Positions 1 through 64,000 of a stretch of DNA of 64,000 bases are shown here, one piece after another. Origin of the DNA: an uncultured Planctomycetota bacterium. Its GTDB lineage: Bacteria > Planctomycetota > Phycisphaerae > UBA1845 > Fen-1342. The DNA lies in the NCBI GenBank assembly GCA_900696525.1, contig CAADGL010000019.1:1-64000 (forward strand), written 5' to 3'. The translations under genes were made by a program, and so were the position numbers. How positions within the stretch are numbered: the first letter of the stretch is position 1; the number at the start of each line of letters is the position of its first letter. The notes below the pieces were generated by a model that had not been told where the DNA came from, made no database searches, and was given only the letters and a program-made list of their open reading frames with translations.

Positions 1-138
1 CTCGCTCACGCCACTCGCTGGCGCTCGCGGCTCGTAATGGCGCGGCCTCGCTCACGCCACTCGCTGGCGCTCGCGGCTCGTAATGGCGCGGCCTCGCTCA
101 CGCCACTCGCTGGCGCTCGCGGCTCGTGATGGCGCGGA
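1..138. repeat. Tandem 46-base repeat, three copies
   Basis: Three head-to-tail 46-base units occupy 1-46, 47-92 and 93-138. Units 1 and 2 are identical and unit 3 differs at two bases. The core CTCGCTGGCGCTCGCGGCTC recurs in inverted orientations at 62899-62924 and 63047-63073. The window starts at a unit boundary, so the array may continue to the left. It looks like an intergenic repeat family and not a gene: apparent reading frames through it are low-complexity. Confidence 0.9.
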
Positions 139-216
139 CGCCGCTCGTTACACGCGTGTTGCGCCCGGGCCGCGTCGGCGGGTTACATTTCATAGGGGAC
201 CGGCGTGTTGTGCTCA

Positions 217-233
217 GGCGGGCCCAGCCCGCC
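217..233. other. Short inverted repeat upstream of the DUF4139-like gene
   Basis: GGCGGGC and GCCCGCC form a perfect 7-base stem around a 3-base loop, about 85 bases before the start of the next gene. No T-run follows on either strand, so a terminator is not supported. It could be a small dyad in the leader or promoter region. Confidence 0.4.
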
Positions 234-318
234 GTGTTCAACGGCGGCGACGCGCCGGTTTCAACGGCCCGCGGCGGCCGGCGCGCCATGGTGGTCTTTC
301 GAGCGAAGGGAGCGGCTC

Positions 319-2133
319 ATGAGAACGGGGCGAGTTTCGAGTGGCAGCGATGGGCGGCTCGCGGCTTTGATCGCGGTGCTGGCCGTACTGATTGGCGCCC
401 CAGGCGCCGCCATGGCGCAGCGCAAGTCAGGAGCGGTCGCGCCGCCCGCGCCGCTGCCGCAATCCGCGCTGGTCGACATTCCGGTGCGGGAAGTGACAGT
501 CTTCAAGGACGGGCACGCATTCGTGCTGCACGAGGGGTCGCTGCCGACGGTCGAGGGTGGCCAGGTCGTGCTGAATTCGCTGCCGACGCCGATCCTGGGC
601 ACGTTCTGGGCCTATTCCGCTGACCCGGAGGTCCGGCTCACGGGCGTCGTCGCGGGGACGCGCAGCGTCTCGGGCACGCGGCCGGTGCGCGACCTGCGCG
701 ACGTGCTGCGTGCGAACATCGGCCGCCGTGCCAGCATCCGCGAGCACAACGGCGACGCCTACACGGCGACCATCGTCGAGATGATCGATCCGAACGCGGC
801 GCCAACAATGGGGGCCGCCGGTGGTCAGGCGCTGTCGGCGGCGACGCCGGCGGGCGGCCCGCTGGTGATGCTGCGGCGGTTCGAAGGGGTGCGGATCATC
901 GGCGTGGAGCAGATTCGCGACGTGCTGTTCAGCGACGACCCGAGCACGGAGGTGGCGACGGTCGGCGAGCGCGACGTAATGACGCTGCGGCTGGACTGGG
1001 GCCAGGCGCCGCGCGGAGAGAGCGCCGCGGTAGGCATGGTCTACCTTCAGAAGGGCATCCGCTGGATTCCGAACTACCGGATCACGATCGACGGGGCAGG
1101 AACGGCACGGGTCGAGTTGCAGGCCACGCTCATCAACGAGATGGTCGACCTGGAGGACGTGCTGGTGAACCTGGTGATCGGGGTGCCGAGCTTTCGTTTC
1201 GCCGACACGATTGACCCGATCGCGCTCCAGCGCGCCGTGGCGCAGCTCTCGCAGTACTTTGCGGGGCCGCAGCAGCGCGGCGGATTCGCGTTCAGCAACG
1301 CGATCCAGACGCAGACGATGCGCATGGGCGAATACCGCCAGGTGGAGCAGGTCGCCGAGGGCGGCGGCGACGACGAGTTTTCGGCCTTCTCGCGGCACGA
1401 GGACCTGTTCATCTTCCCGGTGCCGGGCGTGACGCTGCGCAAGGGTGAGCGCATGGTCGTGCCGGTGGTCGAGTTCACGCTGGCGTACGAGGACGTCTTC
1501 ACGCTGGACGTGCCGGCGCTGCCGCCCGCCGACGTGCGCACCAACCTGCCCGCCCGGCAGCAGCAGGACCTTGTGGCGCTGCTCAATCAGCCGAAAGTCA
1601 TGCACAAGCTGCGGCTGAAGAACGCCAGCCAGTTTCCAATGACGACCGCGCCGGCGCTGGTCGTTCGCGACGGCCGCCTGCTGGCCCAGGGAATGATGAC
1701 GTACACCGCCGTCGGCGCCCGCACCGACCTCGAAGTCACCGCCGCCGTCGACATCGCCGTGAGCAAGGACGAGCGCGAGGAAGAGCGCACGCCCAGCGCG
1801 GCCAGGTGGCGCAACGAAGAGCTGACGCGCGTCCGGCTGGCAGGGTCGCTGGGGCTGACCAACCGGCGCGGCACGGCGGTGACCATAGAGGTGACGCGCT
1901 TCGTGCTGGGCAACGTGGACTCGGCGGGCCAGGACGGCGCGATCACCAAAGCCAACATGCTGGAGGAGACCGGCTACGTCGATCAGGCGCGGCTGAGCAC
2001 CTGGTGGGGCATGTACAACTGGCCGACCTGGTGGAACCGCTTCAATGGCCTGGGCCGCATTACCTGGAACGTCCGCCTCGAGCCCGGGCAGAAGGCCGAG
2101 CTGACCTACGGCTGGCACTACTACTGGAACTGA
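319..2133 (+). CDS. Secreted DUF4139/MuiA-like protein
   Basis: A 604-residue protein. The ATG at 319 is chosen because AAGGGAG lies 6 bases upstream and it opens a clear signal peptide (hydrophobic residues 14-26, AMA-Q cleavage near 33). The N-terminal half begins with a VREVTVFKDGHAFV stretch like the start of DUF4139/MuiA proteins. Near residues 240-275 comes the family-like pattern YLQKGIRWIPNY followed by an asparagine-containing strand and a 'dLEDVlVNLVIGVPSF' segment, matching the usual order in DUF4139. Function in this family is poorly defined; an exported structural or surface role is inference. It stands alone on the plus strand and runs towards recG, which lies on the opposite strand 39 bases away. 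Confidence 0.7.
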   Translation: MRTGRVSSGSDGRLAALIAVLAVLIGAPGAAMAQRKSGAVAPPAPLPQSALVDIPVREVTVFKDGHAFVLHEGSLPTVEGGQVVLNSLPTPILGTFWAYSADPEVRLTGVVAGTRSVSGTRPVRDLRDVLRANIGRRASIREHNGDAYTATIVEMIDPNAAPTMGAAGGQALSAATPAGGPLVMLRRFEGVRIIGVEQIRDVLFSDDPSTEVATVGERDVMTLRLDWGQAPRGESAAVGMVYLQKGIRWIPNYRITIDGAGTARVELQATLINEMVDLEDVLVNLVIGVPSFRFADTIDPIALQRAVAQLSQYFAGPQQRGGFAFSNAIQTQTMRMGEYRQVEQVAEGGGDDEFSAFSRHEDLFIFPVPGVTLRKGERMVVPVVEFTLAYEDVFTLDVPALPPADVRTNLPARQQQDLVALLNQPKVMHKLRLKNASQFPMTTAPALVVRDGRLLAQGMMTYTAVGARTDLEVTAAVDIAVSKDEREEERTPSAARWRNEELTRVRLAGSLGLTNRRGTAVTIEVTRFVLGNVDSAGQDGAITKANMLEETGYVDQARLSTWWGMYNWPTWWNRFNGLGRITWNVRLEPGQKAELTYGWHYYWN

Positions 2134-2172
2134 CGCGGCGAGGTTCGCCCGGCCGGGCGGCGCGCACGCGAT

Positions 2173-4290
2173 CTACGCCGCGTCGATCAGCGACAGCTTC
2201 TCGCCCATGAGGCGCTCGATGGCGGGGGGCAGCGCGGCGTGCTCCGGGGCGGCCAGTTCCGGATCGTTGCGGACGATCTCGAAGGCGTCATCCCGCGCCT
2301 GCTCCAGCAACGCAAAGTCGGCCACCAGGTCGCCGAAACGCAGCACGGGCAGCCCGTGCTGCCGCGTGCCCAGCAGCTCGCCCGGGCCGCGCTGCCGCAG
2401 GTCGGCCTCCGCGATGCGGAAGCCGTCGGTGGTCCTGGCCAGGACGGCGAGGCGCTCAGCGGCCCGGGTGTCGCTGCCCAGCCCGGGCCCGCGCGCGACG
2501 AGCACGCAGAGGCTGTCGCGCGGGCCGCGCCCGACGCGTCCACGGAGCTGGTGAAGCTGCGATAGCCCGAAGCGCTCGGCGTGCTCGACGACCATGATCG
2601 TCGCATTCGGAATGTCCACACCGACCTCGATCACCGTGGTCGAAACGACCGCGTGGAGCGCGCCGGCCGCGAGCGCCGAGACGACCGCCTGTCTTTCCTC
2701 GGCCGGCATGCCGCCGTGGAGCAGCGCCAGCTTCAGGCCGCGCCATGGCCCGCCGCTCAGCCGCTCGAGCGCCTGGCGCACCGAGGTCAGCTCGTGTTGC
2801 GGCGCGGGGCCGGGCTCGTCAGCGGGCTCGGCGCGGGCGGGGTCGTCGCCGATCCGCGGGCAAACGACGTAGGCCTGTTCGCCGGCCTCCAATCGGCCGC
2901 GCACGTGCTGCATGACGGCCTCCCACTGGCGGCCCGCGACGACGCGCGTGATGACTTGGCCGCGGCCGGGCGGGGGCTGCGCGATCACGGACACATCCAG
3001 GTCGCCGAAGACGGTCATGGCGAGCGTGCGCGGGATGGGCGTGGCGGTCATGACGAGATAGTGCGGCATCGGCCCCTTGGTGCGGAAGCGGGCGCGCTGC
3101 ACCACGCCGAACTTGTGCTGCTCGTCGACCACGATCATCGCCAGCGAAGCGAAGCTCACGTCGTGCTCGAGCAGCGCCTGCGTGCCGACGACCAAGTCCA
3201 CCTCGCCGCGCTCGATCCCTCGCAGCAGCGCCTCGCGCTCGCGCCGCGGCAGGGCCCCCGTCAGCAGCGCCCGGCGCACGCGGCTGCCGCGCAGGTAGCG
3301 CTCGATGCCGGCGAAGTGCTGCTGCGCGAGGATCTCCGTCGGCGCCATGATCGCGGCCTGGTGGCGATGGGCCACCGCCAGCAGGCAGGCGTACAGCGCG
3401 ACGGCCGTCTTGCCGCTGCCCACGTCGCCCTGGAGCAGCCGCGTCATCGGCCGCCCGCTGCCCACGTCCGCGACAAGCTCGCGAATGACGGCGTCCTGCG
3501 AAGCGGTCAGCGCGAACGGGAAGCGCACGCGGATGCGCCGGTCGATCTCCGGCGAGATCGGCAGAACGCATCCAACCTCGCCCGACAGCAGCCTGCGCCG
3601 CCGCAGCGCCAGCGCCAGCTCAAGCAGCAGGAACTCCTCGTAGGCCAGCCGCCTGCGAGCCAGGTCGGCGTCGGCCTCGGTCCGCGGCGCGTGCGCCAGC
3701 CGCAGCGCCGCGTCGCGCTTCGGCAGCCCGCGGCGCGCGAGCAACGCCGTCGGAACGAACTCCTCCGTCGTTGGAGCGCCCTGTTGATACACCTGCTCGA
3801 TCGCCTGGCGGATGGTCCTCGACGTGAGCTCCGCCGTGGCGCGGTAGACCCCGACCAGTCGCGCGCCCGCGGCCGGCTCGGGCGTGGCGTCGGGCCGGTA
3901 CACGCGCAGTGCCGGCTGAACCATCTCCAGACGCTCGCTGTACACCTTCACCCGGCCGGTCGCGACCGCCGTGGCGCCGATGTACAGGGCGTCGCGGCCC
4001 TGGGGGCGCTGGAACCAGCGCAATGTGCAGCGCCCCGTGCCGTCGTCGATCTGCGCCGTCTGCCCCGGGTAGCGCCCGCCGATCCGCACCACGCGCCCGC
4101 GGATGGTCGCGTTCATCTCCGGGCGCAGGTCGGCGATCTCGACGAAGCCCTGGTCGTGCTCGTAGCGGAAGGGGAGGTGCTCCAGCAGGTCGCGCACCGA
4201 ACGCAGACCGAGCGCGGCGAACTGCTCGGCGCGGCGCGGCCCCACGCCGCGGACGAACTGGATGGCGTCATCAGCCGTCAGAGCGGACAC
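2173..4290 (-). CDS. recG: ATP-dependent DNA helicase RecG
   Basis: A 705-residue superfamily 2 helicase that remodels stalled replication forks and Holliday junctions. The N-terminal part holds a helix-hairpin-helix-like start (VRGVGPRRAEQF) and the OB-fold wedge domain (roughly residues 60-150). Helicase motifs follow in order: Walker A GDVGSGKT near 289, DEQH near 386, TATPIPRTL (motif III), and QLRGRVGRG (motif VI) near 578. Length and motif order are normal for RecG. The gene is followed on the same strand only by intergenic DNA; the LysM lipoprotein gene ends 36 bases upstream of its start, so the two may be cotranscribed. Confidence 0.97.
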   Translation of the reverse strand: MSALTADDAIQFVRGVGPRRAEQFAALGLRSVRDLLEHLPFRYEHDQGFVEIADLRPEMNATIRGRVVRIGGRYPGQTAQIDDGTGRCTLRWFQRPQGRDALYIGATAVATGRVKVYSERLEMVQPALRVYRPDATPEPAAGARLVGVYRATAELTSRTIRQAIEQVYQQGAPTTEEFVPTALLARRGLPKRDAALRLAHAPRTEADADLARRRLAYEEFLLLELALALRRRRLLSGEVGCVLPISPEIDRRIRVRFPFALTASQDAVIRELVADVGSGRPMTRLLQGDVGSGKTAVALYACLLAVAHRHQAAIMAPTEILAQQHFAGIERYLRGSRVRRALLTGALPRREREALLRGIERGEVDLVVGTQALLEHDVSFASLAMIVVDEQHKFGVVQRARFRTKGPMPHYLVMTATPIPRTLAMTVFGDLDVSVIAQPPPGRGQVITRVVAGRQWEAVMQHVRGRLEAGEQAYVVCPRIGDDPARAEPADEPGPAPQHELTSVRQALERLSGGPWRGLKLALLHGGMPAEERQAVVSALAAGALHAVVSTTVIEVGVDIPNATIMVVEHAERFGLSQLHQLRGRVGRGPRDSLCVLVARGPGLGSDTRAAERLAVLARTTDGFRIAEADLRQRGPGELLGTRQHGLPVLRFGDLVADFALLEQARDDAFEIVRNDPELAAPEHAALPPAIERLMGEKLSLIDAA

Positions 4291-4326
4291 GGTTGGCTCT
4301 TGAGCCGCCGCACGGCCGCGGCAGAT

Positions 4327-4740
4327 TCAGGGGATGATGAGCTTCGTGCCGACAGGCAGCTTGTTCGGATTGGTCAACTGCTTGTTGGCCTGGTAGATGT
4401 CCTTCCAGCGTTTCTGGTCGCCGTAGAACTTCCGCGCAAGGCTCGACAACGTGTCGCCCTTCTGAACCACGTACGTGCGCGCCCCGGAGGGCGCGAGCAC
4501 CTCGTCGCCGGAGGTGTCCGGCGGCGGCGGCGCGGGCTTGATGGCGGCGGACTCAGGCGCTCCGGCGCCGCTTCGTGGTGAGCCGCTGGGCGCGTAGTCA
4601 ACGTAGCCCGGCGCCGGTTCATACCTGGACTCCGGCTCGTGCGGCGCCGCGTCGGCCTGCGTCTTGCCGTTGTTGTCGCCGCAGCCCGCGCACAGCGCCA
4701 TCGCCATCGCCATCGCCGCGCCCAACGTCCGCATTCGCAT
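4327..4740 (-). CDS. LysM-domain lipoprotein
   Basis: A 137-residue protein. The ATG at 4740 is preceded by GAGGAG at a suitable distance and opens a short signal peptide ending in a possible lipobox (LCAGC, Cys near 20). A proline/acid-rich linker follows, then a single C-terminal LysM domain from about residue 89 (TYVVQKGDTLSSLARKFYGD through GTKLIIP at the very end). LysM domains bind peptidoglycan or related glycans, so the protein is probably tethered at the envelope by lipid and glycan. The lipobox is not ideal (Cys at -3), so lipidation is uncertain. It lies directly upstream of recG with 36 bases between them, without obvious functional connection. Confidence 0.8.
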   Translation of the reverse strand: MRMRTLGAAMAMAMALCAGCGDNNGKTQADAAPHEPESRYEPAPGYVDYAPSGSPRSGAGAPESAAIKPAPPPPDTSGDEVLAPSGARTYVVQKGDTLSSLARKFYGDQKRWKDIYQANKQLTNPNKLPVGTKLIIP

Positions 4741-4882
4741 GAGAGGCTCCTCGTGTGAATTTATCCGCAGAGCGGCTGCTCCCTGGCGACGGAGCAGGCG
4801 CAGCCTCCAGGGCAACGAACCGCGGGACCGATCATAAGGCCGGTCCCCCACAGTGTGCCAGTCTCGGCCGAGGTGAACGCGG

Positions 4883-5332
4883 TCAGGTGTGCTTGCGACG
4901 CCAGGAGCGCGGGGCGAACAGCAGTAGCCCCAGCGCCGGGAACGTCAGCCCGCTCGCGACGCCCGTGCAGATGTCAGCCGCCAGGTTCGGCAGCGGCTGT
5001 CCGCACGGAAACTGCGCCGGGTCGTAGAGCACCGCGCCCCGGATGCAGCCGTCGGCGTCGGCGCAGATCGTGATGCAGTCGGGGTCGATCTCGCCGACGA
5101 CCCGCACCGCGTCGCCGACCCGATAGCCGTAGAAGTCCGTCAGCACGTACCGCCCGCCGCCGACCTCCACCAGAACGCATGTCGCGCCTTGCACGAGCTG
5201 GCCGCAGTCGTCGATCGGCCCGGCGGCGGTTTGCGCGGCGGCGGCGGCGATCGGGCCGAGGGTGAGCAGCGCGGTCGCAAGCGCGCGCGGGCGCGACGAC
5301 GGAATCGAGCAGTGGACTTGCGGGCTGAGCAT
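4883..5332 (-). CDS. Small secreted protein with C-terminal anchor-like segment
   Basis: A 149-residue protein. The ATG at 5332 has GAGGGAA upstream. Residues about 15-35 form a hydrophobic signal peptide ending in AAAAAQTAAG. The mature part is small and cysteine-rich (Cys pairs in DDCGQL, TCVLV, DCITICADADGC, FPCGQ, ICTG), suggesting disulfides. The C-terminus carries a hydrophobic run (GLTFPALGLLLFA) followed by basic RSWRRKHT, the layout of a C-terminal sorting signal, although no PEP motif is present. No family was recognised. The next gene, divergent, has a true PEP-CTERM tail, so both may use the cell's C-terminal sorting system (inference). Confidence 0.6.
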   Translation of the reverse strand: MLSPQVHCSIPSSRPRALATALLTLGPIAAAAAQTAAGPIDDCGQLVQGATCVLVEVGGGRYVLTDFYGYRVGDAVRVVGEIDPDCITICADADGCIRGAVLYDPAQFPCGQPLPNLAADICTGVASGLTFPALGLLLFAPRSWRRKHT

Positions 5333-5625
5333 ACGCCGTTCCCTCGGTGGAGCCCTGGCGGGCATACGGTTCTGACCCGGACCAACCCATGATACCCGCG
5401 CGTGGCGCCGAGGATGCACGGGATCGGACCTACAAGTCGTTGATGGTGCTGGGACTTGCGCCACAATTCGTGGATGCGGTTGAATCGGCGGCTGCATCGC
5501 GGTATCGTGCCGCGAACTATCGGTCCTTGGGTCCACATCGACAATCACCCGGGGCCGACGAGGAGGAGGTCGTCAAAGAGGAGGGCGACTCCCCCGCAAG
5601 CTGTACCTGTGAGGAGGAGGTCTCA

Positions 5626-6189
5626 ATGAGAGCTGCGCTGTTCCTGGCGCCGTCGCTGTTGCTGTGCGCCGCAACAACCCACGCCGGCGGTTACAACCCG
5701 GAGCTGGACCAGGAGGTTTTTCTCGGCGACCACGTGCTGGGGCCGTTGCAGGAAGTGACGATCCCGATCTACCTCGAGGAGAACGACAACCCGGTCGTCG
5801 GCTTCAGTGTTTCGCTGACGTTCCTCGACCAGGGCGAGGGGACGTTCTCGTACGCGTCGGACCTGAGGATGTTCATGGACGCGCCGTTCGGGAGCCTCAG
5901 CATCGGCGGATATGACAGCCGCGACGAATCGGACCTGCTTTGGGACTTCCAGGGCGAGGAATCGGACGAATCCGGCCCGTATGCCAGCGGGCCGCACCTG
6001 GTCTGGGCGCCGGAGGGTGTGCCGAAGGGCGGCGAATGGGTCTTCACGCTGCGCAATGACTGGAGCGGCTCGATGGACAACATCGAGTGGAACAACGTCG
6101 TCGTGACGCTGCACAAAATCCCGGAACCGGCGACGGCGGCGGCCCTGCTTGTGCTCGGCGGGCTGGCGCTGAGGCGGCGCGACGGTTGA
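5626..6189 (+). CDS. PEP-CTERM sorting-domain protein
   Basis: A 187-residue exported protein. The ATG at 5626 follows GAGGAGGAGG (5611-5620) and starts a signal peptide (MRAALFLAPSLLLCAATTHA). The mature region is acidic and beta-rich with no recognised enzyme domain. The last ~23 residues begin IPEPATAAALLVLGGLALRR: a PEP motif, a hydrophobic helix and a basic end, the exosortase/PEP-CTERM signal. Such proteins are cleaved and passed to the cell surface or extracellular matrix by an exosortase; none is seen in the window. The reading frame continues upstream of 5626, but that extension lacks a signal peptide and a ribosome site. Confidence 0.85.
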   Translation: MRAALFLAPSLLLCAATTHAGGYNPELDQEVFLGDHVLGPLQEVTIPIYLEENDNPVVGFSVSLTFLDQGEGTFSYASDLRMFMDAPFGSLSIGGYDSRDESDLLWDFQGEESDESGPYASGPHLVWAPEGVPKGGEWVFTLRNDWSGSMDNIEWNNVVVTLHKIPEPATAAALLVLGGLALRRRDG

Positions 6190-6286
6190 GTGCCGGTTGG
6201 CGAGTTCAGCGTAACCAGTGAGGATGCCCGAGTCGCGCGTGTGATCGCGAGCGCATGAGGTGCTTGCGGGCTGCCGGGTCCGCGGG

Positions 6287-7804
6287 TCAGCGCTCGCAGG
6301 CCTCGCAATGCGCGGCCAGGCGCTGCGCGAGCTCGGGTGAGAGCTGCTCCGCCGTGACGCGCCAGGTCCAGTTCCCGCTCGGCGTCGACGGCACGTTCAT
6401 CCGCGCGGCCGAACCCAGGCCGAGCAGGTCCTGCACCGGGACGATGGCCAGCGCGGCGGGTGAGGCGTACGCCGCCCGCAGCATGCTCCAGTGTATCTCG
6501 TCCGCGGCGCCGCCGACGTACGCGAGTACGCGCCGGGCTTCCGGGGCGCGCCGCTTCGCGAACCAGCCGGCGGTCGTGTCGTTGTCGTGCGTGCCGGTGT
6601 AGACCACCGCGCGCCGCGGGTGATTGTGCGGCTGGTGATAGCGGGCGCCTTCTGAGCCGGCGAAGGCGAACTGCAACACGCGCATGCCGGGCAGCCCGAA
6701 GTCGTCCCGCAGCTTCCAGACACCGGGCGTGACCGCGCCGAGGTCTTCCGCGATGATCGGGAGCCGACCCAGCGCCGCGCGAGCGCGCCCGAGCAACTGC
6801 CGTCCCGGCGTGCGGACGTACCGTCCGCGGCGCGCGTCGCGGGCGCCGCCCGGAACCTGCCACACGCGGTGCAGGCCGATGAAGTGATCGATGCGCACGG
6901 CGTCGAACAGCTCGAGGGCTCGGCGGAAACGGGCGATCCACCAGCGGAAGCCGTCGGCTGCGTGGCGCTTCCAGGCGTAGTGCGGATGGCCCCAGAGCTG
7001 GCCGGTTCGCGAGAAGTAATCCGGCGGGCAGCCGGAGACGACCGTCGGGCGGCCGGCGCGATCGAGCTGGAAGAGCTCCTGGCGGGCCCAGACGTCGCTG
7101 CTCTCGTGATCGACGAAGATGGGAATGTCGCCGATCAGCCCGACGCCGCGCGCGTGGCACGCCGTTCGGAACCGCCGCCACTGCCGGTCGAATTGACACT
7201 GCACGAACCGCTCGAAGTCGATCTCGGCGCGCAGCTCGCGCTGGGCCTGGGCGATGGCCGCCCGCTGGCGCCGGCGCAGGGGCGCGGGCCAGCCCGTCCA
7301 CGGGGCGGCGTGAACGGATGACACGGCGCGGAAGAGGGCGTAGTCGTCGAGCCACAGCCGGCCGCAGCGGCGCCGGAACTCCGCCAGCCGGTCGCGCCAG
7401 CGGCGCGGCCGGGCCGTTGCGGCGGCGTACGCCTTGCGCAGCAGCTTCCGGCGGAGGCGCGTCGCGCGGTCGTAGTTCACGCGGCTTGGCGACCCGCCGG
7501 CGGCCTCTTCCAGGTCATGGCGTTCGAGCAAGCCGTCGCGCCAGAGCAGCTCCGGACTGACGAACAATTCGTTGCCCGCGAAGGCGGAAGGCGAGGCATA
7601 AGGCGAGTGGCCCGGACCGATCGGGCCGATCGGAAGCATCTGCCACCACTGCTGCCGCGCCGATCGGAGAAAGTCGGCAAAGCTCAGCGCCGCCGGGCCG
7701 AGGTCGCCGACGCCCAGCGGCCCGGGCAGCGAGGTCAGGTGCAGCAGCACGCCGGCCGCGCGGCGCTCGAGCGGATGCGCGGCACTGTCGGCGTGCGGCT
7801 TCAT
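6287..7804 (-). CDS. malQ: 4-alpha-glucanotransferase (amylomaltase)
   Basis: A 505-residue GH77 enzyme that transfers maltooligosaccharide units between glucans. Conserved features are SPYASPSAFAGNELFVS near the start, GCPPDYFSRTGQLWG, RIDHFIG (nucleophile Asp), IAEDLG (acid/base Glu) and TGTHDNDTTAGW (third Asp). The start ATG at 7804 overlaps the glgB stop by four bases (ATGA, 7801-7804), so it is translationally coupled as the last gene of glgX-glgB-malQ. The reading frame is open far upstream of 7804, but that part is antisense-free overlap with glgB and is not used. Role here: recycling of short glucans made during glycogen debranching. Confidence 0.95.
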   Translation of the reverse strand: MKPHADSAAHPLERRAAGVLLHLTSLPGPLGVGDLGPAALSFADFLRSARQQWWQMLPIGPIGPGHSPYASPSAFAGNELFVSPELLWRDGLLERHDLEEAAGGSPSRVNYDRATRLRRKLLRKAYAAATARPRRWRDRLAEFRRRCGRLWLDDYALFRAVSSVHAAPWTGWPAPLRRRQRAAIAQAQRELRAEIDFERFVQCQFDRQWRRFRTACHARGVGLIGDIPIFVDHESSDVWARQELFQLDRAGRPTVVSGCPPDYFSRTGQLWGHPHYAWKRHAADGFRWWIARFRRALELFDAVRIDHFIGLHRVWQVPGGARDARRGRYVRTPGRQLLGRARAALGRLPIIAEDLGAVTPGVWKLRDDFGLPGMRVLQFAFAGSEGARYHQPHNHPRRAVVYTGTHDNDTTAGWFAKRRAPEARRVLAYVGGAADEIHWSMLRAAYASPAALAIVPVQDLLGLGSAARMNVPSTPSGNWTWRVTAEQLSPELAQRLAAHCEACER

Positions 7805-10056
7805 GTGTACGTGGTGGGGGCGAGGATGATGGCGGCGAGCGGCGGGAGGTCGAGCACGATCGACTGCTCGTACCAATGCCACGGCACGGGCTCGGTGCGG
7901 GCGCTCTTGACGGTGGGGAAGTCGCTGCCGGCGTAGCGGGCGGCGTCGGACGAGAGCCACTCGACGTACTCGCCGGGCAGGGGCACGCCGATGCGGTAGC
8001 CGTTGCGCGGGACGGGGGTGAAGTTGAGGACGACGACGATGGTTTTCTGGCCGTCGCGGCGGGCGTAGGCGATGACGGAGTTTTCGGCGTCGTCGTAGGA
8101 GATCCAGTTGAAGCCCTGGGGCTCGTGGTCGAAGCGCCAGAAGGGGGAGTTTTGGTGGTAGATTCGGCCGAGATCGGCCATGAAGGCCCAGAGGCCCTTG
8201 CGCCAGTGGTCTTCGGCGAGGCGCCAGTCGAGGCTGTTGTCGTAGTGCCACTCGTACCAGGGCGCGAGCTCGAAGCCCATGAATTGCAGCTTCTTGCCCG
8301 GGCGGGTGAACTGGTAGGCCAGGAGCAGTCGCAGGTTGGCGAACTTGCGCCAGAGGTCGCCAGGCATTTTCTCGAGCAGGGCGCCCTTGCCGTGCACGAC
8401 CTCGTCGTGCGAGATCGGCATGATGAAGCGCTCGTGATACTCGTAGACCATGGCGAAGCTGAGCTGCCAGTGGTGATACTTGCGGTGGATGGGCTCTTTC
8501 GAGAAGTAGAGCAGCGTGTCGTGCATCCAGCCCATGTTCCACTTGAAGGTGAAGCCCAGCCCGCCTTCGCTCACGGGCCGGGACACCCCCGGGTAGGCCG
8601 TGGACTCCTCGGCGATCATGAGCGCACCCGGGCACTCCACGCGCACCGTCTCGTTGAGCGCCCTGAGGAAGTCGATCGCCTCCAGGTTCTCGTTGCCCCC
8701 GTACTTGTTCGGAACCCACTCGCCCGGCTTGCGGCTGTAGTCGAGATACAGCATCGACGCGACCGCATCGACCCGCAGGCCATCGACGTGGAACTCGCGC
8801 AGCCAGTACAGGGCGTTGGCGATCAGGAAGTTCCGCACCTCGTGCCGGCCGTAGTTGAAGATCAGCGTGCCCCAGTCCGGGTGCTCGCCCAGCCGCGGGT
8901 CCGAGTGCTCGTACAGCGCCGAGCCGTCGAACCGGGCCAGCGCGAACTCGTCCCTCGGAAAATGCGCCGGCACCCAGTCGATGATCACGCCCACGTCGTG
9001 CCGGTGGCAGTAGTCGACGAAATACCGGAAGTCGTCCGGCGCGCCAAAGCGCGCCGTTGGCGCGTAGTAGCCCGAGACCTGGTAGCCCCATGACCCGCCA
9101 AACGGGTGCTCCGCGACCGGCAGCAGCTCAATGTAGTTGAACCCCAGCCGCTTCACGTGCTCGACCAGCTTCGGCGCCGCCTCGCGGTAGGTCAGCACCC
9201 GGCAGGCCTCTTCCGGCACGCGCGCCCACGACCCCAAGTGAACCTCGTAGATCGCCAGCGGGCTGCGCAGCGCGTCGCGCTGCTCGCGCTGCCGCATCCA
9301 CTCCGCGTCGTTCCAGTCGAAGGACGAGACGTACACCCGCGACGCCGTCCCCGGCGGAATCTCCATCGCCGCGCCCATCGGATCGGCCTTCAGCCGCAGG
9401 TGGCCGTCGCGCGTCTTGATCTCGTACTTGTAGTGCGCCCCCGGGTGAACGCCGGGCACGAACAGCTCGAACACGCCCGAGTTGCCCAGCCCGCGCATCG
9501 GCAGCAGGCGCCCGTCCCACTGGCAGAAGTCGCCCACGACGCTGACGCGGCGGGCGTTCGGCGCCCAGACGCTGAACGATACGCCCTGCACGCCGTCCAC
9601 GGTGCGCTCGTGCGCGCCGAGCGCTTCCCACAGCCGCCGGTGCGTGCCTTCGTTGAACAGGTAAAGGTCCTGCTCGCCGACGGTCGGCAGGAAGCGGTAC
9701 GGATCGTCGCGCTCCCAGGTGTGGCCGTCGGGAAAGCGGAAGCGCTGGCGATAGCGCAAAGGCAGCCGGGCGCCAGGCACAAAGGCGGAGAACAGCCCCG
9801 GAGCGGTTCGCTCGCAGGGCACCACCGGCCCGTCGTCTGCCAGGATGACCTCGACGGCCTCGGCATCCGGATGCAGCGCGCGGATCACCACGCCGCTGTG
9901 GCCCTCGACCTCCAGGGGGTGCGCGCCGAGCACGCTGTGCGGGTTCCAGTGCTCGATCGCCAGCAGCGCAGCGAGGTCGTCTCGGCCGGGCGCCAGCGGC
10001 GAGCGGCGCGGGGCCGGGGCGGGACGGCGCGCGGCGCCGCGCTGGCGAGCCGTCAT
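7801..10056 (-). CDS. glgB: 1,4-alpha-glucan branching enzyme
   Basis: A 751-residue GH13 enzyme that makes alpha-1,6 branches in glycogen. The N-terminal region holds the GlgB N domain (IEHWNPHSVLGAHP) and a CBM48 module (FSVWAPNARRVSVVGDFCQW). The catalytic barrel contains GLRVDAVASMLYLDY (nucleophile Asp near 430), MIAEEST (Glu near 480) and ISHDEVVHGKG (Asp). Length is normal. It sits between glgX (67 bases upstream) and malQ (4-base overlap). No glgA, glgC or glgP is present in the window, so synthesis from ADP-glucose must be encoded elsewhere. Confidence 0.97.
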   Translation of the reverse strand: MTARQRGAARRPAPAPRRSPLAPGRDDLAALLAIEHWNPHSVLGAHPLEVEGHSGVVIRALHPDAEAVEVILADDGPVVPCERTAPGLFSAFVPGARLPLRYRQRFRFPDGHTWERDDPYRFLPTVGEQDLYLFNEGTHRRLWEALGAHERTVDGVQGVSFSVWAPNARRVSVVGDFCQWDGRLLPMRGLGNSGVFELFVPGVHPGAHYKYEIKTRDGHLRLKADPMGAAMEIPPGTASRVYVSSFDWNDAEWMRQREQRDALRSPLAIYEVHLGSWARVPEEACRVLTYREAAPKLVEHVKRLGFNYIELLPVAEHPFGGSWGYQVSGYYAPTARFGAPDDFRYFVDYCHRHDVGVIIDWVPAHFPRDEFALARFDGSALYEHSDPRLGEHPDWGTLIFNYGRHEVRNFLIANALYWLREFHVDGLRVDAVASMLYLDYSRKPGEWVPNKYGGNENLEAIDFLRALNETVRVECPGALMIAEESTAYPGVSRPVSEGGLGFTFKWNMGWMHDTLLYFSKEPIHRKYHHWQLSFAMVYEYHERFIMPISHDEVVHGKGALLEKMPGDLWRKFANLRLLLAYQFTRPGKKLQFMGFELAPWYEWHYDNSLDWRLAEDHWRKGLWAFMADLGRIYHQNSPFWRFDHEPQGFNWISYDDAENSVIAYARRDGQKTIVVVLNFTPVPRNGYRIGVPLPGEYVEWLSSDAARYAGSDFPTVKSARTEPVPWHWYEQSIVLDLPPLAAIILAPTTYT

Positions 10057-10123
10057 GGCCGCCCCCTGCCGTGCGGCGTCGCGGATCGCACCGGGCCAGC
10101 CTTCAGGGGAAGCGGCTGCCGCA

Positions 10124-12403
10124 TCAGTCCACCTCGTACTCGAGCAGGATCAACGTGTGCGCCGGCACGCTCATCTCGGCGATCTCGACGAAGCGCTTCC
10201 CCGGCCGGCTCGTGTTCACCACCTCGCGCCACAGCCCCGGCCGTCGCAGGATCGGCAGGCGGAACGAGCACGGATGCTCGCCGCCGTTGACGACCAGAAG
10301 CAGCGTGTTGCCGGTGATGGCGCGGCCGCGCTCGTCAACCTCGTCGGCGGCTTCGCCGGGGATGAGCATGCCGAGGACGTGGCGGCCGGGGTCTTGCCAA
10401 TCGCCTTGCGTCAGCTCCCCGCCGTCGGGGCGCAGCCAGGTGATGTCCTTTTCCTGGTCATCGGCGCCCTCGCCGTTCAGCCGCACCCCGTGAAAGAACC
10501 CGCGGCGGCGAAGGACGGGGTTGTCGCGGCGGATCTCGAAGACGCGGCGGGTGAACTCGAGCAGGGCGGCCTTGCGCTCGTCGAGGGTCCAGTCGACCCA
10601 ACTGATCTCGTTGTCCTGGCAATAGGCGTTGTTGTTGCCGCGCTGCGTGCGGCCGATCTCGTCACCGGCGGCGAGCATGGGCACGCCCTGCGAGAAGGCG
10701 AGCGTGGCCATGAGGGCGCGCTTGATCTGGTCGCGGCGGGCGTTGACGGCGGGGTCGTCGGTCTCGCCTTCGTGCCCCCAGTTGCGGCTGAGGTTGTCGT
10801 TGGTGCCGTCGTGGTTGTTCTCGCCGTTGGCGTCGTTGTGCTTCTGCTCGTAGGTGACCAGGTCGTGCAGCGTGAAGCCGTCGTGGCAGGTGACGAAGTT
10901 GATGCTGCCGAACATGTGCCGCCGCCCGCGCCCGAAGACATCGCTGCTGCCGCTCAGACGGCAGGCCAGCTCGGGCACCTGGCCGGCATCGCCGCGCCAG
11001 AAGCGCCGCAGGGCGTCGCGGTACTTTCCGTTCCACTCGGCCCAGCCGGCGGGGAAGTTCCCGACCTGGTAGCCGTCGGCGCCGAGGTCCCAGGGCTCGG
11101 CGATGAGCTTGGCCTGGGTGATGACGGGGTCCTGCTGGCAGATGGCGAAGAAGCGCGCCAGGCGGTTGACCTCGTGCAGCTCGCGGGCCAGCACCGGCGC
11201 CAGGTCGAAGCGGAAGCCGTCGACGTGCATCTCCTGGATCCAGTAGCGCAGGCTGTCGGTGATGAGCTGGAGCGTGCGCGGGTGCTGCACGTTCAGCGAG
11301 TTGCCGCAGCCGGTGAAGTCGGTGTAGTAGCGCGGCTGCTGCGGATCGAGCCGGTAATACGAGGCGTTGTCGATGCCGCGCAGGCTCAGCGTCGGACCGC
11401 GGTGGTCGCCCTCGCCCGTGTGGTTGTACACCACGTCGAGAATGACCTCGATGCCCGCCTTGTGGAAGCGCTTGACCATCGTCTTGAACTCGGTCACCTG
11501 CGCCCCAGGGGCCGAGCCCGACGCGTAGCGCGCCTCCGGCGCGAAGAACCCCAGCGAGTGATAGCCCCAGTAGTTCGTCAGCCCGCGCTCCAGAAGGTGC
11601 CGCTCCACCACGAACTGGTGCACCGGCATCAGCTCCACCGCCGTCACCCCAAGGCTCAGCAGGTGGTCGATGATCGGCTCGCTCGCCAGCCCCAGGTACG
11701 TCCCCCGCAGCGCCGGCGAAACCTCCGGATGCCGCATCGTCATCCCGCGCACGTGACATTCGTAGATCAGCGTCTGGTTCCACGGCGTGCGCGGCGGGCG
11801 GTCGTCGCCCCAGGTGAACGCCGACTCGATCACCACCGCCTTCGGCACGAACGGCGCCGAGTCGCGCCCGTCGAGCGACAGGTCGCCCTGCGGATCGCCC
11901 AGCGTGTAGCCGAACAGCGCATCGTCCCAGCGCATCGGCCCGGCGATGGCCCGGGCGTACGGATCGATCACCAGCTTGGCGGGGTTGAAGCGCTGGCCCG
12001 CAAGCGGCTCATAGGGCCCGTGCACGCGATAGCCGTAGAGCTGCCCGGGACGCAGGTCGGGCAGGTATCCATGCCAGATTCCGTGCGTGCGCTCGCGCAG
12101 ACGGATGCGGGACGTCTCGCGCGCCTTGCCCGCCGACGCCGGCTCCGCCCCGGGCGCCTCGAACAGGCACAGCTCGACGGCTGTCGCGTGTTCGCTGAAG
12201 AGTGCGAAATTGACGCCTTCGCCGTCCCACGTCGCCCCGAGCGGGTAGGGCTTGCCCGGCCACAAGCGCAGGTCCCCGACCCCGCCCGTTGCCACGCCTG
12301 CCGACAGGCCGGTCGATGGACGCAACGGCTTCCGCCGCGACGCCGCTCGGCCCGAGCCCGGCGTCGAGAGGGCGTGCTCATCCCTGGCAACCGGGTCAGC
12401 CAT
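10124..12403 (-). CDS. glgX: Glycogen debranching enzyme GlgX
   Basis: A 759-residue GH13 isoamylase-type enzyme that removes alpha-1,6 branches from phosphorylase-trimmed glycogen. A CBM48 module (PYPLGATWDGEGVNFALFS, WHGYLPDLRPGQLYGYRVHG) precedes the barrel. Catalytic motifs are VDGFRFDLAPVLARE (Asp), KLIAEPWD (Glu) and FVTCHDGFTLHDLV (Asp). The GNNNAYCQDNE segment is typical of GlgX/TreX. It is the first gene of the minus-strand operon glgX-glgB-malQ. The first ~40 residues are non-conserved and the true start could be slightly internal. Confidence 0.96.
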   Translation of the reverse strand: MADPVARDEHALSTPGSGRAASRRKPLRPSTGLSAGVATGGVGDLRLWPGKPYPLGATWDGEGVNFALFSEHATAVELCLFEAPGAEPASAGKARETSRIRLRERTHGIWHGYLPDLRPGQLYGYRVHGPYEPLAGQRFNPAKLVIDPYARAIAGPMRWDDALFGYTLGDPQGDLSLDGRDSAPFVPKAVVIESAFTWGDDRPPRTPWNQTLIYECHVRGMTMRHPEVSPALRGTYLGLASEPIIDHLLSLGVTAVELMPVHQFVVERHLLERGLTNYWGYHSLGFFAPEARYASGSAPGAQVTEFKTMVKRFHKAGIEVILDVVYNHTGEGDHRGPTLSLRGIDNASYYRLDPQQPRYYTDFTGCGNSLNVQHPRTLQLITDSLRYWIQEMHVDGFRFDLAPVLARELHEVNRLARFFAICQQDPVITQAKLIAEPWDLGADGYQVGNFPAGWAEWNGKYRDALRRFWRGDAGQVPELACRLSGSSDVFGRGRRHMFGSINFVTCHDGFTLHDLVTYEQKHNDANGENNHDGTNDNLSRNWGHEGETDDPAVNARRDQIKRALMATLAFSQGVPMLAAGDEIGRTQRGNNNAYCQDNEISWVDWTLDERKAALLEFTRRVFEIRRDNPVLRRRGFFHGVRLNGEGADDQEKDITWLRPDGGELTQGDWQDPGRHVLGMLIPGEAADEVDERGRAITGNTLLLVVNGGEHPCSFRLPILRRPGLWREVVNTSRPGKRFVEIAEMSVPAHTLILLEYEVD

Positions 12404-12656
12404 CCGTGGCGCTCCTGGTCAGTTGGATCGGCAGATACGGCCGGACCCCGCGAGCATTCATCACGCGCCGGATGATACCGGACATCGTCGCGCTCGACAT
12501 AGGGCGGCGGCGATTCGGGCGGGTCCGTCGCTGACCGGCCTGGATGGGCGGCGAGTGAGCCGGAGGCGCGGCGCGTTCCCCGCGCAGTCGCCCTGCCGGG
12601 CGACGCAACCAGCCTTCGCAGGGCCTCTTCACTCGTTGCCGGGCACTCGCCGCCGC

Positions 12657-15600
12657 TCAGTCATCGCGCCGGGCGTTGTAGAACGCCGCGCGGCGCTGCG
12701 AGATCACCGTCGGCAGGCCGTCGCGCTGCACCGTCGTGACGGCGTCCGTCCCGAGTGGCGGCGGATCGATGAAGCCGTTGTTGTTGTCGTCTTTCCAGAT
12801 GAACCGCGGCAGCAGGTTGCTGCGGTCGACCGTCACCTGCGAGCGGATGCTGGCCTCCGGGTTCTCGCGGTCCATCACCGACAGATAGATCGTGAAGGTG
12901 TTGCTGCGCGTCGTCAGGTAGTGCGAATCCAGCAGCGCCAGCAGGCTCACCGCCTTCATGTAGTCCCCGTGCCGCGGCGACGTGCCGTCGCCCAGCGTGC
13001 TGTAGTAGTCGTTCGGCGTCGCCGCCGCACGCATGTATGGCGGGTCGGCGGGGTCGCCGGGCGTCGAGTCGAAGCCGACGACGTTGGCCAGTTCGCCGAT
13101 GGTGAGGAAGCCGTATTGCAGCGGCGCGCCGAGGGCCAGCACACTGTTCGGGTCGTTGCCGCGCGGCTGGCCGTAGGTCGTGCTTCGATACGGGCGCTTC
13201 TGCGGGTCCGGGTCGCCGACGTTGCCCGAGTTGCGCGCGAACGCGCGGTGATACAGGAACGCCGGGTTCTGCGCCGAGGGCGTCGCCTTTACATACGGCA
13301 CGCCGTCGCGATAGGCGGCGGCGGCCTGCGCCAGCCAGGGTCCGAGCGTCCACCAGCCGGTGTCGGCGCGGCGCTGCGGCAGGCTCTTGGGGCTCGGGGC
13401 CATAGCGCCGGTGCGCTCGGCGACGAAGCGGCGCTGCGGGCCGGTCGGGTCGCTGTCCAGGCCCGCCAGCACGCCCGAGAGCGGACTCCAGAACGCGGGC
13501 GATGGCAGGTTCTCCGCCGGGACGTTCGTCGCCTTGAGTTGCTGGATCTCCGCCGCGTTCGGGTCGCCGTTCGGCCCGATCAGCGGGAGCTGCGCCAGCG
13601 TGTACCAGTCGGCGGTGTTGATGTTGATGCGGCCGCCGATGCGTAGCGGGTCGATGTCGTCGGCGGTGCCGAGCTGTCCGTCGGGCCCGGCGGGGTCGAT
13701 GGTCGTGAAATAGTCGAAGACGAGCTGTCCCCAGGGGACGCGCCCGGCGACGTTCATGTAGGAGTTGCCTTCCGCGTCCTGGCGATTGTCGAAGAAGGGC
13801 ATGTGGCCGAAGTCGGCCGGATAGCCGGTGAGCGTGTACGGCCCGCTGCCGCCGTTCTCGAACCAGAACTCGCGCAGCAGCTTCGGCATGGGCCAGCGAT
13901 TGGTCGGCGGGGCGCCGGCAACCTGGGCCTGCACGTGCGAGAAGCGCGGCACGAACGCCAGGAAGCCCACCGTCGGGAACGACTCCGGCCGGCGCGAGCC
14001 GTGAACCACGAGCTGGTTGCGCAGCGCCGGGTTGATCGGCGTGGCGTTCATGGTGTGCAGCGGCACCGTCGGGCTGCTGCGCGGCGCGCCGAAGCCCACG
14101 TCGTCGACGTCGGGCTCGGGGCGGCTGACGGTGTTGCGGAACGCGACCGCCGGGGCGCCGATGCCCTGATCCGGGTTGAAGCCGGCGAACGACACGACGT
14201 TGCCCGTGTATGGGTTCGCCGGATCGTTCAGGTCGTTCGGATCGGGCTCCCACGCCGCCGCCATGCGCCAGCGGCCGGCGAGCGGGGGGAAGTTCGAGCC
14301 GGCGGGGTTGGGGGCGGAGCGGAAGTAGCGTTCGGCGTTCATGTCGCGCCAGGCGACGATCGTCCACTCGTCGTTGGGGTCGCGTCCGTAGTAGCGGACA
14401 GGATTCAGCACCTGGAACTCGTCGACCTGGAACCATTCGAGGCCGGCGTTGCGTTTCCAGAGCTTGACGGTGACCCAGTCGTCGCCTTTGGGGCCCGTGA
14501 GCTGCACGGGGTAGTTGCGCACGACGCTGTGCGTCACGTTCTGGCCGAAGGAGTCGGTCAGGTTGTCGAAGACGCTGGTGTTGCCCGTGCCGTTGATGGC
14601 GATGCTGGTGAACGTCCGCCCGGGGAAGCGGTTGGCCGCGCCGAGGTTCGCCGGGCGCTGCGCGTTGATCTGGCGCTGGGCGTCGGCGATGGTCTGGTCG
14701 AGCACGATCATCTGCTTGACCTGCGGGAAGCCGACGAGGCCCTGGAACTGGTCGTTGACGCTGATGCCGAACTGCGGCATGAACAGGGCGTGCGCGTCGT
14801 TGTTCAGGTTGCCGTAATCGGTCGGGTCGTTGGGGTTGTACAGCTCGACCAGCAGCGACAGGTTCTCCGTGTTCGGGTCGTTGTCCGAGTCGTGCAGTGC
14901 GACCTGCGTGATGAAGGGCTGCGGGCCGTAGCCGATGTAGCGCCGGTCGTTGCCTGGGTTCAGCGGGTCGCTGACCTGGAGCGTGACGACGTCGATGAAG
15001 CCCGCGGCCAGGCCGGCGCCCGTGCCGCGCGGGGCGGCGGCCTGCACCGTGTTCACCGCCAGCATGTGCGCCTGCTCGAAGGCGCTGTCGAACTCGTCCG
15101 GCAGGTTCGGCTCGTCCTTGTGGCCGCTCAGCATGTCGTAGTAATACGCCGCCAGCCGGCGCGTGATCGCCACGCCGTTCGGGTCGGCGGGCGAGCCGCG
15201 ATACACGCCGTTCGGGTGAAACGCGTTGGCGCACTCTCCCAGGTAGAACTTCGTCTGGCCGTGGTAGAGGCCGAGCTTGTCGACGTTGCTGAGGGCGTTG
15301 GGGTCGGCGTCGCGGGTCTGCCGGCGGGCCAGGTCGTCGCTGTTGTTCAGCGTCGTGAGCAGTTGACGCCGGTCGTACTTGTTGACGTTGTCGTCCAGGT
15401 GGACCTGGGCGCCGTTGAACCACTCGGGGTTGACGCGCTTCGCGGCCAGCGCCCGCCAGAAGTCGCGGTCGCTGGGGCTGCCGCTGTTGCGCGTCAGGTT
15501 GAAGCGCTGCCAGCTATGCGCCCGGTTCACGCCGAAGTTCGCCCCGTCCGAGCCGAGGTCGAACGTCGCCCGGAAGCGGCCCTCCAGGATGCGCAGCGGC

Positions 15601-16715
15601 TCCGGAACCGCCGCCAGTTGCCGGTCGCTCTGCCCGTCCGGCATCCACGAAGGCAGCGCCCCGCCGCGCCGCCGCAGCAGCGCGTCGATGGCCGCGGCCT
15701 GGCCATGGATGGCGTCGAAGAGCGCATCCTCGTTCTCGCCCAGGGTGCCGCCGTCGCGCTCGATGCAGTTGAAAAGCCGGGCGGCGAACAGGCGGTTCCA
15801 GCTCTTGGAGTTGCCGGCGGACGGGGCGCTCAGCGAGAGCATGCCGCCGTGGGAGACGACGCGGGCCGCGAGTTCGTAGCGGGCGAAACGGTCGTAGAGC
15901 GCCCACTGCTCGTCGATGGTCGTCTCGCCGGCCTCGCCCGGCGCGACGTTGTTCGGATCGACCAGCCGGTACGGCCGAAACGGCCGCATTGCGAGTTGGC
16001 CGACGACGGGCGGAATGATCTCGAGCGCCTGGCGCGGGGCCGGCGCCGGCGCGCCGGCGATGGCGTTGGCCAGGTCGGTGAGCGCGGCCATCGCGGCGAA
16101 GTCGCTGTCGGGGATGCCGTCGCCGTCGGCGTCCATGAAGGCGGCGCGGGCGTTGCCCGCCAGGTCGGCGAAGCGGAAATAGAGATCGCTTGCGTCGCCG
16201 TCGAGCAGCAGCTCCGCCAGCCGCGACTGGATCGGCAATTCGGGGGCGTTGTTGTTGGCCGCATACGCCCGCTTCATTGACGAGATCGCGGCGTAGCGAT
16301 TCAGCAGCAACTGGTTGTATGGCGCCGGAAGGTTGACGTAGAGCTGCGCGAGCGCCGGCGGGGGATTGCCGGCGTCGACGATCAACGGGCCCGCCAGCCA
16401 GTTCGACCCGCCGTAGCCGGGGATGTCCTCGCGCGCGACCAGGTCCTGTCCGCTGCGGGGTCCGGCGAGGAGCTTGCCGGTGCGCGGGTCGAGCCACTGC
16501 TCGCGCATGCGCGAGCGGATGAGCTCGTTGGCGGAGGCGACGACGCGGTCGACGTCGCTGCCGCGGTGCAGCGTGCCGAATGTCTGCCGCTCGAACCGCG
16601 CCAGGCTGAGGTAGCCGGTGACGATGACGAACAGCAGCGCCAGCAGGCTGACGACCATCAGGAGGATGGTGGCTCGACGGCGGCTCTTGTCCCCGATATT
16701 CAGCATGCTACGCAT
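12657..16715 (-). CDS. Giant GspK/PilX-like pseudopilin
   Basis: A 1352-residue protein. A basic cap (KSRRRAT) is followed by one N-terminal membrane helix (about residues 16-36, ILLMVVSLLALLFVIVTGYL), as in PilX/GspK minor pseudopilins. Far downstream comes GRININTADWYTLAQLPLIG, the INVNTA helix-hairpin-helix type motif of the GspK/ComEA region. GspK proteins are usually near 300-350 residues, so this one is about four times longer; the extra length is rich in Asn, Asp, Pro and Gly. A start 9 bases downstream (ATG 16706) is equally possible. The likely role is a tip or priming subunit of a type II secretion or type IV pilus-like machine (inference). No other pilin gene adjoins it. Confidence 0.65.
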   Translation of the reverse strand: MRSMLNIGDKSRRRATILLMVVSLLALLFVIVTGYLSLARFERQTFGTLHRGSDVDRVVASANELIRSRMREQWLDPRTGKLLAGPRSGQDLVAREDIPGYGGSNWLAGPLIVDAGNPPPALAQLYVNLPAPYNQLLLNRYAAISSMKRAYAANNNAPELPIQSRLAELLLDGDASDLYFRFADLAGNARAAFMDADGDGIPDSDFAAMAALTDLANAIAGAPAPAPRQALEIIPPVVGQLAMRPFRPYRLVDPNNVAPGEAGETTIDEQWALYDRFARYELAARVVSHGGMLSLSAPSAGNSKSWNRLFAARLFNCIERDGGTLGENEDALFDAIHGQAAAIDALLRRRGGALPSWMPDGQSDRQLAAVPEPLRILEGRFRATFDLGSDGANFGVNRAHSWQRFNLTRNSGSPSDRDFWRALAAKRVNPEWFNGAQVHLDDNVNKYDRRQLLTTLNNSDDLARRQTRDADPNALSNVDKLGLYHGQTKFYLGECANAFHPNGVYRGSPADPNGVAITRRLAAYYYDMLSGHKDEPNLPDEFDSAFEQAHMLAVNTVQAAAPRGTGAGLAAGFIDVVTLQVSDPLNPGNDRRYIGYGPQPFITQVALHDSDNDPNTENLSLLVELYNPNDPTDYGNLNNDAHALFMPQFGISVNDQFQGLVGFPQVKQMIVLDQTIADAQRQINAQRPANLGAANRFPGRTFTSIAINGTGNTSVFDNLTDSFGQNVTHSVVRNYPVQLTGPKGDDWVTVKLWKRNAGLEWFQVDEFQVLNPVRYYGRDPNDEWTIVAWRDMNAERYFRSAPNPAGSNFPPLAGRWRMAAAWEPDPNDLNDPANPYTGNVVSFAGFNPDQGIGAPAVAFRNTVSRPEPDVDDVGFGAPRSSPTVPLHTMNATPINPALRNQLVVHGSRRPESFPTVGFLAFVPRFSHVQAQVAGAPPTNRWPMPKLLREFWFENGGSGPYTLTGYPADFGHMPFFDNRQDAEGNSYMNVAGRVPWGQLVFDYFTTIDPAGPDGQLGTADDIDPLRIGGRININTADWYTLAQLPLIGPNGDPNAAEIQQLKATNVPAENLPSPAFWSPLSGVLAGLDSDPTGPQRRFVAERTGAMAPSPKSLPQRRADTGWWTLGPWLAQAAAAYRDGVPYVKATPSAQNPAFLYHRAFARNSGNVGDPDPQKRPYRSTTYGQPRGNDPNSVLALGAPLQYGFLTIGELANVVGFDSTPGDPADPPYMRAAATPNDYYSTLGDGTSPRHGDYMKAVSLLALLDSHYLTTRSNTFTIYLSVMDRENPEASIRSQVTVDRSNLLPRFIWKDDNNNGFIDPPPLGTDAVTTVQRDGLPTVISQRRAAFYNARRDD

Positions 16716-16951
16716 CCAAGGTTGGGCCCGGGAGGGCCGCTCACGAGGTTCCGAAACGCTTCACGAGCGCGGGCGCCCTGACGGCTCTCTCGGCCACCCG
16801 CAGGCATTGTGAAGGAGCGGTCAACCCTCCCACGCGTCCGGCGACGGCCGCAACTCTTTCTTGTGTCATGTGTTACGGCGCTGTTCTGCCGCGAGCGCCG
16901 CTTCATTCCCGCATTCTGGAACAGGCGTTGCCGCGAGCGGGCCCGGAGGTG

Positions 16952-16993
16952 AAAAAAATTGGGGAATCCGTTGGTCGCCGGATTCCCCCAATT
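16952..16993 (-). terminator. Intrinsic terminator upstream of the pseudopilin gene
   Basis: Read on the minus strand, AATTGGGGGAATCC pairs with GGATTCCCCAATT (one bulged G) around a 10-base loop and is followed by a T-run. No minus-strand protein gene ends immediately before it, so it either backs up the terminator at 17138-17171 or ends a separate short transcript. Confidence 0.8.
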
Positions 16994-17137
16994 AGGCATC
17001 GGACGGTGGTCAATCGTCCCTCGGGTCAATTGATGCTAGGCCCCGTCAAGGGTCAGAATTCAAGTGCTCGCATTGATTTTCGGTCGGAATCCTGGTCCGC
17101 AGGCAGGCTGGCGGGTCCATCTCGTCCGGGTGGTTCC

Positions 17138-17171
17138 AAAAAAAAGAACCCGCCATGCGTCGGCGGGTTCT
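17138..17171 (-). terminator. Intrinsic terminator of the nucleotide-sugar operon
   Basis: On the minus strand AGAACCCGCC pairs perfectly with GGCGGGTTCT (10 base pairs, 7-base loop) and is followed by eight Ts. It lies about 170 bases after the stop of the formyltransferase gene, so it ends the rfbF-to-formyltransferase transcript. Confidence 0.88.
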
Positions 17172-17337
17172 CGTAGAGGAGGAGGAGGAGATTCGGTCAA
17201 TATCGTCTCATCGCCAGATTTTAGGTCCTGGGGCGGAGCACATTTCCACTCTCGACTCGCGGTTTTTTTCGGCCCGGTTGATTGTGCGCGGTTCCGGTTT
17301 GCCTCAGACGATATGCAAAACCATTCTCTGAAGGCTG

Positions 17338-18165
17338 TTACGACGGATTCAAACTATTGTTCTTCGGCCGCGGTTTTTCTTCCCAGGAGGGCACGCCGCT
17401 CTCGTCTATTTCGGCCGGGGTCAGCAATTGTACTCGGACGTAGACCCTCTGGCCGTCCTCCTCGAAGTACGCGGAAGGGTACGGCGGGTAAGTGCGGGCG
17501 CGCAGCAGCGCCAGCAGCTCGCGGGCGGTGTACCTCCGGTCGAGGTCGATGACGTCATGGGCGGCGATGTCGGCCTTGCGGTGCGTCGTCGCCGCGGAGT
17601 GGTCCTGCGGGGTTCTCGGCGCGGTGCCGGACCGGATGGCCGGCCAGGCTTCGCGGAAAAGGTCAACCAGCTCGCGCGTCAGACGCTGGTGCAGCGTCCC
17701 GCCGGTGTCCGTTGGACGGATCGCCACCCGGCGCTGAATGATGATGTCGCCGGAGTCGACGCCGGCGTCGATATGGTGAATCGAGACGCCGGCGGGCGAG
17801 CCGTCGAGAAACGGCCAGACGTTGGGATGCCAGCCGCGGTTGCGCGGCAGCAGCGCCGGGTGCGTGTTGATGCACCCGAGCCGGGGAATCTGGAACACCT
17901 CCGGCCGAAGGATGTATCCGAAGAACGCGCTGACGCCGATATCCGGCTCCAGCGCTCGCAGTCGCTCCAGAGTGTCGGCTTCGCGGAGTTGCCCGGCGTG
18001 CAGGACGCGCTCGGCTGGCAGGCTGGCGGCGGTCACGATCTCGTCGGCGAACTTGCGATTGCCGGGCGGGTGAGTCACGAGGGCGACGATGTTCTCGTGC
18101 CGTTCGCGCAGCCAGCGGGTGATCTGCCAGCCTCCCCAGTTATTGGCCAGTAGCAGGATACGCAT
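17338..18165 (-). CDS. Sugar N-formyltransferase-like protein
   Basis: A 275-residue member of the methionyl-tRNA formyltransferase fold. The core contains GCINTHPALLPRNRG (catalytic Asn100 and His102 by position), HPNVWPFLDG, GVSIHHIDAG and VDSGDIIIQ (catalytic Asp). A MRILLLANNWGG Rossmann-like strand opens the protein. It is last in an operon of nucleotide-sugar genes, directly after a DegT aminotransferase, which is how N-formyltransferases for amino-deoxy sugars occur. The donor would be N10-formyltetrahydrofolate and the acceptor the amino group made by the aminotransferase (inference). A tRNA role is unlikely given this context and the non-canonical N-terminus. Confidence 0.8.
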   Translation of the reverse strand: MRILLLANNWGGWQITRWLRERHENIVALVTHPPGNRKFADEIVTAASLPAERVLHAGQLREADTLERLRALEPDIGVSAFFGYILRPEVFQIPRLGCINTHPALLPRNRGWHPNVWPFLDGSPAGVSIHHIDAGVDSGDIIIQRRVAIRPTDTGGTLHQRLTRELVDLFREAWPAIRSGTAPRTPQDHSAATTHRKADIAAHDVIDLDRRYTARELLALLRARTYPPYPSAYFEEDGQRVYVRVQLLTPAEIDESGVPSWEEKPRPKNNSLNPS

Positions 18166-18227
18166 ACGTCACCGCCAGTCCGCGCCAACCGCCGATGCTC
18201 GGGCGCGGCAGTCCGCGCAGGGAAGAT

Positions 18228-19412
18228 TCAGGCGCGAGCACCGAACGCGGCGAAACACGCCGGCGGCCGGGCGGCCCAGCCGCTGCACTCCCGGACGGCC
18301 TCGGCGACCTCCGCAACGGTCTCCGGGGGCATGAACGAGTGCAGCGGGAGGGTGAGCAGCTCATCGGCGACGCGGTCGATGGTGCTCAGGTCGCCGCGCC
18401 GGCAGTCGCGGAAGTAGCTGAAGCGGTGGCCGGGAATCCAGTGGATGCCGCTGTCGATGCCGCGCTCGCGCAGGCCGGCGATCAGCCGCTCGCGCTGTCC
18501 GCCGAGGACGCGGACGTAGTACGCGAAGGCGGCGACATCATCGAAATCGGTCTGGGGCGTGACGATGCCCGGGCAGCCGGCCAGGAGGCGGTTGTAGAGC
18601 CGGCAGGCCTTGCGGCGGGTGACGACGAACTCGCTGAGGCGGCGAAGCTGCGAGAGGCCGATGGCGGCGTGCAGGTTGGCGAGGTGATAGCGGAAGCCGC
18701 AGCCGGCCACGTCATAGGTCCAGGCGCGGGCGTTGGCGTACATGCGTTCGGCCTTCTGGTCCATGCCGAGCAGGCGATAGCGACGCAGGCGCTCGACGTC
18801 GTCGCCGGCATTGACGACCAGCGCCCCGCCGTCGATGCAGGTGAGCGTTTTCACCGGGTCGAAGCTGAAGACGACGATGTCGCCGAATGCGCCGATGGGT
18901 CGGCCTTCGTGGCGCGAGCCGAAGGAGTGGGCGGCGTCGTGGATGACGCGCAGGCCGCGGCGCCGGGCCAGGTCGTGGACGGCGTCCCAGTCGCAGGGCA
19001 CGCCGTCGTAGTCCACCGCGATGATGGCCTTGGTGCGCGGCGAGACCAGCTCGACGGCCTTGTTCACGTCGATGCCGAGCGTGGATTCCTCGATGTCGCA
19101 GAAGACCGGGTCGCCCCCGGCCATGCGGATGGCCTGGAAGTCACCGATGTTGTTGAGCGACGGCGTGATGACTTCGTCGCCCTCGCCCACGCCGGCGATC
19201 AGCAGGGCCAGGTGCAGGGCTGAGGTTCCGGTGTTGACGGCGACGACCTGGCGCTCGCGCTGGTCGAGGCCGAGCTGGGTGGCGACGGCCTGCTCGAAGT
19301 CCCTGACGTATGAGCCCATGCCGAGCCAGCCGAGGCGCAGCGCGTCGAAGGCGGCCTCCATGGTTTCGGCGGCGATGTAGGGCTTGAAGACCGGGATGCG
19401 GATGTCGCTCAT
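18228..19412 (-). CDS. DegT/DnrJ/EryC1-type sugar aminotransferase
   Basis: A 394-residue PLP enzyme that converts a keto-sugar nucleotide to an amino sugar. Visible features are NTGTSALHLAL, the HDAAHSFGS aspartate/histidine segment and the PLP lysine in FSFDPVKTLTCIDGG (Lys188). Length is typical. The start ATG overlaps the stop of the upstream methyltransferase gene by four bases (19409-19412). The formyltransferase follows after 62 bases. Substrate linkage (CDP, dTDP or other) cannot be read from this sequence, but the cytidylyltransferase at the head of the operon suggests CDP. Confidence 0.9.
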   Translation of the reverse strand: MSDIRIPVFKPYIAAETMEAAFDALRLGWLGMGSYVRDFEQAVATQLGLDQRERQVVAVNTGTSALHLALLIAGVGEGDEVITPSLNNIGDFQAIRMAGGDPVFCDIEESTLGIDVNKAVELVSPRTKAIIAVDYDGVPCDWDAVHDLARRRGLRVIHDAAHSFGSRHEGRPIGAFGDIVVFSFDPVKTLTCIDGGALVVNAGDDVERLRRYRLLGMDQKAERMYANARAWTYDVAGCGFRYHLANLHAAIGLSQLRRLSEFVVTRRKACRLYNRLLAGCPGIVTPQTDFDDVAAFAYYVRVLGGQRERLIAGLRERGIDSGIHWIPGHRFSYFRDCRRGDLSTIDRVADELLTLPLHSFMPPETVAEVAEAVRECSGWAARPPACFAAFGARA

Positions 19413-20248
19413 CGGGCGGCTCCGTTCTCGCCGACGCGCAGCAGGTAGCCCTTCGGATTGTGCGTCACGATGTACTTCTCGCGCGAGCGGTCGACGACGA
19501 ACTGGCCGCGGCGGGCGGCGACGAACTCGTCAACGGCTTTCATCGGGCCGGGGAAGGGCGGCATCTGGATGTAGTCGACGATCGTGTCCTCGACGATGAA
19601 GTAGCAGTCGGGCGCGACGAAACGCTCATAGAGCGTCAGGAGCTCCCGCGTCACCGTGTACTTGTGGTCGCTGTCCTCGATCACCATGCCGCGGCGGCCG
19701 GCGCAGATCTCCGCGACCCGCGCCACGGTCTGCGAGTCGGTCGCGTCGCCGATCACCCAAGAGATGCGCGGGTGCTCGATGCTGAGCGGCGTCGGGCTGA
19801 GGTCGATGCCGATGATCTGGCAGGGGTAGTCGAGCCGGTCGAGCAGGTGCGCCATCCAGAGCGTGTCGCCCCCCTCGTAGCAGCCGATCGCGATGACGAC
19901 CTCGGGCCGCGTGTCTTGAAGGATGTCGCCGAGCACGATCCAGTCGAAGGGCGTCTTGAGAACCTTCAACCCAAGGTACTTCGTGAAGTGCCGGTGCATC
20001 GTCCAGTGATACACCAGCCACTCGCGCACCGTCATCGTCAGCCGGTCCTCGATGTGCGGAAACACGTCGTAGCGATCGAGCACCCGGGCCGGGGCTTCGC
20101 GCCGCGGAGCCGCGCGCGGAGCCGGCGCCGCCGTCGCGCTTCCCGCGCCGTCGCCGACCGTGGCCGCGAAGCCGGGGGGCGCGGCGGCGGACTGGAAGCC
20201 GGACAGGCGCGGGTTCGTCGGCAGCGCGTGCGTCGTCGTGCTAGGCAT
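19409..20248 (-). CDS. CmcI-family SAM-dependent methyltransferase-like protein
   Basis: A 279-residue protein of the cephalosporin hydroxylase (CmcI) family, which despite the name has a class I SAM-methyltransferase fold. The motif I region reads VVIAIGCYEGGDTLWMAHLL, followed by IIGIDLS and later FIVEDTIVD. About 65 N-terminal residues are low-complexity and alanine/proline-rich. Such proteins are common in polysaccharide gene clusters, where they probably methylate sugars. The start overlaps the end of the cupin gene by 8 bases and its stop overlaps the aminotransferase start, so it is tightly coupled on both sides. Confidence 0.78.
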   Translation of the reverse strand: MPSTTTHALPTNPRLSGFQSAAAPPGFAATVGDGAGSATAAPAPRAAPRREAPARVLDRYDVFPHIEDRLTMTVREWLVYHWTMHRHFTKYLGLKVLKTPFDWIVLGDILQDTRPEVVIAIGCYEGGDTLWMAHLLDRLDYPCQIIGIDLSPTPLSIEHPRISWVIGDATDSQTVARVAEICAGRRGMVIEDSDHKYTVTRELLTLYERFVAPDCYFIVEDTIVDYIQMPPFPGPMKAVDEFVAARRGQFVVDRSREKYIVTHNPKGYLLRVGENGAAR

Positions 20249-20789
20249 GGCGGACTTCCCAGTTGTAAGGAATGGATGGATGGAACGGACTGAGGCGCGT
20301 CGTCAGCGATGGGTCATGAACGTGTGTGCAGCAGTTCGCCAGCAGCGCCAGCCGGCTCATGCCCTTGAAGCCGTTCCACAGCCCGGGCGGAATCTGCACC
20401 AGGCTGTAGTTGTCCGGCCCCAGGAACACCTCCTGGATGATCCCGTGCGTCGGCGACTGCGGGCGGTCGTCGTAGATCACCAGCTTCAGGCGGCCCACCG
20501 GGACGGCGTAGTTGAGCGTCATCTCGCGGTGCTTGTGCCAGCCCTTGATGACGCCCGCGTAGATCGTCGAGAAGTAGACCTCGCCGAAGCCCAGGAAGTG
20601 ACCATCGCTGCGGCGAAGCATGTGCAGGATCGTGCCCCGCTCATCGGGAATGCGCTTCAGCGGCACGACGCGCACGCCGTCGATCTCGCCGCGCGGGGCG
20701 CTGCTTCCGGCCTCGTGGCTGATGAAGCGCGAGGACGGGGCGCGATCCATCGCCGGTGCTCCGCTCTGGGTGATGGCCCGGGCGCTCAT
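20241..20789 (-). CDS. RmlC-like cupin, nucleotide-sugar epimerase family
   Basis: A 182-residue protein. The ATG at 20789 overlaps the rfbF stop by four bases. The cupin core has GVIKGWHKHREMTL, matching the GxxRGxH region of dTDP-4-dehydrorhamnose 3,5-epimerases with its catalytic His, and VQIPPGLWNGFKGMS, matching PPGFAHGF. In the second motif the usual His is replaced by Asn. It may epimerise or isomerise a 4-keto sugar, or be a divergent relative with another role. Its place between a cytidylyltransferase and an aminotransferase fits a sugar-nucleotide tailoring step. Confidence 0.75.
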   Translation of the reverse strand: MSARAITQSGAPAMDRAPSSRFISHEAGSSAPRGEIDGVRVVPLKRIPDERGTILHMLRRSDGHFLGFGEVYFSTIYAGVIKGWHKHREMTLNYAVPVGRLKLVIYDDRPQSPTHGIIQEVFLGPDNYSLVQIPPGLWNGFKGMSRLALLANCCTHVHDPSLTTRLSPFHPSIPYNWEVRHA

Positions 20790-21634
20790 GCCGTGACCCC
20801 CGTCAGCGGCGTGACGCGCGTGACCGCTCCGGGCGCCACGACGCGCGCCGAATCGCATTGGAAACGCGACGGCGCCGGCAGCCACGGCGCCCGCCCCGTC
20901 TGCCAGAGGCTCTCGAGGTAGGCGAGCTCGCGCGGCGTGTCGACGCACTGCCAGAAGCCTTCGTGCCGCAGAACGCCGAGCTGCCCGCGCCGCGCCAGCG
21001 CCTGCATCGGTTCGATCTCCCACGCCGTCTGGTCGTCAGCGATCAGCTCCAGCGCCGCCGGCTCCAACACGAAGTAGCCGCCGTTGATCCAGCCTTCGGC
21101 CACCTGCGGCTTCTCGTTGAAGCCGACGGCCTGCGTACCGTCGATCGACAAGTGACCGAACCGCGCCGGCGGACGAACGGCGGTGACGGTCGCGAGGCGG
21201 CCGTGCTGCCGGTGAAATCGGAGCAGCGCGGCGATATCGACGTCGGCCAGACCGTCGCCGTACGTCATGAAGAACGTCGTATCCAGCCGGGGGGCGAGGC
21301 GCTTCAGCCGGCCACCGGTCTGTGGCTCGTTGCCGGTGTCGACGAGGTGGACGATCCAGTCTTCGACGACCGGCGCGTGAAAACGGGCCTGGCCCGTGGC
21401 GAGGGTGACGGTGACGTCGCCGGTCTCGGCGCGGTAGTTGAGGAAGTAGTCCTTGATGATCTGGCCGCGGTAGCCCAGGGCGATGGTGAACTCTCGAAAA
21501 CCGAACTGCGCGTAGGAGCGCATGATGTGCCAGAGCAGCGGGCGCCCGCCGACCTCGAGCATCGGCTTGGGTCTTTCGTCGGTGAGCGGCCCGAGCCGCG
21601 TGCCGCGGCCTCCGGCCAGGATGACCACCTTCAT
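20786..21634 (-). CDS. rfbF: Glucose-1-phosphate cytidylyltransferase
   Basis: A 282-residue nucleotidyltransferase making CDP-glucose from glucose-1-phosphate and CTP. The start has VVILAGGRGTRLGPLTDERPKP. RfbF-type features, as opposed to the thymidylyltransferase RmlA, are KDYFLNYRAETGDVTV, LVDTGNEPQTGGRLKR and MTYGDGLADVDI. It is first in a minus-strand operon of five genes. CDP-glucose is normally taken on by a 4,6-dehydratase (RfbG), which is missing from this operon. The 166 bases upstream separate it from the divergent glycosyltransferase gene and should hold both promoters. Confidence 0.9.
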   Translation of the reverse strand: MKVVILAGGRGTRLGPLTDERPKPMLEVGGRPLLWHIMRSYAQFGFREFTIALGYRGQIIKDYFLNYRAETGDVTVTLATGQARFHAPVVEDWIVHLVDTGNEPQTGGRLKRLAPRLDTTFFMTYGDGLADVDIAALLRFHRQHGRLATVTAVRPPARFGHLSIDGTQAVGFNEKPQVAEGWINGGYFVLEPAALELIADDQTAWEIEPMQALARRGQLGVLRHEGFWQCVDTPRELAYLESLWQTGRAPWLPAPSRFQCDSARVVAPGAVTRVTPLTGVTA

Positions 21635-21800
21635 CTTTGCCCCGCTCAGACGCCTCGCTCCGTCCCTGCGCCGCGCCGAGTGGACCGGATGCGCGGCAAA
21701 GGCCGAAAGTGTTATCGGCGCGACCGCGGCGCGGCGTTAGGCGGTTCCAGCGGTCGACGCCGGGCCGCCGCGAAAGCGCCCGCGGACGGGAGGCCGGACG

Positions 21801-24038
21801 ATGGAGATCGAGATCGGCGGGCACGCGCAATCGCGGCGCGTGGGCGAGCCGGCTGACGCCTCGGCGTCCACACGCCTCTCATCGGGCGCCGCGCGGCTTG
21901 TTCCGTGGAGCTCGCGCCGCCGGCGATTCGAGGCCAACCTGGCCGTGGTGGCGCAGCGCTGGCCCGAAGCCGTGTCAGAACTTGCGCGACAGTGGTCCGA
22001 GTCGGCGGCGCGCCACGAATTGCACGTCAGCGACGACGGCGCCGCACAAGTCCTTGTGCGGACCGTGGACGGGAATGCGTCATGGCTCGGCGGACGCAAG
22101 GATCATCGAGCCGCGGCCCGGCAGGAAGTCCGTCTGCGATCCGAGGGCGTGCTGCCGCCTTCGGTGCTGATCGACGGCGTCGGGATGGGCTGGCACCTGG
22201 TGGAGGTATACCGCCAGACCGACCGCACGTTCCTCGACGCGAGCGGCGCGCTCTACGTGGTGGAGCGCGAGCCGGAAGTCCTGGCCATCGTGCTGCACAT
22301 TCACGACTGGCGCGGGCTGCTGGTCGATCCGCGCGTCTGCCTGTTCGTCGGACCGCAGGCCCTGGCGGCGCTCGAAGCCCACCTGGATGACTCGCGCTGG
22401 CCGCTGCCGACGATCGTCTGCCGCTCGCCGGGCCTGAAGCCGCAGCCGCCGGCGCTGGACGCGATTCATCGCCTGGCCGACCGACGGATCGCGGAGGTCG
22501 AGCGGCTCAGCGCCGAGGTCCGCCGGCGATACGCGGGGCGCGACGCGGCGTGGTGGGCGCGGCGCTTCGGCGCGGCGGTGCCTCGGGCCGGCGAGTCGGC
22601 GTCCGGCGCGGAGCCGCTGCGCGTGCTGTGCGTGACCTCCCGGCACACGACGTTCCTGCAATACAGCATGCGCGACTGTGCGGCGGCGCTGGAAGGGCTG
22701 GGTTGCGAGGCGCGGGTGCTGATGGAGGCGTCGAACTACCAGCGCCTGGACCCGACGCTGCTGCTGCGTGAGCAGCGGGACTTCGAGCCCGACCTGATCC
22801 TGCTGCTGTCGCGCATGCGCTACGAGGTGTCGGAGCAGTTGCTCGACGTGATCCCGTCGGTGACCTGGGACCAGGACAGCCTGCCCTGGGTCTTTCGCGA
22901 GGAGTTCCGCGACCGCTTCGGACCAAACGACTTCCTGTTCGGTATCAAGGCGCTCGACGCGCCGCACCTGTACGGCTGGCCCGCGGCCCGCTGCCGATAC
23001 TGCGACCTGGCCGCATCTGAACGCACGTACTCGGCCGAGCCGCTGCCGGAAGCGGACTTGGCGCCCTATCGCTGCGACGCGAGCTACGTCAGCCACGCCT
23101 CGCGATCGCCGGAAGAAGAGCACCGCCATGTGCTGACCTGGCTCGAACGCGAGCATCTTCGCGAGGTGTACGAAGCGGTGGTTGAGCGCCTGCTGCCGTC
23201 GTGGCGCGCCGGTCCGGACTTCCCCGGCCCGCTGCACAGCGCGATCTACGATGCGTTCGAGCAGCGCCTCCGTCGCCCGCCGGCCGCCGACGAGTTCGCC
23301 GCCGTGCACCAGGCGGCCATGCGTCTCGCCGACCGCGCCCTCCGCCATTCGGCGCTCGAATGGGCCGCCGATTGGGCCGAGCGCCGCGGCCGCAGGCTGC
23401 ACCTCTACGGCAACGGCTGGGAGCGGCACCCGCGGTTTGGCGCCTTCGCGCGCGGGCCGGCGGCCAACGGAGCCGAGCTGCGCCGCGTGTACCAGGCCAG
23501 CGCGATCAACCTGCAACTGATGGGCTGGGGCTTCCTGCATCAGCGGGCGCTCGACGGGCTGTGCGCCGGCGGTTTCTTCCTCTCGCGGCGCTCGCTGTGG
23601 GACGAGTGGACGGGCCTGCTTCGCCGGCTCGACGATCGCCTGCGCAGCGCCGGCGCCGCTGACCCGTCCGGCTTCGAGCGCTTGCCCGAGTCGGACCGCA
23701 AGTCCGCCGTCCGCGCGGCGCTGGCCGATCTGGGCGCCGACGCGCGCTGGCTGGCCAATCCGTACGCCGCCGCGGCCCTGCGCGAGGCGCGCCAGCGGAG
23801 CTGCACGGCCGACGTGTTCGCGGCGTATTCGCGGATCAGCTTCGACTCGCCCCAGTCGTTCGAGGCGCTCGCCGAGCGCTTCCTCGCCGCGCCCGTCGAG
23901 CGGGCCGCTACGGCGCGCGCGCTGCGCGCCGCCGTCATCGAGCGCTACACCTACGAGCGGCGCATGCGGCAGATGCTCGAGCTCGTGCGCGACGGCTACA
24001 CCGCGGCGGCGCCGAGCGGCGCGACGCCGCGCCCGTAG
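21801..24038 (+). CDS. CgeB-like glycosyltransferase, large two-part protein
   Basis: A 745-residue protein with GGGAGG upstream of its ATG. The N-terminal ~270 residues have no recognised family. From about residue 272 (LRVLCVTSRHTTFLQYSMRD) the layout is that of CgeB/DUF3880-type glycosyltransferases: an N-terminal Rossmann half, PDLILLLSRMRYE, an SVTWDQDSLP segment, then a C-terminal half with LHLYGNGWERHP and NLQLMGWGFLHQRALDGLCAGGFFLSR. It is divergent from the rfbF operon and probably adds a sugar to a surface glycan. Its last 43 bases overlap the end of the convergent cystathionine synthase gene. Confidence 0.68.
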   Translation: MEIEIGGHAQSRRVGEPADASASTRLSSGAARLVPWSSRRRRFEANLAVVAQRWPEAVSELARQWSESAARHELHVSDDGAAQVLVRTVDGNASWLGGRKDHRAAARQEVRLRSEGVLPPSVLIDGVGMGWHLVEVYRQTDRTFLDASGALYVVEREPEVLAIVLHIHDWRGLLVDPRVCLFVGPQALAALEAHLDDSRWPLPTIVCRSPGLKPQPPALDAIHRLADRRIAEVERLSAEVRRRYAGRDAAWWARRFGAAVPRAGESASGAEPLRVLCVTSRHTTFLQYSMRDCAAALEGLGCEARVLMEASNYQRLDPTLLLREQRDFEPDLILLLSRMRYEVSEQLLDVIPSVTWDQDSLPWVFREEFRDRFGPNDFLFGIKALDAPHLYGWPAARCRYCDLAASERTYSAEPLPEADLAPYRCDASYVSHASRSPEEEHRHVLTWLEREHLREVYEAVVERLLPSWRAGPDFPGPLHSAIYDAFEQRLRRPPAADEFAAVHQAAMRLADRALRHSALEWAADWAERRGRRLHLYGNGWERHPRFGAFARGPAANGAELRRVYQASAINLQLMGWGFLHQRALDGLCAGGFFLSRRSLWDEWTGLLRRLDDRLRSAGAADPSGFERLPESDRKSAVRAALADLGADARWLANPYAAAALREARQRSCTADVFAAYSRISFDSPQSFEALAERFLAAPVERAATARALRAAVIERYTYERRMRQMLELVRDGYTAAAPSGATPRP

Positions 24039-25204
24039 CGCGGCGCGATGCGCGCGCCCCCCAGCGCGTCGAGACCCTCCAGCACGTCTTCCACCAGGTC
24101 CTCGGCCGCCTCGATCCCCGGCGAGAGCCGCACCAGCGAATCCGACAGCCCGAGCCGGGCCCGCGTTTCCGCCGGGATCGACGCGTGCGTCATCGCCGCC
24201 GGCTGGCAGATCAGCGACTTCACGCCGCCGAGGCTCTCGCCCAGTGCGAAGTAGCGGCGCTGCGTGACGAATCGCCGCACGTCGTCGAGCGGCGCATCGA
24301 GCTCGATCGACAGCATGCCGCCGAACCCGGTCATCTGCCGCGCCGCGATCTCGTGTCCGGCGTGCTCGCGCAATCCCGGGTAGTACACCCGCGCGACGCG
24401 CGCGTGTCCGGCCGCGGCCCGCGCCAGCGCCGCGGCGTTCTCGGCGTGACGCCGCACCCGCAGCTCCAGCGTCTTGAGCCCGCGCAGCGTCAGCCAGCAA
24501 TCAAAGGGCGACGGCACGCCGCCGCACGCGTTCTGGAGGAACTTCACCGGCGCGAAGCGCTCGGCTTCGCGCGCCAGGACGGCGCCCTGGATCACGTCCG
24601 AGTGGCCGGCGAGGTACTTGGTGACGCTGTGAACGACCAGGTCGGCGCCGAGCGAGAACGGCTGCTGGAAGACCGGCGTCGCGAACGTGTTGTCGACGAC
24701 GACCAGTGCCCCCGCCGCGTGCGCGGCGCGGCAGATCGCGGCGATGTCGTAGATCATCAGCCGCGGGTTGGTCGGCGACTCGACCCAGACGAGCCGCGTG
24801 CGCGGCGACAGCGCGCGCTCCAGCGCGCCGGGCTGGGCATAGTCGACGACGGTCGTCGTGACGCCCTGCCGCGCGAAGACCTGGTGCAGCAGCCGGTGCG
24901 TCCCGCCGTACACGTCGGGCGGAATCACGACTTCGTCGCCCGGGGAGGTCAGCCCCTGTAGGACGGCGTGCTCGGCGGCCAGGCCGGAGGCGAACAGGGC
25001 GGCGTGCTCGACGCCCTCGAGTGCCGCGAGCACCGCTTCGAGCCGCTGGCGGGTCGGGTTGTTCGTGCGCGAGTAATCGAAGCCGCGGTGCTGGCCGGGC
25101 AGCTCCTGCTCGAAGGTCGAGGTCTGGAAGATCGGTGCGACCAGCGCCCCGGTCTGCGGCTCCGAGGGCTGGGCCAGGTGAATCGTCCGCGTCGCGAATT
25201 GCAC
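23996..25204 (-). CDS. metB: Cystathionine gamma-synthase-like PLP enzyme
   Basis: A 402-residue transsulfuration enzyme. Family marks are YSRTNNPTRQRLEAVLAALEG, FASGLAAEHAVL, DVYGGTHRL, VESPTNPRL, DNTFATPV and the PLP lysine in SVTKYLAGHSD (Lys196). The substrate cannot be fixed from sequence alone: gamma-synthase, gamma-lyase and O-acylhomoserine sulfhydrylase look alike. It follows homoserine dehydrogenase on the same strand, which supports methionine biosynthesis from an activated homoserine. The two genes are separated by 342 bases that include a tandem repeat, so they may have separate promoters. Confidence 0.88.
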   Translation of the reverse strand: MQFATRTIHLAQPSEPQTGALVAPIFQTSTFEQELPGQHRGFDYSRTNNPTRQRLEAVLAALEGVEHAALFASGLAAEHAVLQGLTSPGDEVVIPPDVYGGTHRLLHQVFARQGVTTTVVDYAQPGALERALSPRTRLVWVESPTNPRLMIYDIAAICRAAHAAGALVVVDNTFATPVFQQPFSLGADLVVHSVTKYLAGHSDVIQGAVLAREAERFAPVKFLQNACGGVPSPFDCWLTLRGLKTLELRVRRHAENAAALARAAAGHARVARVYYPGLREHAGHEIAARQMTGFGGMLSIELDAPLDDVRRFVTQRRYFALGESLGGVKSLICQPAAMTHASIPAETRARLGLSDSLVRLSPGIEAAEDLVEDVLEGLDALGGARIAPRYGRGVAPLGAAAV

Positions 25205-25546
25205 GAGTGCGCTCCTTGCATTGGTGTTGAATCTGCCTCAGACCCGAGTCGAGAACCGAGCCGCGCCCGATCCGAGCCGCGCCCGAACCGAGCCGCGCCC
25301 GATCCGAGCCGCGCCCGAACCGAGCCGCGCCCGTAAGGAAGCGGTTGCGCCAGAGCGCCCACCGGTTCCGGCTAGTCTTTGATTCACATCTGCGCGACAT
25401 CAATCGTCAGTCCTGTTCAGTGTTTCCAGCGTCGCCGTCAATCCGCGTGCCGCCGCCGTCGCGCGACAGCGCTCGCACGAGCAGCGGCGTCCGCGTGTCG
25501 CGCTCGTGGCGCAGCGCCTGGGTGCGCGCCGGGCCTGGTGAGGCCG
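25205..25546. other. Intergenic region carrying a GC-rich tandem repeat
   Basis: These 342 bases between hom and the cystathionine synthase gene hold five tandem 16-base units (listed separately) and no credible gene. Reading frames across the repeat give only Arg/Gly-rich low-complexity sequence. The promoter of the cystathionine synthase gene should lie between 25205 and the repeat, but no clear -35/-10 pair was found. Confidence 0.6.
25253..25351 (-). repeat. Tandem 16-base GC-rich repeat with conserved flank
   Basis: Five contiguous 16-base units (25253-25332) alternate strictly between gaaCCGAGCCGCGCCC and gatCCGAGCCGCGCCC. They end in a 19-base flank (25333-25351) containing GGAAGCGG and TGCGCC. 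The same flank and core occur at 59395-59483 with an 18-base unit. The minus strand, starting GGCGCAACCGCTTCC, is taken as the reading direction. No spacers are present, so this is not a CRISPR. Confidence 0.9.
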
Positions 25547-26890
25547 TCAGGCGGCGTCATCGGACGCTTCCAGGGCGCGCAGCGCCCACGCTTCGTATCC
25601 AAGCGCCTCGAGGTGCGCCCCGGCTGCCTCGATATTCGCGCGACGGCAGGGCGTGGTCAGCATGTAGCGCCGCGCCTGGACCGTGCCGTTCAGCACGTGC
25701 GTGCGCAGCGGCCGGACCCCGTAAGCCGCCAGCAGGTCGCAGAGGTCCGGCCAGGACGGTCCATCCTGTGGCAGGCCGACGCGCAGCAGCCACCCGGTGC
25801 GCGGCGCGCCGTTCGGTGGCGAGGGAGCCGCGGCCGCGGCCCCGCCGTCGTCCGGTGCGCGCAGCAGGTCGAGCGCGTCGTCGATCAGCGTTGCCGCTGT
25901 CGCCTCCGGCCCAGCGCCGGGCCCGGCGAACAGCCGCCGCCCGCCGGGACTGTCGAGCAGCAGCCCGTTGTCGACGTTGCGCACACGGGCCAGCGCGTGC
26001 TCCTCCGGCAGCCAGCCCGGCCCGACGAAGGTCTCGAGGCCGCCGCTGGTCGCCGCGGCGAAGGCGAGTGGCCGGATGGCGCCGCCGACAGCCCGTGCCG
26101 CGAGGAAATCCGCCGGATCAAGGCGATCGAGGCCGCCGCGCTCGATGCCGGCGGCGTCCAGCTCGCCCATTCCGAGCAGGCGGGCCAGGATGACGAGCTT
26201 GTCGGCGGCGTCCGCGCCAGACAGGTCGCGGGCGGCGTCGGGCTCGGCATAGCCGAGACGAACGGCGCTCTTCAGCGCCTCATCGAATCCGCTGCCGCGC
26301 TCGACTTCGCTCAGCACGTAGTTCGACGTGCCGTTCAGCACGCCGCACAGGCGCGTGACGCGCCGCGCCAGCGCTCGCCGCCGCAGCGTTTCGACGAAAG
26401 GGACGCCGGCGATGACCGCGGCTTCGTATTGCAGGGCGGCGCGGTGGCGGCGGGCGAGCTCGTGCAGCGCCGGGCCGTGCGCGGCGATGAGCGCCTTGTT
26501 CGCGCTGACGACGCCGATGCCGCGACGCAGTGCGTCGGCGACGATGGGCGCAGCAGACTCGGCGTCGGGCAGGACGTCGATGACGACGTCGGGCCGCTGG
26601 TCGAGCAGGGCGCGCGGGTCGGTCGTGCTGACGCAGCCGTCGGGCAGGCGGCAGGCGCGCGGCCGCTGCGGGTCGCGCAGCAGCGCCGCGGCCAGCCGCG
26701 GGAGCACGCCGGTCGCGCGCAGCCGCTCGCCTTCGTCGGCGAGCAGCCGCACGACCGCCTGGCCGACGTTTCCCAGTCCGAGCAGGGCGAGGCGCACGGG
26801 GCGGACGCCCGGCGATGCGCCGATGATCGCGCCGACGTCCGTCGCGTGCCGGCGCGCGGCGCAGGCGGGTGGTTCGCGAAGCTCGATCAC
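25547..26890 (-). CDS. hom: Homoserine dehydrogenase
   Basis: A 447-residue NAD(P)-dependent enzyme converting aspartate semialdehyde to homoserine, for threonine and methionine. The nucleotide-binding GLGNVGQAVVRLL lies near residue 37. The family signature region reads AVIAGVPFVETLRRR...LNGTSNYVLSEV, with GYAEPDAARDLSGADAADKL as the substrate-site block. The last ~90 residues form a weak ACT-like regulatory domain (LLRVGLPQDGPSWPDL). The N-terminal ~28 residues are not conserved. The 18-base perfect palindrome at 26932-26949 lies 41 bases before its start. Confidence 0.94.
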   Translation of the reverse strand: MIELREPPACAARRHATDVGAIIGASPGVRPVRLALLGLGNVGQAVVRLLADEGERLRATGVLPRLAAALLRDPQRPRACRLPDGCVSTTDPRALLDQRPDVVIDVLPDAESAAPIVADALRRGIGVVSANKALIAAHGPALHELARRHRAALQYEAAVIAGVPFVETLRRRALARRVTRLCGVLNGTSNYVLSEVERGSGFDEALKSAVRLGYAEPDAARDLSGADAADKLVILARLLGMGELDAAGIERGGLDRLDPADFLAARAVGGAIRPLAFAAATSGGLETFVGPGWLPEEHALARVRNVDNGLLLDSPGGRRLFAGPGAGPEATAATLIDDALDLLRAPDDGGAAAAAPSPPNGAPRTGWLLRVGLPQDGPSWPDLCDLLAAYGVRPLRTHVLNGTVQARRYMLTTPCRRANIEAAGAHLEALGYEAWALRALEASDDAA

Positions 26891-27536
26891 TTGGACACTC
26901 CTCGCGCGGCTGAGGGCGCGCAGCCTCTCCGCGGCACGCGCGCGTGCCGTTGAGCAACACGTCAGGGCGATCGGAGTGCCGTATCCGGCGGCGGGCAGCG
27001 CAGCCGCGGCGTGACCCGAGTCGGGCTCACGGCGACGAGCGTGCGCCGTCCAGAGGCCGCAGCTTCAAGATTCAGGAGGGAGAAACACTTTCCTCCGTTA
27101 TCTTCCCCCGCCGGCGCGCGGCGGGGCAGGAAGTAGCACCTTGGCTCCACGGGGCGGAGCCGGGTTGCTGTAGCGTCAAAGGGCCTGATCCCTCGGCTAC
27201 TCTGGATAAAGAGGCACTTCGATTGTCAATGGTGCGAGACGATAGTATCCGGCTACGAGCTTGTCAACAGCGTTTCGTGCGGAACATGGTGGCCGCGCCG
27301 GCGGCGCTGCGGAACAGGCGAGCCTCCTCCCAGGGGGAGCTCCGGCCGAAGACGGCCAGCAATGCGCCGAGGTCAGCCTGGCCGGACGCGTCGTCGCGGG
27401 CGCGCCCGACAACCCGGCAATCGCCGATCGGGAACGGCGAACCGGGGTCGAACAGGTTGACTCCGGCGTGCGGCAGGGGGATTATGCGACCCTCGCGTTT
27501 CTCGCGGCCGCCCGGCGGGCACAAGGAGAAGCAGGC
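26891..27536. other. Divergent intergenic region between hom and sdhC
   Basis: This 646-base gap holds no credible gene. It contains a perfect 18-base palindrome (26932-26949), a near-perfect dyad at 27011-27030 (GTGACCCGA / TCGGGCTCAC) and an 8-base-pair hairpin at 27106-27126 (CCCCGCCG / CGGCGGGG). Bases 27200-27290 are noticeably richer in A and T than the rest, with two TTGTCAA words 38 bases apart and a TAGTAT at 27243-27248, and are the best candidate for the sdh promoter. The spacing (14 bases) between TTGTCA and TAGTAT is too short for a standard sigma-70 site. Confidence 0.5.
26932..26949. promoter_or_regulatory. Perfect 18-base palindrome upstream of hom
   Basis: CGGCACGCG is followed directly by its reverse complement CGCGTGCCG. 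It begins 41 bases upstream of the hom start codon, a position suited to an operator. There is no T-run, so it is not a terminator. Operator function is inference from position and symmetry only. Confidence 0.4.
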
Positions 27537-28379
27537 ATGTCGCAGGCGGCGTTGCCGCTCAAGCAGCGTGGTTGGGGTCAGACGATGCGGCGCGACGCCT
27601 GGTGGGTCCAGCCGCTGGCGGTCTTCCTGGGGCTGGCGGCCTTCCTTGTGTATGCGAACTTCCGCGTCTTCGAGGGGGCGCACTACTACAGCGGCCACAG
27701 CGAGCGCAACGCGGCCACGAACTACCTCACGCCGTTTTATTCGCCGCTGCTGTTCGACGTCCCGGGCGTGCGGCCCAGTGGGCACGCCTGGTGGAGCGAG
27801 AAGCCGGCGCTGCTGGCGTGGCTGCCGGGATGGGTGTCGCCGGCGGCGCTGATCCTGATCTTTCCGGCGGGATTTCGATTCACGTGCTATTACTACCGCG
27901 GGGCCTACTACAAGGCGTTCTGGGCCGACCCGCCGAGCTGCGCGGTCGGCGAGCCGCGCAAGGGCTACCGGGGCGAGAATTCGCTGCCGCTGATCCTTCA
28001 GAACGTGCATCGCTATTTCCTGCTGTTCGCGGTCCTTTTCCTGTTCATCCTGTCGTACGACGTCTGGCACGCGCTGTGGTTCAAGGACGGCGCCGGCGGC
28101 TACCGCTTCGGCGTCGGGCTGGGCACACTGATCCTGGCGACCAACGTCGTGCTGCTGACCGGCTACACGTTCGGCTGCCACTCGATGCGGCACCTGATGG
28201 GCGGCGGGCGCGACTGCGTGACCAAGGCGCCGCTTGGACACGGGTTCTACGAGTGCGTGAGCTGCCTGAACCGCCGGCACATGCTCTGGGCGTGGCTGAG
28301 CCTGTTCTCGGTGGCGTTCAGCGACGTGTACGTGCGCATGCTGGCGGCAGGCGTGTGGGCGGACTGGAGGATCTTCTGA
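27537..28379 (+). CDS. sdhC: Succinate dehydrogenase membrane anchor, Sdh1 type
   Basis: A 280-residue membrane protein; the ATG at 27537 follows AAGGAG (27523-27528). About five membrane helices are visible, near residues 23-40, 91-113, 160-180, 193-213 and 249-268. It resembles the single long anchor of mycobacterial Sdh1 (Rv0249c type) and not the short SdhC/SdhD pair: note FRFTCYYYRGAYYKAFW, PPSCAVGEP, LILQNVHRYF and a Cys/His group (Cys117, Cys135, Cys214, His215, His219, Cys227, Cys240, Cys243, His248). The mycobacterial Sdh1 anchor holds a membrane-embedded Rieske-type cluster instead of haem. It starts the sdhC-sdhA-sdhB operon. Confidence 0.85.
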   Translation: MSQAALPLKQRGWGQTMRRDAWWVQPLAVFLGLAAFLVYANFRVFEGAHYYSGHSERNAATNYLTPFYSPLLFDVPGVRPSGHAWWSEKPALLAWLPGWVSPAALILIFPAGFRFTCYYYRGAYYKAFWADPPSCAVGEPRKGYRGENSLPLILQNVHRYFLLFAVLFLFILSYDVWHALWFKDGAGGYRFGVGLGTLILATNVVLLTGYTFGCHSMRHLMGGGRDCVTKAPLGHGFYECVSCLNRRHMLWAWLSLFSVAFSDVYVRMLAAGVWADWRIF

Positions 28380-28438
28380 AGTGCAGTGCAACGTGCAGAA
28401 CGCAGAAACGCGAACGACGAGGGGGGCCCCGCCTTTTT

Positions 28439-28471
28439 CACTTTGCATACGGCGCTTTGCACTTTGCGTCT
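28439..28471. repeat. TTTGC-rich intergenic repeat between sdhC and sdhA
   Basis: CACTTTGCAT, GCTTTGCA and CACTTTGCG occur in a row within 33 bases, preceded at 28382-28410 by a roughly complementary stretch with several GTGCA and ACGCAGAA words and a GGGGCCCC centre at 28423-28430. The whole looks like a degenerate inverted repeat inserted in the sdh operon. Other copies cannot be seen in this window. Confidence 0.35.
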
Positions 28472-28499
28472 CATGAGCACCATCAACCGGAATTAACGG

Positions 28500-30311
28500 A
28501 TGTCCGACTACCAGTCCTTTGAATGCGACGTGCTCGTCATCGGCGCCGGCGGGGCCGGGCTGCGGGCGGCGATCGAGGCCTCCGCCGGCGGCGTGCGCGT
28601 GATCTGCCTCTCCAAGTCGCTGCTCGGCAAGGCCCACACCGTCATGGCCGAGGGCGGCGTCGCCGCCGCCATGGCCAACGTCGACGAGCGCGACAGTTGG
28701 AAGGTGCATTTCGCCGACACGATGCGCGGCGGGCAGTACGTCAACAACCCGCGCATGGCCGAGTTGCACGCCAGGGAGTCGCCGGCGCGCGTGCTGGAGC
28801 TGGAAAAATGGGGGGCGCTCTTCGACCGCACGAAGGACGGCCGCATCCTCCAGCGCAACTTCGGCGGGCACGCCTATCCGCGGCTGGCGCACGTCGGCGA
28901 CCGCACCGGGCTGGAGATGATCCGCACGCTCCAGGACCACGGCGTGCATCAGGGCATCGACTTTCACATGGAGACGACCGTCGTCACGCTGCTGAAGGAC
29001 GGCGAGCGCGTCTGCGGGGCCCTCGCGTACGACCGCGACCGCGGCTACTTCAAGCTCTACCGCGCCAACGCGGTCGTCCTGGCCACCGGCGGCATCGGCC
29101 GCAGCTTCCAGGTCACCAGCAACAGCTGGGAAGGCACCGGCGACGGCCACGCGCTCGCCTATCACGCCGGCGCCGATCTGCTCGACATGGAGTTCGTGCA
29201 GTTTCACCCCACCGGCATGGTTTGGCCGCCGAGCGTGCGCGGCATCCTCGTCACGGAGGGCGTCCGTGGCGAGGGCGGCGTGCTGCGCAACAACCAGGGC
29301 CGCCGCTTCATGTTCGACGACATCCCGGAGCTGTACCGCAACCAGACCGCGGACAACGAGGAGGAGGGCTGGCGCTACACGCAGGGCGACAAGAGCGCCC
29401 GTCGCCCTCCCGAGCTGCTCACGCGCGACCACGTGGCCCGCTGCATCAACCGCGAGGTGAAGGCCGGCCGCGGCAGCCCGCACGGCGGCGTGTACCTGGA
29501 CATCGCCTGGATCAAGCAGAAGCTGCCGAACGCCGCCGAGCACATCCGCAAGAAGCTGCCGAGCATGTACCACCAGTTCAAGCATCTGGCGGACCTGGAC
29601 ATCACGAAGGAGCCGATGGAGGTCGGCCCGACGACGCACTACATGATGGGCGGCGTGCGGGTCGATGCGGACACGCAGATGTCGAGCGTGCCAGGGCTGT
29701 TTGCGGCGGGGGAGGTAGCGGCGGGACTGCACGGGGCGAACCGGCTGGGCGGCAACTCGCTGAGCGACTTGATCGTCTTCGGCAAGCGCGCCGGCGAGTA
29801 CGCCGCGCGGTTCGCGCGGGAGCACGGCGCAGCGAAGCTGGACGCGGCGAAGGTGGACGCGGCGGCGAAGGCGGCGCTGGCGCCGTTTGAGCGCGGTCCG
29901 GCGCACAACCCGTTCACGCTCCAGCACGAGTTGCAGGAGATGATGCAGCGGCTGGTGGGCATCGTGCGGCAGCAGGAGGAGATGGAGCAGGCGATCGAGG
30001 AGTTGCAGCACATGAAGCGCAGGGTCCAGCAGGTGGGCTGCGCGGGCCACCGGCAGTACAACCCGGCCTGGCACACGTGCCTGGACCTCGAGCACATGCT
30101 CACCGTCTCCGAGGCGATCGCCCGCGCCGCCGCCGAGCGCAAGGAGAGCCGCGGGGCGCACTTCCGCGAGGATTACCCGGAGAAGAGCAAGGAATGGGGC
30201 CGGTATAATCTGGTGGTCCGGAAGGCCGCGGACGGGTCGATGGCGGTGGAGCGCGTGCCGGTGATCGAGCCGAGCGCGGAGCTGAAGCAGGTGATCGAAG
30301 AGAACAGGTAG
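28500..30311 (+). CDS. sdhA: Succinate dehydrogenase/fumarate reductase flavoprotein
   Basis: A 603-residue FAD subunit oxidising succinate to fumarate. The dinucleotide fold is VLVIGAGGAGLRAAIEA; His46 in KAHTVMAEGG is the expected covalent FAD site. HPTGM, an RGEGG-like loop (VRGEGGVLRNNQG) and GANRLGGNSLSDLIVFG follow in the usual places. Length fits the Sdh1/fumarate-reductase-like group and matches the Sdh1-type anchor upstream. It lies 120 bases after sdhC and 175 bases before sdhB; the latter gap is filled by a toxin-gene remnant. It acts on the cytoplasmic face of the membrane within the respiratory complex. Confidence 0.96.
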   Translation: MSDYQSFECDVLVIGAGGAGLRAAIEASAGGVRVICLSKSLLGKAHTVMAEGGVAAAMANVDERDSWKVHFADTMRGGQYVNNPRMAELHARESPARVLELEKWGALFDRTKDGRILQRNFGGHAYPRLAHVGDRTGLEMIRTLQDHGVHQGIDFHMETTVVTLLKDGERVCGALAYDRDRGYFKLYRANAVVLATGGIGRSFQVTSNSWEGTGDGHALAYHAGADLLDMEFVQFHPTGMVWPPSVRGILVTEGVRGEGGVLRNNQGRRFMFDDIPELYRNQTADNEEEGWRYTQGDKSARRPPELLTRDHVARCINREVKAGRGSPHGGVYLDIAWIKQKLPNAAEHIRKKLPSMYHQFKHLADLDITKEPMEVGPTTHYMMGGVRVDADTQMSSVPGLFAAGEVAAGLHGANRLGGNSLSDLIVFGKRAGEYAARFAREHGAAKLDAAKVDAAAKAALAPFERGPAHNPFTLQHELQEMMQRLVGIVRQQEEMEQAIEELQHMKRRVQQVGCAGHRQYNPAWHTCLDLEHMLTVSEAIARAAAERKESRGAHFREDYPEKSKEWGRYNLVVRKAADGSMAVERVPVIEPSAELKQVIEENR

Positions 30312-30349
30312 GGAACGGGCGGCTGACGCCCGGCACCGGCGCTGTGTCT

Positions 30350-30487
30350 GTAAACATCGCGTTTCGCGACGTGCTGGTTCACGGCTATCCGGTGATCGGA
30401 CCGGCCGTCGCGTGCGGCGTAGTCGAGAAGGGCCTTCCGAAGCTCCCCGATGCGGTCGGCGAGCTTCTTGAGACGGAGCGTGCCTAG
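30350..30487 (+). pseudogene. HepT-like (DUF86) toxin C-terminal remnant
   Basis: An open frame of 45 codons ends in TAG (30485-30487) and reads, in part, NIAFRDVLVHGYPVIG and then GLPKLPDAVGELLE. This matches the last third of HepT/DUF86 ribonuclease toxins: the RxxxxH motif (RDVLVH), the following GY, and the LP..L...V..LL end. There is no good start codon (a GTG at 30344 is the only in-frame candidate) and no MNT antitoxin partner. It is therefore a broken relic. Its TAG shares one base with the GTG start of sdhB. Confidence 0.75.
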
Positions 30488-31233
30488 TGGCCACTGCGAC
30501 CTTTCAGGTTTGGCGCGGCGACGAAGCCGGCGGCAGCCTGCGCGAGTACAAGGCCGAGGTCGGCGAGGGCATGGTCGTCCTCGACGTCATCCACCAGATT
30601 CAGGCCACCCAGGCCCCGGACATGGCCGTCCGCTGGAACTGCAAGGCCGGCAAGTGCGGCTCGTGCTCGGCGGAGATCAACGGCCGGCCGCGGCTGATGT
30701 GCATGACCCGGCTCAGCACGCTGGACCTGACGCAGCCGGTGACCGTCGAGCCGATGCAGGCCTTCCCGAAGGTCAAGGACCTGGTCACCGACGTCTCGTG
30801 GAACTTCCGCGTCAAGCGGCAGATCAAGCCCTTCCGCCCGCGCACCCCCGACGCCCCCGACGGCACCTGGCGCATCGACCAGAAGGACGTCGAGCGGGTC
30901 CAGGAATTCCGCAAGTGCATCGAGTGCTTCCTCTGCCAGGACGTCTGCCACGTGCTCCGCGAGCACCACAAGCACGACCAGTTCATCGGCCCGCGCTTCC
31001 TCGTCTATGCCGCCGCCCTCGAAATGCACCCGCTCGACACCGAGAACCGCGTCGAGGAGCTCCGGAAAGCCCACGGCGTCGGCTTCTGCAACATCACCAA
31101 GTGCTGTACCGCCGTCTGCCCGGAGGAGATCAAGATCACCGACAACGCCATCATCCCGCTCAAGGAGCGCGTCGTCGACGAATACTATGACCCGATCAAG
31201 ATGTTCTTCCGCTTCCTCGGCGGGCGGAAGTGA
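30487..31233 (+). CDS. sdhB: Succinate dehydrogenase iron-sulfur subunit
   Basis: A 248-residue electron-transfer subunit. The start is GTG at 30487 with GGAG 8 bases upstream; that site sits inside the HepT remnant. Cluster ligands are visible: [2Fe-2S] Cys52, 57, 60 and 72 (CKAGKCGSC...C), [4Fe-4S] in KCIECFLCQDVC (Cys144, 147, 150) and the [3Fe-4S]/[4Fe-4S] set in CNITKCCTAVCPE. It carries electrons from SdhA to the membrane anchor. The TPR gene starts at or just after its stop codon. Confidence 0.96.
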   Translation: MATATFQVWRGDEAGGSLREYKAEVGEGMVVLDVIHQIQATQAPDMAVRWNCKAGKCGSCSAEINGRPRLMCMTRLSTLDLTQPVTVEPMQAFPKVKDLVTDVSWNFRVKRQIKPFRPRTPDAPDGTWRIDQKDVERVQEFRKCIECFLCQDVCHVLREHHKHDQFIGPRFLVYAAALEMHPLDTENRVEELRKAHGVGFCNITKCCTAVCPEEIKITDNAIIPLKERVVDEYYDPIKMFFRFLGGRK

Positions 31234-31247
31234 ACCCGGGGGTGCCC

Positions 31248-31757
31248 ATGCTCGAACTGAAGCCAATCCACCTCGATGCCGTCCCCGCCGCGCTCGAGAA
31301 GGCGGAGCGCTACCGCCTGCTGAACCAGCCCGCCGAGGCCGAGAGCATCTGTCGCGACGTGCTGGCCGTCGATCCGCGGAACGCCGAGGCCCAGGCCATG
31401 CTGGTGCTGGCGCTGACGGACCAGTTCGGCGATCGCCACGGCGCGTCGCTCGATGCCGCGCTGGCGGAGGTGCGGCAGCTCGGTGACGGCTATGAGCGCG
31501 CCTATCACACGGGACTCGTCTACGAGCGCTGGGCCAAGGCGCAGGCCGGGCGCGCCGCGCCGCATCATGCCCCGCTCGGCTGGCTGCGCGAGGCGCTGCG
31601 GCACTATGAGCAGGCCCAGGGCGCGGCGCCCAAGGGCAACGACGAAGCCATCCTGCGCTGGAACGCCTGCGTCCGGCTGATGCGGCGCATCGAGCAGGCC
31701 TCGGGCCACGACGCCGCTCACGTCACCGCCGGCCGGCGAGAGCCCCCCCTCGACTGA
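31248..31757 (+). CDS. Small TPR-like protein
   Basis: A 169-residue protein of helical repeats. The ATG at 31248 is preferred, with GGGGGTG just upstream; a GTG at 31230 overlapping the sdhB stop (GTGA) would add six residues. Residues ~10-50 (KAERYRLLNQPAEAESICRDVLAVDPRNAEAQAMLVLALTD is the region) form a canonical TPR, and LREALRHYEQAQGAAPKGND another. No enzyme motif is seen. It is the last gene of the sdh operon by position; an assembly role for the complex is possible but unsupported beyond location. Confidence 0.75.
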   Translation: MLELKPIHLDAVPAALEKAERYRLLNQPAEAESICRDVLAVDPRNAEAQAMLVLALTDQFGDRHGASLDAALAEVRQLGDGYERAYHTGLVYERWAKAQAGRAAPHHAPLGWLREALRHYEQAQGAAPKGNDEAILRWNACVRLMRRIEQASGHDAAHVTAGRREPPLD

Positions 31758-31764
31758 GCCGGCG

Positions 31765-32184
31765 TCAGGCGAACGGCTCGCCGCACTCTGGACAGCGCGC
31801 CACAACCTGCCCGCGCAGGTCATATCCGCAGCCAACGCAGGTCGGCAGCCCCAGCTCGCTCAGTCGTCGCCGAAGAAACCGGCGGTACGGCCGGCGAAAG
31901 AGCAGGTTGAAGATCAGCATGAAGGTGGCGACCTGGAGGACGCCGATCACGCCGCCGATGAGCACGGCGCTCCAGAGCGTCGTGCCGAGGCCGAGCTGGC
32001 GCACGCCCAGGTTGACGGCAAAGGGCGCGGCGGGGCCGAAGAGGAGCGCCAGAAGGGCGATGGCGATCCACGTTGGCCAGCGGCGCACGAGCTGCGAGCC
32101 GTAGTCCATCTCGGCCCGGGCGCGGTCCGGGTAGTGCTCGAAGCGTTTCAGCTCCGGGTAGAACCATTCCTGGATCGCCGACAT
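31765..32184 (-). CDS. Membrane protein with C-terminal zinc ribbon
   Basis: A 139-residue protein. Two or three membrane helices lie near residues 36-58 and 72-95. The C-terminus carries CVGCGYDLRG...RCPECGEPF, a CxxC...CxxC zinc ribbon often seen at the ends of planctomycete membrane proteins. No function is known. It lies downstream of the enoyl-CoA hydratase gene on the same strand with 10 bases between them, and converges with the TPR gene. Confidence 0.8.
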   Translation of the reverse strand: MSAIQEWFYPELKRFEHYPDRARAEMDYGSQLVRRWPTWIAIALLALLFGPAAPFAVNLGVRQLGLGTTLWSAVLIGGVIGVLQVATFMLIFNLLFRRPYRRFLRRRLSELGLPTCVGCGYDLRGQVVARCPECGEPFA

Positions 32185-32194
32185 GGGGCGGCGC

Positions 32195-32971
32195 TCAGGC
32201 CTTTGAGCTCGCGGCCCAGCTCGGCGGGCGTTTCTCGAGAAACGCCTGCATGCCCTCGCGCGCCTCGGAGCAGTTGAAGCACAAGCCGAACTGGTTGGCC
32301 TCGTCGTCGTTGAGCACGGCGCGCTTGATGCGCTGCGTCGTGTGCCGGCCCGCGGGCGCCAGCAGGGCGAACCAGCGCGCCAGGGCCGCGTCGAGAGCGG
32401 CCGCGTCAGGCACGACCTCGTCCACCAGGCCGATCTGCTCGGCCTTCTCCGCCGAAACCGCCTCGCCGGTGTACAGCATGCGCAGCGCCCAGTTCAGCGG
32501 CACGATCCGCGGCAGGCGCTTCGTCCCGCCCCAGCCGGGGATGAGCCCGAGGCGGACTTCGGGCTGACCGATCTTCGCGCCGGCGACCATCAGTCGGAAG
32601 CTGCACGCCAGCGCCAGCTCGCAGCCGCCTCCCAGGGCGTGGCCGTTGATCGCCGCGAACGTGACCTGCGGCAGGCTCTCGATGGCGTCGAAGACGCGCT
32701 GGCCGTGGACGCTGAGCGCGTGGGCGTGGTCTTCGTCGAAGTTGGCCATCTCGGCGATGTCCGCCCCGGCGACGAAGACCTTGCCCTCGCCGCGGAAGAC
32801 CACGTAGCGCACGGCCGGGTCCTCAGCCAGGGCGTCGGTGATCGCCGTCAACTGGCCGAGCACCGGCGACGACAGGATGGCCGGCCCCCGCTCGGAGACC
32901 AAGCGAATCGTGGCGACGTTTCCCTCGCGCACCAGCTCGGCGCGCGTTCCGGCGGTGGTCTCAACGCTCAT
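32195..32971 (-). CDS. Enoyl-CoA hydratase/isomerase family protein
   Basis: A 258-residue crotonase-fold enzyme. Typical segments are VVFRGEGKVFVAGADIAEM, ATFAAINGHALGGGCELALACSFR and IGQPEVRLGLIPGWGGTKRLPR, which place the oxyanion-hole residues (AGAD and GGG) and a catalytic Glu in EVRLGLIPGWGG. The second acid seen in many hydratases falls at the expected TYTGE-like segment (LYTGEAVSAEKAEQIGLV). It follows the 3-hydroxyacyl-CoA dehydrogenase gene by 9 bases, together giving two successive steps of beta-oxidation or butyrate-type metabolism. Confidence 0.9.
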   Translation of the reverse strand: MSVETTAGTRAELVREGNVATIRLVSERGPAILSSPVLGQLTAITDALAEDPAVRYVVFRGEGKVFVAGADIAEMANFDEDHAHALSVHGQRVFDAIESLPQVTFAAINGHALGGGCELALACSFRLMVAGAKIGQPEVRLGLIPGWGGTKRLPRIVPLNWALRMLYTGEAVSAEKAEQIGLVDEVVPDAAALDAALARWFALLAPAGRHTTQRIKRAVLNDDEANQFGLCFNCSEAREGMQAFLEKRPPSWAASSKA

Positions 32972-32980
32972 GGCATTCCC

Positions 32981-33844
32981 CTAGCGCTCGTACGTGTAGA
33001 ACCCGGCCCCGGTTTTGCGCCCCAGCCGTCCGGCCCGCACCAGCGTGCGCAGCGCCGGGTGCGGCCGGTAGCGGTCCTCGCCCAGGTCGCGATGCAGCAC
33101 TTCCATGATCATCAGGCACACGTCCAGCCCGATCAGGTCTGCCGTCGCCAGCGGGCCCATCGTGTGTGCACACCCCAGCGTCATCACCTGGTCGATCGTT
33201 TCGGCGTCGGCGACGCCCTCGGCGTGGACCGCGATCGCCTCGTTGATCAGCGGCATCAGCACGCGGTTGCTCACGAACCCGGGGTGGTCCTTGACGCGCA
33301 GCGGCGTCTTGCCCAGCTCCCTCGACAGGGCCATGATCGCCGCCACGACCGGCTCGGCGGTTTGCAGGCCGACGACGACCTCGACCAGGGGCATCAGCGG
33401 CACGGGGTTGAAGAAGTGCATGCCGATGAAACGGTCGGGGCGGCGGCTGGCCGCGGCCAGCTCGGTGATCGAGATGCTGCTGGTGTTGCTGGCGAAGATC
33501 ACGTCGGGCGCGGCGAGCGCGTCCAGCTCGATGTAGAGATTGCGCTTCGCCGGCACGTCCTCGATGATCGCCTCGACGACCAGGTCGACGTGGCCGGCGT
33601 CGCTCATGGCGCCCTCGCCCAGCAGGCCGCGCGCCGCCTGCGCCTGCTCGGACGTGATCTTGCCCTTGCCCGCGAGCTTATCGAGCGACTTGGCGATTCC
33701 CGCCAGCGCCTGTTCGACTGCGCCGCCGCGGATGTCGTGCATGAGCACCTTGCGGCCGGCCTGCGCGAAGGTCTGCGCGATGCCGGCTCCCATCGTCCCC
33801 GCGCCGAACACCAACACGGTCTTCACGTTGGATCGAATGCTCAT
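32981..33844 (-). CDS. 3-hydroxybutyryl/3-hydroxyacyl-CoA dehydrogenase
   Basis: A 287-residue NAD-dependent enzyme. The ATG at 33844 is chosen over an upstream extension because the Rossmann motif [21 protein letters not shown] starts ten residues later, the normal distance. Later marks are [34 protein letters not shown] (catalytic His) and [19 protein letters not shown]. Length matches the single-domain Hbd/PaaH group. It is the first gene of a three-gene minus-strand run with the enoyl-CoA hydratase and the zinc-ribbon membrane protein. Confidence 0.94.
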
Positions 33845-34072
33845 CACCGTCGTCCTGTCCTCGGTCGCGCCCCTGCCCCACTTGCACGCCCGGCCGACAG
33901 TATAGTCGCTGCCGAACTGGCCTTCACCCGCTGCCCTCCGGGATCGACGGCGGGATTCCCCGGCCGGAGGCGCGACCACGCAACGGTCGCGGTGCCGCGG
34001 CCGGCCGGTGCGCGCCTATTGACCGCCTGCGCCCCTGCCGCCATGGTAACGGGCTGAAAGGCGGGCACCCCA

Positions 34073-34810
34073 ATGGCGAAAGTCGCAGTCATCATCCCCG
34101 CGGCCGGCGCCGGCAAGCGTTTCGGCGGCGCCGTCAAGAAGCCCTTCGCGCTGCTCGACGGCCGCCCGCTGTTCATCCGGGCCATCGAGCTGTTCGTCAA
34201 CCGACCCGACGTCTGCCAGACCATCCTCACCGTCGCGCCCGACGACATGGACGTCGTGCGCGAAAAATACGCCGCGAATCTCATGTTCATGGGGATCAAG
34301 CTGGTCCGGGGCGGAACGGAGCGCTACCTGTCGGTCCGGGCGGCGCTGGACGAGGTCGATCCGCAGGCCGAGCTCGTCTGCGTCCATGACGCCGTGCGGC
34401 CCTGCGTGCTGGAGTCGTGGATCAACACGGTCTTCGAGCGCGCCGCCCAGACCGGCGCGGCCATCCTGGCCGCCCCCCTCACCGGAACGATCAAGCGCGT
34501 GGCCGGCGACAGGATCGAGCAGACCGTCTCGCGCGCCGGGCTCTTCGAGGCCCAGACGCCGCAGGTCTTCCGCAAGGAGATCCTGGCCGCCGCCTACGCC
34601 GCCCTGCCCGCCGACGTGCGCCCCACCGACGACGCCGAAGCCGTCGAGCGGCACGGGGTGGCCGTGACGATCGTTCCGGCGGATCGGCGGAACATCAAGA
34701 TCACCGGCCCCGGCGACATGAGCCTGGCCGAGTCGATCAGCAAGGACTTCGCCCGGCAGAAGCGCGCCGCCGGCGGTCCGCGCGGCCCCTTCGAAGAGGC
34801 GCAATGGTGA
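34073..34810 (+). CDS. ispD: 2-C-methyl-D-erythritol 4-phosphate cytidylyltransferase
   Basis: A 245-residue enzyme of the MEP isoprenoid pathway that joins CTP and methylerythritol phosphate. AAAGGCGG precedes the ATG. Visible motifs are VIIPAAGAGKRFGG (nucleotide-binding loop), VHDAVRPCV, a TIKR segment (LTGTIKRV) and EAQTPQVFRKEIL. It is a single gene, convergent with the spermidine-synthase-like gene 6 bases away, and upstream it is divergent from the hydroxyacyl-CoA dehydrogenase. IspF, its common partner, is not present. Confidence 0.95.
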   Translation: MAKVAVIIPAAGAGKRFGGAVKKPFALLDGRPLFIRAIELFVNRPDVCQTILTVAPDDMDVVREKYAANLMFMGIKLVRGGTERYLSVRAALDEVDPQAELVCVHDAVRPCVLESWINTVFERAAQTGAAILAAPLTGTIKRVAGDRIEQTVSRAGLFEAQTPQVFRKEILAAAYAALPADVRPTDDAEAVERHGVAVTIVPADRRNIKITGPGDMSLAESISKDFARQKRAAGGPRGPFEEAQW

Positions 34811-34816
34811 CCCGCC

Positions 34817-37717
34817 TCACGGGCTGCCGATGGCGCCGCCGCGACGCCGCTGGGCGTCGAGCGCCTTGCCGAGGTTGTTGCGCAGCTCCGGGCTGTCCGG
34901 CCGCAGGCGGACGGCCTCGCTGAAGTGCCGCACGGCCCCATCCAGGTCGCCCAGCGCCGCCAGCGCGGCCGCCAGGTTGTTGTGCGCGTCGGCGTCGTCG
35001 GGCTCGATGGCGAGCGACGCGCGCAGGTGCTCGGCGGACTCGGCGAACTCGCGCATCAGGTAAAGCCCGCGGCCGAGGTGGTGTCGCGCCCGGGCGCTGC
35101 CGGAGTCGAGCGCCACCGCCATGCGGTAGCTGGCGACGGCCTCGGCGGTTCGGCCGCCCAGCAGCAGCGCGTCTCCGAGGACGCGGTTGAGCTGCACGCT
35201 AAGCGGGTTCCAGGCGATGGCCGTTTCCAGCAGCTCGATCTGCCTGGCCGTCTGCCCGGGCGCCAGCTCCAGCGCGCTGCGCTCGTACGCCGCCGCGATC
35301 ACATTGCGGAGGTTCAGGTCGCGGACGCTGGCCGCAGCGGAGGCCAGGGCTTCGTCCGGCGGCGGCGCGATCATGTCAGGCAGCGGTTGCAGCTCGCCGC
35401 GCAGCAGCTCGACGATGGCGACCTCGCCCCGTTCGAGACAGCGGCAGGTGGTGTATTCGAGGAAGGGGCGCTCGTCGCGATAGGCTGGGGCGTCGCGCGC
35501 GAGGCGCCGCAGGCCTTCCGGCCCGCAGAGCAATCCGCCCAGCAGCACTTCCGGCCGATCCAGCGAGAAGCCCGGACCGCCCCAATGCGCGAAGCGGATG
35601 TCGGCGAGCACGGCCTGCGGCGCGCCCAGCGGCGGCGGCGGTTCGAGTCGCAAGGGGCCGCCTGGGCCGCGGCGGCCGACGAGCAGCAGCTCGGACGTGT
35701 TGTACCAGAGCGTGCTGTCCGGAAAGGCCTCGATGAACGTGCGCAGCACCGTGCGGAACTCTTCGGGGGTGAACGCGGCCAGCGGCACGAACTGGCAGAC
35801 GGCGCCGCCGGGCCGCAGGCGCCGGGCGGCCTGCTCGTAGAAATCGAGCGTGTAGAACGAGGCGAGCCCGGGGCGGAAGATCTGGCCGACCTCGATCGAC
35901 ACCAGGTCGTACTCGTTGCGCGTGTGCGCGAGGTAGCTTCGCCCGTCCTCGATGATCAGATGCACGCGCGGGTCGTTCAGCCACTCGGAATCGAAGTTGC
36001 GGCGGACCAGATCGACGAGGCGGGCCTCGATATCGACGCAGTCGAGCCGCTCGATGGGGTGCAGGAGGAAGCGGCTGCCCGTCTGGCCGGTGCCGAGGCC
36101 GATGACGGCGACGCGCCGCGCCCCGGGGTCGATCAGCATCGGGATGTGCGCGGCCATCACCTGGTGACACTTGCGGTCCTGCCCCTGCCAGAGCAGGTCG
36201 ATCTCGAGCCGCAGCACGCTGTTGCGCCGCACGACCGCCAGGTGTGAGCCGAGCCCCTCGCGAAAATCCACCAGCGCCCCGCGCTCGGCCAGGAAATCCT
36301 GCGGCAGGCGCGTGCCCGCGGTCAGGGGCGTCGCCAGCCACGCGAGTGACGCGAGGCCGACGAGCGATCCGCGCAGGCGCCACGACAGCTCGCGCTCCAG
36401 CAGCGCCCAGGCCGCGAACCCGATCAGCAGCGCCAGACCCGTCAGCAGCAGCAGCGTGAAGTGCATCCCCAGCAGCGGCAGCAGGACGAAGCCCGCCGCC
36501 AATGACCCGAGGATGCCGCCCAGCGTGTTGAGCGCGGTCATCTTCCCCACGCTCATCCCAGCCAGCGCCGGCTCGCTCAGCACCATGCGGATCGCCAGCG
36601 GAAACGACGCCCCGGAGAGCACGGCCGGCGGCAGAAGCACGGCCACGAACGCCCACAGGCTGGCCGACACGCTGGTCGGATCGACGGCGCCGCGCCACAG
36701 CGACGGCGGCGCGAGCAGCAACCCCAGCACGAGCAGTCCGCCGGCCACGTTCAGCAAGCCGAACAGCAGGGCGCGGCGCGTGAGACGATCGAGCAGGCCC
36801 GCGACCAGCACGCTGCCCAGCACGATGCCCGCCAGCACGATCGTCAGGCTCAGCGTGTACGTGTACACCGTGTTGCGCACCAGCAGCGACAGGTAGCGCG
36901 TCCACAGGATCTCGTTGCCCAGCGCCACGAAGCCCGACAGGAAGAACAGCACCGGCGTCACAGTCGCCGCGGCGCCCAGGCTCCCGAGCGCCCGCGGCGA
37001 TTGCGACGGGCGGGCGCGCCTGGGCGTCGGCGTCAGCGCCCGCTCGGGCGCCGCGGGGCTGCCGCCTCCTTTCGCGGCCGCCGGGTGAAACCAGATGGCC
37101 AGGCCAATAGCGACGTTCGCGGCCGCCCCGAGCCAGATCGAGGTGTTCACGCCAATGTGCGGAATCAGCCAGAGCCCGGTGACGGCGCAGCCGATCGCCG
37201 CACCGAGCGTGTTGCACGCGTACAGCAGGCCGACGCCCCGGCCGATCTTCCCGGCGGAGCGCACGAACTCCTGACAGAACAGCGGCAGGGTCCCGCCGAT
37301 GAGAATCGTCGGCGGCAGCAGCACGAGCGAGATCAGCACGGCCCGCCACGCGGCCAGCAGCGCCGGGTGGCTTTCGATACTGGGATAGAGCCCGCCATAG
37401 GCCCGGTCGGCGGCGACCAGCGCCGCCGGCGTCAGGGCCGCGAGCACGCCCAGCGAGATCTCGATCTGCGCATAGACCCGCAGCGGGCGCGCCGCCCGGC
37501 CGCAGTAGCGGCCGAACAGGTAGCTGCCCAGCGCCATTCCGCCGAAGAACACCGCGACCACGGTGCTGACGGCCAGCCCGGTGGCGCCGAAGGCGAGGCT
37601 GGCCTTGCGGATCCAGCAGATTTCGTACAGCAGCGAAACGAAACCCGAGGCGAAGAAGCAGGCGAGCGGCAGCGGGGCGGCGGCAACCCGCGGTGTCGCG
37701 GCGCGGGCGCGTGGCAT
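34817..37717 (-). CDS. Membrane transporter-like/spermidine synthase/TPR fusion
   Basis: A 966-residue protein. The ATG at 37717 has GGGAG 8 bases upstream; an ATG at 37732 is possible. Residues 1-510 hold many membrane helices, starting PLACFFASGFVSLLYEICWI and repeated at FFLSGFVALGNEILWTRYL, the two-fold pattern of SpeE-linked membrane domains. A spermidine-synthase-like Rossmann domain follows (VAVIGLGTGQTGSRFL, LDCVDIEARLVDL, YDLVSIEVGQIFRPGLASFY). The C-terminal ~130 residues are TPRs. The usual GGG dinucleotide loop is GLG here. Polyamine synthesis is doubtful; the group is common and largely uncharacterised. Confidence 0.82.
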   Translation of the reverse strand: MPRARAATPRVAAAPLPLACFFASGFVSLLYEICWIRKASLAFGATGLAVSTVVAVFFGGMALGSYLFGRYCGRAARPLRVYAQIEISLGVLAALTPAALVAADRAYGGLYPSIESHPALLAAWRAVLISLVLLPPTILIGGTLPLFCQEFVRSAGKIGRGVGLLYACNTLGAAIGCAVTGLWLIPHIGVNTSIWLGAAANVAIGLAIWFHPAAAKGGGSPAAPERALTPTPRRARPSQSPRALGSLGAAATVTPVLFFLSGFVALGNEILWTRYLSLLVRNTVYTYTLSLTIVLAGIVLGSVLVAGLLDRLTRRALLFGLLNVAGGLLVLGLLLAPPSLWRGAVDPTSVSASLWAFVAVLLPPAVLSGASFPLAIRMVLSEPALAGMSVGKMTALNTLGGILGSLAAGFVLLPLLGMHFTLLLLTGLALLIGFAAWALLERELSWRLRGSLVGLASLAWLATPLTAGTRLPQDFLAERGALVDFREGLGSHLAVVRRNSVLRLEIDLLWQGQDRKCHQVMAAHIPMLIDPGARRVAVIGLGTGQTGSRFLLHPIERLDCVDIEARLVDLVRRNFDSEWLNDPRVHLIIEDGRSYLAHTRNEYDLVSIEVGQIFRPGLASFYTLDFYEQAARRLRPGGAVCQFVPLAAFTPEEFRTVLRTFIEAFPDSTLWYNTSELLLVGRRGPGGPLRLEPPPPLGAPQAVLADIRFAHWGGPGFSLDRPEVLLGGLLCGPEGLRRLARDAPAYRDERPFLEYTTCRCLERGEVAIVELLRGELQPLPDMIAPPPDEALASAAASVRDLNLRNVIAAAYERSALELAPGQTARQIELLETAIAWNPLSVQLNRVLGDALLLGGRTAEAVASYRMAVALDSGSARARHHLGRGLYLMREFAESAEHLRASLAIEPDDADAHNNLAAALAALGDLDGAVRHFSEAVRLRPDSPELRNNLGKALDAQRRRGGAIGSP

Positions 37718-37745
37718 GCCAGGGGCTCCCATGCGAGAAGGCGGC

Positions 37746-38714
37746 TCAGCGCGGCGATTGTACCCCCGGCGGCAGCCAGCGCGGGGCGTCGCGGCGCTCG
37801 AAGCGCCACGCGGCCGGCGGAACACCGGCGGCGTGGAAGAAGCGCTCCCAGCGCTGCTGGTCCGAGCGCAGCGTGCCACTCAGCACGATCGGCGCCGCGC
37901 GCTCGGGGCTCAGCCGGTGCAGCAGCGTGACTAGGTCGGCCACATCGTCATCGCGCTCAACGCGGCCATCGACCCGCGCGACACCGCGAAAGTCAAGCTC
38001 GATCACATGCTCGACCGGCGCGGCTTTCTGCACGACGACGAGCACGGGCGTGCCGCCCGGGGGCATGACGCTGAGGTTGGCGTCCAGCCACAGTTCCTCG
38101 TTGCTGCTCGATCGGCTGATCGACAGGCACACCAGGCTATCCGGAAAGTCCACCAGCGCGAACCCCGAACCCGTGACGTCCGCGGCCAGGCGGCCGTCCG
38201 CCCGCCGCTGCGAACCCGCGAAAACCCACGGACGGGCGCGCGGCGGACGCGCGTATTGCAGCTCGGTCATCCACGCGAACGGCGACGCGCAGTGCTCGCG
38301 CGCGCCCTCGCGCCAGACGAACCGCACATCCAGCAGGTCGCCGGCGGCCGGCGTGAAGCGCCGCGCCTGCTCGTCCCAGCGAGGCGGATGGCCGGGGTTG
38401 AGCCCGGCGAGTCCGAGGCCATTGAAGACGTCCAGCGCCGTCGCGTCGAGCGCCACCAGGCTTTCGTGGTGCTTGCCGGCGAACGACGCGGCGAACTCCA
38501 GCACGGAATCGCGCCGCAGCACCCGCCCGGAGAGCAGCACGCGCCCCGCGGCCCATTCGATCCATACACCGGCGGACAAGGGCGCGGCTTCACCAGGCAG
38601 GGCCGGCGGCGGAGCCGGCGAGGCGGTCGGCGCGCTGGCCGCGGCTGGCGGCGACGGCGGAAGCTGCCCGTGAACCGCCAGGGCGCCGCCCAGCGCGAGC
38701 GCCGCGGTCGCCAT
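37746..38714 (-). CDS. Secreted YdjY-domain protein
   Basis: A 322-residue protein. The ATG at 38714 is preferred because a terminator hairpin (38743-38771) lies between it and the longer GTG start at 38822, and because it opens a signal peptide (MATAALALGGALAVHG). A Pro/Ala-rich linker leads to a YdjY domain near residues 45-150 (HHESLVALDATALDVFNGLG, AGLNPGHPPRW, DLLDVRFVWREG). The second half ends with a weak ExbD-like segment (VARVDGRVERDDDVADLV). Function of the domain is unknown. The membrane/spermidine-synthase gene follows after 28 bases. Confidence 0.75.
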   Translation of the reverse strand: MATAALALGGALAVHGQLPPSPPAAASAPTASPAPPPALPGEAAPLSAGVWIEWAAGRVLLSGRVLRRDSVLEFAASFAGKHHESLVALDATALDVFNGLGLAGLNPGHPPRWDEQARRFTPAAGDLLDVRFVWREGAREHCASPFAWMTELQYARPPRARPWVFAGSQRRADGRLAADVTGSGFALVDFPDSLVCLSISRSSSNEELWLDANLSVMPPGGTPVLVVVQKAAPVEHVIELDFRGVARVDGRVERDDDVADLVTLLHRLSPERAAPIVLSGTLRSDQQRWERFFHAAGVPPAAWRFERRDAPRWLPPGVQSPR

Positions 38715-38742
38715 GCACGTCCGCCCGCGGAAGAGAAAGCAA

Positions 38743-38771
38743 CGAGGCCCGCCGCTGGGCGACGGGCCTCG
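38743..38771 (-). terminator. Intrinsic terminator after the secretin gene
   Basis: On the minus strand CGAGGCCCG pairs perfectly with CGGGCCTCG around an 11-base loop, followed by a T-rich tail (TTGCTTTCTCTT). It lies about 50 bases after the secretin stop codon and directly upstream of the YdjY gene start, so it separates the two transcripts. Confidence 0.75.
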
Positions 38772-38818
38772 GAAGGTGCCAGATGCAAGCGTCATGACGC
38801 CTTGACCGCGGGGCTCGC

Positions 38819-41776
38819 TCACCCGCCGGCGGCGGTGAGGCCCGGGAACACGTCTTCCTCGGCCTCCTTCTGGATCAGGATCTTGGCCTTGAGCAGGATC
38901 AGCAGCGTCTGCGTGTCCTTGACGGTGGTGACGTTGGTGAAGGCGCGCTTGAGGATCGGAATCTTGCTGAGGATGGGCACGCCGGCCTCGACCTCGACCT
39001 CGCCGCTCTGCTTCAGGCCGCCGAGCAGCACCGTGCCGCCGTCGGGCACCGAGACGGTCGTGCGGATCAGGCGCGTCTGCTGGTCGGGGAGCTGAATGAA
39101 CTGGCCCGGCGAGTTGCCGCTGCCGGACTGGATCTGGAAGCGCTCGAAGCTCGGCTCCTCCGCCAGCGACGTCTGCACGGTGAGCGTCACGTAGCGGCGG
39201 TCGGCGCTGATGGTCCCTTCGACGTCGAGCACCGTGCCGCTCGCCACCTGGGCCTGGACCGGGGTCACGCCGACGGCGCCTTCGGCGACCGCGGGGGTGA
39301 GGCTGGAGACGTAGCTGCGCGTGCGCTGGATGGCCACGAAGGCTCGCTGGCCGTTGAACATCATCAGGCGCGGGGCCTGAACGATGCTGGAGCGGCGGTT
39401 GGCCTGCGTGGCGCGGATCAGGAAATCGACCTGGAGATTATCGAGGAACGAGCCGGCGATCAGCAGCCCGGGGGCGAACTCCCGTCCGCCGAACGAGCCC
39501 GGGACCTGCGTCGTGATCTCGCCGGGGTCGACGAGGTTGATGCTGCCGGCCTGGACGGGCACGGGGGTGAACTGGCTGCCGGTCGGACCGACGCCGCTGT
39601 TCACCGGGATAAAGCCCGGGTGCGTGTAGGGTGAGGCGGTGGTGGTCGAGGTCGTGAAGGGCGTGCCGCCGACGCCGGGGATGGCCGGCGCGGCGCCCAC
39701 GCGGCTGACCTGGCGCGGGATGAGGACCGGGGCGCCGGTGAAGTTGTCAAAGACGGCGCCCTGGTTGTTGAAGGCGCGGTCGTAGCCGGAGCTGCCGGAG
39801 TTGAAGACGAAGTCGAGATCGACGCCGATCTCCTCGAGGAAGTTCGAGGTGACGATCAGGAAACGGCCCTCGACGGCAATTTGGAGGGCGCGGGTGGCCC
39901 GAAGCTGTTCGAGCAGGTTCGAGACCTGGCGCTGCGCCTCGGAGGTGTTGTAGACGATGAGCTGGCCGTTCAGCTCGCGCAGGGCGCCGTCGCCCCCGCC
40001 GGTGCGCCACGAGTCGGGCTCGACGGTCTTCTCGATGATGTCGAGCACCTGCGCGACCAGGCCGTGATTGCGGGGCTCCACAGGCGTCGGGCCCTCGTAC
40101 GGACCAACGGGCTCCTTGAAGAGGCTGTTCGCGCTGGCGGCGCTCATCTGCGTGATGGTGACGCCGTCCTCGTTGGTGCTGAGCTTGGGCCCGGCGAAGT
40201 ACGGGATCTCAGTGAGCAGGTCGCGGATGTCGTAGACCAGGATGAACTTGTCGCGGTTGAGCTTCTCGCGGGTGGCGACCCGCAGCACGTTGCCGTCGAC
40301 AGCCATGCCGAGCGCGATGTCGCCGCCGGCCTGCGTCAGCAGCTCGCGCAGGGCCGTGCGATAGCTGACCTCGCGCAGGCGCAGCGTGATGGGGCGGTTG
40401 CGCTCGATCCCGCGGCCCTCGAGGTCGTTCCAGTCGACGTGCAGGTTCAGGTCAGAGGTCTCGGCCAGGTAGCCCATCACCTGCTCGAGCGGGGCATCCT
40501 GAAAGTTGAACTCCGCCAGCCCCTTGGGCTTGTCGAGCAGGCGGTTGAGTCCGTCGTCGCCGCCCGCGCCGTAGGGCCGCAGCTCCGAGCGCCGCACCGT
40601 CAGCTCGACCCAGTTCTTCGGGTACAGCACGTGCTGCTTCCAGGGAATCAGCGCCTCCTTCACCTCGCTCAGCGACTCGCGTTCCTGGAAGCGCCGCGTG
40701 TCGTCGATCTCCCGCTGGTACTCCAGCGAGCGCAGGTCTTCGTACACGTCCAGCAGGTACTTGGCCCGCGCGTTCGACGGGTCGATGTAGCGAATCTGAC
40801 GGATCGTCTCCGCCGCCTCGCCGAAACGCCGCTCGCGCCGAAGCTGGTCGGCCGTGCTGAAGAGCTGCTCGACCTTCTCGCGCTTCAGCCGCTCCTGGGC
40901 CTCGCGCCGCCGCTGGATCGCGTCCAGCGTGTCGCGCCGCGTCTGCTCGCTCATCAGGCTCGCGGCCCGCTCGGCCGCCGCGTCCACCTCGTCTCGCAAC
41001 GCCGCCGCACGCGCCTTGGCCTGCATGTAGCTCTCGGGCGGATCGGCGTACGCCCGGGCGGCCTCGATCACCTGCACGGCCTGCTCGGCGAACTGGCGGG
41101 CCACGTCGAAGCGCTCGTCGGCGACGGCCTGGCGCGCCAGCCGGGCCGCCTCGTCCATCTGCGCCACCGCCCGCTGCCAGAAGAGCCGATCGCGCGCCCG
41201 CAGCTCCTCGACGATCGTCATGCGCTGCGGCTGCGGCGCATCCACCTCCGTCTCGCGAACAGTCATCACCACCGACTCGCTGCGCGTCTCGGCCGGCGCC
41301 GCCGAAGGGGGCTCCGGCCGCATCGCCGGGCCGCTGTCGGCCGGCTCGCTCTTCGGCGCCCCAGGCCGCGCCGCCTCAGCCAACTGCTTTTTCTCGTTCA
41401 CGCGCTGCCGCTGCGTGCGGGCATGCGCGAGCTGCGCTTCCGTCGCGTATGGGTTCTGCGCCACCGCCGCGTACAACTGCTCCGCCTCGTCCCAGCGGCC
41501 CTGCTCGTAGGCGGCGTCCGCGTCGGTGGCGTTCTGCCGCGCCTTCTCGCTGGCGGGGACGGCCTCGGCCAGCAACTCGGCCAGGCGATCGAACTCCGCC
41601 TTCTCGTCGTCGCTCAGCTCGTCGCGGTTCACCGCCAGCAGGGCCTTCTGCGCCGCCGCGTAGTCCTGCCGCTCGATCAACTCACGGGCGGTGCTCAAGT
41701 CCTGCTTGGCCAACGCCGCCGCTGCCGCCGCCAGGGCCAGCACGACCGCCGCCACAAACCGCTGCGAACCTGTCAT
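38819..41776 (-). CDS. Secretin-family outer-membrane channel protein
   Basis: A 985-residue protein with CAGGAG before the ATG at 41776 and a signal peptide (VAAVVLALAAAAAALA). The N-terminal half is helical and charged with TPR-like stretches. Near residues 425-510 lies an STN/N0-like domain (APLEQVMGYLAETSDLNLHV). The C-terminal secretin region includes SVPDGGTVLLGGLKQ and AGVPILSKIPILKRAF, ending in LLILLKAKILIQ. It would form the outer-membrane pore of a type II secretion or type IV pilus-like system. The partner proteins are not adjacent; only the giant GspK-like gene, 22 kb away, fits. Its own terminator lies downstream. Confidence 0.9.
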   Translation of the reverse strand: MTGSQRFVAAVVLALAAAAAALAKQDLSTARELIERQDYAAAQKALLAVNRDELSDDEKAEFDRLAELLAEAVPASEKARQNATDADAAYEQGRWDEAEQLYAAVAQNPYATEAQLAHARTQRQRVNEKKQLAEAARPGAPKSEPADSGPAMRPEPPSAAPAETRSESVVMTVRETEVDAPQPQRMTIVEELRARDRLFWQRAVAQMDEAARLARQAVADERFDVARQFAEQAVQVIEAARAYADPPESYMQAKARAAALRDEVDAAAERAASLMSEQTRRDTLDAIQRRREAQERLKREKVEQLFSTADQLRRERRFGEAAETIRQIRYIDPSNARAKYLLDVYEDLRSLEYQREIDDTRRFQERESLSEVKEALIPWKQHVLYPKNWVELTVRRSELRPYGAGGDDGLNRLLDKPKGLAEFNFQDAPLEQVMGYLAETSDLNLHVDWNDLEGRGIERNRPITLRLREVSYRTALRELLTQAGGDIALGMAVDGNVLRVATREKLNRDKFILVYDIRDLLTEIPYFAGPKLSTNEDGVTITQMSAASANSLFKEPVGPYEGPTPVEPRNHGLVAQVLDIIEKTVEPDSWRTGGGDGALRELNGQLIVYNTSEAQRQVSNLLEQLRATRALQIAVEGRFLIVTSNFLEEIGVDLDFVFNSGSSGYDRAFNNQGAVFDNFTGAPVLIPRQVSRVGAAPAIPGVGGTPFTTSTTTASPYTHPGFIPVNSGVGPTGSQFTPVPVQAGSINLVDPGEITTQVPGSFGGREFAPGLLIAGSFLDNLQVDFLIRATQANRRSSIVQAPRLMMFNGQRAFVAIQRTRSYVSSLTPAVAEGAVGVTPVQAQVASGTVLDVEGTISADRRYVTLTVQTSLAEEPSFERFQIQSGSGNSPGQFIQLPDQQTRLIRTTVSVPDGGTVLLGGLKQSGEVEVEAGVPILSKIPILKRAFTNVTTVKDTQTLLILLKAKILIQKEAEEDVFPGLTAAGG

Positions 41777-41987
41777 GAGCAACTCCTGGGTTCCCGAATC
41801 GCGCCCGCCGGCGCGAGGTTATGCGGATGAATCCGTCGAAACGGGACCAAGTCTAGCCAAGCCCCCGCACCGTCGCAACACGTCCGCCGAACAAAACCGT
41901 CGCGTTTTCGTCACTTGCGCCTGGCCGGGGCCCGGGCAGCCCACCGGTGGCGGAAAGCCGTCGCCGGGTCTTGGCGATTCGCCCGCG

Positions 41988-44900
41988 CTACGGGCTCTCA
42001 ACCACCAGCACGACCGACTCGGCCGCCACCTCCAGCGGAACTCCGTCGGCGACGACCGTCGGCGCCGCCAAGGTGCACGCGCCGGGACGCATCATGGCCA
42101 GGACGTACTCGTTACGGTAGGCGCCGACGGGCAGCTCGCGCGCCGTCCACTCCGCGCGATCGGCGCGCGGCGGGCCCAGGCGGCCGATGTCCTGACGGTC
42201 GCGCTGGTCCGAGCGCGACACGTGGCTGTGGGCCGGGACGGCCTGCTCCCAGCGCACGTGCTTCAGCCCCCCGAGCACCTCGATCTCCTCGCGCACCAGC
42301 ACCAGGTCTCCCGGCCGCAACCGCGTGTGCTCGTGCACCGGCGTCTGGGGCCACGTCGTCGAGGGCATCCCCGCAGCCGGCTCGCTCGGCCCCAGCGGAT
42401 CATCCGGCGCCGTCAAACGCGGCCGCTCCAGCACCGTCAGCACCCGGCGAATCCGCACGGGCGCTCCCGCCGACAGGCCACCGTCTCTTAGACCCCCGGC
42501 CGTCGCCGGCGGCGGGACGCTGCGGACCACGTAGTCTGAAACCTCGGCCTGGCGGCCATCGGGTCCTTCGAAGGCCCACGCGCATTGCCCATGCGCCGCG
42601 GCCACCGCCTCGACCGTCGCGACCAGGGAGACGGGTGCATCGGCGGGCAAAGCGAGTTCGAAGCTGCCGTTCGAGGCCGGCCTGAGACTGATTGCCTCGG
42701 GCCGCGCACGGAGCGATTCCACCCGCAGACCCGGTCCCGGATCGAGCCGCAGCCGCACGTTCGCAGCCCGAGCGCTCACAACGCGCGCCGAGACGACCGT
42801 ACGATCGCCGACGAGGAGCTCCGGCGGACTGTCGGTCACGATGCTCAAGCCCGCATCGAGCGCCAGCGGAATGATGCGCGTGACAAGCTCGTCCGCGCGT
42901 GTTTGCGCCGCCACGACCAGGATGGCCCGCCGCGCGTCGCCGGGAAGCGGCACCTCGAATCGCGCCCGGCCGTCGCGGGCGGCGCGGCTGTCGACCCAGA
43001 ACGTCGGTCCGGCCAGATAGGCTGCGACCAGCGCGTCGGATAGGGGCGCAAAGCGCTCCAGCGCGCCGCCGCGCGCCCCGCCGTCGCCATCGAACATCGC
43101 GGCGGATTCGAACGAGGTCCGGACATCCCCCGCCAGTGCGGCCACGGCCGGTCGCGGTTCGCCGCCCGCCCAGGGTAGCCCGAAATCCGGCTCTGGCAGC
43201 ACGAGCCGCGCCGTCACGATCGCGTCCGGCGGCGCGTCTTGACCTGGCTGGAATGTGCATCCGATCTCGACGCCGATGGAGGACGCGGGCCGCAGCGGCT
43301 CGGCGTCGAATCGGACATCGAGCGAGGGCTGTTCCTCGTCTGGCGCCGTTGGCGGCGCGACGACGACGCAGTGCGCCCCACCTCGCGGAACGATCACGAC
43401 GACGCGGGCGTGCCGCGCAGCGCGCGGCGCGGGCAGGAGCGCCTCATGGACCTCGGCCGTCATGCTGATGGCCCTGGCCGCCAGCGGCTCTCCGCCCAGC
43501 ACGGCGGCCAGCAGCGGTCCGCGATACGTGCCGCGCAGCACAGCGCGCACACCCTCCGCCCGCCGCCCGGCGGTGCACGTCAGCCACCCGCCGCCCTCGT
43601 CTGCGGCCACGTCGAACGGAAACCGGCGGACTGTCTCCGTGTCGCCTTGACTCATGCGGACGACGGCCTCGTGCGCACCGGGGCTGGTCGGCGTCCAGCT
43701 CTCGCTGCGCCAGCCGTCGAGCGCCAGCGTCACGCCGGGGCTGGCCACCGGCGTATCTCCGTGCCGGATCTCAAGCGCCGGCGGACCCGAAACGATGCCC
43801 TGCGCGTCGTGAAAGCCCACGGAAAGGGCCATGGGCTCGCCGACGCGCGGCGGAGCGCCGACGGGCAGCGCCCACAGCAGCGGCCCGGGCTCCGAGAGCA
43901 CGGTCAGCGAGGCCGTGGCGATCCGGGTGTCCCAGCCGGTCGCGGTCAGCCACACGCCGTAGACGGTCGCCGACTCGGAGACCGCCAGGTCGCCGAAGGG
44001 CGGCAGCAGGCGTGCACGCCCGCGGCCGTCGAGCATGGCGCGCGTGGGGATCGGCCCGGCGCGCGCCCATCGGTCATTCAGGTCGTCGGCCGGCGCCGCG
44101 CCGGGCGCCAGCGCGCGGCAGATGGCCCTGACCCGCATGTCCGCGCGCGGCAATCCCCACGGATACGTCGCGAGCACGTCGAGCACGGGCGGCTGGTCGG
44201 GGCGCATGTGGCGCGGGCCGCGGACAGCCAGCTCCAGGCGCGCGTCGTCGCCCGACGCCACCTGCACGACGAAGCGCCCGCGCGCGTTCTCGATCACCCG
44301 CCCCCCGCGACGCACGATCGCGCCCAGCAGCTCGCCGCCTGCGTCCACCGGCAGGCGCAGCGTCGCCAGGAACGTACCGGCGTGCGTCACGTGCGCCGGT
44401 TGGCTGGCGCGGATGCGCTCGCCGCCGTCGACCAGGTCGATGGTGAGCAGGGCGTTCGGTTCGGCGTCGGCGCTCGGCTCGTGCACGAAACCGAACAGGG
44501 TGTACTCGTCGCCGGCGCGGGCCCGGGGGGCGCCTGCGAGCAGCACGCGCGCCGTCTCATCCCGTTCCGGCTGCTTCGGGGGCAACTGGCCCCGGCACAG
44601 CGCCAGGTGCTCGCCCGATACCAGCAGCGCGACCCAGCGCCGGTCGCGCAGCGCCAACCGCTCGTCCGGCAACGAAAAGGCGGCGACACCGTCGCGCATC
44701 TCCGGCCGCGCGGGCACGTACGTGCCGGCCATCCAGAACGCCGCCGTCGCCCGCGCGCCCAGGTCTGGAGGGCCGCCCGCGTCCGCATAGGCCCACAAGA
44801 CTCCCCGGTCGCGGCCCGCCAGCCCGACCCCGCGCAGGTGACTTGCCAGCAGCAGCCGTCGTGCCTGCTGCTCCGCACCGCCCGATTCCCGCCCAGAGAC

Positions 44901-46097
44901 CAGCACCACGTAGGCACCCGGCGGCAGCGGCGAAGCGGTCGTCACCCCGCCGCGCCACCAGTCGAACGGCGTGTCGACGGAGGTGTCGAGCGTCTGCGTG
45001 AAGACGACGGCGCCGCTGGCGGGCAGCGCCGCTTCGGCGAAGAAGCCGCGGCGTTCCTCCAGCCACGCGACCAGGTCGACGTGGCGCAGCTCGACCCGAA
45101 CGTCGTGCAGATTGCGCGTCCGCAGCCGCAACTCCACTGGTTCGCCAGGTGCGATCACCTCGGCGAATTCCGGGTGGATCGCCGGCCGGCGGATCTCGTC
45201 CCGGGCCGCCGCGGCGCGCCGGGCGCGCAGCGGATCAGGCGCTCGGGCGGCGGCATCATACAGATCGAGCGCCAGCGACCAGCGCCGCTGCTGTTCGTGC
45301 CGCGCGGCGAGCGCCAAGGCTGCGTCGGCCGCGGAGGCGTCCATCGGCCGGGCTGCTGCGAGCCGGGCCAGCAGCGCCTCGCCCTCTTCGGCGCCGTCCG
45401 GCTGGTCGAGCAGCCAGCGCGCCAGCACCAGGTCGATCGCCGCCGCCGTCGGCGCCAGCGCCGGCTGCTGAGCGGCGGCGGCGCGCAAGCGCTCGATCTG
45501 CGCGCGGCGGATGCGTCGGGCATCGGCGGCGGTCTGCGGCGCGCCGATGCCCAGGCGCTTCGGCAGCGATTCCCACTCGCCGAACTTCGTCCATGTTTCG
45601 GCCAATGCCAGGTAGGCGGCGCCGAGCCGCGGCCATTCGCGCTGGACCTCGAAACGCCGCGCCGCCTCGATCAGCATCGACAGCGCGTCCGCGGTCTCGT
45701 CCAGAGCCAGGTGCGCGACGCCCCCGGCCAGCAGCACGTCCGGGCGCTCCAGGAGCGTCGGGTCCTGCTGCGCGAGCCGCGCGATCTGCGACCGGCCGGC
45801 CAGCCGCTGGCTGCGCGACGGATCGCGCAGCATCGCCAACCCTTCGAGCGCCTCGGCGTCGAAGCGCACGGCCGGGCTTCGCGCGCGGGCGCCGATCGCG
45901 CGGCCGCGCTCCTGCGCGGCGGCGTACTGTCCGGCGTCATACAATGCGAACGCATCAGCCAGCTCCGGCGACCAGCCGGCGGGCACGTCCGCCGCCGTCG
46001 CGCACGCCAGCGTGACCGTCAGCGTGGCGAGCCATGAGGCGCGGACGGCCTGGTGGCCGACGAACGGACGCGTCGATTCGCGTGTACGGGTGCTCAT
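41988..46097 (-). CDS. Alpha-2-macroglobulin-like protein without thioester
   Basis: A 1369-residue exported protein with a signal peptide (WLATLTVTLACATAADV) from the ATG at 46097. The first ~320 residues are helical and TPR-like (FALYDAGQYAAAQERGRAIG). Beta-rich MG-type domains follow (ELRLRTRNLHDVRVEL; GAYVVLVSGRESGG). Near residues 1030-1090 is the A2M-domain pattern WVDSRAARDGRARFEVPLPG and then IVTDSPPELLVGDRTVVSARV. The CxEQ thioester motif and the helical thioester domain are absent, and the protein ends about where they would begin. A protease-trap role is therefore unlikely; a surface or scaffold role is possible. Confidence 0.7.
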   Translation of the reverse strand: MSTRTRESTRPFVGHQAVRASWLATLTVTLACATAADVPAGWSPELADAFALYDAGQYAAAQERGRAIGARARSPAVRFDAEALEGLAMLRDPSRSQRLAGRSQIARLAQQDPTLLERPDVLLAGGVAHLALDETADALSMLIEAARRFEVQREWPRLGAAYLALAETWTKFGEWESLPKRLGIGAPQTAADARRIRRAQIERLRAAAAQQPALAPTAAAIDLVLARWLLDQPDGAEEGEALLARLAAARPMDASAADAALALAARHEQQRRWSLALDLYDAAARAPDPLRARRAAAARDEIRRPAIHPEFAEVIAPGEPVELRLRTRNLHDVRVELRHVDLVAWLEERRGFFAEAALPASGAVVFTQTLDTSVDTPFDWWRGGVTTASPLPPGAYVVLVSGRESGGAEQQARRLLLASHLRGVGLAGRDRGVLWAYADAGGPPDLGARATAAFWMAGTYVPARPEMRDGVAAFSLPDERLALRDRRWVALLVSGEHLALCRGQLPPKQPERDETARVLLAGAPRARAGDEYTLFGFVHEPSADAEPNALLTIDLVDGGERIRASQPAHVTHAGTFLATLRLPVDAGGELLGAIVRRGGRVIENARGRFVVQVASGDDARLELAVRGPRHMRPDQPPVLDVLATYPWGLPRADMRVRAICRALAPGAAPADDLNDRWARAGPIPTRAMLDGRGRARLLPPFGDLAVSESATVYGVWLTATGWDTRIATASLTVLSEPGPLLWALPVGAPPRVGEPMALSVGFHDAQGIVSGPPALEIRHGDTPVASPGVTLALDGWRSESWTPTSPGAHEAVVRMSQGDTETVRRFPFDVAADEGGGWLTCTAGRRAEGVRAVLRGTYRGPLLAAVLGGEPLAARAISMTAEVHEALLPAPRAARHARVVVIVPRGGAHCVVVAPPTAPDEEQPSLDVRFDAEPLRPASSIGVEIGCTFQPGQDAPPDAIVTARLVLPEPDFGLPWAGGEPRPAVAALAGDVRTSFESAAMFDGDGGARGGALERFAPLSDALVAAYLAGPTFWVDSRAARDGRARFEVPLPGDARRAILVVAAQTRADELVTRIIPLALDAGLSIVTDSPPELLVGDRTVVSARVVSARAANVRLRLDPGPGLRVESLRARPEAISLRPASNGSFELALPADAPVSLVATVEAVAAAHGQCAWAFEGPDGRQAEVSDYVVRSVPPPATAGGLRDGGLSAGAPVRIRRVLTVLERPRLTAPDDPLGPSEPAAGMPSTTWPQTPVHEHTRLRPGDLVLVREEIEVLGGLKHVRWEQAVPAHSHVSRSDQRDRQDIGRLGPPRADRAEWTARELPVGAYRNEYVLAMMRPGACTLAAPTVVADGVPLEVAAESVVLVVESP

Positions 46098-46147
46098 GGT
46101 GTCATTATGCCGCCACCGGCAAGTGGTGCGCGGGATGGCGGCGGCGG

Positions 46148-47107
46148 TCAGCGCTGCCGGACGAAGCTCTCCAGCGAGATTCCCGTCCGCGGGCGCACGG
46201 CTTCGATGTCTTCGAGGAAGCGGCGAGCATCCTGGTGATAGCCCGCCGTGGGCCGCAGGCCCGGAACGAGGCGCCGCCAGTAGGCGTTGAAATGCTCCAT
46301 CAGGACCTCGCGCAGGTACTTGGCCAGCATGCTGGCCAGGGCCACCGGCAGAAACGCCTGGTCGGCCTCGACGACGAACGTGATGCGCCACAGCGCCGCC
46401 CGGACGCGCAGCTCGTAGGCGCTGCGGTTGGGCGAGATATCCAGCTCGCGCAGCCCCGCGCCGGGAAACAAGGCCAGCAGCAGGTCGCGGTAGTTCGTGC
46501 GCCCGCCCAGGTGGTCGACGACCACGTGCAGCTCGTCGTCGCCCGCGGCGTTGGCCGACGCCGCCAGCAGGTCCAACACGTGCTCCAGCAGCACGGACGC
46601 CTTGTTGTCGGTCTGGGCGACGCGCTGGTTGAAGCGCCGCGGCGACACGGTTCGCGCCATGAGCCCGGCGCAGGCCACGCCCGCGCGCCGGCACTCGGCG
46701 GCAAGCCGGCCGGCGATCGCCTGGTACGCACCATGAACCGGATCGAGCGGCAGCGCCGGGTCGGCGGCCGCCTCCCAGGGTAGCGCCGTGTCCGCGTCAG
46801 ACGGGCAGCCGAGCGCCGCGCGCAGCTCGCCCAGCGTTCGGCAGGGCAGCCCCGCCGCCTGGGCGCACGCCAGCACCGGGCGCTCCAGCGAGCCGAGGCC
46901 GCGCTTGCGGTCGAAGACGCGCTTGGAGTCGTCGATGCGGAGCAGCGCGTCGCCGCGGCTGTCCGCGCGCCCCACGCAGCTCCGGAGCAGCTTCCAGAGG
47001 TCGGCTTGTGCGTGCTGCGGTGGGACGCGCCAGAGGCTGGCCGCGACGACCAGCGGTCCGAGCGTCGGCCCGTAGCCGGCTTCGTCGATGCCCGCGACCA
47101 ACGGCAT
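46148..47107 (-). CDS. rnhB: RNase HII-like protein, long form
   Basis: A 319-residue protein opening with GIDEAGYGPTLGPLVVAA, the RNase HII active-site strand (Asp8, Glu9). IDDSKRVFD fits the usual LDDSK block and VVVDHLGG the third acid; LASMLAKYLREVLM corresponds to the SIxAKVxRD helix, ending in AGYHQDARRF. Common RNase HII proteins have 200-260 residues; this form carries extra sequence between about 60 and 150. It would cut RNA in RNA/DNA hybrids. It is the last gene of the operon beginning at 49226, starting one base after the mlaE stop. Confidence 0.78.
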   Translation of the reverse strand: MPLVAGIDEAGYGPTLGPLVVAASLWRVPPQHAQADLWKLLRSCVGRADSRGDALLRIDDSKRVFDRKRGLGSLERPVLACAQAAGLPCRTLGELRAALGCPSDADTALPWEAAADPALPLDPVHGAYQAIAGRLAAECRRAGVACAGLMARTVSPRRFNQRVAQTDNKASVLLEHVLDLLAASANAAGDDELHVVVDHLGGRTNYRDLLLALFPGAGLRELDISPNRSAYELRVRAALWRITFVVEADQAFLPVALASMLAKYLREVLMEHFNAYWRRLVPGLRPTAGYHQDARRFLEDIEAVRPRTGISLESFVRQR

Positions 47108-47108
47108 G

Positions 47109-47963
47109 TCACCAGCCCAGCACGTAGAAGACCGCGGTGAAGACCGTGTCGGCGCCGATCAGCGCCACGATGCTCTTGACGACGGTCGTCGTCGTCGCGC
47201 GGCCCACGCCCTCGGCGCCGCCGCGCACGTTGAGCCCCTCGTAACAGGCGAGCGTGGCGACAATGGCGCCGAAGACGACGGACTTCGACAGGCCCGTCAG
47301 GTAGTCCGTGAGGTCGACGGCGCTGCGCGTCAGGTCGATGTACACCTGCGGGCTCACGTCGAGGATCAGCGTCGCCGTCAGGAATCCACCGAACACGCCC
47401 ACCAGGTCGGCGACGATCGTCAGGCCGATCATCATCAGGGCGGTCGCGAGCACGCGCGGCACGACCAGGAAGCCGATCGGGTCGAGCGCGTGCGCCCGCA
47501 GCGCCTTGATCTCCTCGCCCTCGACCATGGCGCCCAGCTCGGCCGCGATCGACGCGCCGGCAAAGCCGCTCAGCAGGATGGCGGTGATCAGCGGGCCAAG
47601 CTCGCGGAAGATCGCGATCGCCACGATGTCGGCCACGCGCTCGAGCTGCCCGTACGAATCCAGGGTCGGCGCCATGTTCAACGCCAGGATCACGCCGATG
47701 AACACCTGCACCAGCGCCACGATCGGCAGGCTGCGCACGCCGACGCGAACGCTCTGGGCCGCCAGCGACTCCAGCCGCAGGTAGCCGAACGCCGACAGCC
47801 GCCGCGGCACCGCTCGCCGCAGCGTCGCGGCCAGCAGCCGCACGAGTCCGCCGAAGTACGCCAGGGCCCGGGCGCTGCTCTCGCCGGCGGCGCGCAGCCG
47901 CCCGCCGAGGGCGACGAGCGGGCGGGCCCAGGCGGGCGGCGGCGCGTGCGGCGCGGCACTCAT
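47109..47963 (-). CDS. mlaE: MlaE-type ABC transporter permease
   Basis: A 284-residue inner-membrane permease of lipid-transport (Mla/MCE) systems. The family block is clear: FIGVILALNMAPTLDSYG, RELGPLITAILLSGFAGASI, AAELGAMVEGEEIKALRAHA and PIGFLVVPRVLA. About five or six membrane helices are visible after a basic N-terminus of ~75 residues. The ATPase MlaF and MCE protein MlaD normally next to it are not in the window. Its start overlaps the stop of the STAS gene by four bases (47960-47963), so the two are coupled. Confidence 0.92.
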   Translation of the reverse strand: MSAAPHAPPPAWARPLVALGGRLRAAGESSARALAYFGGLVRLLAATLRRAVPRRLSAFGYLRLESLAAQSVRVGVRSLPIVALVQVFIGVILALNMAPTLDSYGQLERVADIVAIAIFRELGPLITAILLSGFAGASIAAELGAMVEGEEIKALRAHALDPIGFLVVPRVLATALMMIGLTIVADLVGVFGGFLTATLILDVSPQVYIDLTRSAVDLTDYLTGLSKSVVFGAIVATLACYEGLNVRGGAEGVGRATTTTVVKSIVALIGADTVFTAVFYVLGW

Positions 47964-48310
47964 GACGCCTGGGCCTCGTCGACGCTGTCGGCGATGGTGA
48001 AGAAGCGGTCGAGCCGCGTGATCTCAAAGACGCTGCGCACCTTGGGCTGAAGCCCGGCGAGCACGATGCGCGCCCGGGCGCGCTCGATCTCGCGCTTCAG
48101 CACCACCAGCGTGCCGACGCCCGACGAGTCGATGTAGGTGACCCCCGACATGTCCAGCACGATCCGCTCCAACGGGCCGCGCGCCAGCCCCAGCAGGCTC
48201 GCCTGCAACTCCGGCACGCTCCGGAGGTCGATCTCGCCCGAGAGGTGCACGACGGCCCGCGGCGGCGGCTGCGAAGTCCTGATCTGGACCGGCGCCTGAT
48301 CCTTGCTCAT
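47960..48310 (-). CDS. STAS-domain anti-sigma factor antagonist-like protein
   Basis: A 116-residue single STAS domain, with VVHLSGEIDLRSVPELQ at the start and IVLDMSGVTYIDSSGVGTL in the middle. The DSSG serines (62-63) are the phosphorylation position of SpoIIAA/RsbV. It overlaps the RsbW-like kinase gene upstream and the mlaE gene downstream by four bases each. Two roles fit: an RsbV-type partner for the kinase, or a MlaB-type subunit of the Mla transporter, which is also a lone STAS domain. The adjacent kinase and conserved serine favour the first, without excluding both. Confidence 0.88.
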   Translation of the reverse strand: MSKDQAPVQIRTSQPPPRAVVHLSGEIDLRSVPELQASLLGLARGPLERIVLDMSGVTYIDSSGVGTLVVLKREIERARARIVLAGLQPKVRSVFEITRLDRFFTIADSVDEAQAS

Positions 48311-48768
48311 GAACGCTCCGTCTCTGGCGGCTGGTCGGCGCGGCGCTGGTACTTTCGCATCACCAGCCGCATGCCGCAGTCCCCCGCTTTCGTGTATTCC
48401 ACCGAGTCCATGACGCTGCGAATGATGTGTACGCCCAGCCCCCCGGGACGCACGTCGTCGAGGTCGCGGCCGGCGATCTGCGACGGCTCGACCTGCTTGC
48501 CGAAATCGCGCACCTCGATCTCGACGCCGGGGCCGCGCCGCGGGTCGTCGATCGCGCACACGTTCAGCACGATCTTCTCCCCGGCGCACCCGGAGTAGCC
48601 GTGCCGAATGACGTTCGTCAGCGCCTCGTCCACCGCCAGCGCCAGGTGCGCGATGTCGTCCGACGCCCAGCCGTGCGCCTCGGCCCAATCGGCGATCGCG
48701 TGCCGCGCGCCGGCCAGTTCGCACGGATCGCTCATCAGCTCGAGGTGCAGGTCGCCCGGGCCGCTCAT
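48307..48768 (-). CDS. RsbW/SpoIIAB-like serine kinase, anti-sigma type
   Basis: A 153-residue HATPase_c domain. The N box is LAVDEALTNVIRHGY, the G1 box VRDFGKQV and the G2 box PGGLGVHIIRSVMD. In partner switching such a kinase binds a sigma factor or other target and phosphorylates the STAS antagonist. No sigma factor gene is seen nearby. Start and stop overlap its neighbours by four bases each (48765-48768 and 48307-48310). The ATG at 48768 is chosen for that overlap and normal length. Confidence 0.9.
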   Translation of the reverse strand: MSGPGDLHLELMSDPCELAGARHAIADWAEAHGWASDDIAHLALAVDEALTNVIRHGYSGCAGEKIVLNVCAIDDPRRGPGVEIEVRDFGKQVEPSQIAGRDLDDVRPGGLGVHIIRSVMDSVEYTKAGDCGMRLVMRKYQRRADQPPETERS

Positions 48769-49226
48769 CGCCCGCTCCCGCCCTGCGCCAGCCCGCCGCC
48801 GTCCGCGGAGACGTTGCCCCACGTCCCGGGGGCGGAAGCCTCGGGCCGGGCCGCGCCGGGGCGAACCTGCCCTTCCCGAAGCGCCGTGCGCCAGCGCTGC
48901 ACCGCCGGCGCGCGCCGCGCCTCGCTGTCGTAATAGCGGTACCCGCGCGTTTCCCCGGTCAGCCGCTCCAGCGCCAGGATCGCGTACATCCGCACCGCCG
49001 GGTCGTCGTCCTCCAGCAGGTCAACCAGCGCGTGAATCGCCTCGCGGTCGCCGCGCTCCGCCAAGCGGACGATCGCGCCCGCCCGGTCCGGCGCGTAGCG
49101 CGACGAGAGCTGGGCGCGCGGGTCGGCGGCGGTGCAACCGAGCGCCCCGGCCAGCAAGGCCGCAGGGCACGCCAGCATCGCGGCGCGCCGCCGCGCCGCC
49201 GGCCGGTGCATTGGATACGCGGACAT
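48765..49226 (-). CDS. HEAT-repeat lipoprotein
   Basis: A 153-residue protein. From the ATG at 49226 a basic stretch (HRPAARRRAA) precedes a hydrophobic helix ending ALLAGALGC, a plausible lipobox. Residues 45-90 form HEAT-type repeats (DRAGAIVRLAERGDREAIHAL and VDLLEDDDPAVRMYAILALERL). The C-terminus is low-complexity. It is the first gene of the operon that includes the RsbW-like kinase, STAS protein, MlaE and RNase HII, and could be an envelope sensor or scaffold for it (inference). Confidence 0.7.
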   Translation of the reverse strand: MSAYPMHRPAARRRAAMLACPAALLAGALGCTAADPRAQLSSRYAPDRAGAIVRLAERGDREAIHALVDLLEDDDPAVRMYAILALERLTGETRGYRYYDSEARRAPAVQRWRTALREGQVRPGAARPEASAPGTWGNVSADGGGLAQGGSGR

Positions 49227-49297
49227 GCGCGGATTATAAGTGGGTTTGCGCGGGGCGAAAGGGTCGCCCCGGCGCGGTCGTGGCTCAGTCTGAGTTC

Positions 49298-49380
49298 GGG
49301 GGACCGGCCTCAGGGCCGCTCTTTCTGGAGGAAAGAGCGGCTGTCTGACCCGGAAAAGGCCGGCCGGAGGTCGGTCCCCC
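49298..49380. repeat. 83-base nested inverted repeat
   Basis: The outer arms are perfect for nine bases (GGGGGACCG / CGGTCCCCC) and continue with mismatches (GCCTC / GAGGT). Inside is a second, perfect 10-base-pair hairpin, CCGCTCTTTC / GAAAGAGCGG, with a 5-base loop (49316-49340). It fills most of the gap between the divergent HEAT lipoprotein and DNA ligase genes. It looks like a mobile-type palindromic element; a regulatory role for the divergent promoters is possible. Confidence 0.85.
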
Positions 49381-49409
49381 AGTAAAACGGCCCCCGGCAG
49401 GGGTGCGGC

Positions 49410-50375
49410 ATGGCGACGCGGGGCGGACCAAAGGCCGAGGACCGGCCGATCGAGCTCCCGGAGTACGTGCGGCCGATGCTGGCGCGCAGCACGTCGGAGC
49501 CGTTCGATTCCGAGCGCCACCTGTTCGAGATCAAGTGGGACGGCACACGGGCCGTGGTGTTGGTTGACGGTCGGGGCATGCGGCTGTTCAACCGCCGGCA
49601 GGCGGACCTGCGTGGGCGATACCCGGAGCTCGAGGCGCTGCACGGGTTGCCGGCGGGCACGGCCCTGGACGGGGAGATCGTTGTGCTGTCGGGCGGCAAG
49701 CCGTCGTTCGCCAAGCTGGCGCAGCGCGAGCAGGTCTCCGAGCCGCAGCGGGTGGCGTTGCTGAGTCGCCGGCTGCCGGCGACGCTGGTGGTGTTCGATG
49801 TGCTGTATGCGAGCGGAAAAAGCGTGATGGCGCGGCCGCTGTCGGAGCGCAAGCCGCTGCTGGCGGAGCTCGTGCGCGGGCTGGGCAGCCCGCACGTGAT
49901 CGCCTGCGACTACGTCACCGAGCGCGGGCGACGGTACTTCGAGGAAGTGGAGCGCATCGGCCTGGAGGGCGTCATGGCCAAGCGGCTCGACAGCGCCTAC
50001 CAGCCGGGCAAGCGCACCGACGACTGGCTCAAGATCAAGGTCGCGCGTCTCGCCGAGCTCGACGTGATCGGCTTCACGCTCCAGGAGGGCACGCGCGACA
50101 CGGTCGGGGCCCTGCTGCTCGGCGAAAAGCAGGGCCGGGGCTGGCAGTTCCGCGGCAAGGTCGGCACCGGGTTCACCGAGCGCCAGCGGCTCGACCTGTA
50201 TCGCGAACTCAGCGGGCTGCCCGCGCTCGCCGCGCCGCCGCCCGGCGGTCCGCGCGACGGTGTCTGGCGCCGCTGTGGAAAACGCTGTCGCGTCCGCTAC
50301 TTCGAAATGACCGAGCACGGTATGCTCAGGGGCCCCGTGTTCCAGGGATGGACCGGCGATGAAAAGGACCCGTGA
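49410..50375 (+). CDS. ATP-dependent DNA ligase, LigD-ligase/LigC type
   Basis: A 321-residue ligase. The adenylation motif is FEIKWDGTRAV with Lys42. DGEIVVL (motif III), EGVMAKRLDSAYQPGKRTDD (motif IV) and WLKIK (motif V) follow, then an OB-fold (FTLQEGTRDTVGALLLGE, FRGKVGTGFT). It lacks the polymerase and nuclease domains of full LigD, and no Ku gene is present, so it is a stand-alone ligase of the LigC kind. It would seal nicks, probably in repair. Its last 17 bases overlap the start of the BRCT-HTH-TPR gene, indicating translational coupling. Confidence 0.93.
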   Translation: MATRGGPKAEDRPIELPEYVRPMLARSTSEPFDSERHLFEIKWDGTRAVVLVDGRGMRLFNRRQADLRGRYPELEALHGLPAGTALDGEIVVLSGGKPSFAKLAQREQVSEPQRVALLSRRLPATLVVFDVLYASGKSVMARPLSERKPLLAELVRGLGSPHVIACDYVTERGRRYFEEVERIGLEGVMAKRLDSAYQPGKRTDDWLKIKVARLAELDVIGFTLQEGTRDTVGALLLGEKQGRGWQFRGKVGTGFTERQRLDLYRELSGLPALAAPPPGGPRDGVWRRCGKRCRVRYFEMTEHGMLRGPVFQGWTGDEKDP

Positions 50376-51627
50376 GCCGCGCGAGCGCCCGCCCGTGACG
50401 CCGCCGAGTGACGCGGTTGAGCCGCGCCGCACCGAGTCTGCCGCCGTCGCGGCCGAGGCCTTCGATGCCGGCACGCGTCGCGCCGTGGCCTTTACCGGCC
50501 GCCTGGCCTCGATGAGCCGCCGGGCGCTCGCCGACGCGCTGCGCCGGCTCGACATCATCCCCGTCGAAGACGTGACCCGCCGAACCGCGCTGCTCGTGGT
50601 TGGCCAGCTTGGCTGGCCGCTGCGCGCCGATGGCACGCTCAATCACAAGGTGCAGCAGGCGCTGCGGCTTCAGGGCAGCGGCGGCGGCGTGCGCATCGTG
50701 GGCGAGCGCGATTGGCTCTGTGCCGCCGGACTCGCCGAGGCCGCCGCCGCGCTCGACGAGCGCCAGCGGGCGGAGTCGCTGGCGCCGCGGCTGGGATTGC
50801 CGGCGGCGTCTCTGCGGCAGTGGTTGCGGTTGGGGCTGCTGCCGGGTGATGCGCGCGGGTTTGTTCTGCGCGAGGTAGTGTCGCTGCGGGTGCTGATGGG
50901 GCTGGTGGCGCGCGGCGTCGATCGGCGCGTGCTGCGCGGCAGCCTCCAGCGTCTGCGGCCGGCGCTGCCGGAGGCGGAGGTGGCGTTGCGGCAGCTCGAT
51001 CGTCTGACGCAGCACGACGACGACGTGTTGGCCGAGCTGGACGTGTGCCGCGCCACGCCCGACGGGCAGATGATGCTGGGCTTCGCGGAGCACTCGTCGC
51101 TCGAAGACGCGCCGGTGGTGATCTCGTTCGCCGCGGGCGCCGCGCAGTCGCTGTCGGCGTCGGTGGAGCGGCTGACGTCGGACCAGTGGTTCGAGCGCGG
51201 GCGCCGGCTGGAGGAGCTGGAGCAGTACGAGGCCGCGGCCCGGGCGTATCGGGAGGCGCTCGCGGGCGAGTCGCGATTCCCGGAAGCGTATTTCAACCTT
51301 GGCAACACGCTGCGGGCGCTGGGACGAGCGGAGGCGGCGAGCGAGATGTACCTGCTGGCGCTGGCGCAGGATGCGACGCTGGCCTGCGCCTGGTACAACC
51401 TGGCGGACATCGCCGAGGAGGCGGGCCGCCTGGACGAGGCCGTCGCGTACCTCGAGAAGGCCCTCGAAGCCTGCCCCACCTATGCCGACGCGCACTTCAA
51501 CCTGGCCCACTGCCTCGAAGCCGCCGGCCGCAAGTCCGATGCGGAGCGCCACTGGGCCGGGTATCTGCGCTACGACCAGCAGAGCGAGTGGGCGACGCTG
51601 GCCCGCCGGCGGCTCGGACGCTCGTAG
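50359..51627 (+). CDS. BRCT-HTH-TPR fusion protein
   Basis: A 422-residue protein. Residues 40-125 resemble a BRCT domain: RAVAFTGRLASMSRRALADA, then DVTRRTALLVVGQLG, and a C-terminal helix starting RDWL. Residues 138-200 look like a MerR-type winged helix (LAPRLGLPAASLRQWLRLGL, LREVVSLRVLMGLVARGVD). Residues 275-415 hold at least four TPRs (QWFERGRRLEELEQYEAAAR; FPEAYFNLGNTLRALGRAEA; ACAWYNLADIAEEAGRLDEA; ADAHFNLAHCLEAAGRKSDA). The gene begins inside the ligase gene. A scaffold for DNA repair bound to DNA or chromosomal proteins is inferred; the fusion is not one I recognise as characterised. Confidence 0.85.
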   Translation: MKRTREPRERPPVTPPSDAVEPRRTESAAVAAEAFDAGTRRAVAFTGRLASMSRRALADALRRLDIIPVEDVTRRTALLVVGQLGWPLRADGTLNHKVQQALRLQGSGGGVRIVGERDWLCAAGLAEAAAALDERQRAESLAPRLGLPAASLRQWLRLGLLPGDARGFVLREVVSLRVLMGLVARGVDRRVLRGSLQRLRPALPEAEVALRQLDRLTQHDDDVLAELDVCRATPDGQMMLGFAEHSSLEDAPVVISFAAGAAQSLSASVERLTSDQWFERGRRLEELEQYEAAARAYREALAGESRFPEAYFNLGNTLRALGRAEAASEMYLLALAQDATLACAWYNLADIAEEAGRLDEAVAYLEKALEACPTYADAHFNLAHCLEAAGRKSDAERHWAGYLRYDQQSEWATLARRRLGRS

Positions 51628-51640
51628 CCCAGGGGCTACG
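51623..51640 (+). terminator. Hairpin at the end of the BRCT-HTH-TPR gene
   Basis: CGTAGCC pairs with GGCTACG over a 4-base loop and includes the stop codon (51625-51627). No T-run follows on the plus strand, so termination is uncertain. It may mark the end of the ligase operon in a GC-rich genome. Confidence 0.4.
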
Positions 51641-51699
51641 GCCGCGCGCGTCCGCGACGCCACCGCCAACCAAGCCACCCATGCCGCCGCGCACCCCAC

Positions 51700-53488
51700 T
51701 CAGGGCTGGCCATACACTTCGACCTGAACCGGGGCCGAAATGGCGCGCCCCAGCGTGAACAGCAGCGAGCCGTCGGCGTCGCGGTCGTCCGCCTCGCGCA
51801 CGCGCCCTTCGACATACACCCACGCGCGGTTAACTGAGATGCCGCGCACCCGGAAAAGCGGCGCGTGCCGCACACGGCTCTTGGGGTCGAAGACGAAACG
51901 CACGCGATGCTGCACGGCCTCGAGCTCGTACAGCCCCTCCGATTCGTTGAAGCCGTCGCCGTCCAAGTCGCCGGAAGCGTCTCGCACCAGGCGGCCCGAC
52001 TGGAGCGACAGCTCCGCCGGAAACTGGTAGTCCGCCGCGTGGCTCTCGGCCTCGGGTGGGCCGTCGATGTCGGGCGGCCAGACGCGGAGCATGAAAGCGG
52101 CATCGACCGTTCCCTCGGCGGGCGCGTCGCCGATCAGCAGGGCGGTGCGATCGTCGTCGCGCGTGACGGCGAAGAGCTGGCGCCGCGCCAACTCGCCCCT
52201 GGATGGCGCGCAGAGCAGGTCGGCACGCCCCTCGGCCGAGCGGGCCAGCAGCGCCCAGGCCGGCGCCGCCTCGCTCGCGGCCCTCAGCGGCATGACTCGC
52301 GCGAAGCCGCGACGGCCGTCGACCGCCAGGGCGTAGCCGACGTGCGGCGCCGTCCAGCGCGCCCCCGCGGGATCGGACGTGACGCGCACGTACACACGGC
52401 CGTCCGCGTAGATCGTGTAGCGCCAGGTGTGCCTGGGCGCTGGCCGCGCATTGACCGGACCGAAGCGCCATTCTCCGACGACGACGGCCCGGAACGCGCT
52501 CAGCTCCGCCACGTCCGTCGTGGCCTCAACGACGGCGCCCCAGTCGGCATAGTGGGCCGGGTCGTCATACGCCGGCGGAAACGCCGCCGCATCCCACCGC
52601 TCCGGCAGGGGCGTCGGCCAGGGTCCCAGGCCGGTGCGTAGGGCCAGGTTGCCGGGCGCCGCGCCGTCAGACCAGTACGAGATGCCGCCCCCGCTGAACG
52701 CCAGCTCGAAGCGCGCCGCGGCGCCGATGTGTGTTCGGCGTCCCTGGCGGAAGGCGTAGAGCGCATCGGGCGCATCGCCGCGCTTGAGCAGCTCGGCGGT
52801 GTTGTCGGCGAGCACCAGGTCATCGAGGACAAGGTCCGCGGTGTCGGCGTCGATGGCGCTCCAGGTGACGGCACGGACGTTGGCCAGGTCGATCGCGTCG
52901 CCCACCTCGGCAAGATCCTGGCGCACGAGGTTCCATCCGGCAGCCAGGCGCAACGTGCGTTGCCAGCGCGCCGGGCGGTCGCCGCCGCTCTCGATCCCGA
53001 ACTCGAGCGCCTGGCCGTTCGGAGGCGCGTAGTAGCTGGCCAGCATGAGGGCGTAGGGCCGCCAGTCGGCGGGGATGGCGAGTGACCTGGAGAAGCGGGC
53101 GTTGAGCGTCAGCCGGTCGCCTGGCTGCGCCAGGCGTGCTGCCAGGCTGCCGGCGCCGGTCTGATCCCGGGCGCGCAGCAGGTTGAGCGCCGGCTGGGCG
53201 CGGCCGGTTGTCTCGCCGGTGGGGCTTTCCACGCGGAAGAGCTCGAGTTCTTTCGGTGATTCGAACGTGGCCAGCGCTACGAACGTCCCGTGCTGAAGAT
53301 CGGGATAGGCTTTGCGCAGGCGCTCGAGCACCGGCGGGAGCTTCTCATCCGCGGCCGACGCCCGCAGCCCGCTGGTCGGCGCTGCGCAGCCGGACAGCAA
53401 CCCCAGCACGCCGAACCCGACGGCGCGCCAGCCGCGGCCGGCGCGGGCCGGGCCCGCGCGCGCCACGCGACCGCCGCACGTCGACGCG

Positions 53489-53502
<14 letters not shown>
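51700..53502 (-). CDS. Large exported lipoprotein of unknown function
   Basis: A 600-residue protein. A hydrophobic segment ends in GVLGLLSGC, a good lipobox, followed by AAPTSG. The ATG at 53502 gives a long basic leader; a GTG at 53466 would give a more usual signal peptide. The rest is beta-rich, with sugar-binding-like stretches (LVLDDLVLADN, WRYTIYADGRVYVRV) and a DLDGDGFNESEGLYELE calcium-binding-like loop near 510. No family was recognised. Its start overlaps the end of the lpd gene by 14 bases, so it is probably cotranscribed with it. Confidence 0.7.
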
Positions 53503-54967
<1,465 letters not shown>

Positions 54968-55019
54968 TGTATCACCCGGCGCGCCCCAGGAAAAGCGCGC
55001 GACCGCATCACGTCGATGG

Positions 55020-55086
55020 CAGAGCCGGGCTGTCCTCAGCCCGGAGCAGAGCAGAGCAGAGCCGGGCTGTCCTCAGCCCGGCTCTG
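55020..55086. repeat. Pair of AGAGCCGGGCTG palindromes
   Basis: CAGAGCCGGGCTG-TCCT-CAGCCCGGCTCTG (55057-55086) is a perfect 13-base-pair hairpin with a 4-base loop. A second, shorter copy at 55020-55044 is separated from it by 12 bases of AGCAGAGCAGAG. It lies between the BNR protein stop (55131, minus strand) and the lpd start. It could end the BNR transcript, but has no T-run; it resembles a dispersed palindromic repeat. Confidence 0.8.
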
Positions 55087-55130
55087 ACGTGGCGCTTGGG
55101 GCCGGGCTGGCCGTCGGCCGTCGGCCGCCG

Positions 55131-59240
<4,110 letters not shown>

Positions 59241-59389
59241 GACGGCAGCCCTCATCTGATTGTCGTGCCCGCGCAGCCGTTGAACACGCGGCATGACTCG
59301 CGCCGGGCGGAGTTTCGATCGGGTTTGACGCCCAGCCTCAGTATAACGCGCCCGCCGCCCCTCACAATCCGCCGGCGGCCCGCCAACGA

Positions 59390-61054
59390 CTATTGATCCG
59401 AACCGCGCCCGTGATCCGAGCCGCGCCCGCGATCCGAGCCGCGCCCGTGATCCGAGCCGCGCCCGTGAGGAAGCGGATGCGCCGGGCCCTGTCGCGGGAT
59501 CGCAACCCGCGCCCGCTCACGCCCGCCGTTTGCGTCAGGCTCGGCGTGGAGCGCTTCGAGAATCCCGCGAGCCTTCGCCCGCGTCTCCTCGAACTCGGCC
59601 CGCGGGTCCGATTCAGCGACGATTCCGCCGCCGACGTGCAGGTCGGCCGTGCCATCCGCGATCTGCAACGTGCGGATTGCCACGCTCATCGTCAGCCCCC
59701 CGTCGAGGCCCAGCGCGCCGATCGCGCCGGTGAACACGCCGCGCGGCGCCGGCTCCAGCTCGCGAATCACCTGGCAGGCGCGGATCTTCGGTACGCCGCT
59801 GATCGACCCGGCCGGGAAGCAGGCGGCCAGTGCCGCGAGGGCGTCGGCCCCGCTGGCCAGCCGCCCGCGCACGTCTGCGAGCGTATGAAAGACGCGCGCA
59901 TGGGCTTCGACGCGCCGCGCGTTCGTGACTTCGACCGAGCCCGGCCGGCAGACGCGTCCGAGGTCGTTGCGGTGCAGATCGACGATCATGGCCAGCTCGG
60001 CCGCGTCCTTGGCCGAGCCGAGCAGGTCGCTCAGTTCCCCGCGGTCCAGCGCCGGGTCCAGGTGTCGCGGCCGCGTGCCCTTGATCGGGCGCGTGAGCAC
60101 CTCCGCGCCGCGGACCTGGAGGAACAGCTCGGGCGAGACGGATGCCACCGCCCGCACCCGCTCAGGCGGCACGCGATCGACAAGCGACGCGCCAGCCGCG
60201 GGCGACTCGGCCCAGGTGAGCAGGGCCCCGTAGGGCGCCGGGTTCGCGCGGCGCACCCGCACGTACGTCTCCCACGGACAGCCGACGCCGCTCAGCCGCA
60301 GCCGGCGCGAGAGATTCACCTGGTAAACGTCGCCCGCCGAGATGTAATCGAGCGCCCGCCGCACCATGCGCTCGTGCTCGCCGGCATCGTGGCCGGCGCT
60401 GACCGTGATGCGGCGCGGGCCGCGCAATGGCAACGGCGGCGCGGCGCAGGCCGCGTTCCACTGCTCCGCGTCCGGTTCGAACGGTCGCGGCGTCAGCCCG
60501 AGGCGCTCGCACGGGCCGTCGGCGGCGAGCAGCCGGGCGCGGCGCGTAGACGCGTCGAACACGATCACGCGATCGAACAGGGCCAGGCGCATCAGCGGCA
60601 GGCCGAGTCCGTCGGCGGGGCACGCGCGCTGGGCGGATCGACTCCCCGCGGCCATGCGCGGCTCGAGCAGCTCAGCCGCGCCGAATCCGACGAAGCCAAT
60701 CCAGCCCGGGCCCAGGCCGTCGAGCGCGGCGCAGCGCGGCAGTCGGTCGTGCGCGCGCCGCCATAGCTGCCAGCCGTCCGGGTCCGTGTCGACGATGCGC
60801 CCGCCGATGCGCAGAAGGGCCGGTCCGCCGGGCCGGCCGTCGGGCGCGGCGGGCTGCTCAAGGACGGCGAGCGGGTCGAATGCGAGCAGGCTGGCGCCCG
60901 CGGGCCGGCCGAGGTGGTCCTGCGCATCGAGCCAGGCCAGCTCCGCCGCGGGACGGGCGCGGCGGATGGCCTCGATGGCGGCGGGCGGGTCGTCGGGGCA
61001 TTGAAGGTCGCGAATCACGCACACGTCGATGCTCCGCCGCCGGGTGGGGGGCAT
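59390..61054 (-). CDS. pabB: Aminodeoxychorismate synthase component I
   Basis: A 554-residue chorismate-using enzyme for folate synthesis. From the ATG at 61054 the N-terminal domain precedes the chorismate-binding core: SAGDVYQVNLSRRL, PIKGTRPRH with Lys325 (Lys marks PabB; anthranilate synthase has PIAGT), ELAMIVDLHRNDLGRVC, PAGSISGVPKIRACQVI and FTGAIGALGLDGG. The domain ends about 45 residues before the stop. The last ~32 residues (GPAHPLPHGRGSDHGRGSDR and on) are read from an 18-base tandem repeat and are not part of the family. The gene is divergent from motA. Confidence 0.92.
   Translation of the reverse strand: MPPTRRRSIDVCVIRDLQCPDDPPAAIEAIRRARPAAELAWLDAQDHLGRPAGASLLAFDPLAVLEQPAAPDGRPGGPALLRIGGRIVDTDPDGWQLWRRAHDRLPRCAALDGLGPGWIGFVGFGAAELLEPRMAAGSRSAQRACPADGLGLPLMRLALFDRVIVFDASTRRARLLAADGPCERLGLTPRPFEPDAEQWNAACAAPPLPLRGPRRITVSAGHDAGEHERMVRRALDYISAGDVYQVNLSRRLRLSGVGCPWETYVRVRRANPAPYGALLTWAESPAAGASLVDRVPPERVRAVASVSPELFLQVRGAEVLTRPIKGTRPRHLDPALDRGELSDLLGSAKDAAELAMIVDLHRNDLGRVCRPGSVEVTNARRVEAHARVFHTLADVRGRLASGADALAALAACFPAGSISGVPKIRACQVIRELEPAPRGVFTGAIGALGLDGGLTMSVAIRTLQIADGTADLHVGGGIVAESDPRAEFEETRAKARGILEALHAEPDANGGRERARVAIPRQGPAHPLPHGRGSDHGRGSDRGRGSDHGRGSDQ
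59395..59483 (-). repeat. Tandem 18-base repeat within the 3' end of pabB
   Basis: Four 18-base units (59395-59466), each beginning GATCCGA and containing CCGCGCCCG, end in a flank (59467-59483) holding GGAAGCGG and TGCGCC. The flank and core match the array at 25253-25351, but the unit here is 18 bases, a multiple of three. On the minus strand it is read in the pabB frame as HGRGSD-type hexapeptides up to the stop at 59390. Confidence 0.9.
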
Positions 61055-61255
61055 CCGGGTCGCTCGCGCCGCGTGCCCCACGTGAGAGCATACGAGAGGC
61101 GGCCGTTTATGGGAGCGCGGCGCGATTCGCGCGGCGTGTGGTGATGAGCGGGGCGGCAAGTGGAGGGGGGCGTTGAATCGGTCGATGCCCAATGGCGCGG
61201 TGTCGTCGCTCCGTCGCGAGCAGGCGTGTTTTCGGACTGGGGCAGAGAGGGAGTT

Positions 61256-62038
61256 ATGGACGTTGCGAGTCTGATCGGGCTTCTGATCTGCGGTTCGTGC
61301 CTGGGGTTCGTGCTGTTCGAGGCGTCGCACGGGCACCTGGCGATGTTTTATTCGCAGGAAGGCGTGCTGATGGTGATCGGGGGCAGCATCAGCGTGGTGT
61401 TCATGGCGATGCCGCTGGACAAGCTGAAGGCGGTGCCGGGCTACGTGAAGCGGTTCATGTTCCACAAGGGTCTGAGCAGCGTAGAGGTGATCAGGCAGGT
61501 GGCGAAGCTGAGCGAGAAGGCGCGGTGCGAGGGCATTCTGGCGCTGGAGAACGACATCAAGAGCATCAACGACCGTTTTCTGAGCGCGGGGCTGCGGATG
61601 GCGGTGGACGGCCAGACGCCGGAGTCGATCGAGGCGACGCTGCGCATGGAGATCATGGCCATGCAGGAGCGGCACAAGGCCGGCAAGAAGTTCTTCGACC
61701 TGATCAAGCTCTATGGTCCGGGCTACGGCCTGGTCGGGACGCTCGTGGGGCAGGTGGGCATGTTCGGAAACCTGGCCAGCGGCGACATCGGCAAGATGGG
61801 CCACATGCTGGCGATCGCGGTGGTGGCGACCATGTACGGCGCCATCGTGGCCAACGCCATCGCCGGCCCGATCGGTGACAAGCTGGCCCTGCGCTCGAGC
61901 GAGGAGATCGTCACGCGCGAGATGATGTTGCAGGGCATCCTGTCGATCCAGGCCGGCGACAACCCGCGCCTGACCCTCGACAAGATGGCCGCTTTCATCC
62001 CCTTCCCGAGCCGCGAGAAGCTGAAGGCGGCGGCGTGA
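61256..62038 (+). CDS. motA: MotA/TolQ/ExbB-type proton channel protein
   Basis: A 260-residue membrane protein; GAGAGGGAG lies just before the ATG at 61256. Helix one starts at residue 4 (SLIGLLICGSCLGFVLFEAS), a second follows (EGVLMVIGGSISVVFMAMPL), and the last two are near 155-205 (LYGPGYGLVGTLVGQVGMFG; MLAIAVVATMYGAIVANAIA), with a large cytoplasmic loop between as in MotA. It is followed by motB 68 bases later. Together they form an ion-driven stator. No flagellar genes are in the window, so the partner motor is unknown. Confidence 0.93.
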   Translation: MDVASLIGLLICGSCLGFVLFEASHGHLAMFYSQEGVLMVIGGSISVVFMAMPLDKLKAVPGYVKRFMFHKGLSSVEVIRQVAKLSEKARCEGILALENDIKSINDRFLSAGLRMAVDGQTPESIEATLRMEIMAMQERHKAGKKFFDLIKLYGPGYGLVGTLVGQVGMFGNLASGDIGKMGHMLAIAVVATMYGAIVANAIAGPIGDKLALRSSEEIVTREMMLQGILSIQAGDNPRLTLDKMAAFIPFPSREKLKAAA

Positions 62039-62106
62039 AGCCTCGGCCGGCGCAAGAGCGCCGGAATCGCTGAGTCAGGAGTCGGCGCAATGCGGAGCCG
62101 CGTGTC

Positions 62107-62859
62107 ATGAGCTCGCACGGCAAGGGCCACGGCGCGAAGATCGAGGAAGAGCATCACGAGGGCGCGCCCGAGTGGCTGATCTCCTTCGCCGACAACGTCG
62201 CGCTGATGATGGGCTTCTTCGTCATCCTGCTGGCGATGAACATGAAGCCGGTCAACGATTCGATCGGCGGCAGTCCGTACGAGCACGACAACCCGCCCAC
62301 CACGACGCCCTCGGCCCAGATGCTCGACTGGGCGATCGCGCTGCGCGAGGCCTTCAATAACCCCATCGATCCCGAGTCGCCCTCCGATGCGCTGCTGGCG
62401 GCGCGGCTGGTGGAGCGCGAGCGCGAAGGCAAGGCCGTGCAGCGCGGCCCGCGCGGCCAGCACGAAGCCGTGAACACGCTGCGGCCGACCGACTACTACG
62501 GCCTGGCCGGGCTCGTGCACTTCCGCGCCCGCAGCAACGCGCTCGACGAGGCCGGCCGCACGCAGGTGCGCCAGATCGCCGAGCACGTGCGCGGCCTGCG
62601 CTCCATTGTCGAGGTGCGCGGCCATTGCAGCGCCGCCGAGGCGGCCGACTCGAACGATCGCGGCATGCGGTTCTCGGGCGAGCGGGCCTTCGCGGTGGCG
62701 CAGGAGCTGGTGGCGCAGGGCGTCGGTTGGGAGCTGCTGCACGTGATCGCCTGCGGGCGGAACGACCGGGCCAGCGAGCGCGACTACGACCGCTTCGCCT
62801 CCGAGGCCAACCAGCGCGTCGAGGTCGTCGTGACCAGCAACACGCTCGAGGAGCCATAG
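62107..62859 (+). CDS. motB: MotB-like OmpA-family stator protein
   Basis: A 250-residue protein. A charged N-terminus precedes a single helix, EWLISFADNVALMMGFFVIL, with the ion-carrying Asp at 29 (SFAD). The linker holds Pro/Thr-rich sequence. The C-terminal half is an OmpA/MotB peptidoglycan-binding domain (LAGLVHFRARSNALDEAGRT, IVEVRGHCSAAEA, FSGERAFAVAQELV, SEANQRVEVVVTSN). It anchors the MotA channel to the wall. It is the second gene of motA-motB and may also belong to a gliding or pilus-linked motor. Confidence 0.92.
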   Translation: MSSHGKGHGAKIEEEHHEGAPEWLISFADNVALMMGFFVILLAMNMKPVNDSIGGSPYEHDNPPTTTPSAQMLDWAIALREAFNNPIDPESPSDALLAARLVEREREGKAVQRGPRGQHEAVNTLRPTDYYGLAGLVHFRARSNALDEAGRTQVRQIAEHVRGLRSIVEVRGHCSAAEAADSNDRGMRFSGERAFAVAQELVAQGVGWELLHVIACGRNDRASERDYDRFASEANQRVEVVVTSNTLEEP

Positions 62860-62898
62860 ACGCGCAGTCGAGAAGCCGTTGCTCGCCCCACTGATTGC

Positions 62899-63073
62899 GA
62901 GCCGCGAGCGCCAGCGAGCGTACGCGTCGCATGAGCGTCGGGCGCTCGGTCATCGGGCCACGCCAGCGCCGAGCGTTCGAGCCAAGACGCCCGGCGCAAT
63001 GCTCGCAGTACGATCCTGCAAGCGACCCCCGATCCTGACGTTTCGGCACTCGCTTGCGCTCGCGGCTCGTACG
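62899..63073. repeat. Inverted pair of the 46-base repeat core
   Basis: GAGCCGCGAGCGCCAGCGAG at 62899-62918 (extending to TACG at 62924) is the reverse complement of the repeat core at 1-138. A forward copy, CACTCGCTTGCGCTCGCGGC, starts at 63047 and continues CTCGTACG to 63073. The two face each other across ~120 bases with no gene, between motB and the small CxxC protein. Confidence 0.8.
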
Positions 63074-63117
63074 CCCGGCGTTCACCAGCGCCTCGTTCCC
63101 GGCCGATAGCCAGTGAC

Positions 63118-63342
63118 ATGCCCCCGTCGCCCGATTCGAGCGTCGATTGTCACGACGGCGACCCCACTGCGCAGGCTCGGCCTTTCATCGGCATCCTGTT
63201 CGAGTGCTGCGGGCACTATGTCCGCGTCTACCGCCGGCCCAGCGAACGCCAGTACGTCGCGCGCTGTCCCGGATGCCTGCGCGTCGTGCGCGTCGCGGTC
63301 GGTCCGGAGGGCACGAGCGCGCGGATCTTCCGCGCCCGGTGA
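63118..63342 (+). CDS. Small CxxC protein, probable zinc ribbon
   Basis: A 74-residue protein from the ATG at 63118. After ~20 variable residues comes RPFIGILFECCGHYVRVYRR, then YVARCPGCLRVVRVAVGPEG and TSARIFRAR. A CC pair and a CPGC pair spaced 25 residues apart suggest a small treble-clef or zinc ribbon. It resembles a short conserved planctomycete family known only as hypothetical proteins (recalled, not searched). It converges on the NeuD-like gene with two bases between their stops. Confidence 0.7.
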   Translation: MPPSPDSSVDCHDGDPTAQARPFIGILFECCGHYVRVYRRPSERQYVARCPGCLRVVRVAVGPEGTSARIFRAR

Positions 63343-63344
63343 GC

Positions 63345-64000
63345 TCAGATCGGCTCGGAGACCTGCGCCGCCGCGCCGGCTCTGACCGTCGCGGGCATGC
63401 CGTCGGCGCTGGCGCGGTCGGGGATATCGCGGATCACGACGGCGCCCGGCGCGACGCGCGCCCGCCGGCCGATCCGCCTTCCGGGAATGACGCAGGTGCC
63501 GATGCCCAGAGTCGCGAACGCGCCGACGCGCACGCCGCCTGCCAGGCGCACGGCCGGGTGCAGGAAGGCGGCGGTTCCGACGACGTTGTCGTGCTCGACG
63601 ATGGCGCCGGTGGAGATGATCGCGTGATCGCCGATGCGCGCGTGCACGCAGATGATCGCCCGGGCGCCGATGATGAGGTGGCGGCCCAGGCGGGCCGACG
63701 GCGAGACGCTCGCCAGCGGGTGAATGGCGCTGATGAGCTCCGCCCCGGCGTCGCGCAGCCGGCGCGCCAGGCGGACGCGCGCCAGGCTATCGCCGACGGC
63801 GACGATCATGGCGCGGACGCCCTTGCGGATGAGCAGCCGGGCGGCGGCGACTCCACCGAGGATGGGGAGGTTGTCGATGTTCTGGTGATGCCGGGCCGGG
63901 TCGGAGTCGAGGTAGCCGTGGATGCGCCAGGCCCCGGACTGGGCGAGGGTATCGCGGACCATGCGACCGAGGGCCGAAGCCCCGTAGATAACGACGTCGC
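63345..64000 (-). CDS. NeuD-like sugar O-acyltransferase, 5' end missing
   Basis: The reading frame is open to the window edge (64000), so the start lies outside. The first visible residues, DVVIYGASALGRMVRDTLAQ, form the small Rossmann fold of NeuD/PglD proteins, so only a few N-terminal residues are missing. A left-handed beta helix follows with hexapeptide repeats: SARLGRHLIIGARAIICVHA, RIGDHAIISTGAIVEHDNVV, VRVGAFATLGIGTCVIPG, RRIGRRARVAPGAVV. It would transfer an acetyl group to an amino or hydroxyl group of a nucleotide sugar. The neighbouring genes upstream are unknown. Confidence 0.88.
   Translation of the reverse strand, partial: DVVIYGASALGRMVRDTLAQSGAWRIHGYLDSDPARHHQNIDNLPILGGVAAARLLIRKGVRAMIVAVGDSLARVRLARRLRDAGAELISAIHPLASVSPSARLGRHLIIGARAIICVHARIGDHAIISTGAIVEHDNVVGTAAFLHPAVRLAGGVRVGAFATLGIGTCVIPGRRIGRRARVAPGAVVIRDIPDRASADGMPATVRAGAAAQVSEPI

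Follow-up and report, generated by a model that had tools for sequence, protein, structure and literature searches.

Most descriptions of bacterial end joining (NHEJ) give it two proteins, Ku and the multifunctional LigD. Stand-alone NHEJ-type ligases encoded beside Ku are known in archaea. Here we describe a locus in the window (the whole stretch of planctomycete DNA that was analysed, 64,000 nucleotides) in which a stand-alone ligase gene is followed by a gene for a BRCT–MerR–TPR protein, referred to simply as the partner. We consider it reasonably probable that the two are parts of a bacterial Ku-dependent NHEJ that has been rewired and split, the partner being most likely an adaptor.

Like canonical Ku–LigD NHEJ, the source genome possesses Ku, PE (phosphoesterase) and POL (polymerase), and its LigD has the PE–LIG–POL order of other three-domain LigD proteins. 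In contrast to the canonical system, the LIG (ligase) domain has decayed, sealing apparently lies in a separate gene, and a MerR–TPR accessory protein is encoded in the cluster. With LigD LIG domains and stand-alone NHEJ ligases (LigC-like enzymes, and the split archaeal NHEJ of the Methanocella type), the ligase shares its fold, its motifs and, in related loci, the Ku neighbour. Unlike these, the window ligase coexists with a PE+POL LigD of dead LIG, and its gene overlaps that of a BRCT–MerR–TPR protein. The eukaryotic ligase adaptors (XRCC4–LIG4, acting via the BRCTs of LIG4, and XRCC1–LIG3) are alike in role only, in that a component with a BRCT serves one particular ligase of end joining or repair; the homology is limited to the BRCT fold, the BRCT here belongs to the partner and does not occur in all clusters, and the complex is putative. 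In a comparative survey of bacterial NHEJ, Planctomycetota are not mentioned in the text (PMC7719229). Neither an NHEJ-linked MerR–TPR protein nor a naturally dead LigD ligase domain was found described in open-access full text. The stand-alone NHEJ ligase beside Ku is the known element of this arrangement; the proposed rewired Ku pathway and the protein associated with it appear to be new.

The ligase gene and its overlapping neighbour

Table 1. Features of the ligase–partner locus (positions in the window).
Feature	Position	Strand	Remarks
Stand-alone ATP-dependent DNA ligase, LigD-LIG type	49410..50375	+	321 aa; stop TGA 50373-50375
Gene overlap	50359..50375	+	17 bases, ligase stop within partner gene; relatives mostly 4-base ATGA overlap
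BRCT–MerR–TPR protein (partner)	50359..51627	+	422 aa; 17 bases shared with ligase gene
BRCT domain, RFC1/LigA type	50479..50733	+	about aa 41-125; profile, AlphaFold, Foldseek
MerR-like helix-turn-helix, next helices, family-specific GQ..F motif	50764..51087	+	about aa 136-243
TPR array	51178..51612	+	about aa 274-418; tandem TPR repeats found by profile, AlphaFold, fold search

The ligase ORF matched the Pfam profiles DNA_ligase_A_M (4e-33) and DNA_ligase_A_C (4e-13). Motifs I-VI were all intact (including I, III, IIIa, IV and V), the nucleotidyltransferase motifs reading EIKWDGTR, LDGEIV, EGVMAKR and WLKIK, and the C-terminal OB-fold domain was present. Among ligase models the protein scored highest with TIGR02779 (NHEJ ligase), at 215.7 bits, which is just below the cut-off of 227.75. 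The nearest solved structure was the ligase domain of Mycobacterium tuberculosis LigD (1vs0, 2e-30). As judged from its sequence, the window ligase is best placed in the LigD-LIG (NHEJ) type. The codon-position GC of both the ligase and the partner gene was typical for coding sequence in the GC-rich source genome. It may be noted that an ordinary RNase HII gene also lies in the window, at 46148-47107 (-) (Pfam 2e-12).

The first-pass annotation had placed the ligase stop 17 bases inside the next gene on the same strand, and this was confirmed. As translation of the partner could also start at its codon 13, a GTG (50395), the exact length of the overlap is uncertain. In about ten clusters the ligase and partner genes meet in a 4-base ATGA overlap. 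Since the adjacency recurs in many families, often with this overlap, the pairing is beyond chance. Profiles and adjacency supported the earlier description of a stand-alone ligase, here seen to be ATP-dependent, whose BRCT/MerR/TPR partner is co-expressed with it and conserved.

Domains of the partner protein

The AlphaFold model of the partner (pLDDT 85-89) showed a BRCT, a MerR-like domain and TPR helices. The TPR array is certain. A fold search with the whole model returned TPR proteins only. In searches with the full-length partner, unrelated TPR proteins dominated the matches, and the N-terminal part was taken as the query instead. A family profile was built with 20 relatives.

For the window copy alone the BRCT was weak by Pfam, while NCBIfam NF004844 matched aa 27-120 at 3.4e-7. 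The family profile matched the BRCTs of RFC1 (4.5e-8) and LigA (2.6e-7), and in Foldseek searches with the N-terminal part the BRCT domains of LigA and RFC1 ranked first, with modest E-values. The order of secondary structures in the model was b1-a1-b2-b3-a2-b4-a3. Hence the BRCT proposed in the first pass was borne out by profile search, and the fold agrees with it. In yeast Rfc1, residues T166, G167, R174 and K209 bind the 5' phosphate (PMC9359705). T46, G47, R54 and K97 of the window BRCT align with these positions, and this match favours a DNA-end-binding adaptor. The lysine varies among relatives, and in every copy sampled from one family (f32) the arginine is a histidine. By profile, fold and phosphate site, the domain thus resembles the class of single BRCTs found in RFC1, LigA (the NAD+ ligase) and PARP1; it differs from them in a family-specific GWPL..DG insertion, in the variable lysine, and in its fusion with MerR and TPR. 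The idea that the BRCT binds phosphopeptides was rejected, since the domains it matches best are single BRCTs that bind DNA and since its alpha-2 lysine is variable.

The BRCT was absent from several otherwise identical clusters. In the tree of the partner, BRCT-less and BRCT-bearing clusters were interleaved; therefore the domain has been lost or gained several times. The BRCT is dispensable across relatives, and MerR–TPR is the constant part. Because several clusters do without it, the BRCT cannot be essential, and its role as an indispensable recruiter of the ligase was rejected.

In the window copy alone the MerR domain was hardly matched (E-value 0.15), and its wing is shortened, a shortening that holds for the window's family. 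Relatives exceeded the Pfam MerR_1 cut-off, and the family profile matched the MerR domains of TnrA and GlnR (TnrA, 4e-7). With the MerR-like domain of the model, this spoke for the MerR-type helix-turn-helix of the earlier reading. Like the MerR domains of TnrA, GlnR and CarH, that of the partner has a helix-turn-helix and the following helix pattern by profile; unlike them, it sits between BRCT and TPR and has the short wing in the window's family.

On account of this domain, the main rival to an adaptor is a transcriptional regulator of end-joining genes, that is, a MerR repressor or activator that senses through the TPR array (sometimes also the BRCT), has its gene last in the operon it controls and does not act at breaks. 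Its nearness in sequence to the TnrA/GlnR regulators, the constancy of MerR–TPR beside a dispensable BRCT, and the place of the partner as the last, tightly coupled gene of the cluster would all suit such a regulator. We nevertheless regard it as unlikely: with the MerR wing deleted in the window's family, operator binding should be weaker, an operon regulator would be an odd place for a BRCT of the DNA-end-binding class, and the partner is kept where the cluster is split.

Ku, LigD and the decay of the LIG domain

The first-pass annotation had stated that Ku and LigD are absent. This held for the 64,000-nt window, where no Ku, PE or POL was found, but not for the genome, which encodes a single Ku (contig 11, 296 aa, 167 bits) and a single PE–LIG–POL LigD (contig 15, 753 aa; L035:6305-8566 (-), genome G000). 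Ku, LigD and the stand-alone ligase are on three separate contigs. In this LigD, PE (2e-44) and POL (4e-92) are still high-scoring. Its LIG domain is degenerate, with ELKLSGAR, LDGLLV and AGIVSKR in place of intact motifs, and the OB domain is missing.

The same decay was seen in other genomes. LIG was broken in all 14 genomes with the stand-alone ligase and in none of the 17 without it (17/17 intact). Fisher's test gave 4e-9; as it ignores the kinship of the genomes, this value overstates the real strength. Broken copies had lost the K or D of motif I, the E of motif III, motif V and the OB fold. Loss of KxDG in motif I took the form of ELKLSGAR in the source genome, of EMEFAGRR, EMRFEGRR and similar strings elsewhere, and of EIAVDGQP in G024, and DGE had become DGV, DGL or similar. 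The simplest reading of these motifs is that the separate ligase has apparently taken over sealing from LigD. LigD proteins of this type, with PE, POL and a degenerate LIG, are prone to misannotation as DNA ligase D. In one genome (G290; L259, L174) ligase and partner were intact, yet of Ku no more than a fragment was found, and LigD was broken; either the pathway may be in decay there, or the assembly may contain frameshifts.

Within the window's family (27 genomes), seven genomes carry the stand-alone ligase, each of them together with Ku. In four of these (G003, G010, G017, G024) Ku directly adjoins the ligase. The partner was present in six of the seven and in one genome without the ligase. 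G010 has Ku–ligase with no partner detected, and in G019 the partner is present while ligase and Ku were not found.

These results bear on a further proposal of the first pass, namely a ligase complex distinct from Ku/LigD end joining. The ligase is of the LigD-LIG type, Ku accompanies it throughout the family and is its neighbour in four genomes, and its presence tracks with LigD proteins whose LIG is dead; the proposal was not sustained. A ligase complex that works without Ku on a scaffold of its own, serving for example replication or nick repair, would be in keeping with the overlap of the ligase and partner genes, with Ku lying on a different contig in the source genome, and with the two families (f32 and f73) that carry the partner mostly without Ku. 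It is nonetheless highly improbable, given that constant company of Ku, its direct adjacency in several families, and the decay of LigD-LIG that follows the stand-alone ligase. The ligase very probably serves a split Ku pathway as its catalytic ligase.

Gene neighbourhoods and the proposed role of the partner

Gene neighbourhoods were surveyed in 392 Planctomycetota genomes; several of the genomes used are incomplete MAGs. The N-terminal part of the partner was detected in 50 of the 392, Ku in 47, and LigD-POL above the cut-off in 38. The pair was conserved beside ligases in several families, as the earlier reading required. The order Ku–ligase–BRCT–MerR–TPR was observed in G024, G071, G129, G176, G184, G205, G229, G381 and a Gemmataceae contig (L173). 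In G051, G126 and G151 the Ku–ligase cluster has a BRCT-less MerR–TPR protein, and in family f21 such a protein adjoins Ku. G042 and G084 have Ku–BRCT–MerR–TPR, an intact LigD and no stand-alone ligase; G061 has the same gene pair without the ligase, and LigD-POL was not found there. LigD was mostly tail-to-tail with the cluster, and in f21 divergent from Ku. Two tandem Ku genes were seen in G008 and G011 (L101-L104), where the stand-alone ligase is absent.

Might the adjacency be inherited synteny of no functional meaning, with the ligase being an end-joining ligase and the partner unrelated to it? The co-occurrence tests ignore relatedness, and in f32 glyA is conserved next to the partner, apparently as mere synteny. 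Against this, about a dozen families show the Ku/ligase linkage, and they differ in flanks and in gene order (Ku–lig–partner, Ku–partner, Ku divergent from LigD); the 4-base overlap is retained across those families, and co-occurrence persists where linkage is broken (G000, G017, G003). We therefore hold meaningless synteny to be very unlikely.

The families f32 and f73 stand apart. In 34 sampled genomes of these two families the partner was present, and Ku in only two; in the remaining genomes with the partner, Ku was found in 13 of 16. The f32/f73 copies (loci L264-L283) form one clade (100/100) among Ku-linked copies. As they are carried mostly without Ku, the partner can work outside end joining, and this would also fit a regulator with other targets. 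Those of f32 are often divergent from glyA. An attempt to read a function from the neighbours in the two families was given up, as glyA alone recurs, in f32, and looks like inherited synteny.

Outside Planctomycetota, a stand-alone ligase adjoins Ku in loci of Archaeoglobi, Methanothrix and Thermodesulfobacteriota. A check of ten genomes gave weak MerR matches only. On one Deltaproteobacteria contig (L197, near 6900-7078), Ku and the ligase are followed by the start of a MerR-like gene overlapping by 4 bases, within which the contig ends; this hints at a MerR partner outside Planctomycetota. In a Thermodesulfobacteriales MAG (L166:5438-7201), the gene after Ku–ligase resembles, by eye, a PolX-family polymerase.

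We propose the following scheme. Ku, encoded elsewhere in the genome, would bind the break, and the PE–LIG–POL LigD, its LIG domain dead, would supply phosphoesterase and polymerase. The stand-alone ligase of the window would seal the ends in trans. The partner would hold the ligase at the Ku-bound end by means of the DNA-end-binding BRCT, the MerR-type winged helix and the TPR array, which would bind peptides. The observed basis of the split-pathway reading is gene order, co-occurrence, intact versus broken motifs, and domain identities. Counted against it, and against the adaptor, are the three contigs in the source genome, f32/f73, G019, G010, the BRCT-less clusters and the variable lysine. 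On balance, the partner is probably, if with some reserve, an accessory protein tied to end joining, and the reading that suits it best is that of an adaptor whose DNA-end-binding BRCT is of the RFC1/LigA type. For the fuller claim, that BRCT–MerR–TPR is a new NHEJ accessory factor acting as an end-bound ligase adaptor and that LigD was repeatedly or anciently demoted to PE/POL, we put the chances at about even.

The arrangement found across planctomycete families is a ligase outside LigD, a LigD with end processing only, and a third, multi-domain protein that travels with Ku. If the partner is indeed an adaptor, bacteria would have in it a functional analogue of the ligase adaptors of eukaryotes. 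Such families offer a natural test of why the domains of LigD are normally fused, of how a separate ligase reaches Ku, and of whether bacteria have dedicated ligase adaptors.
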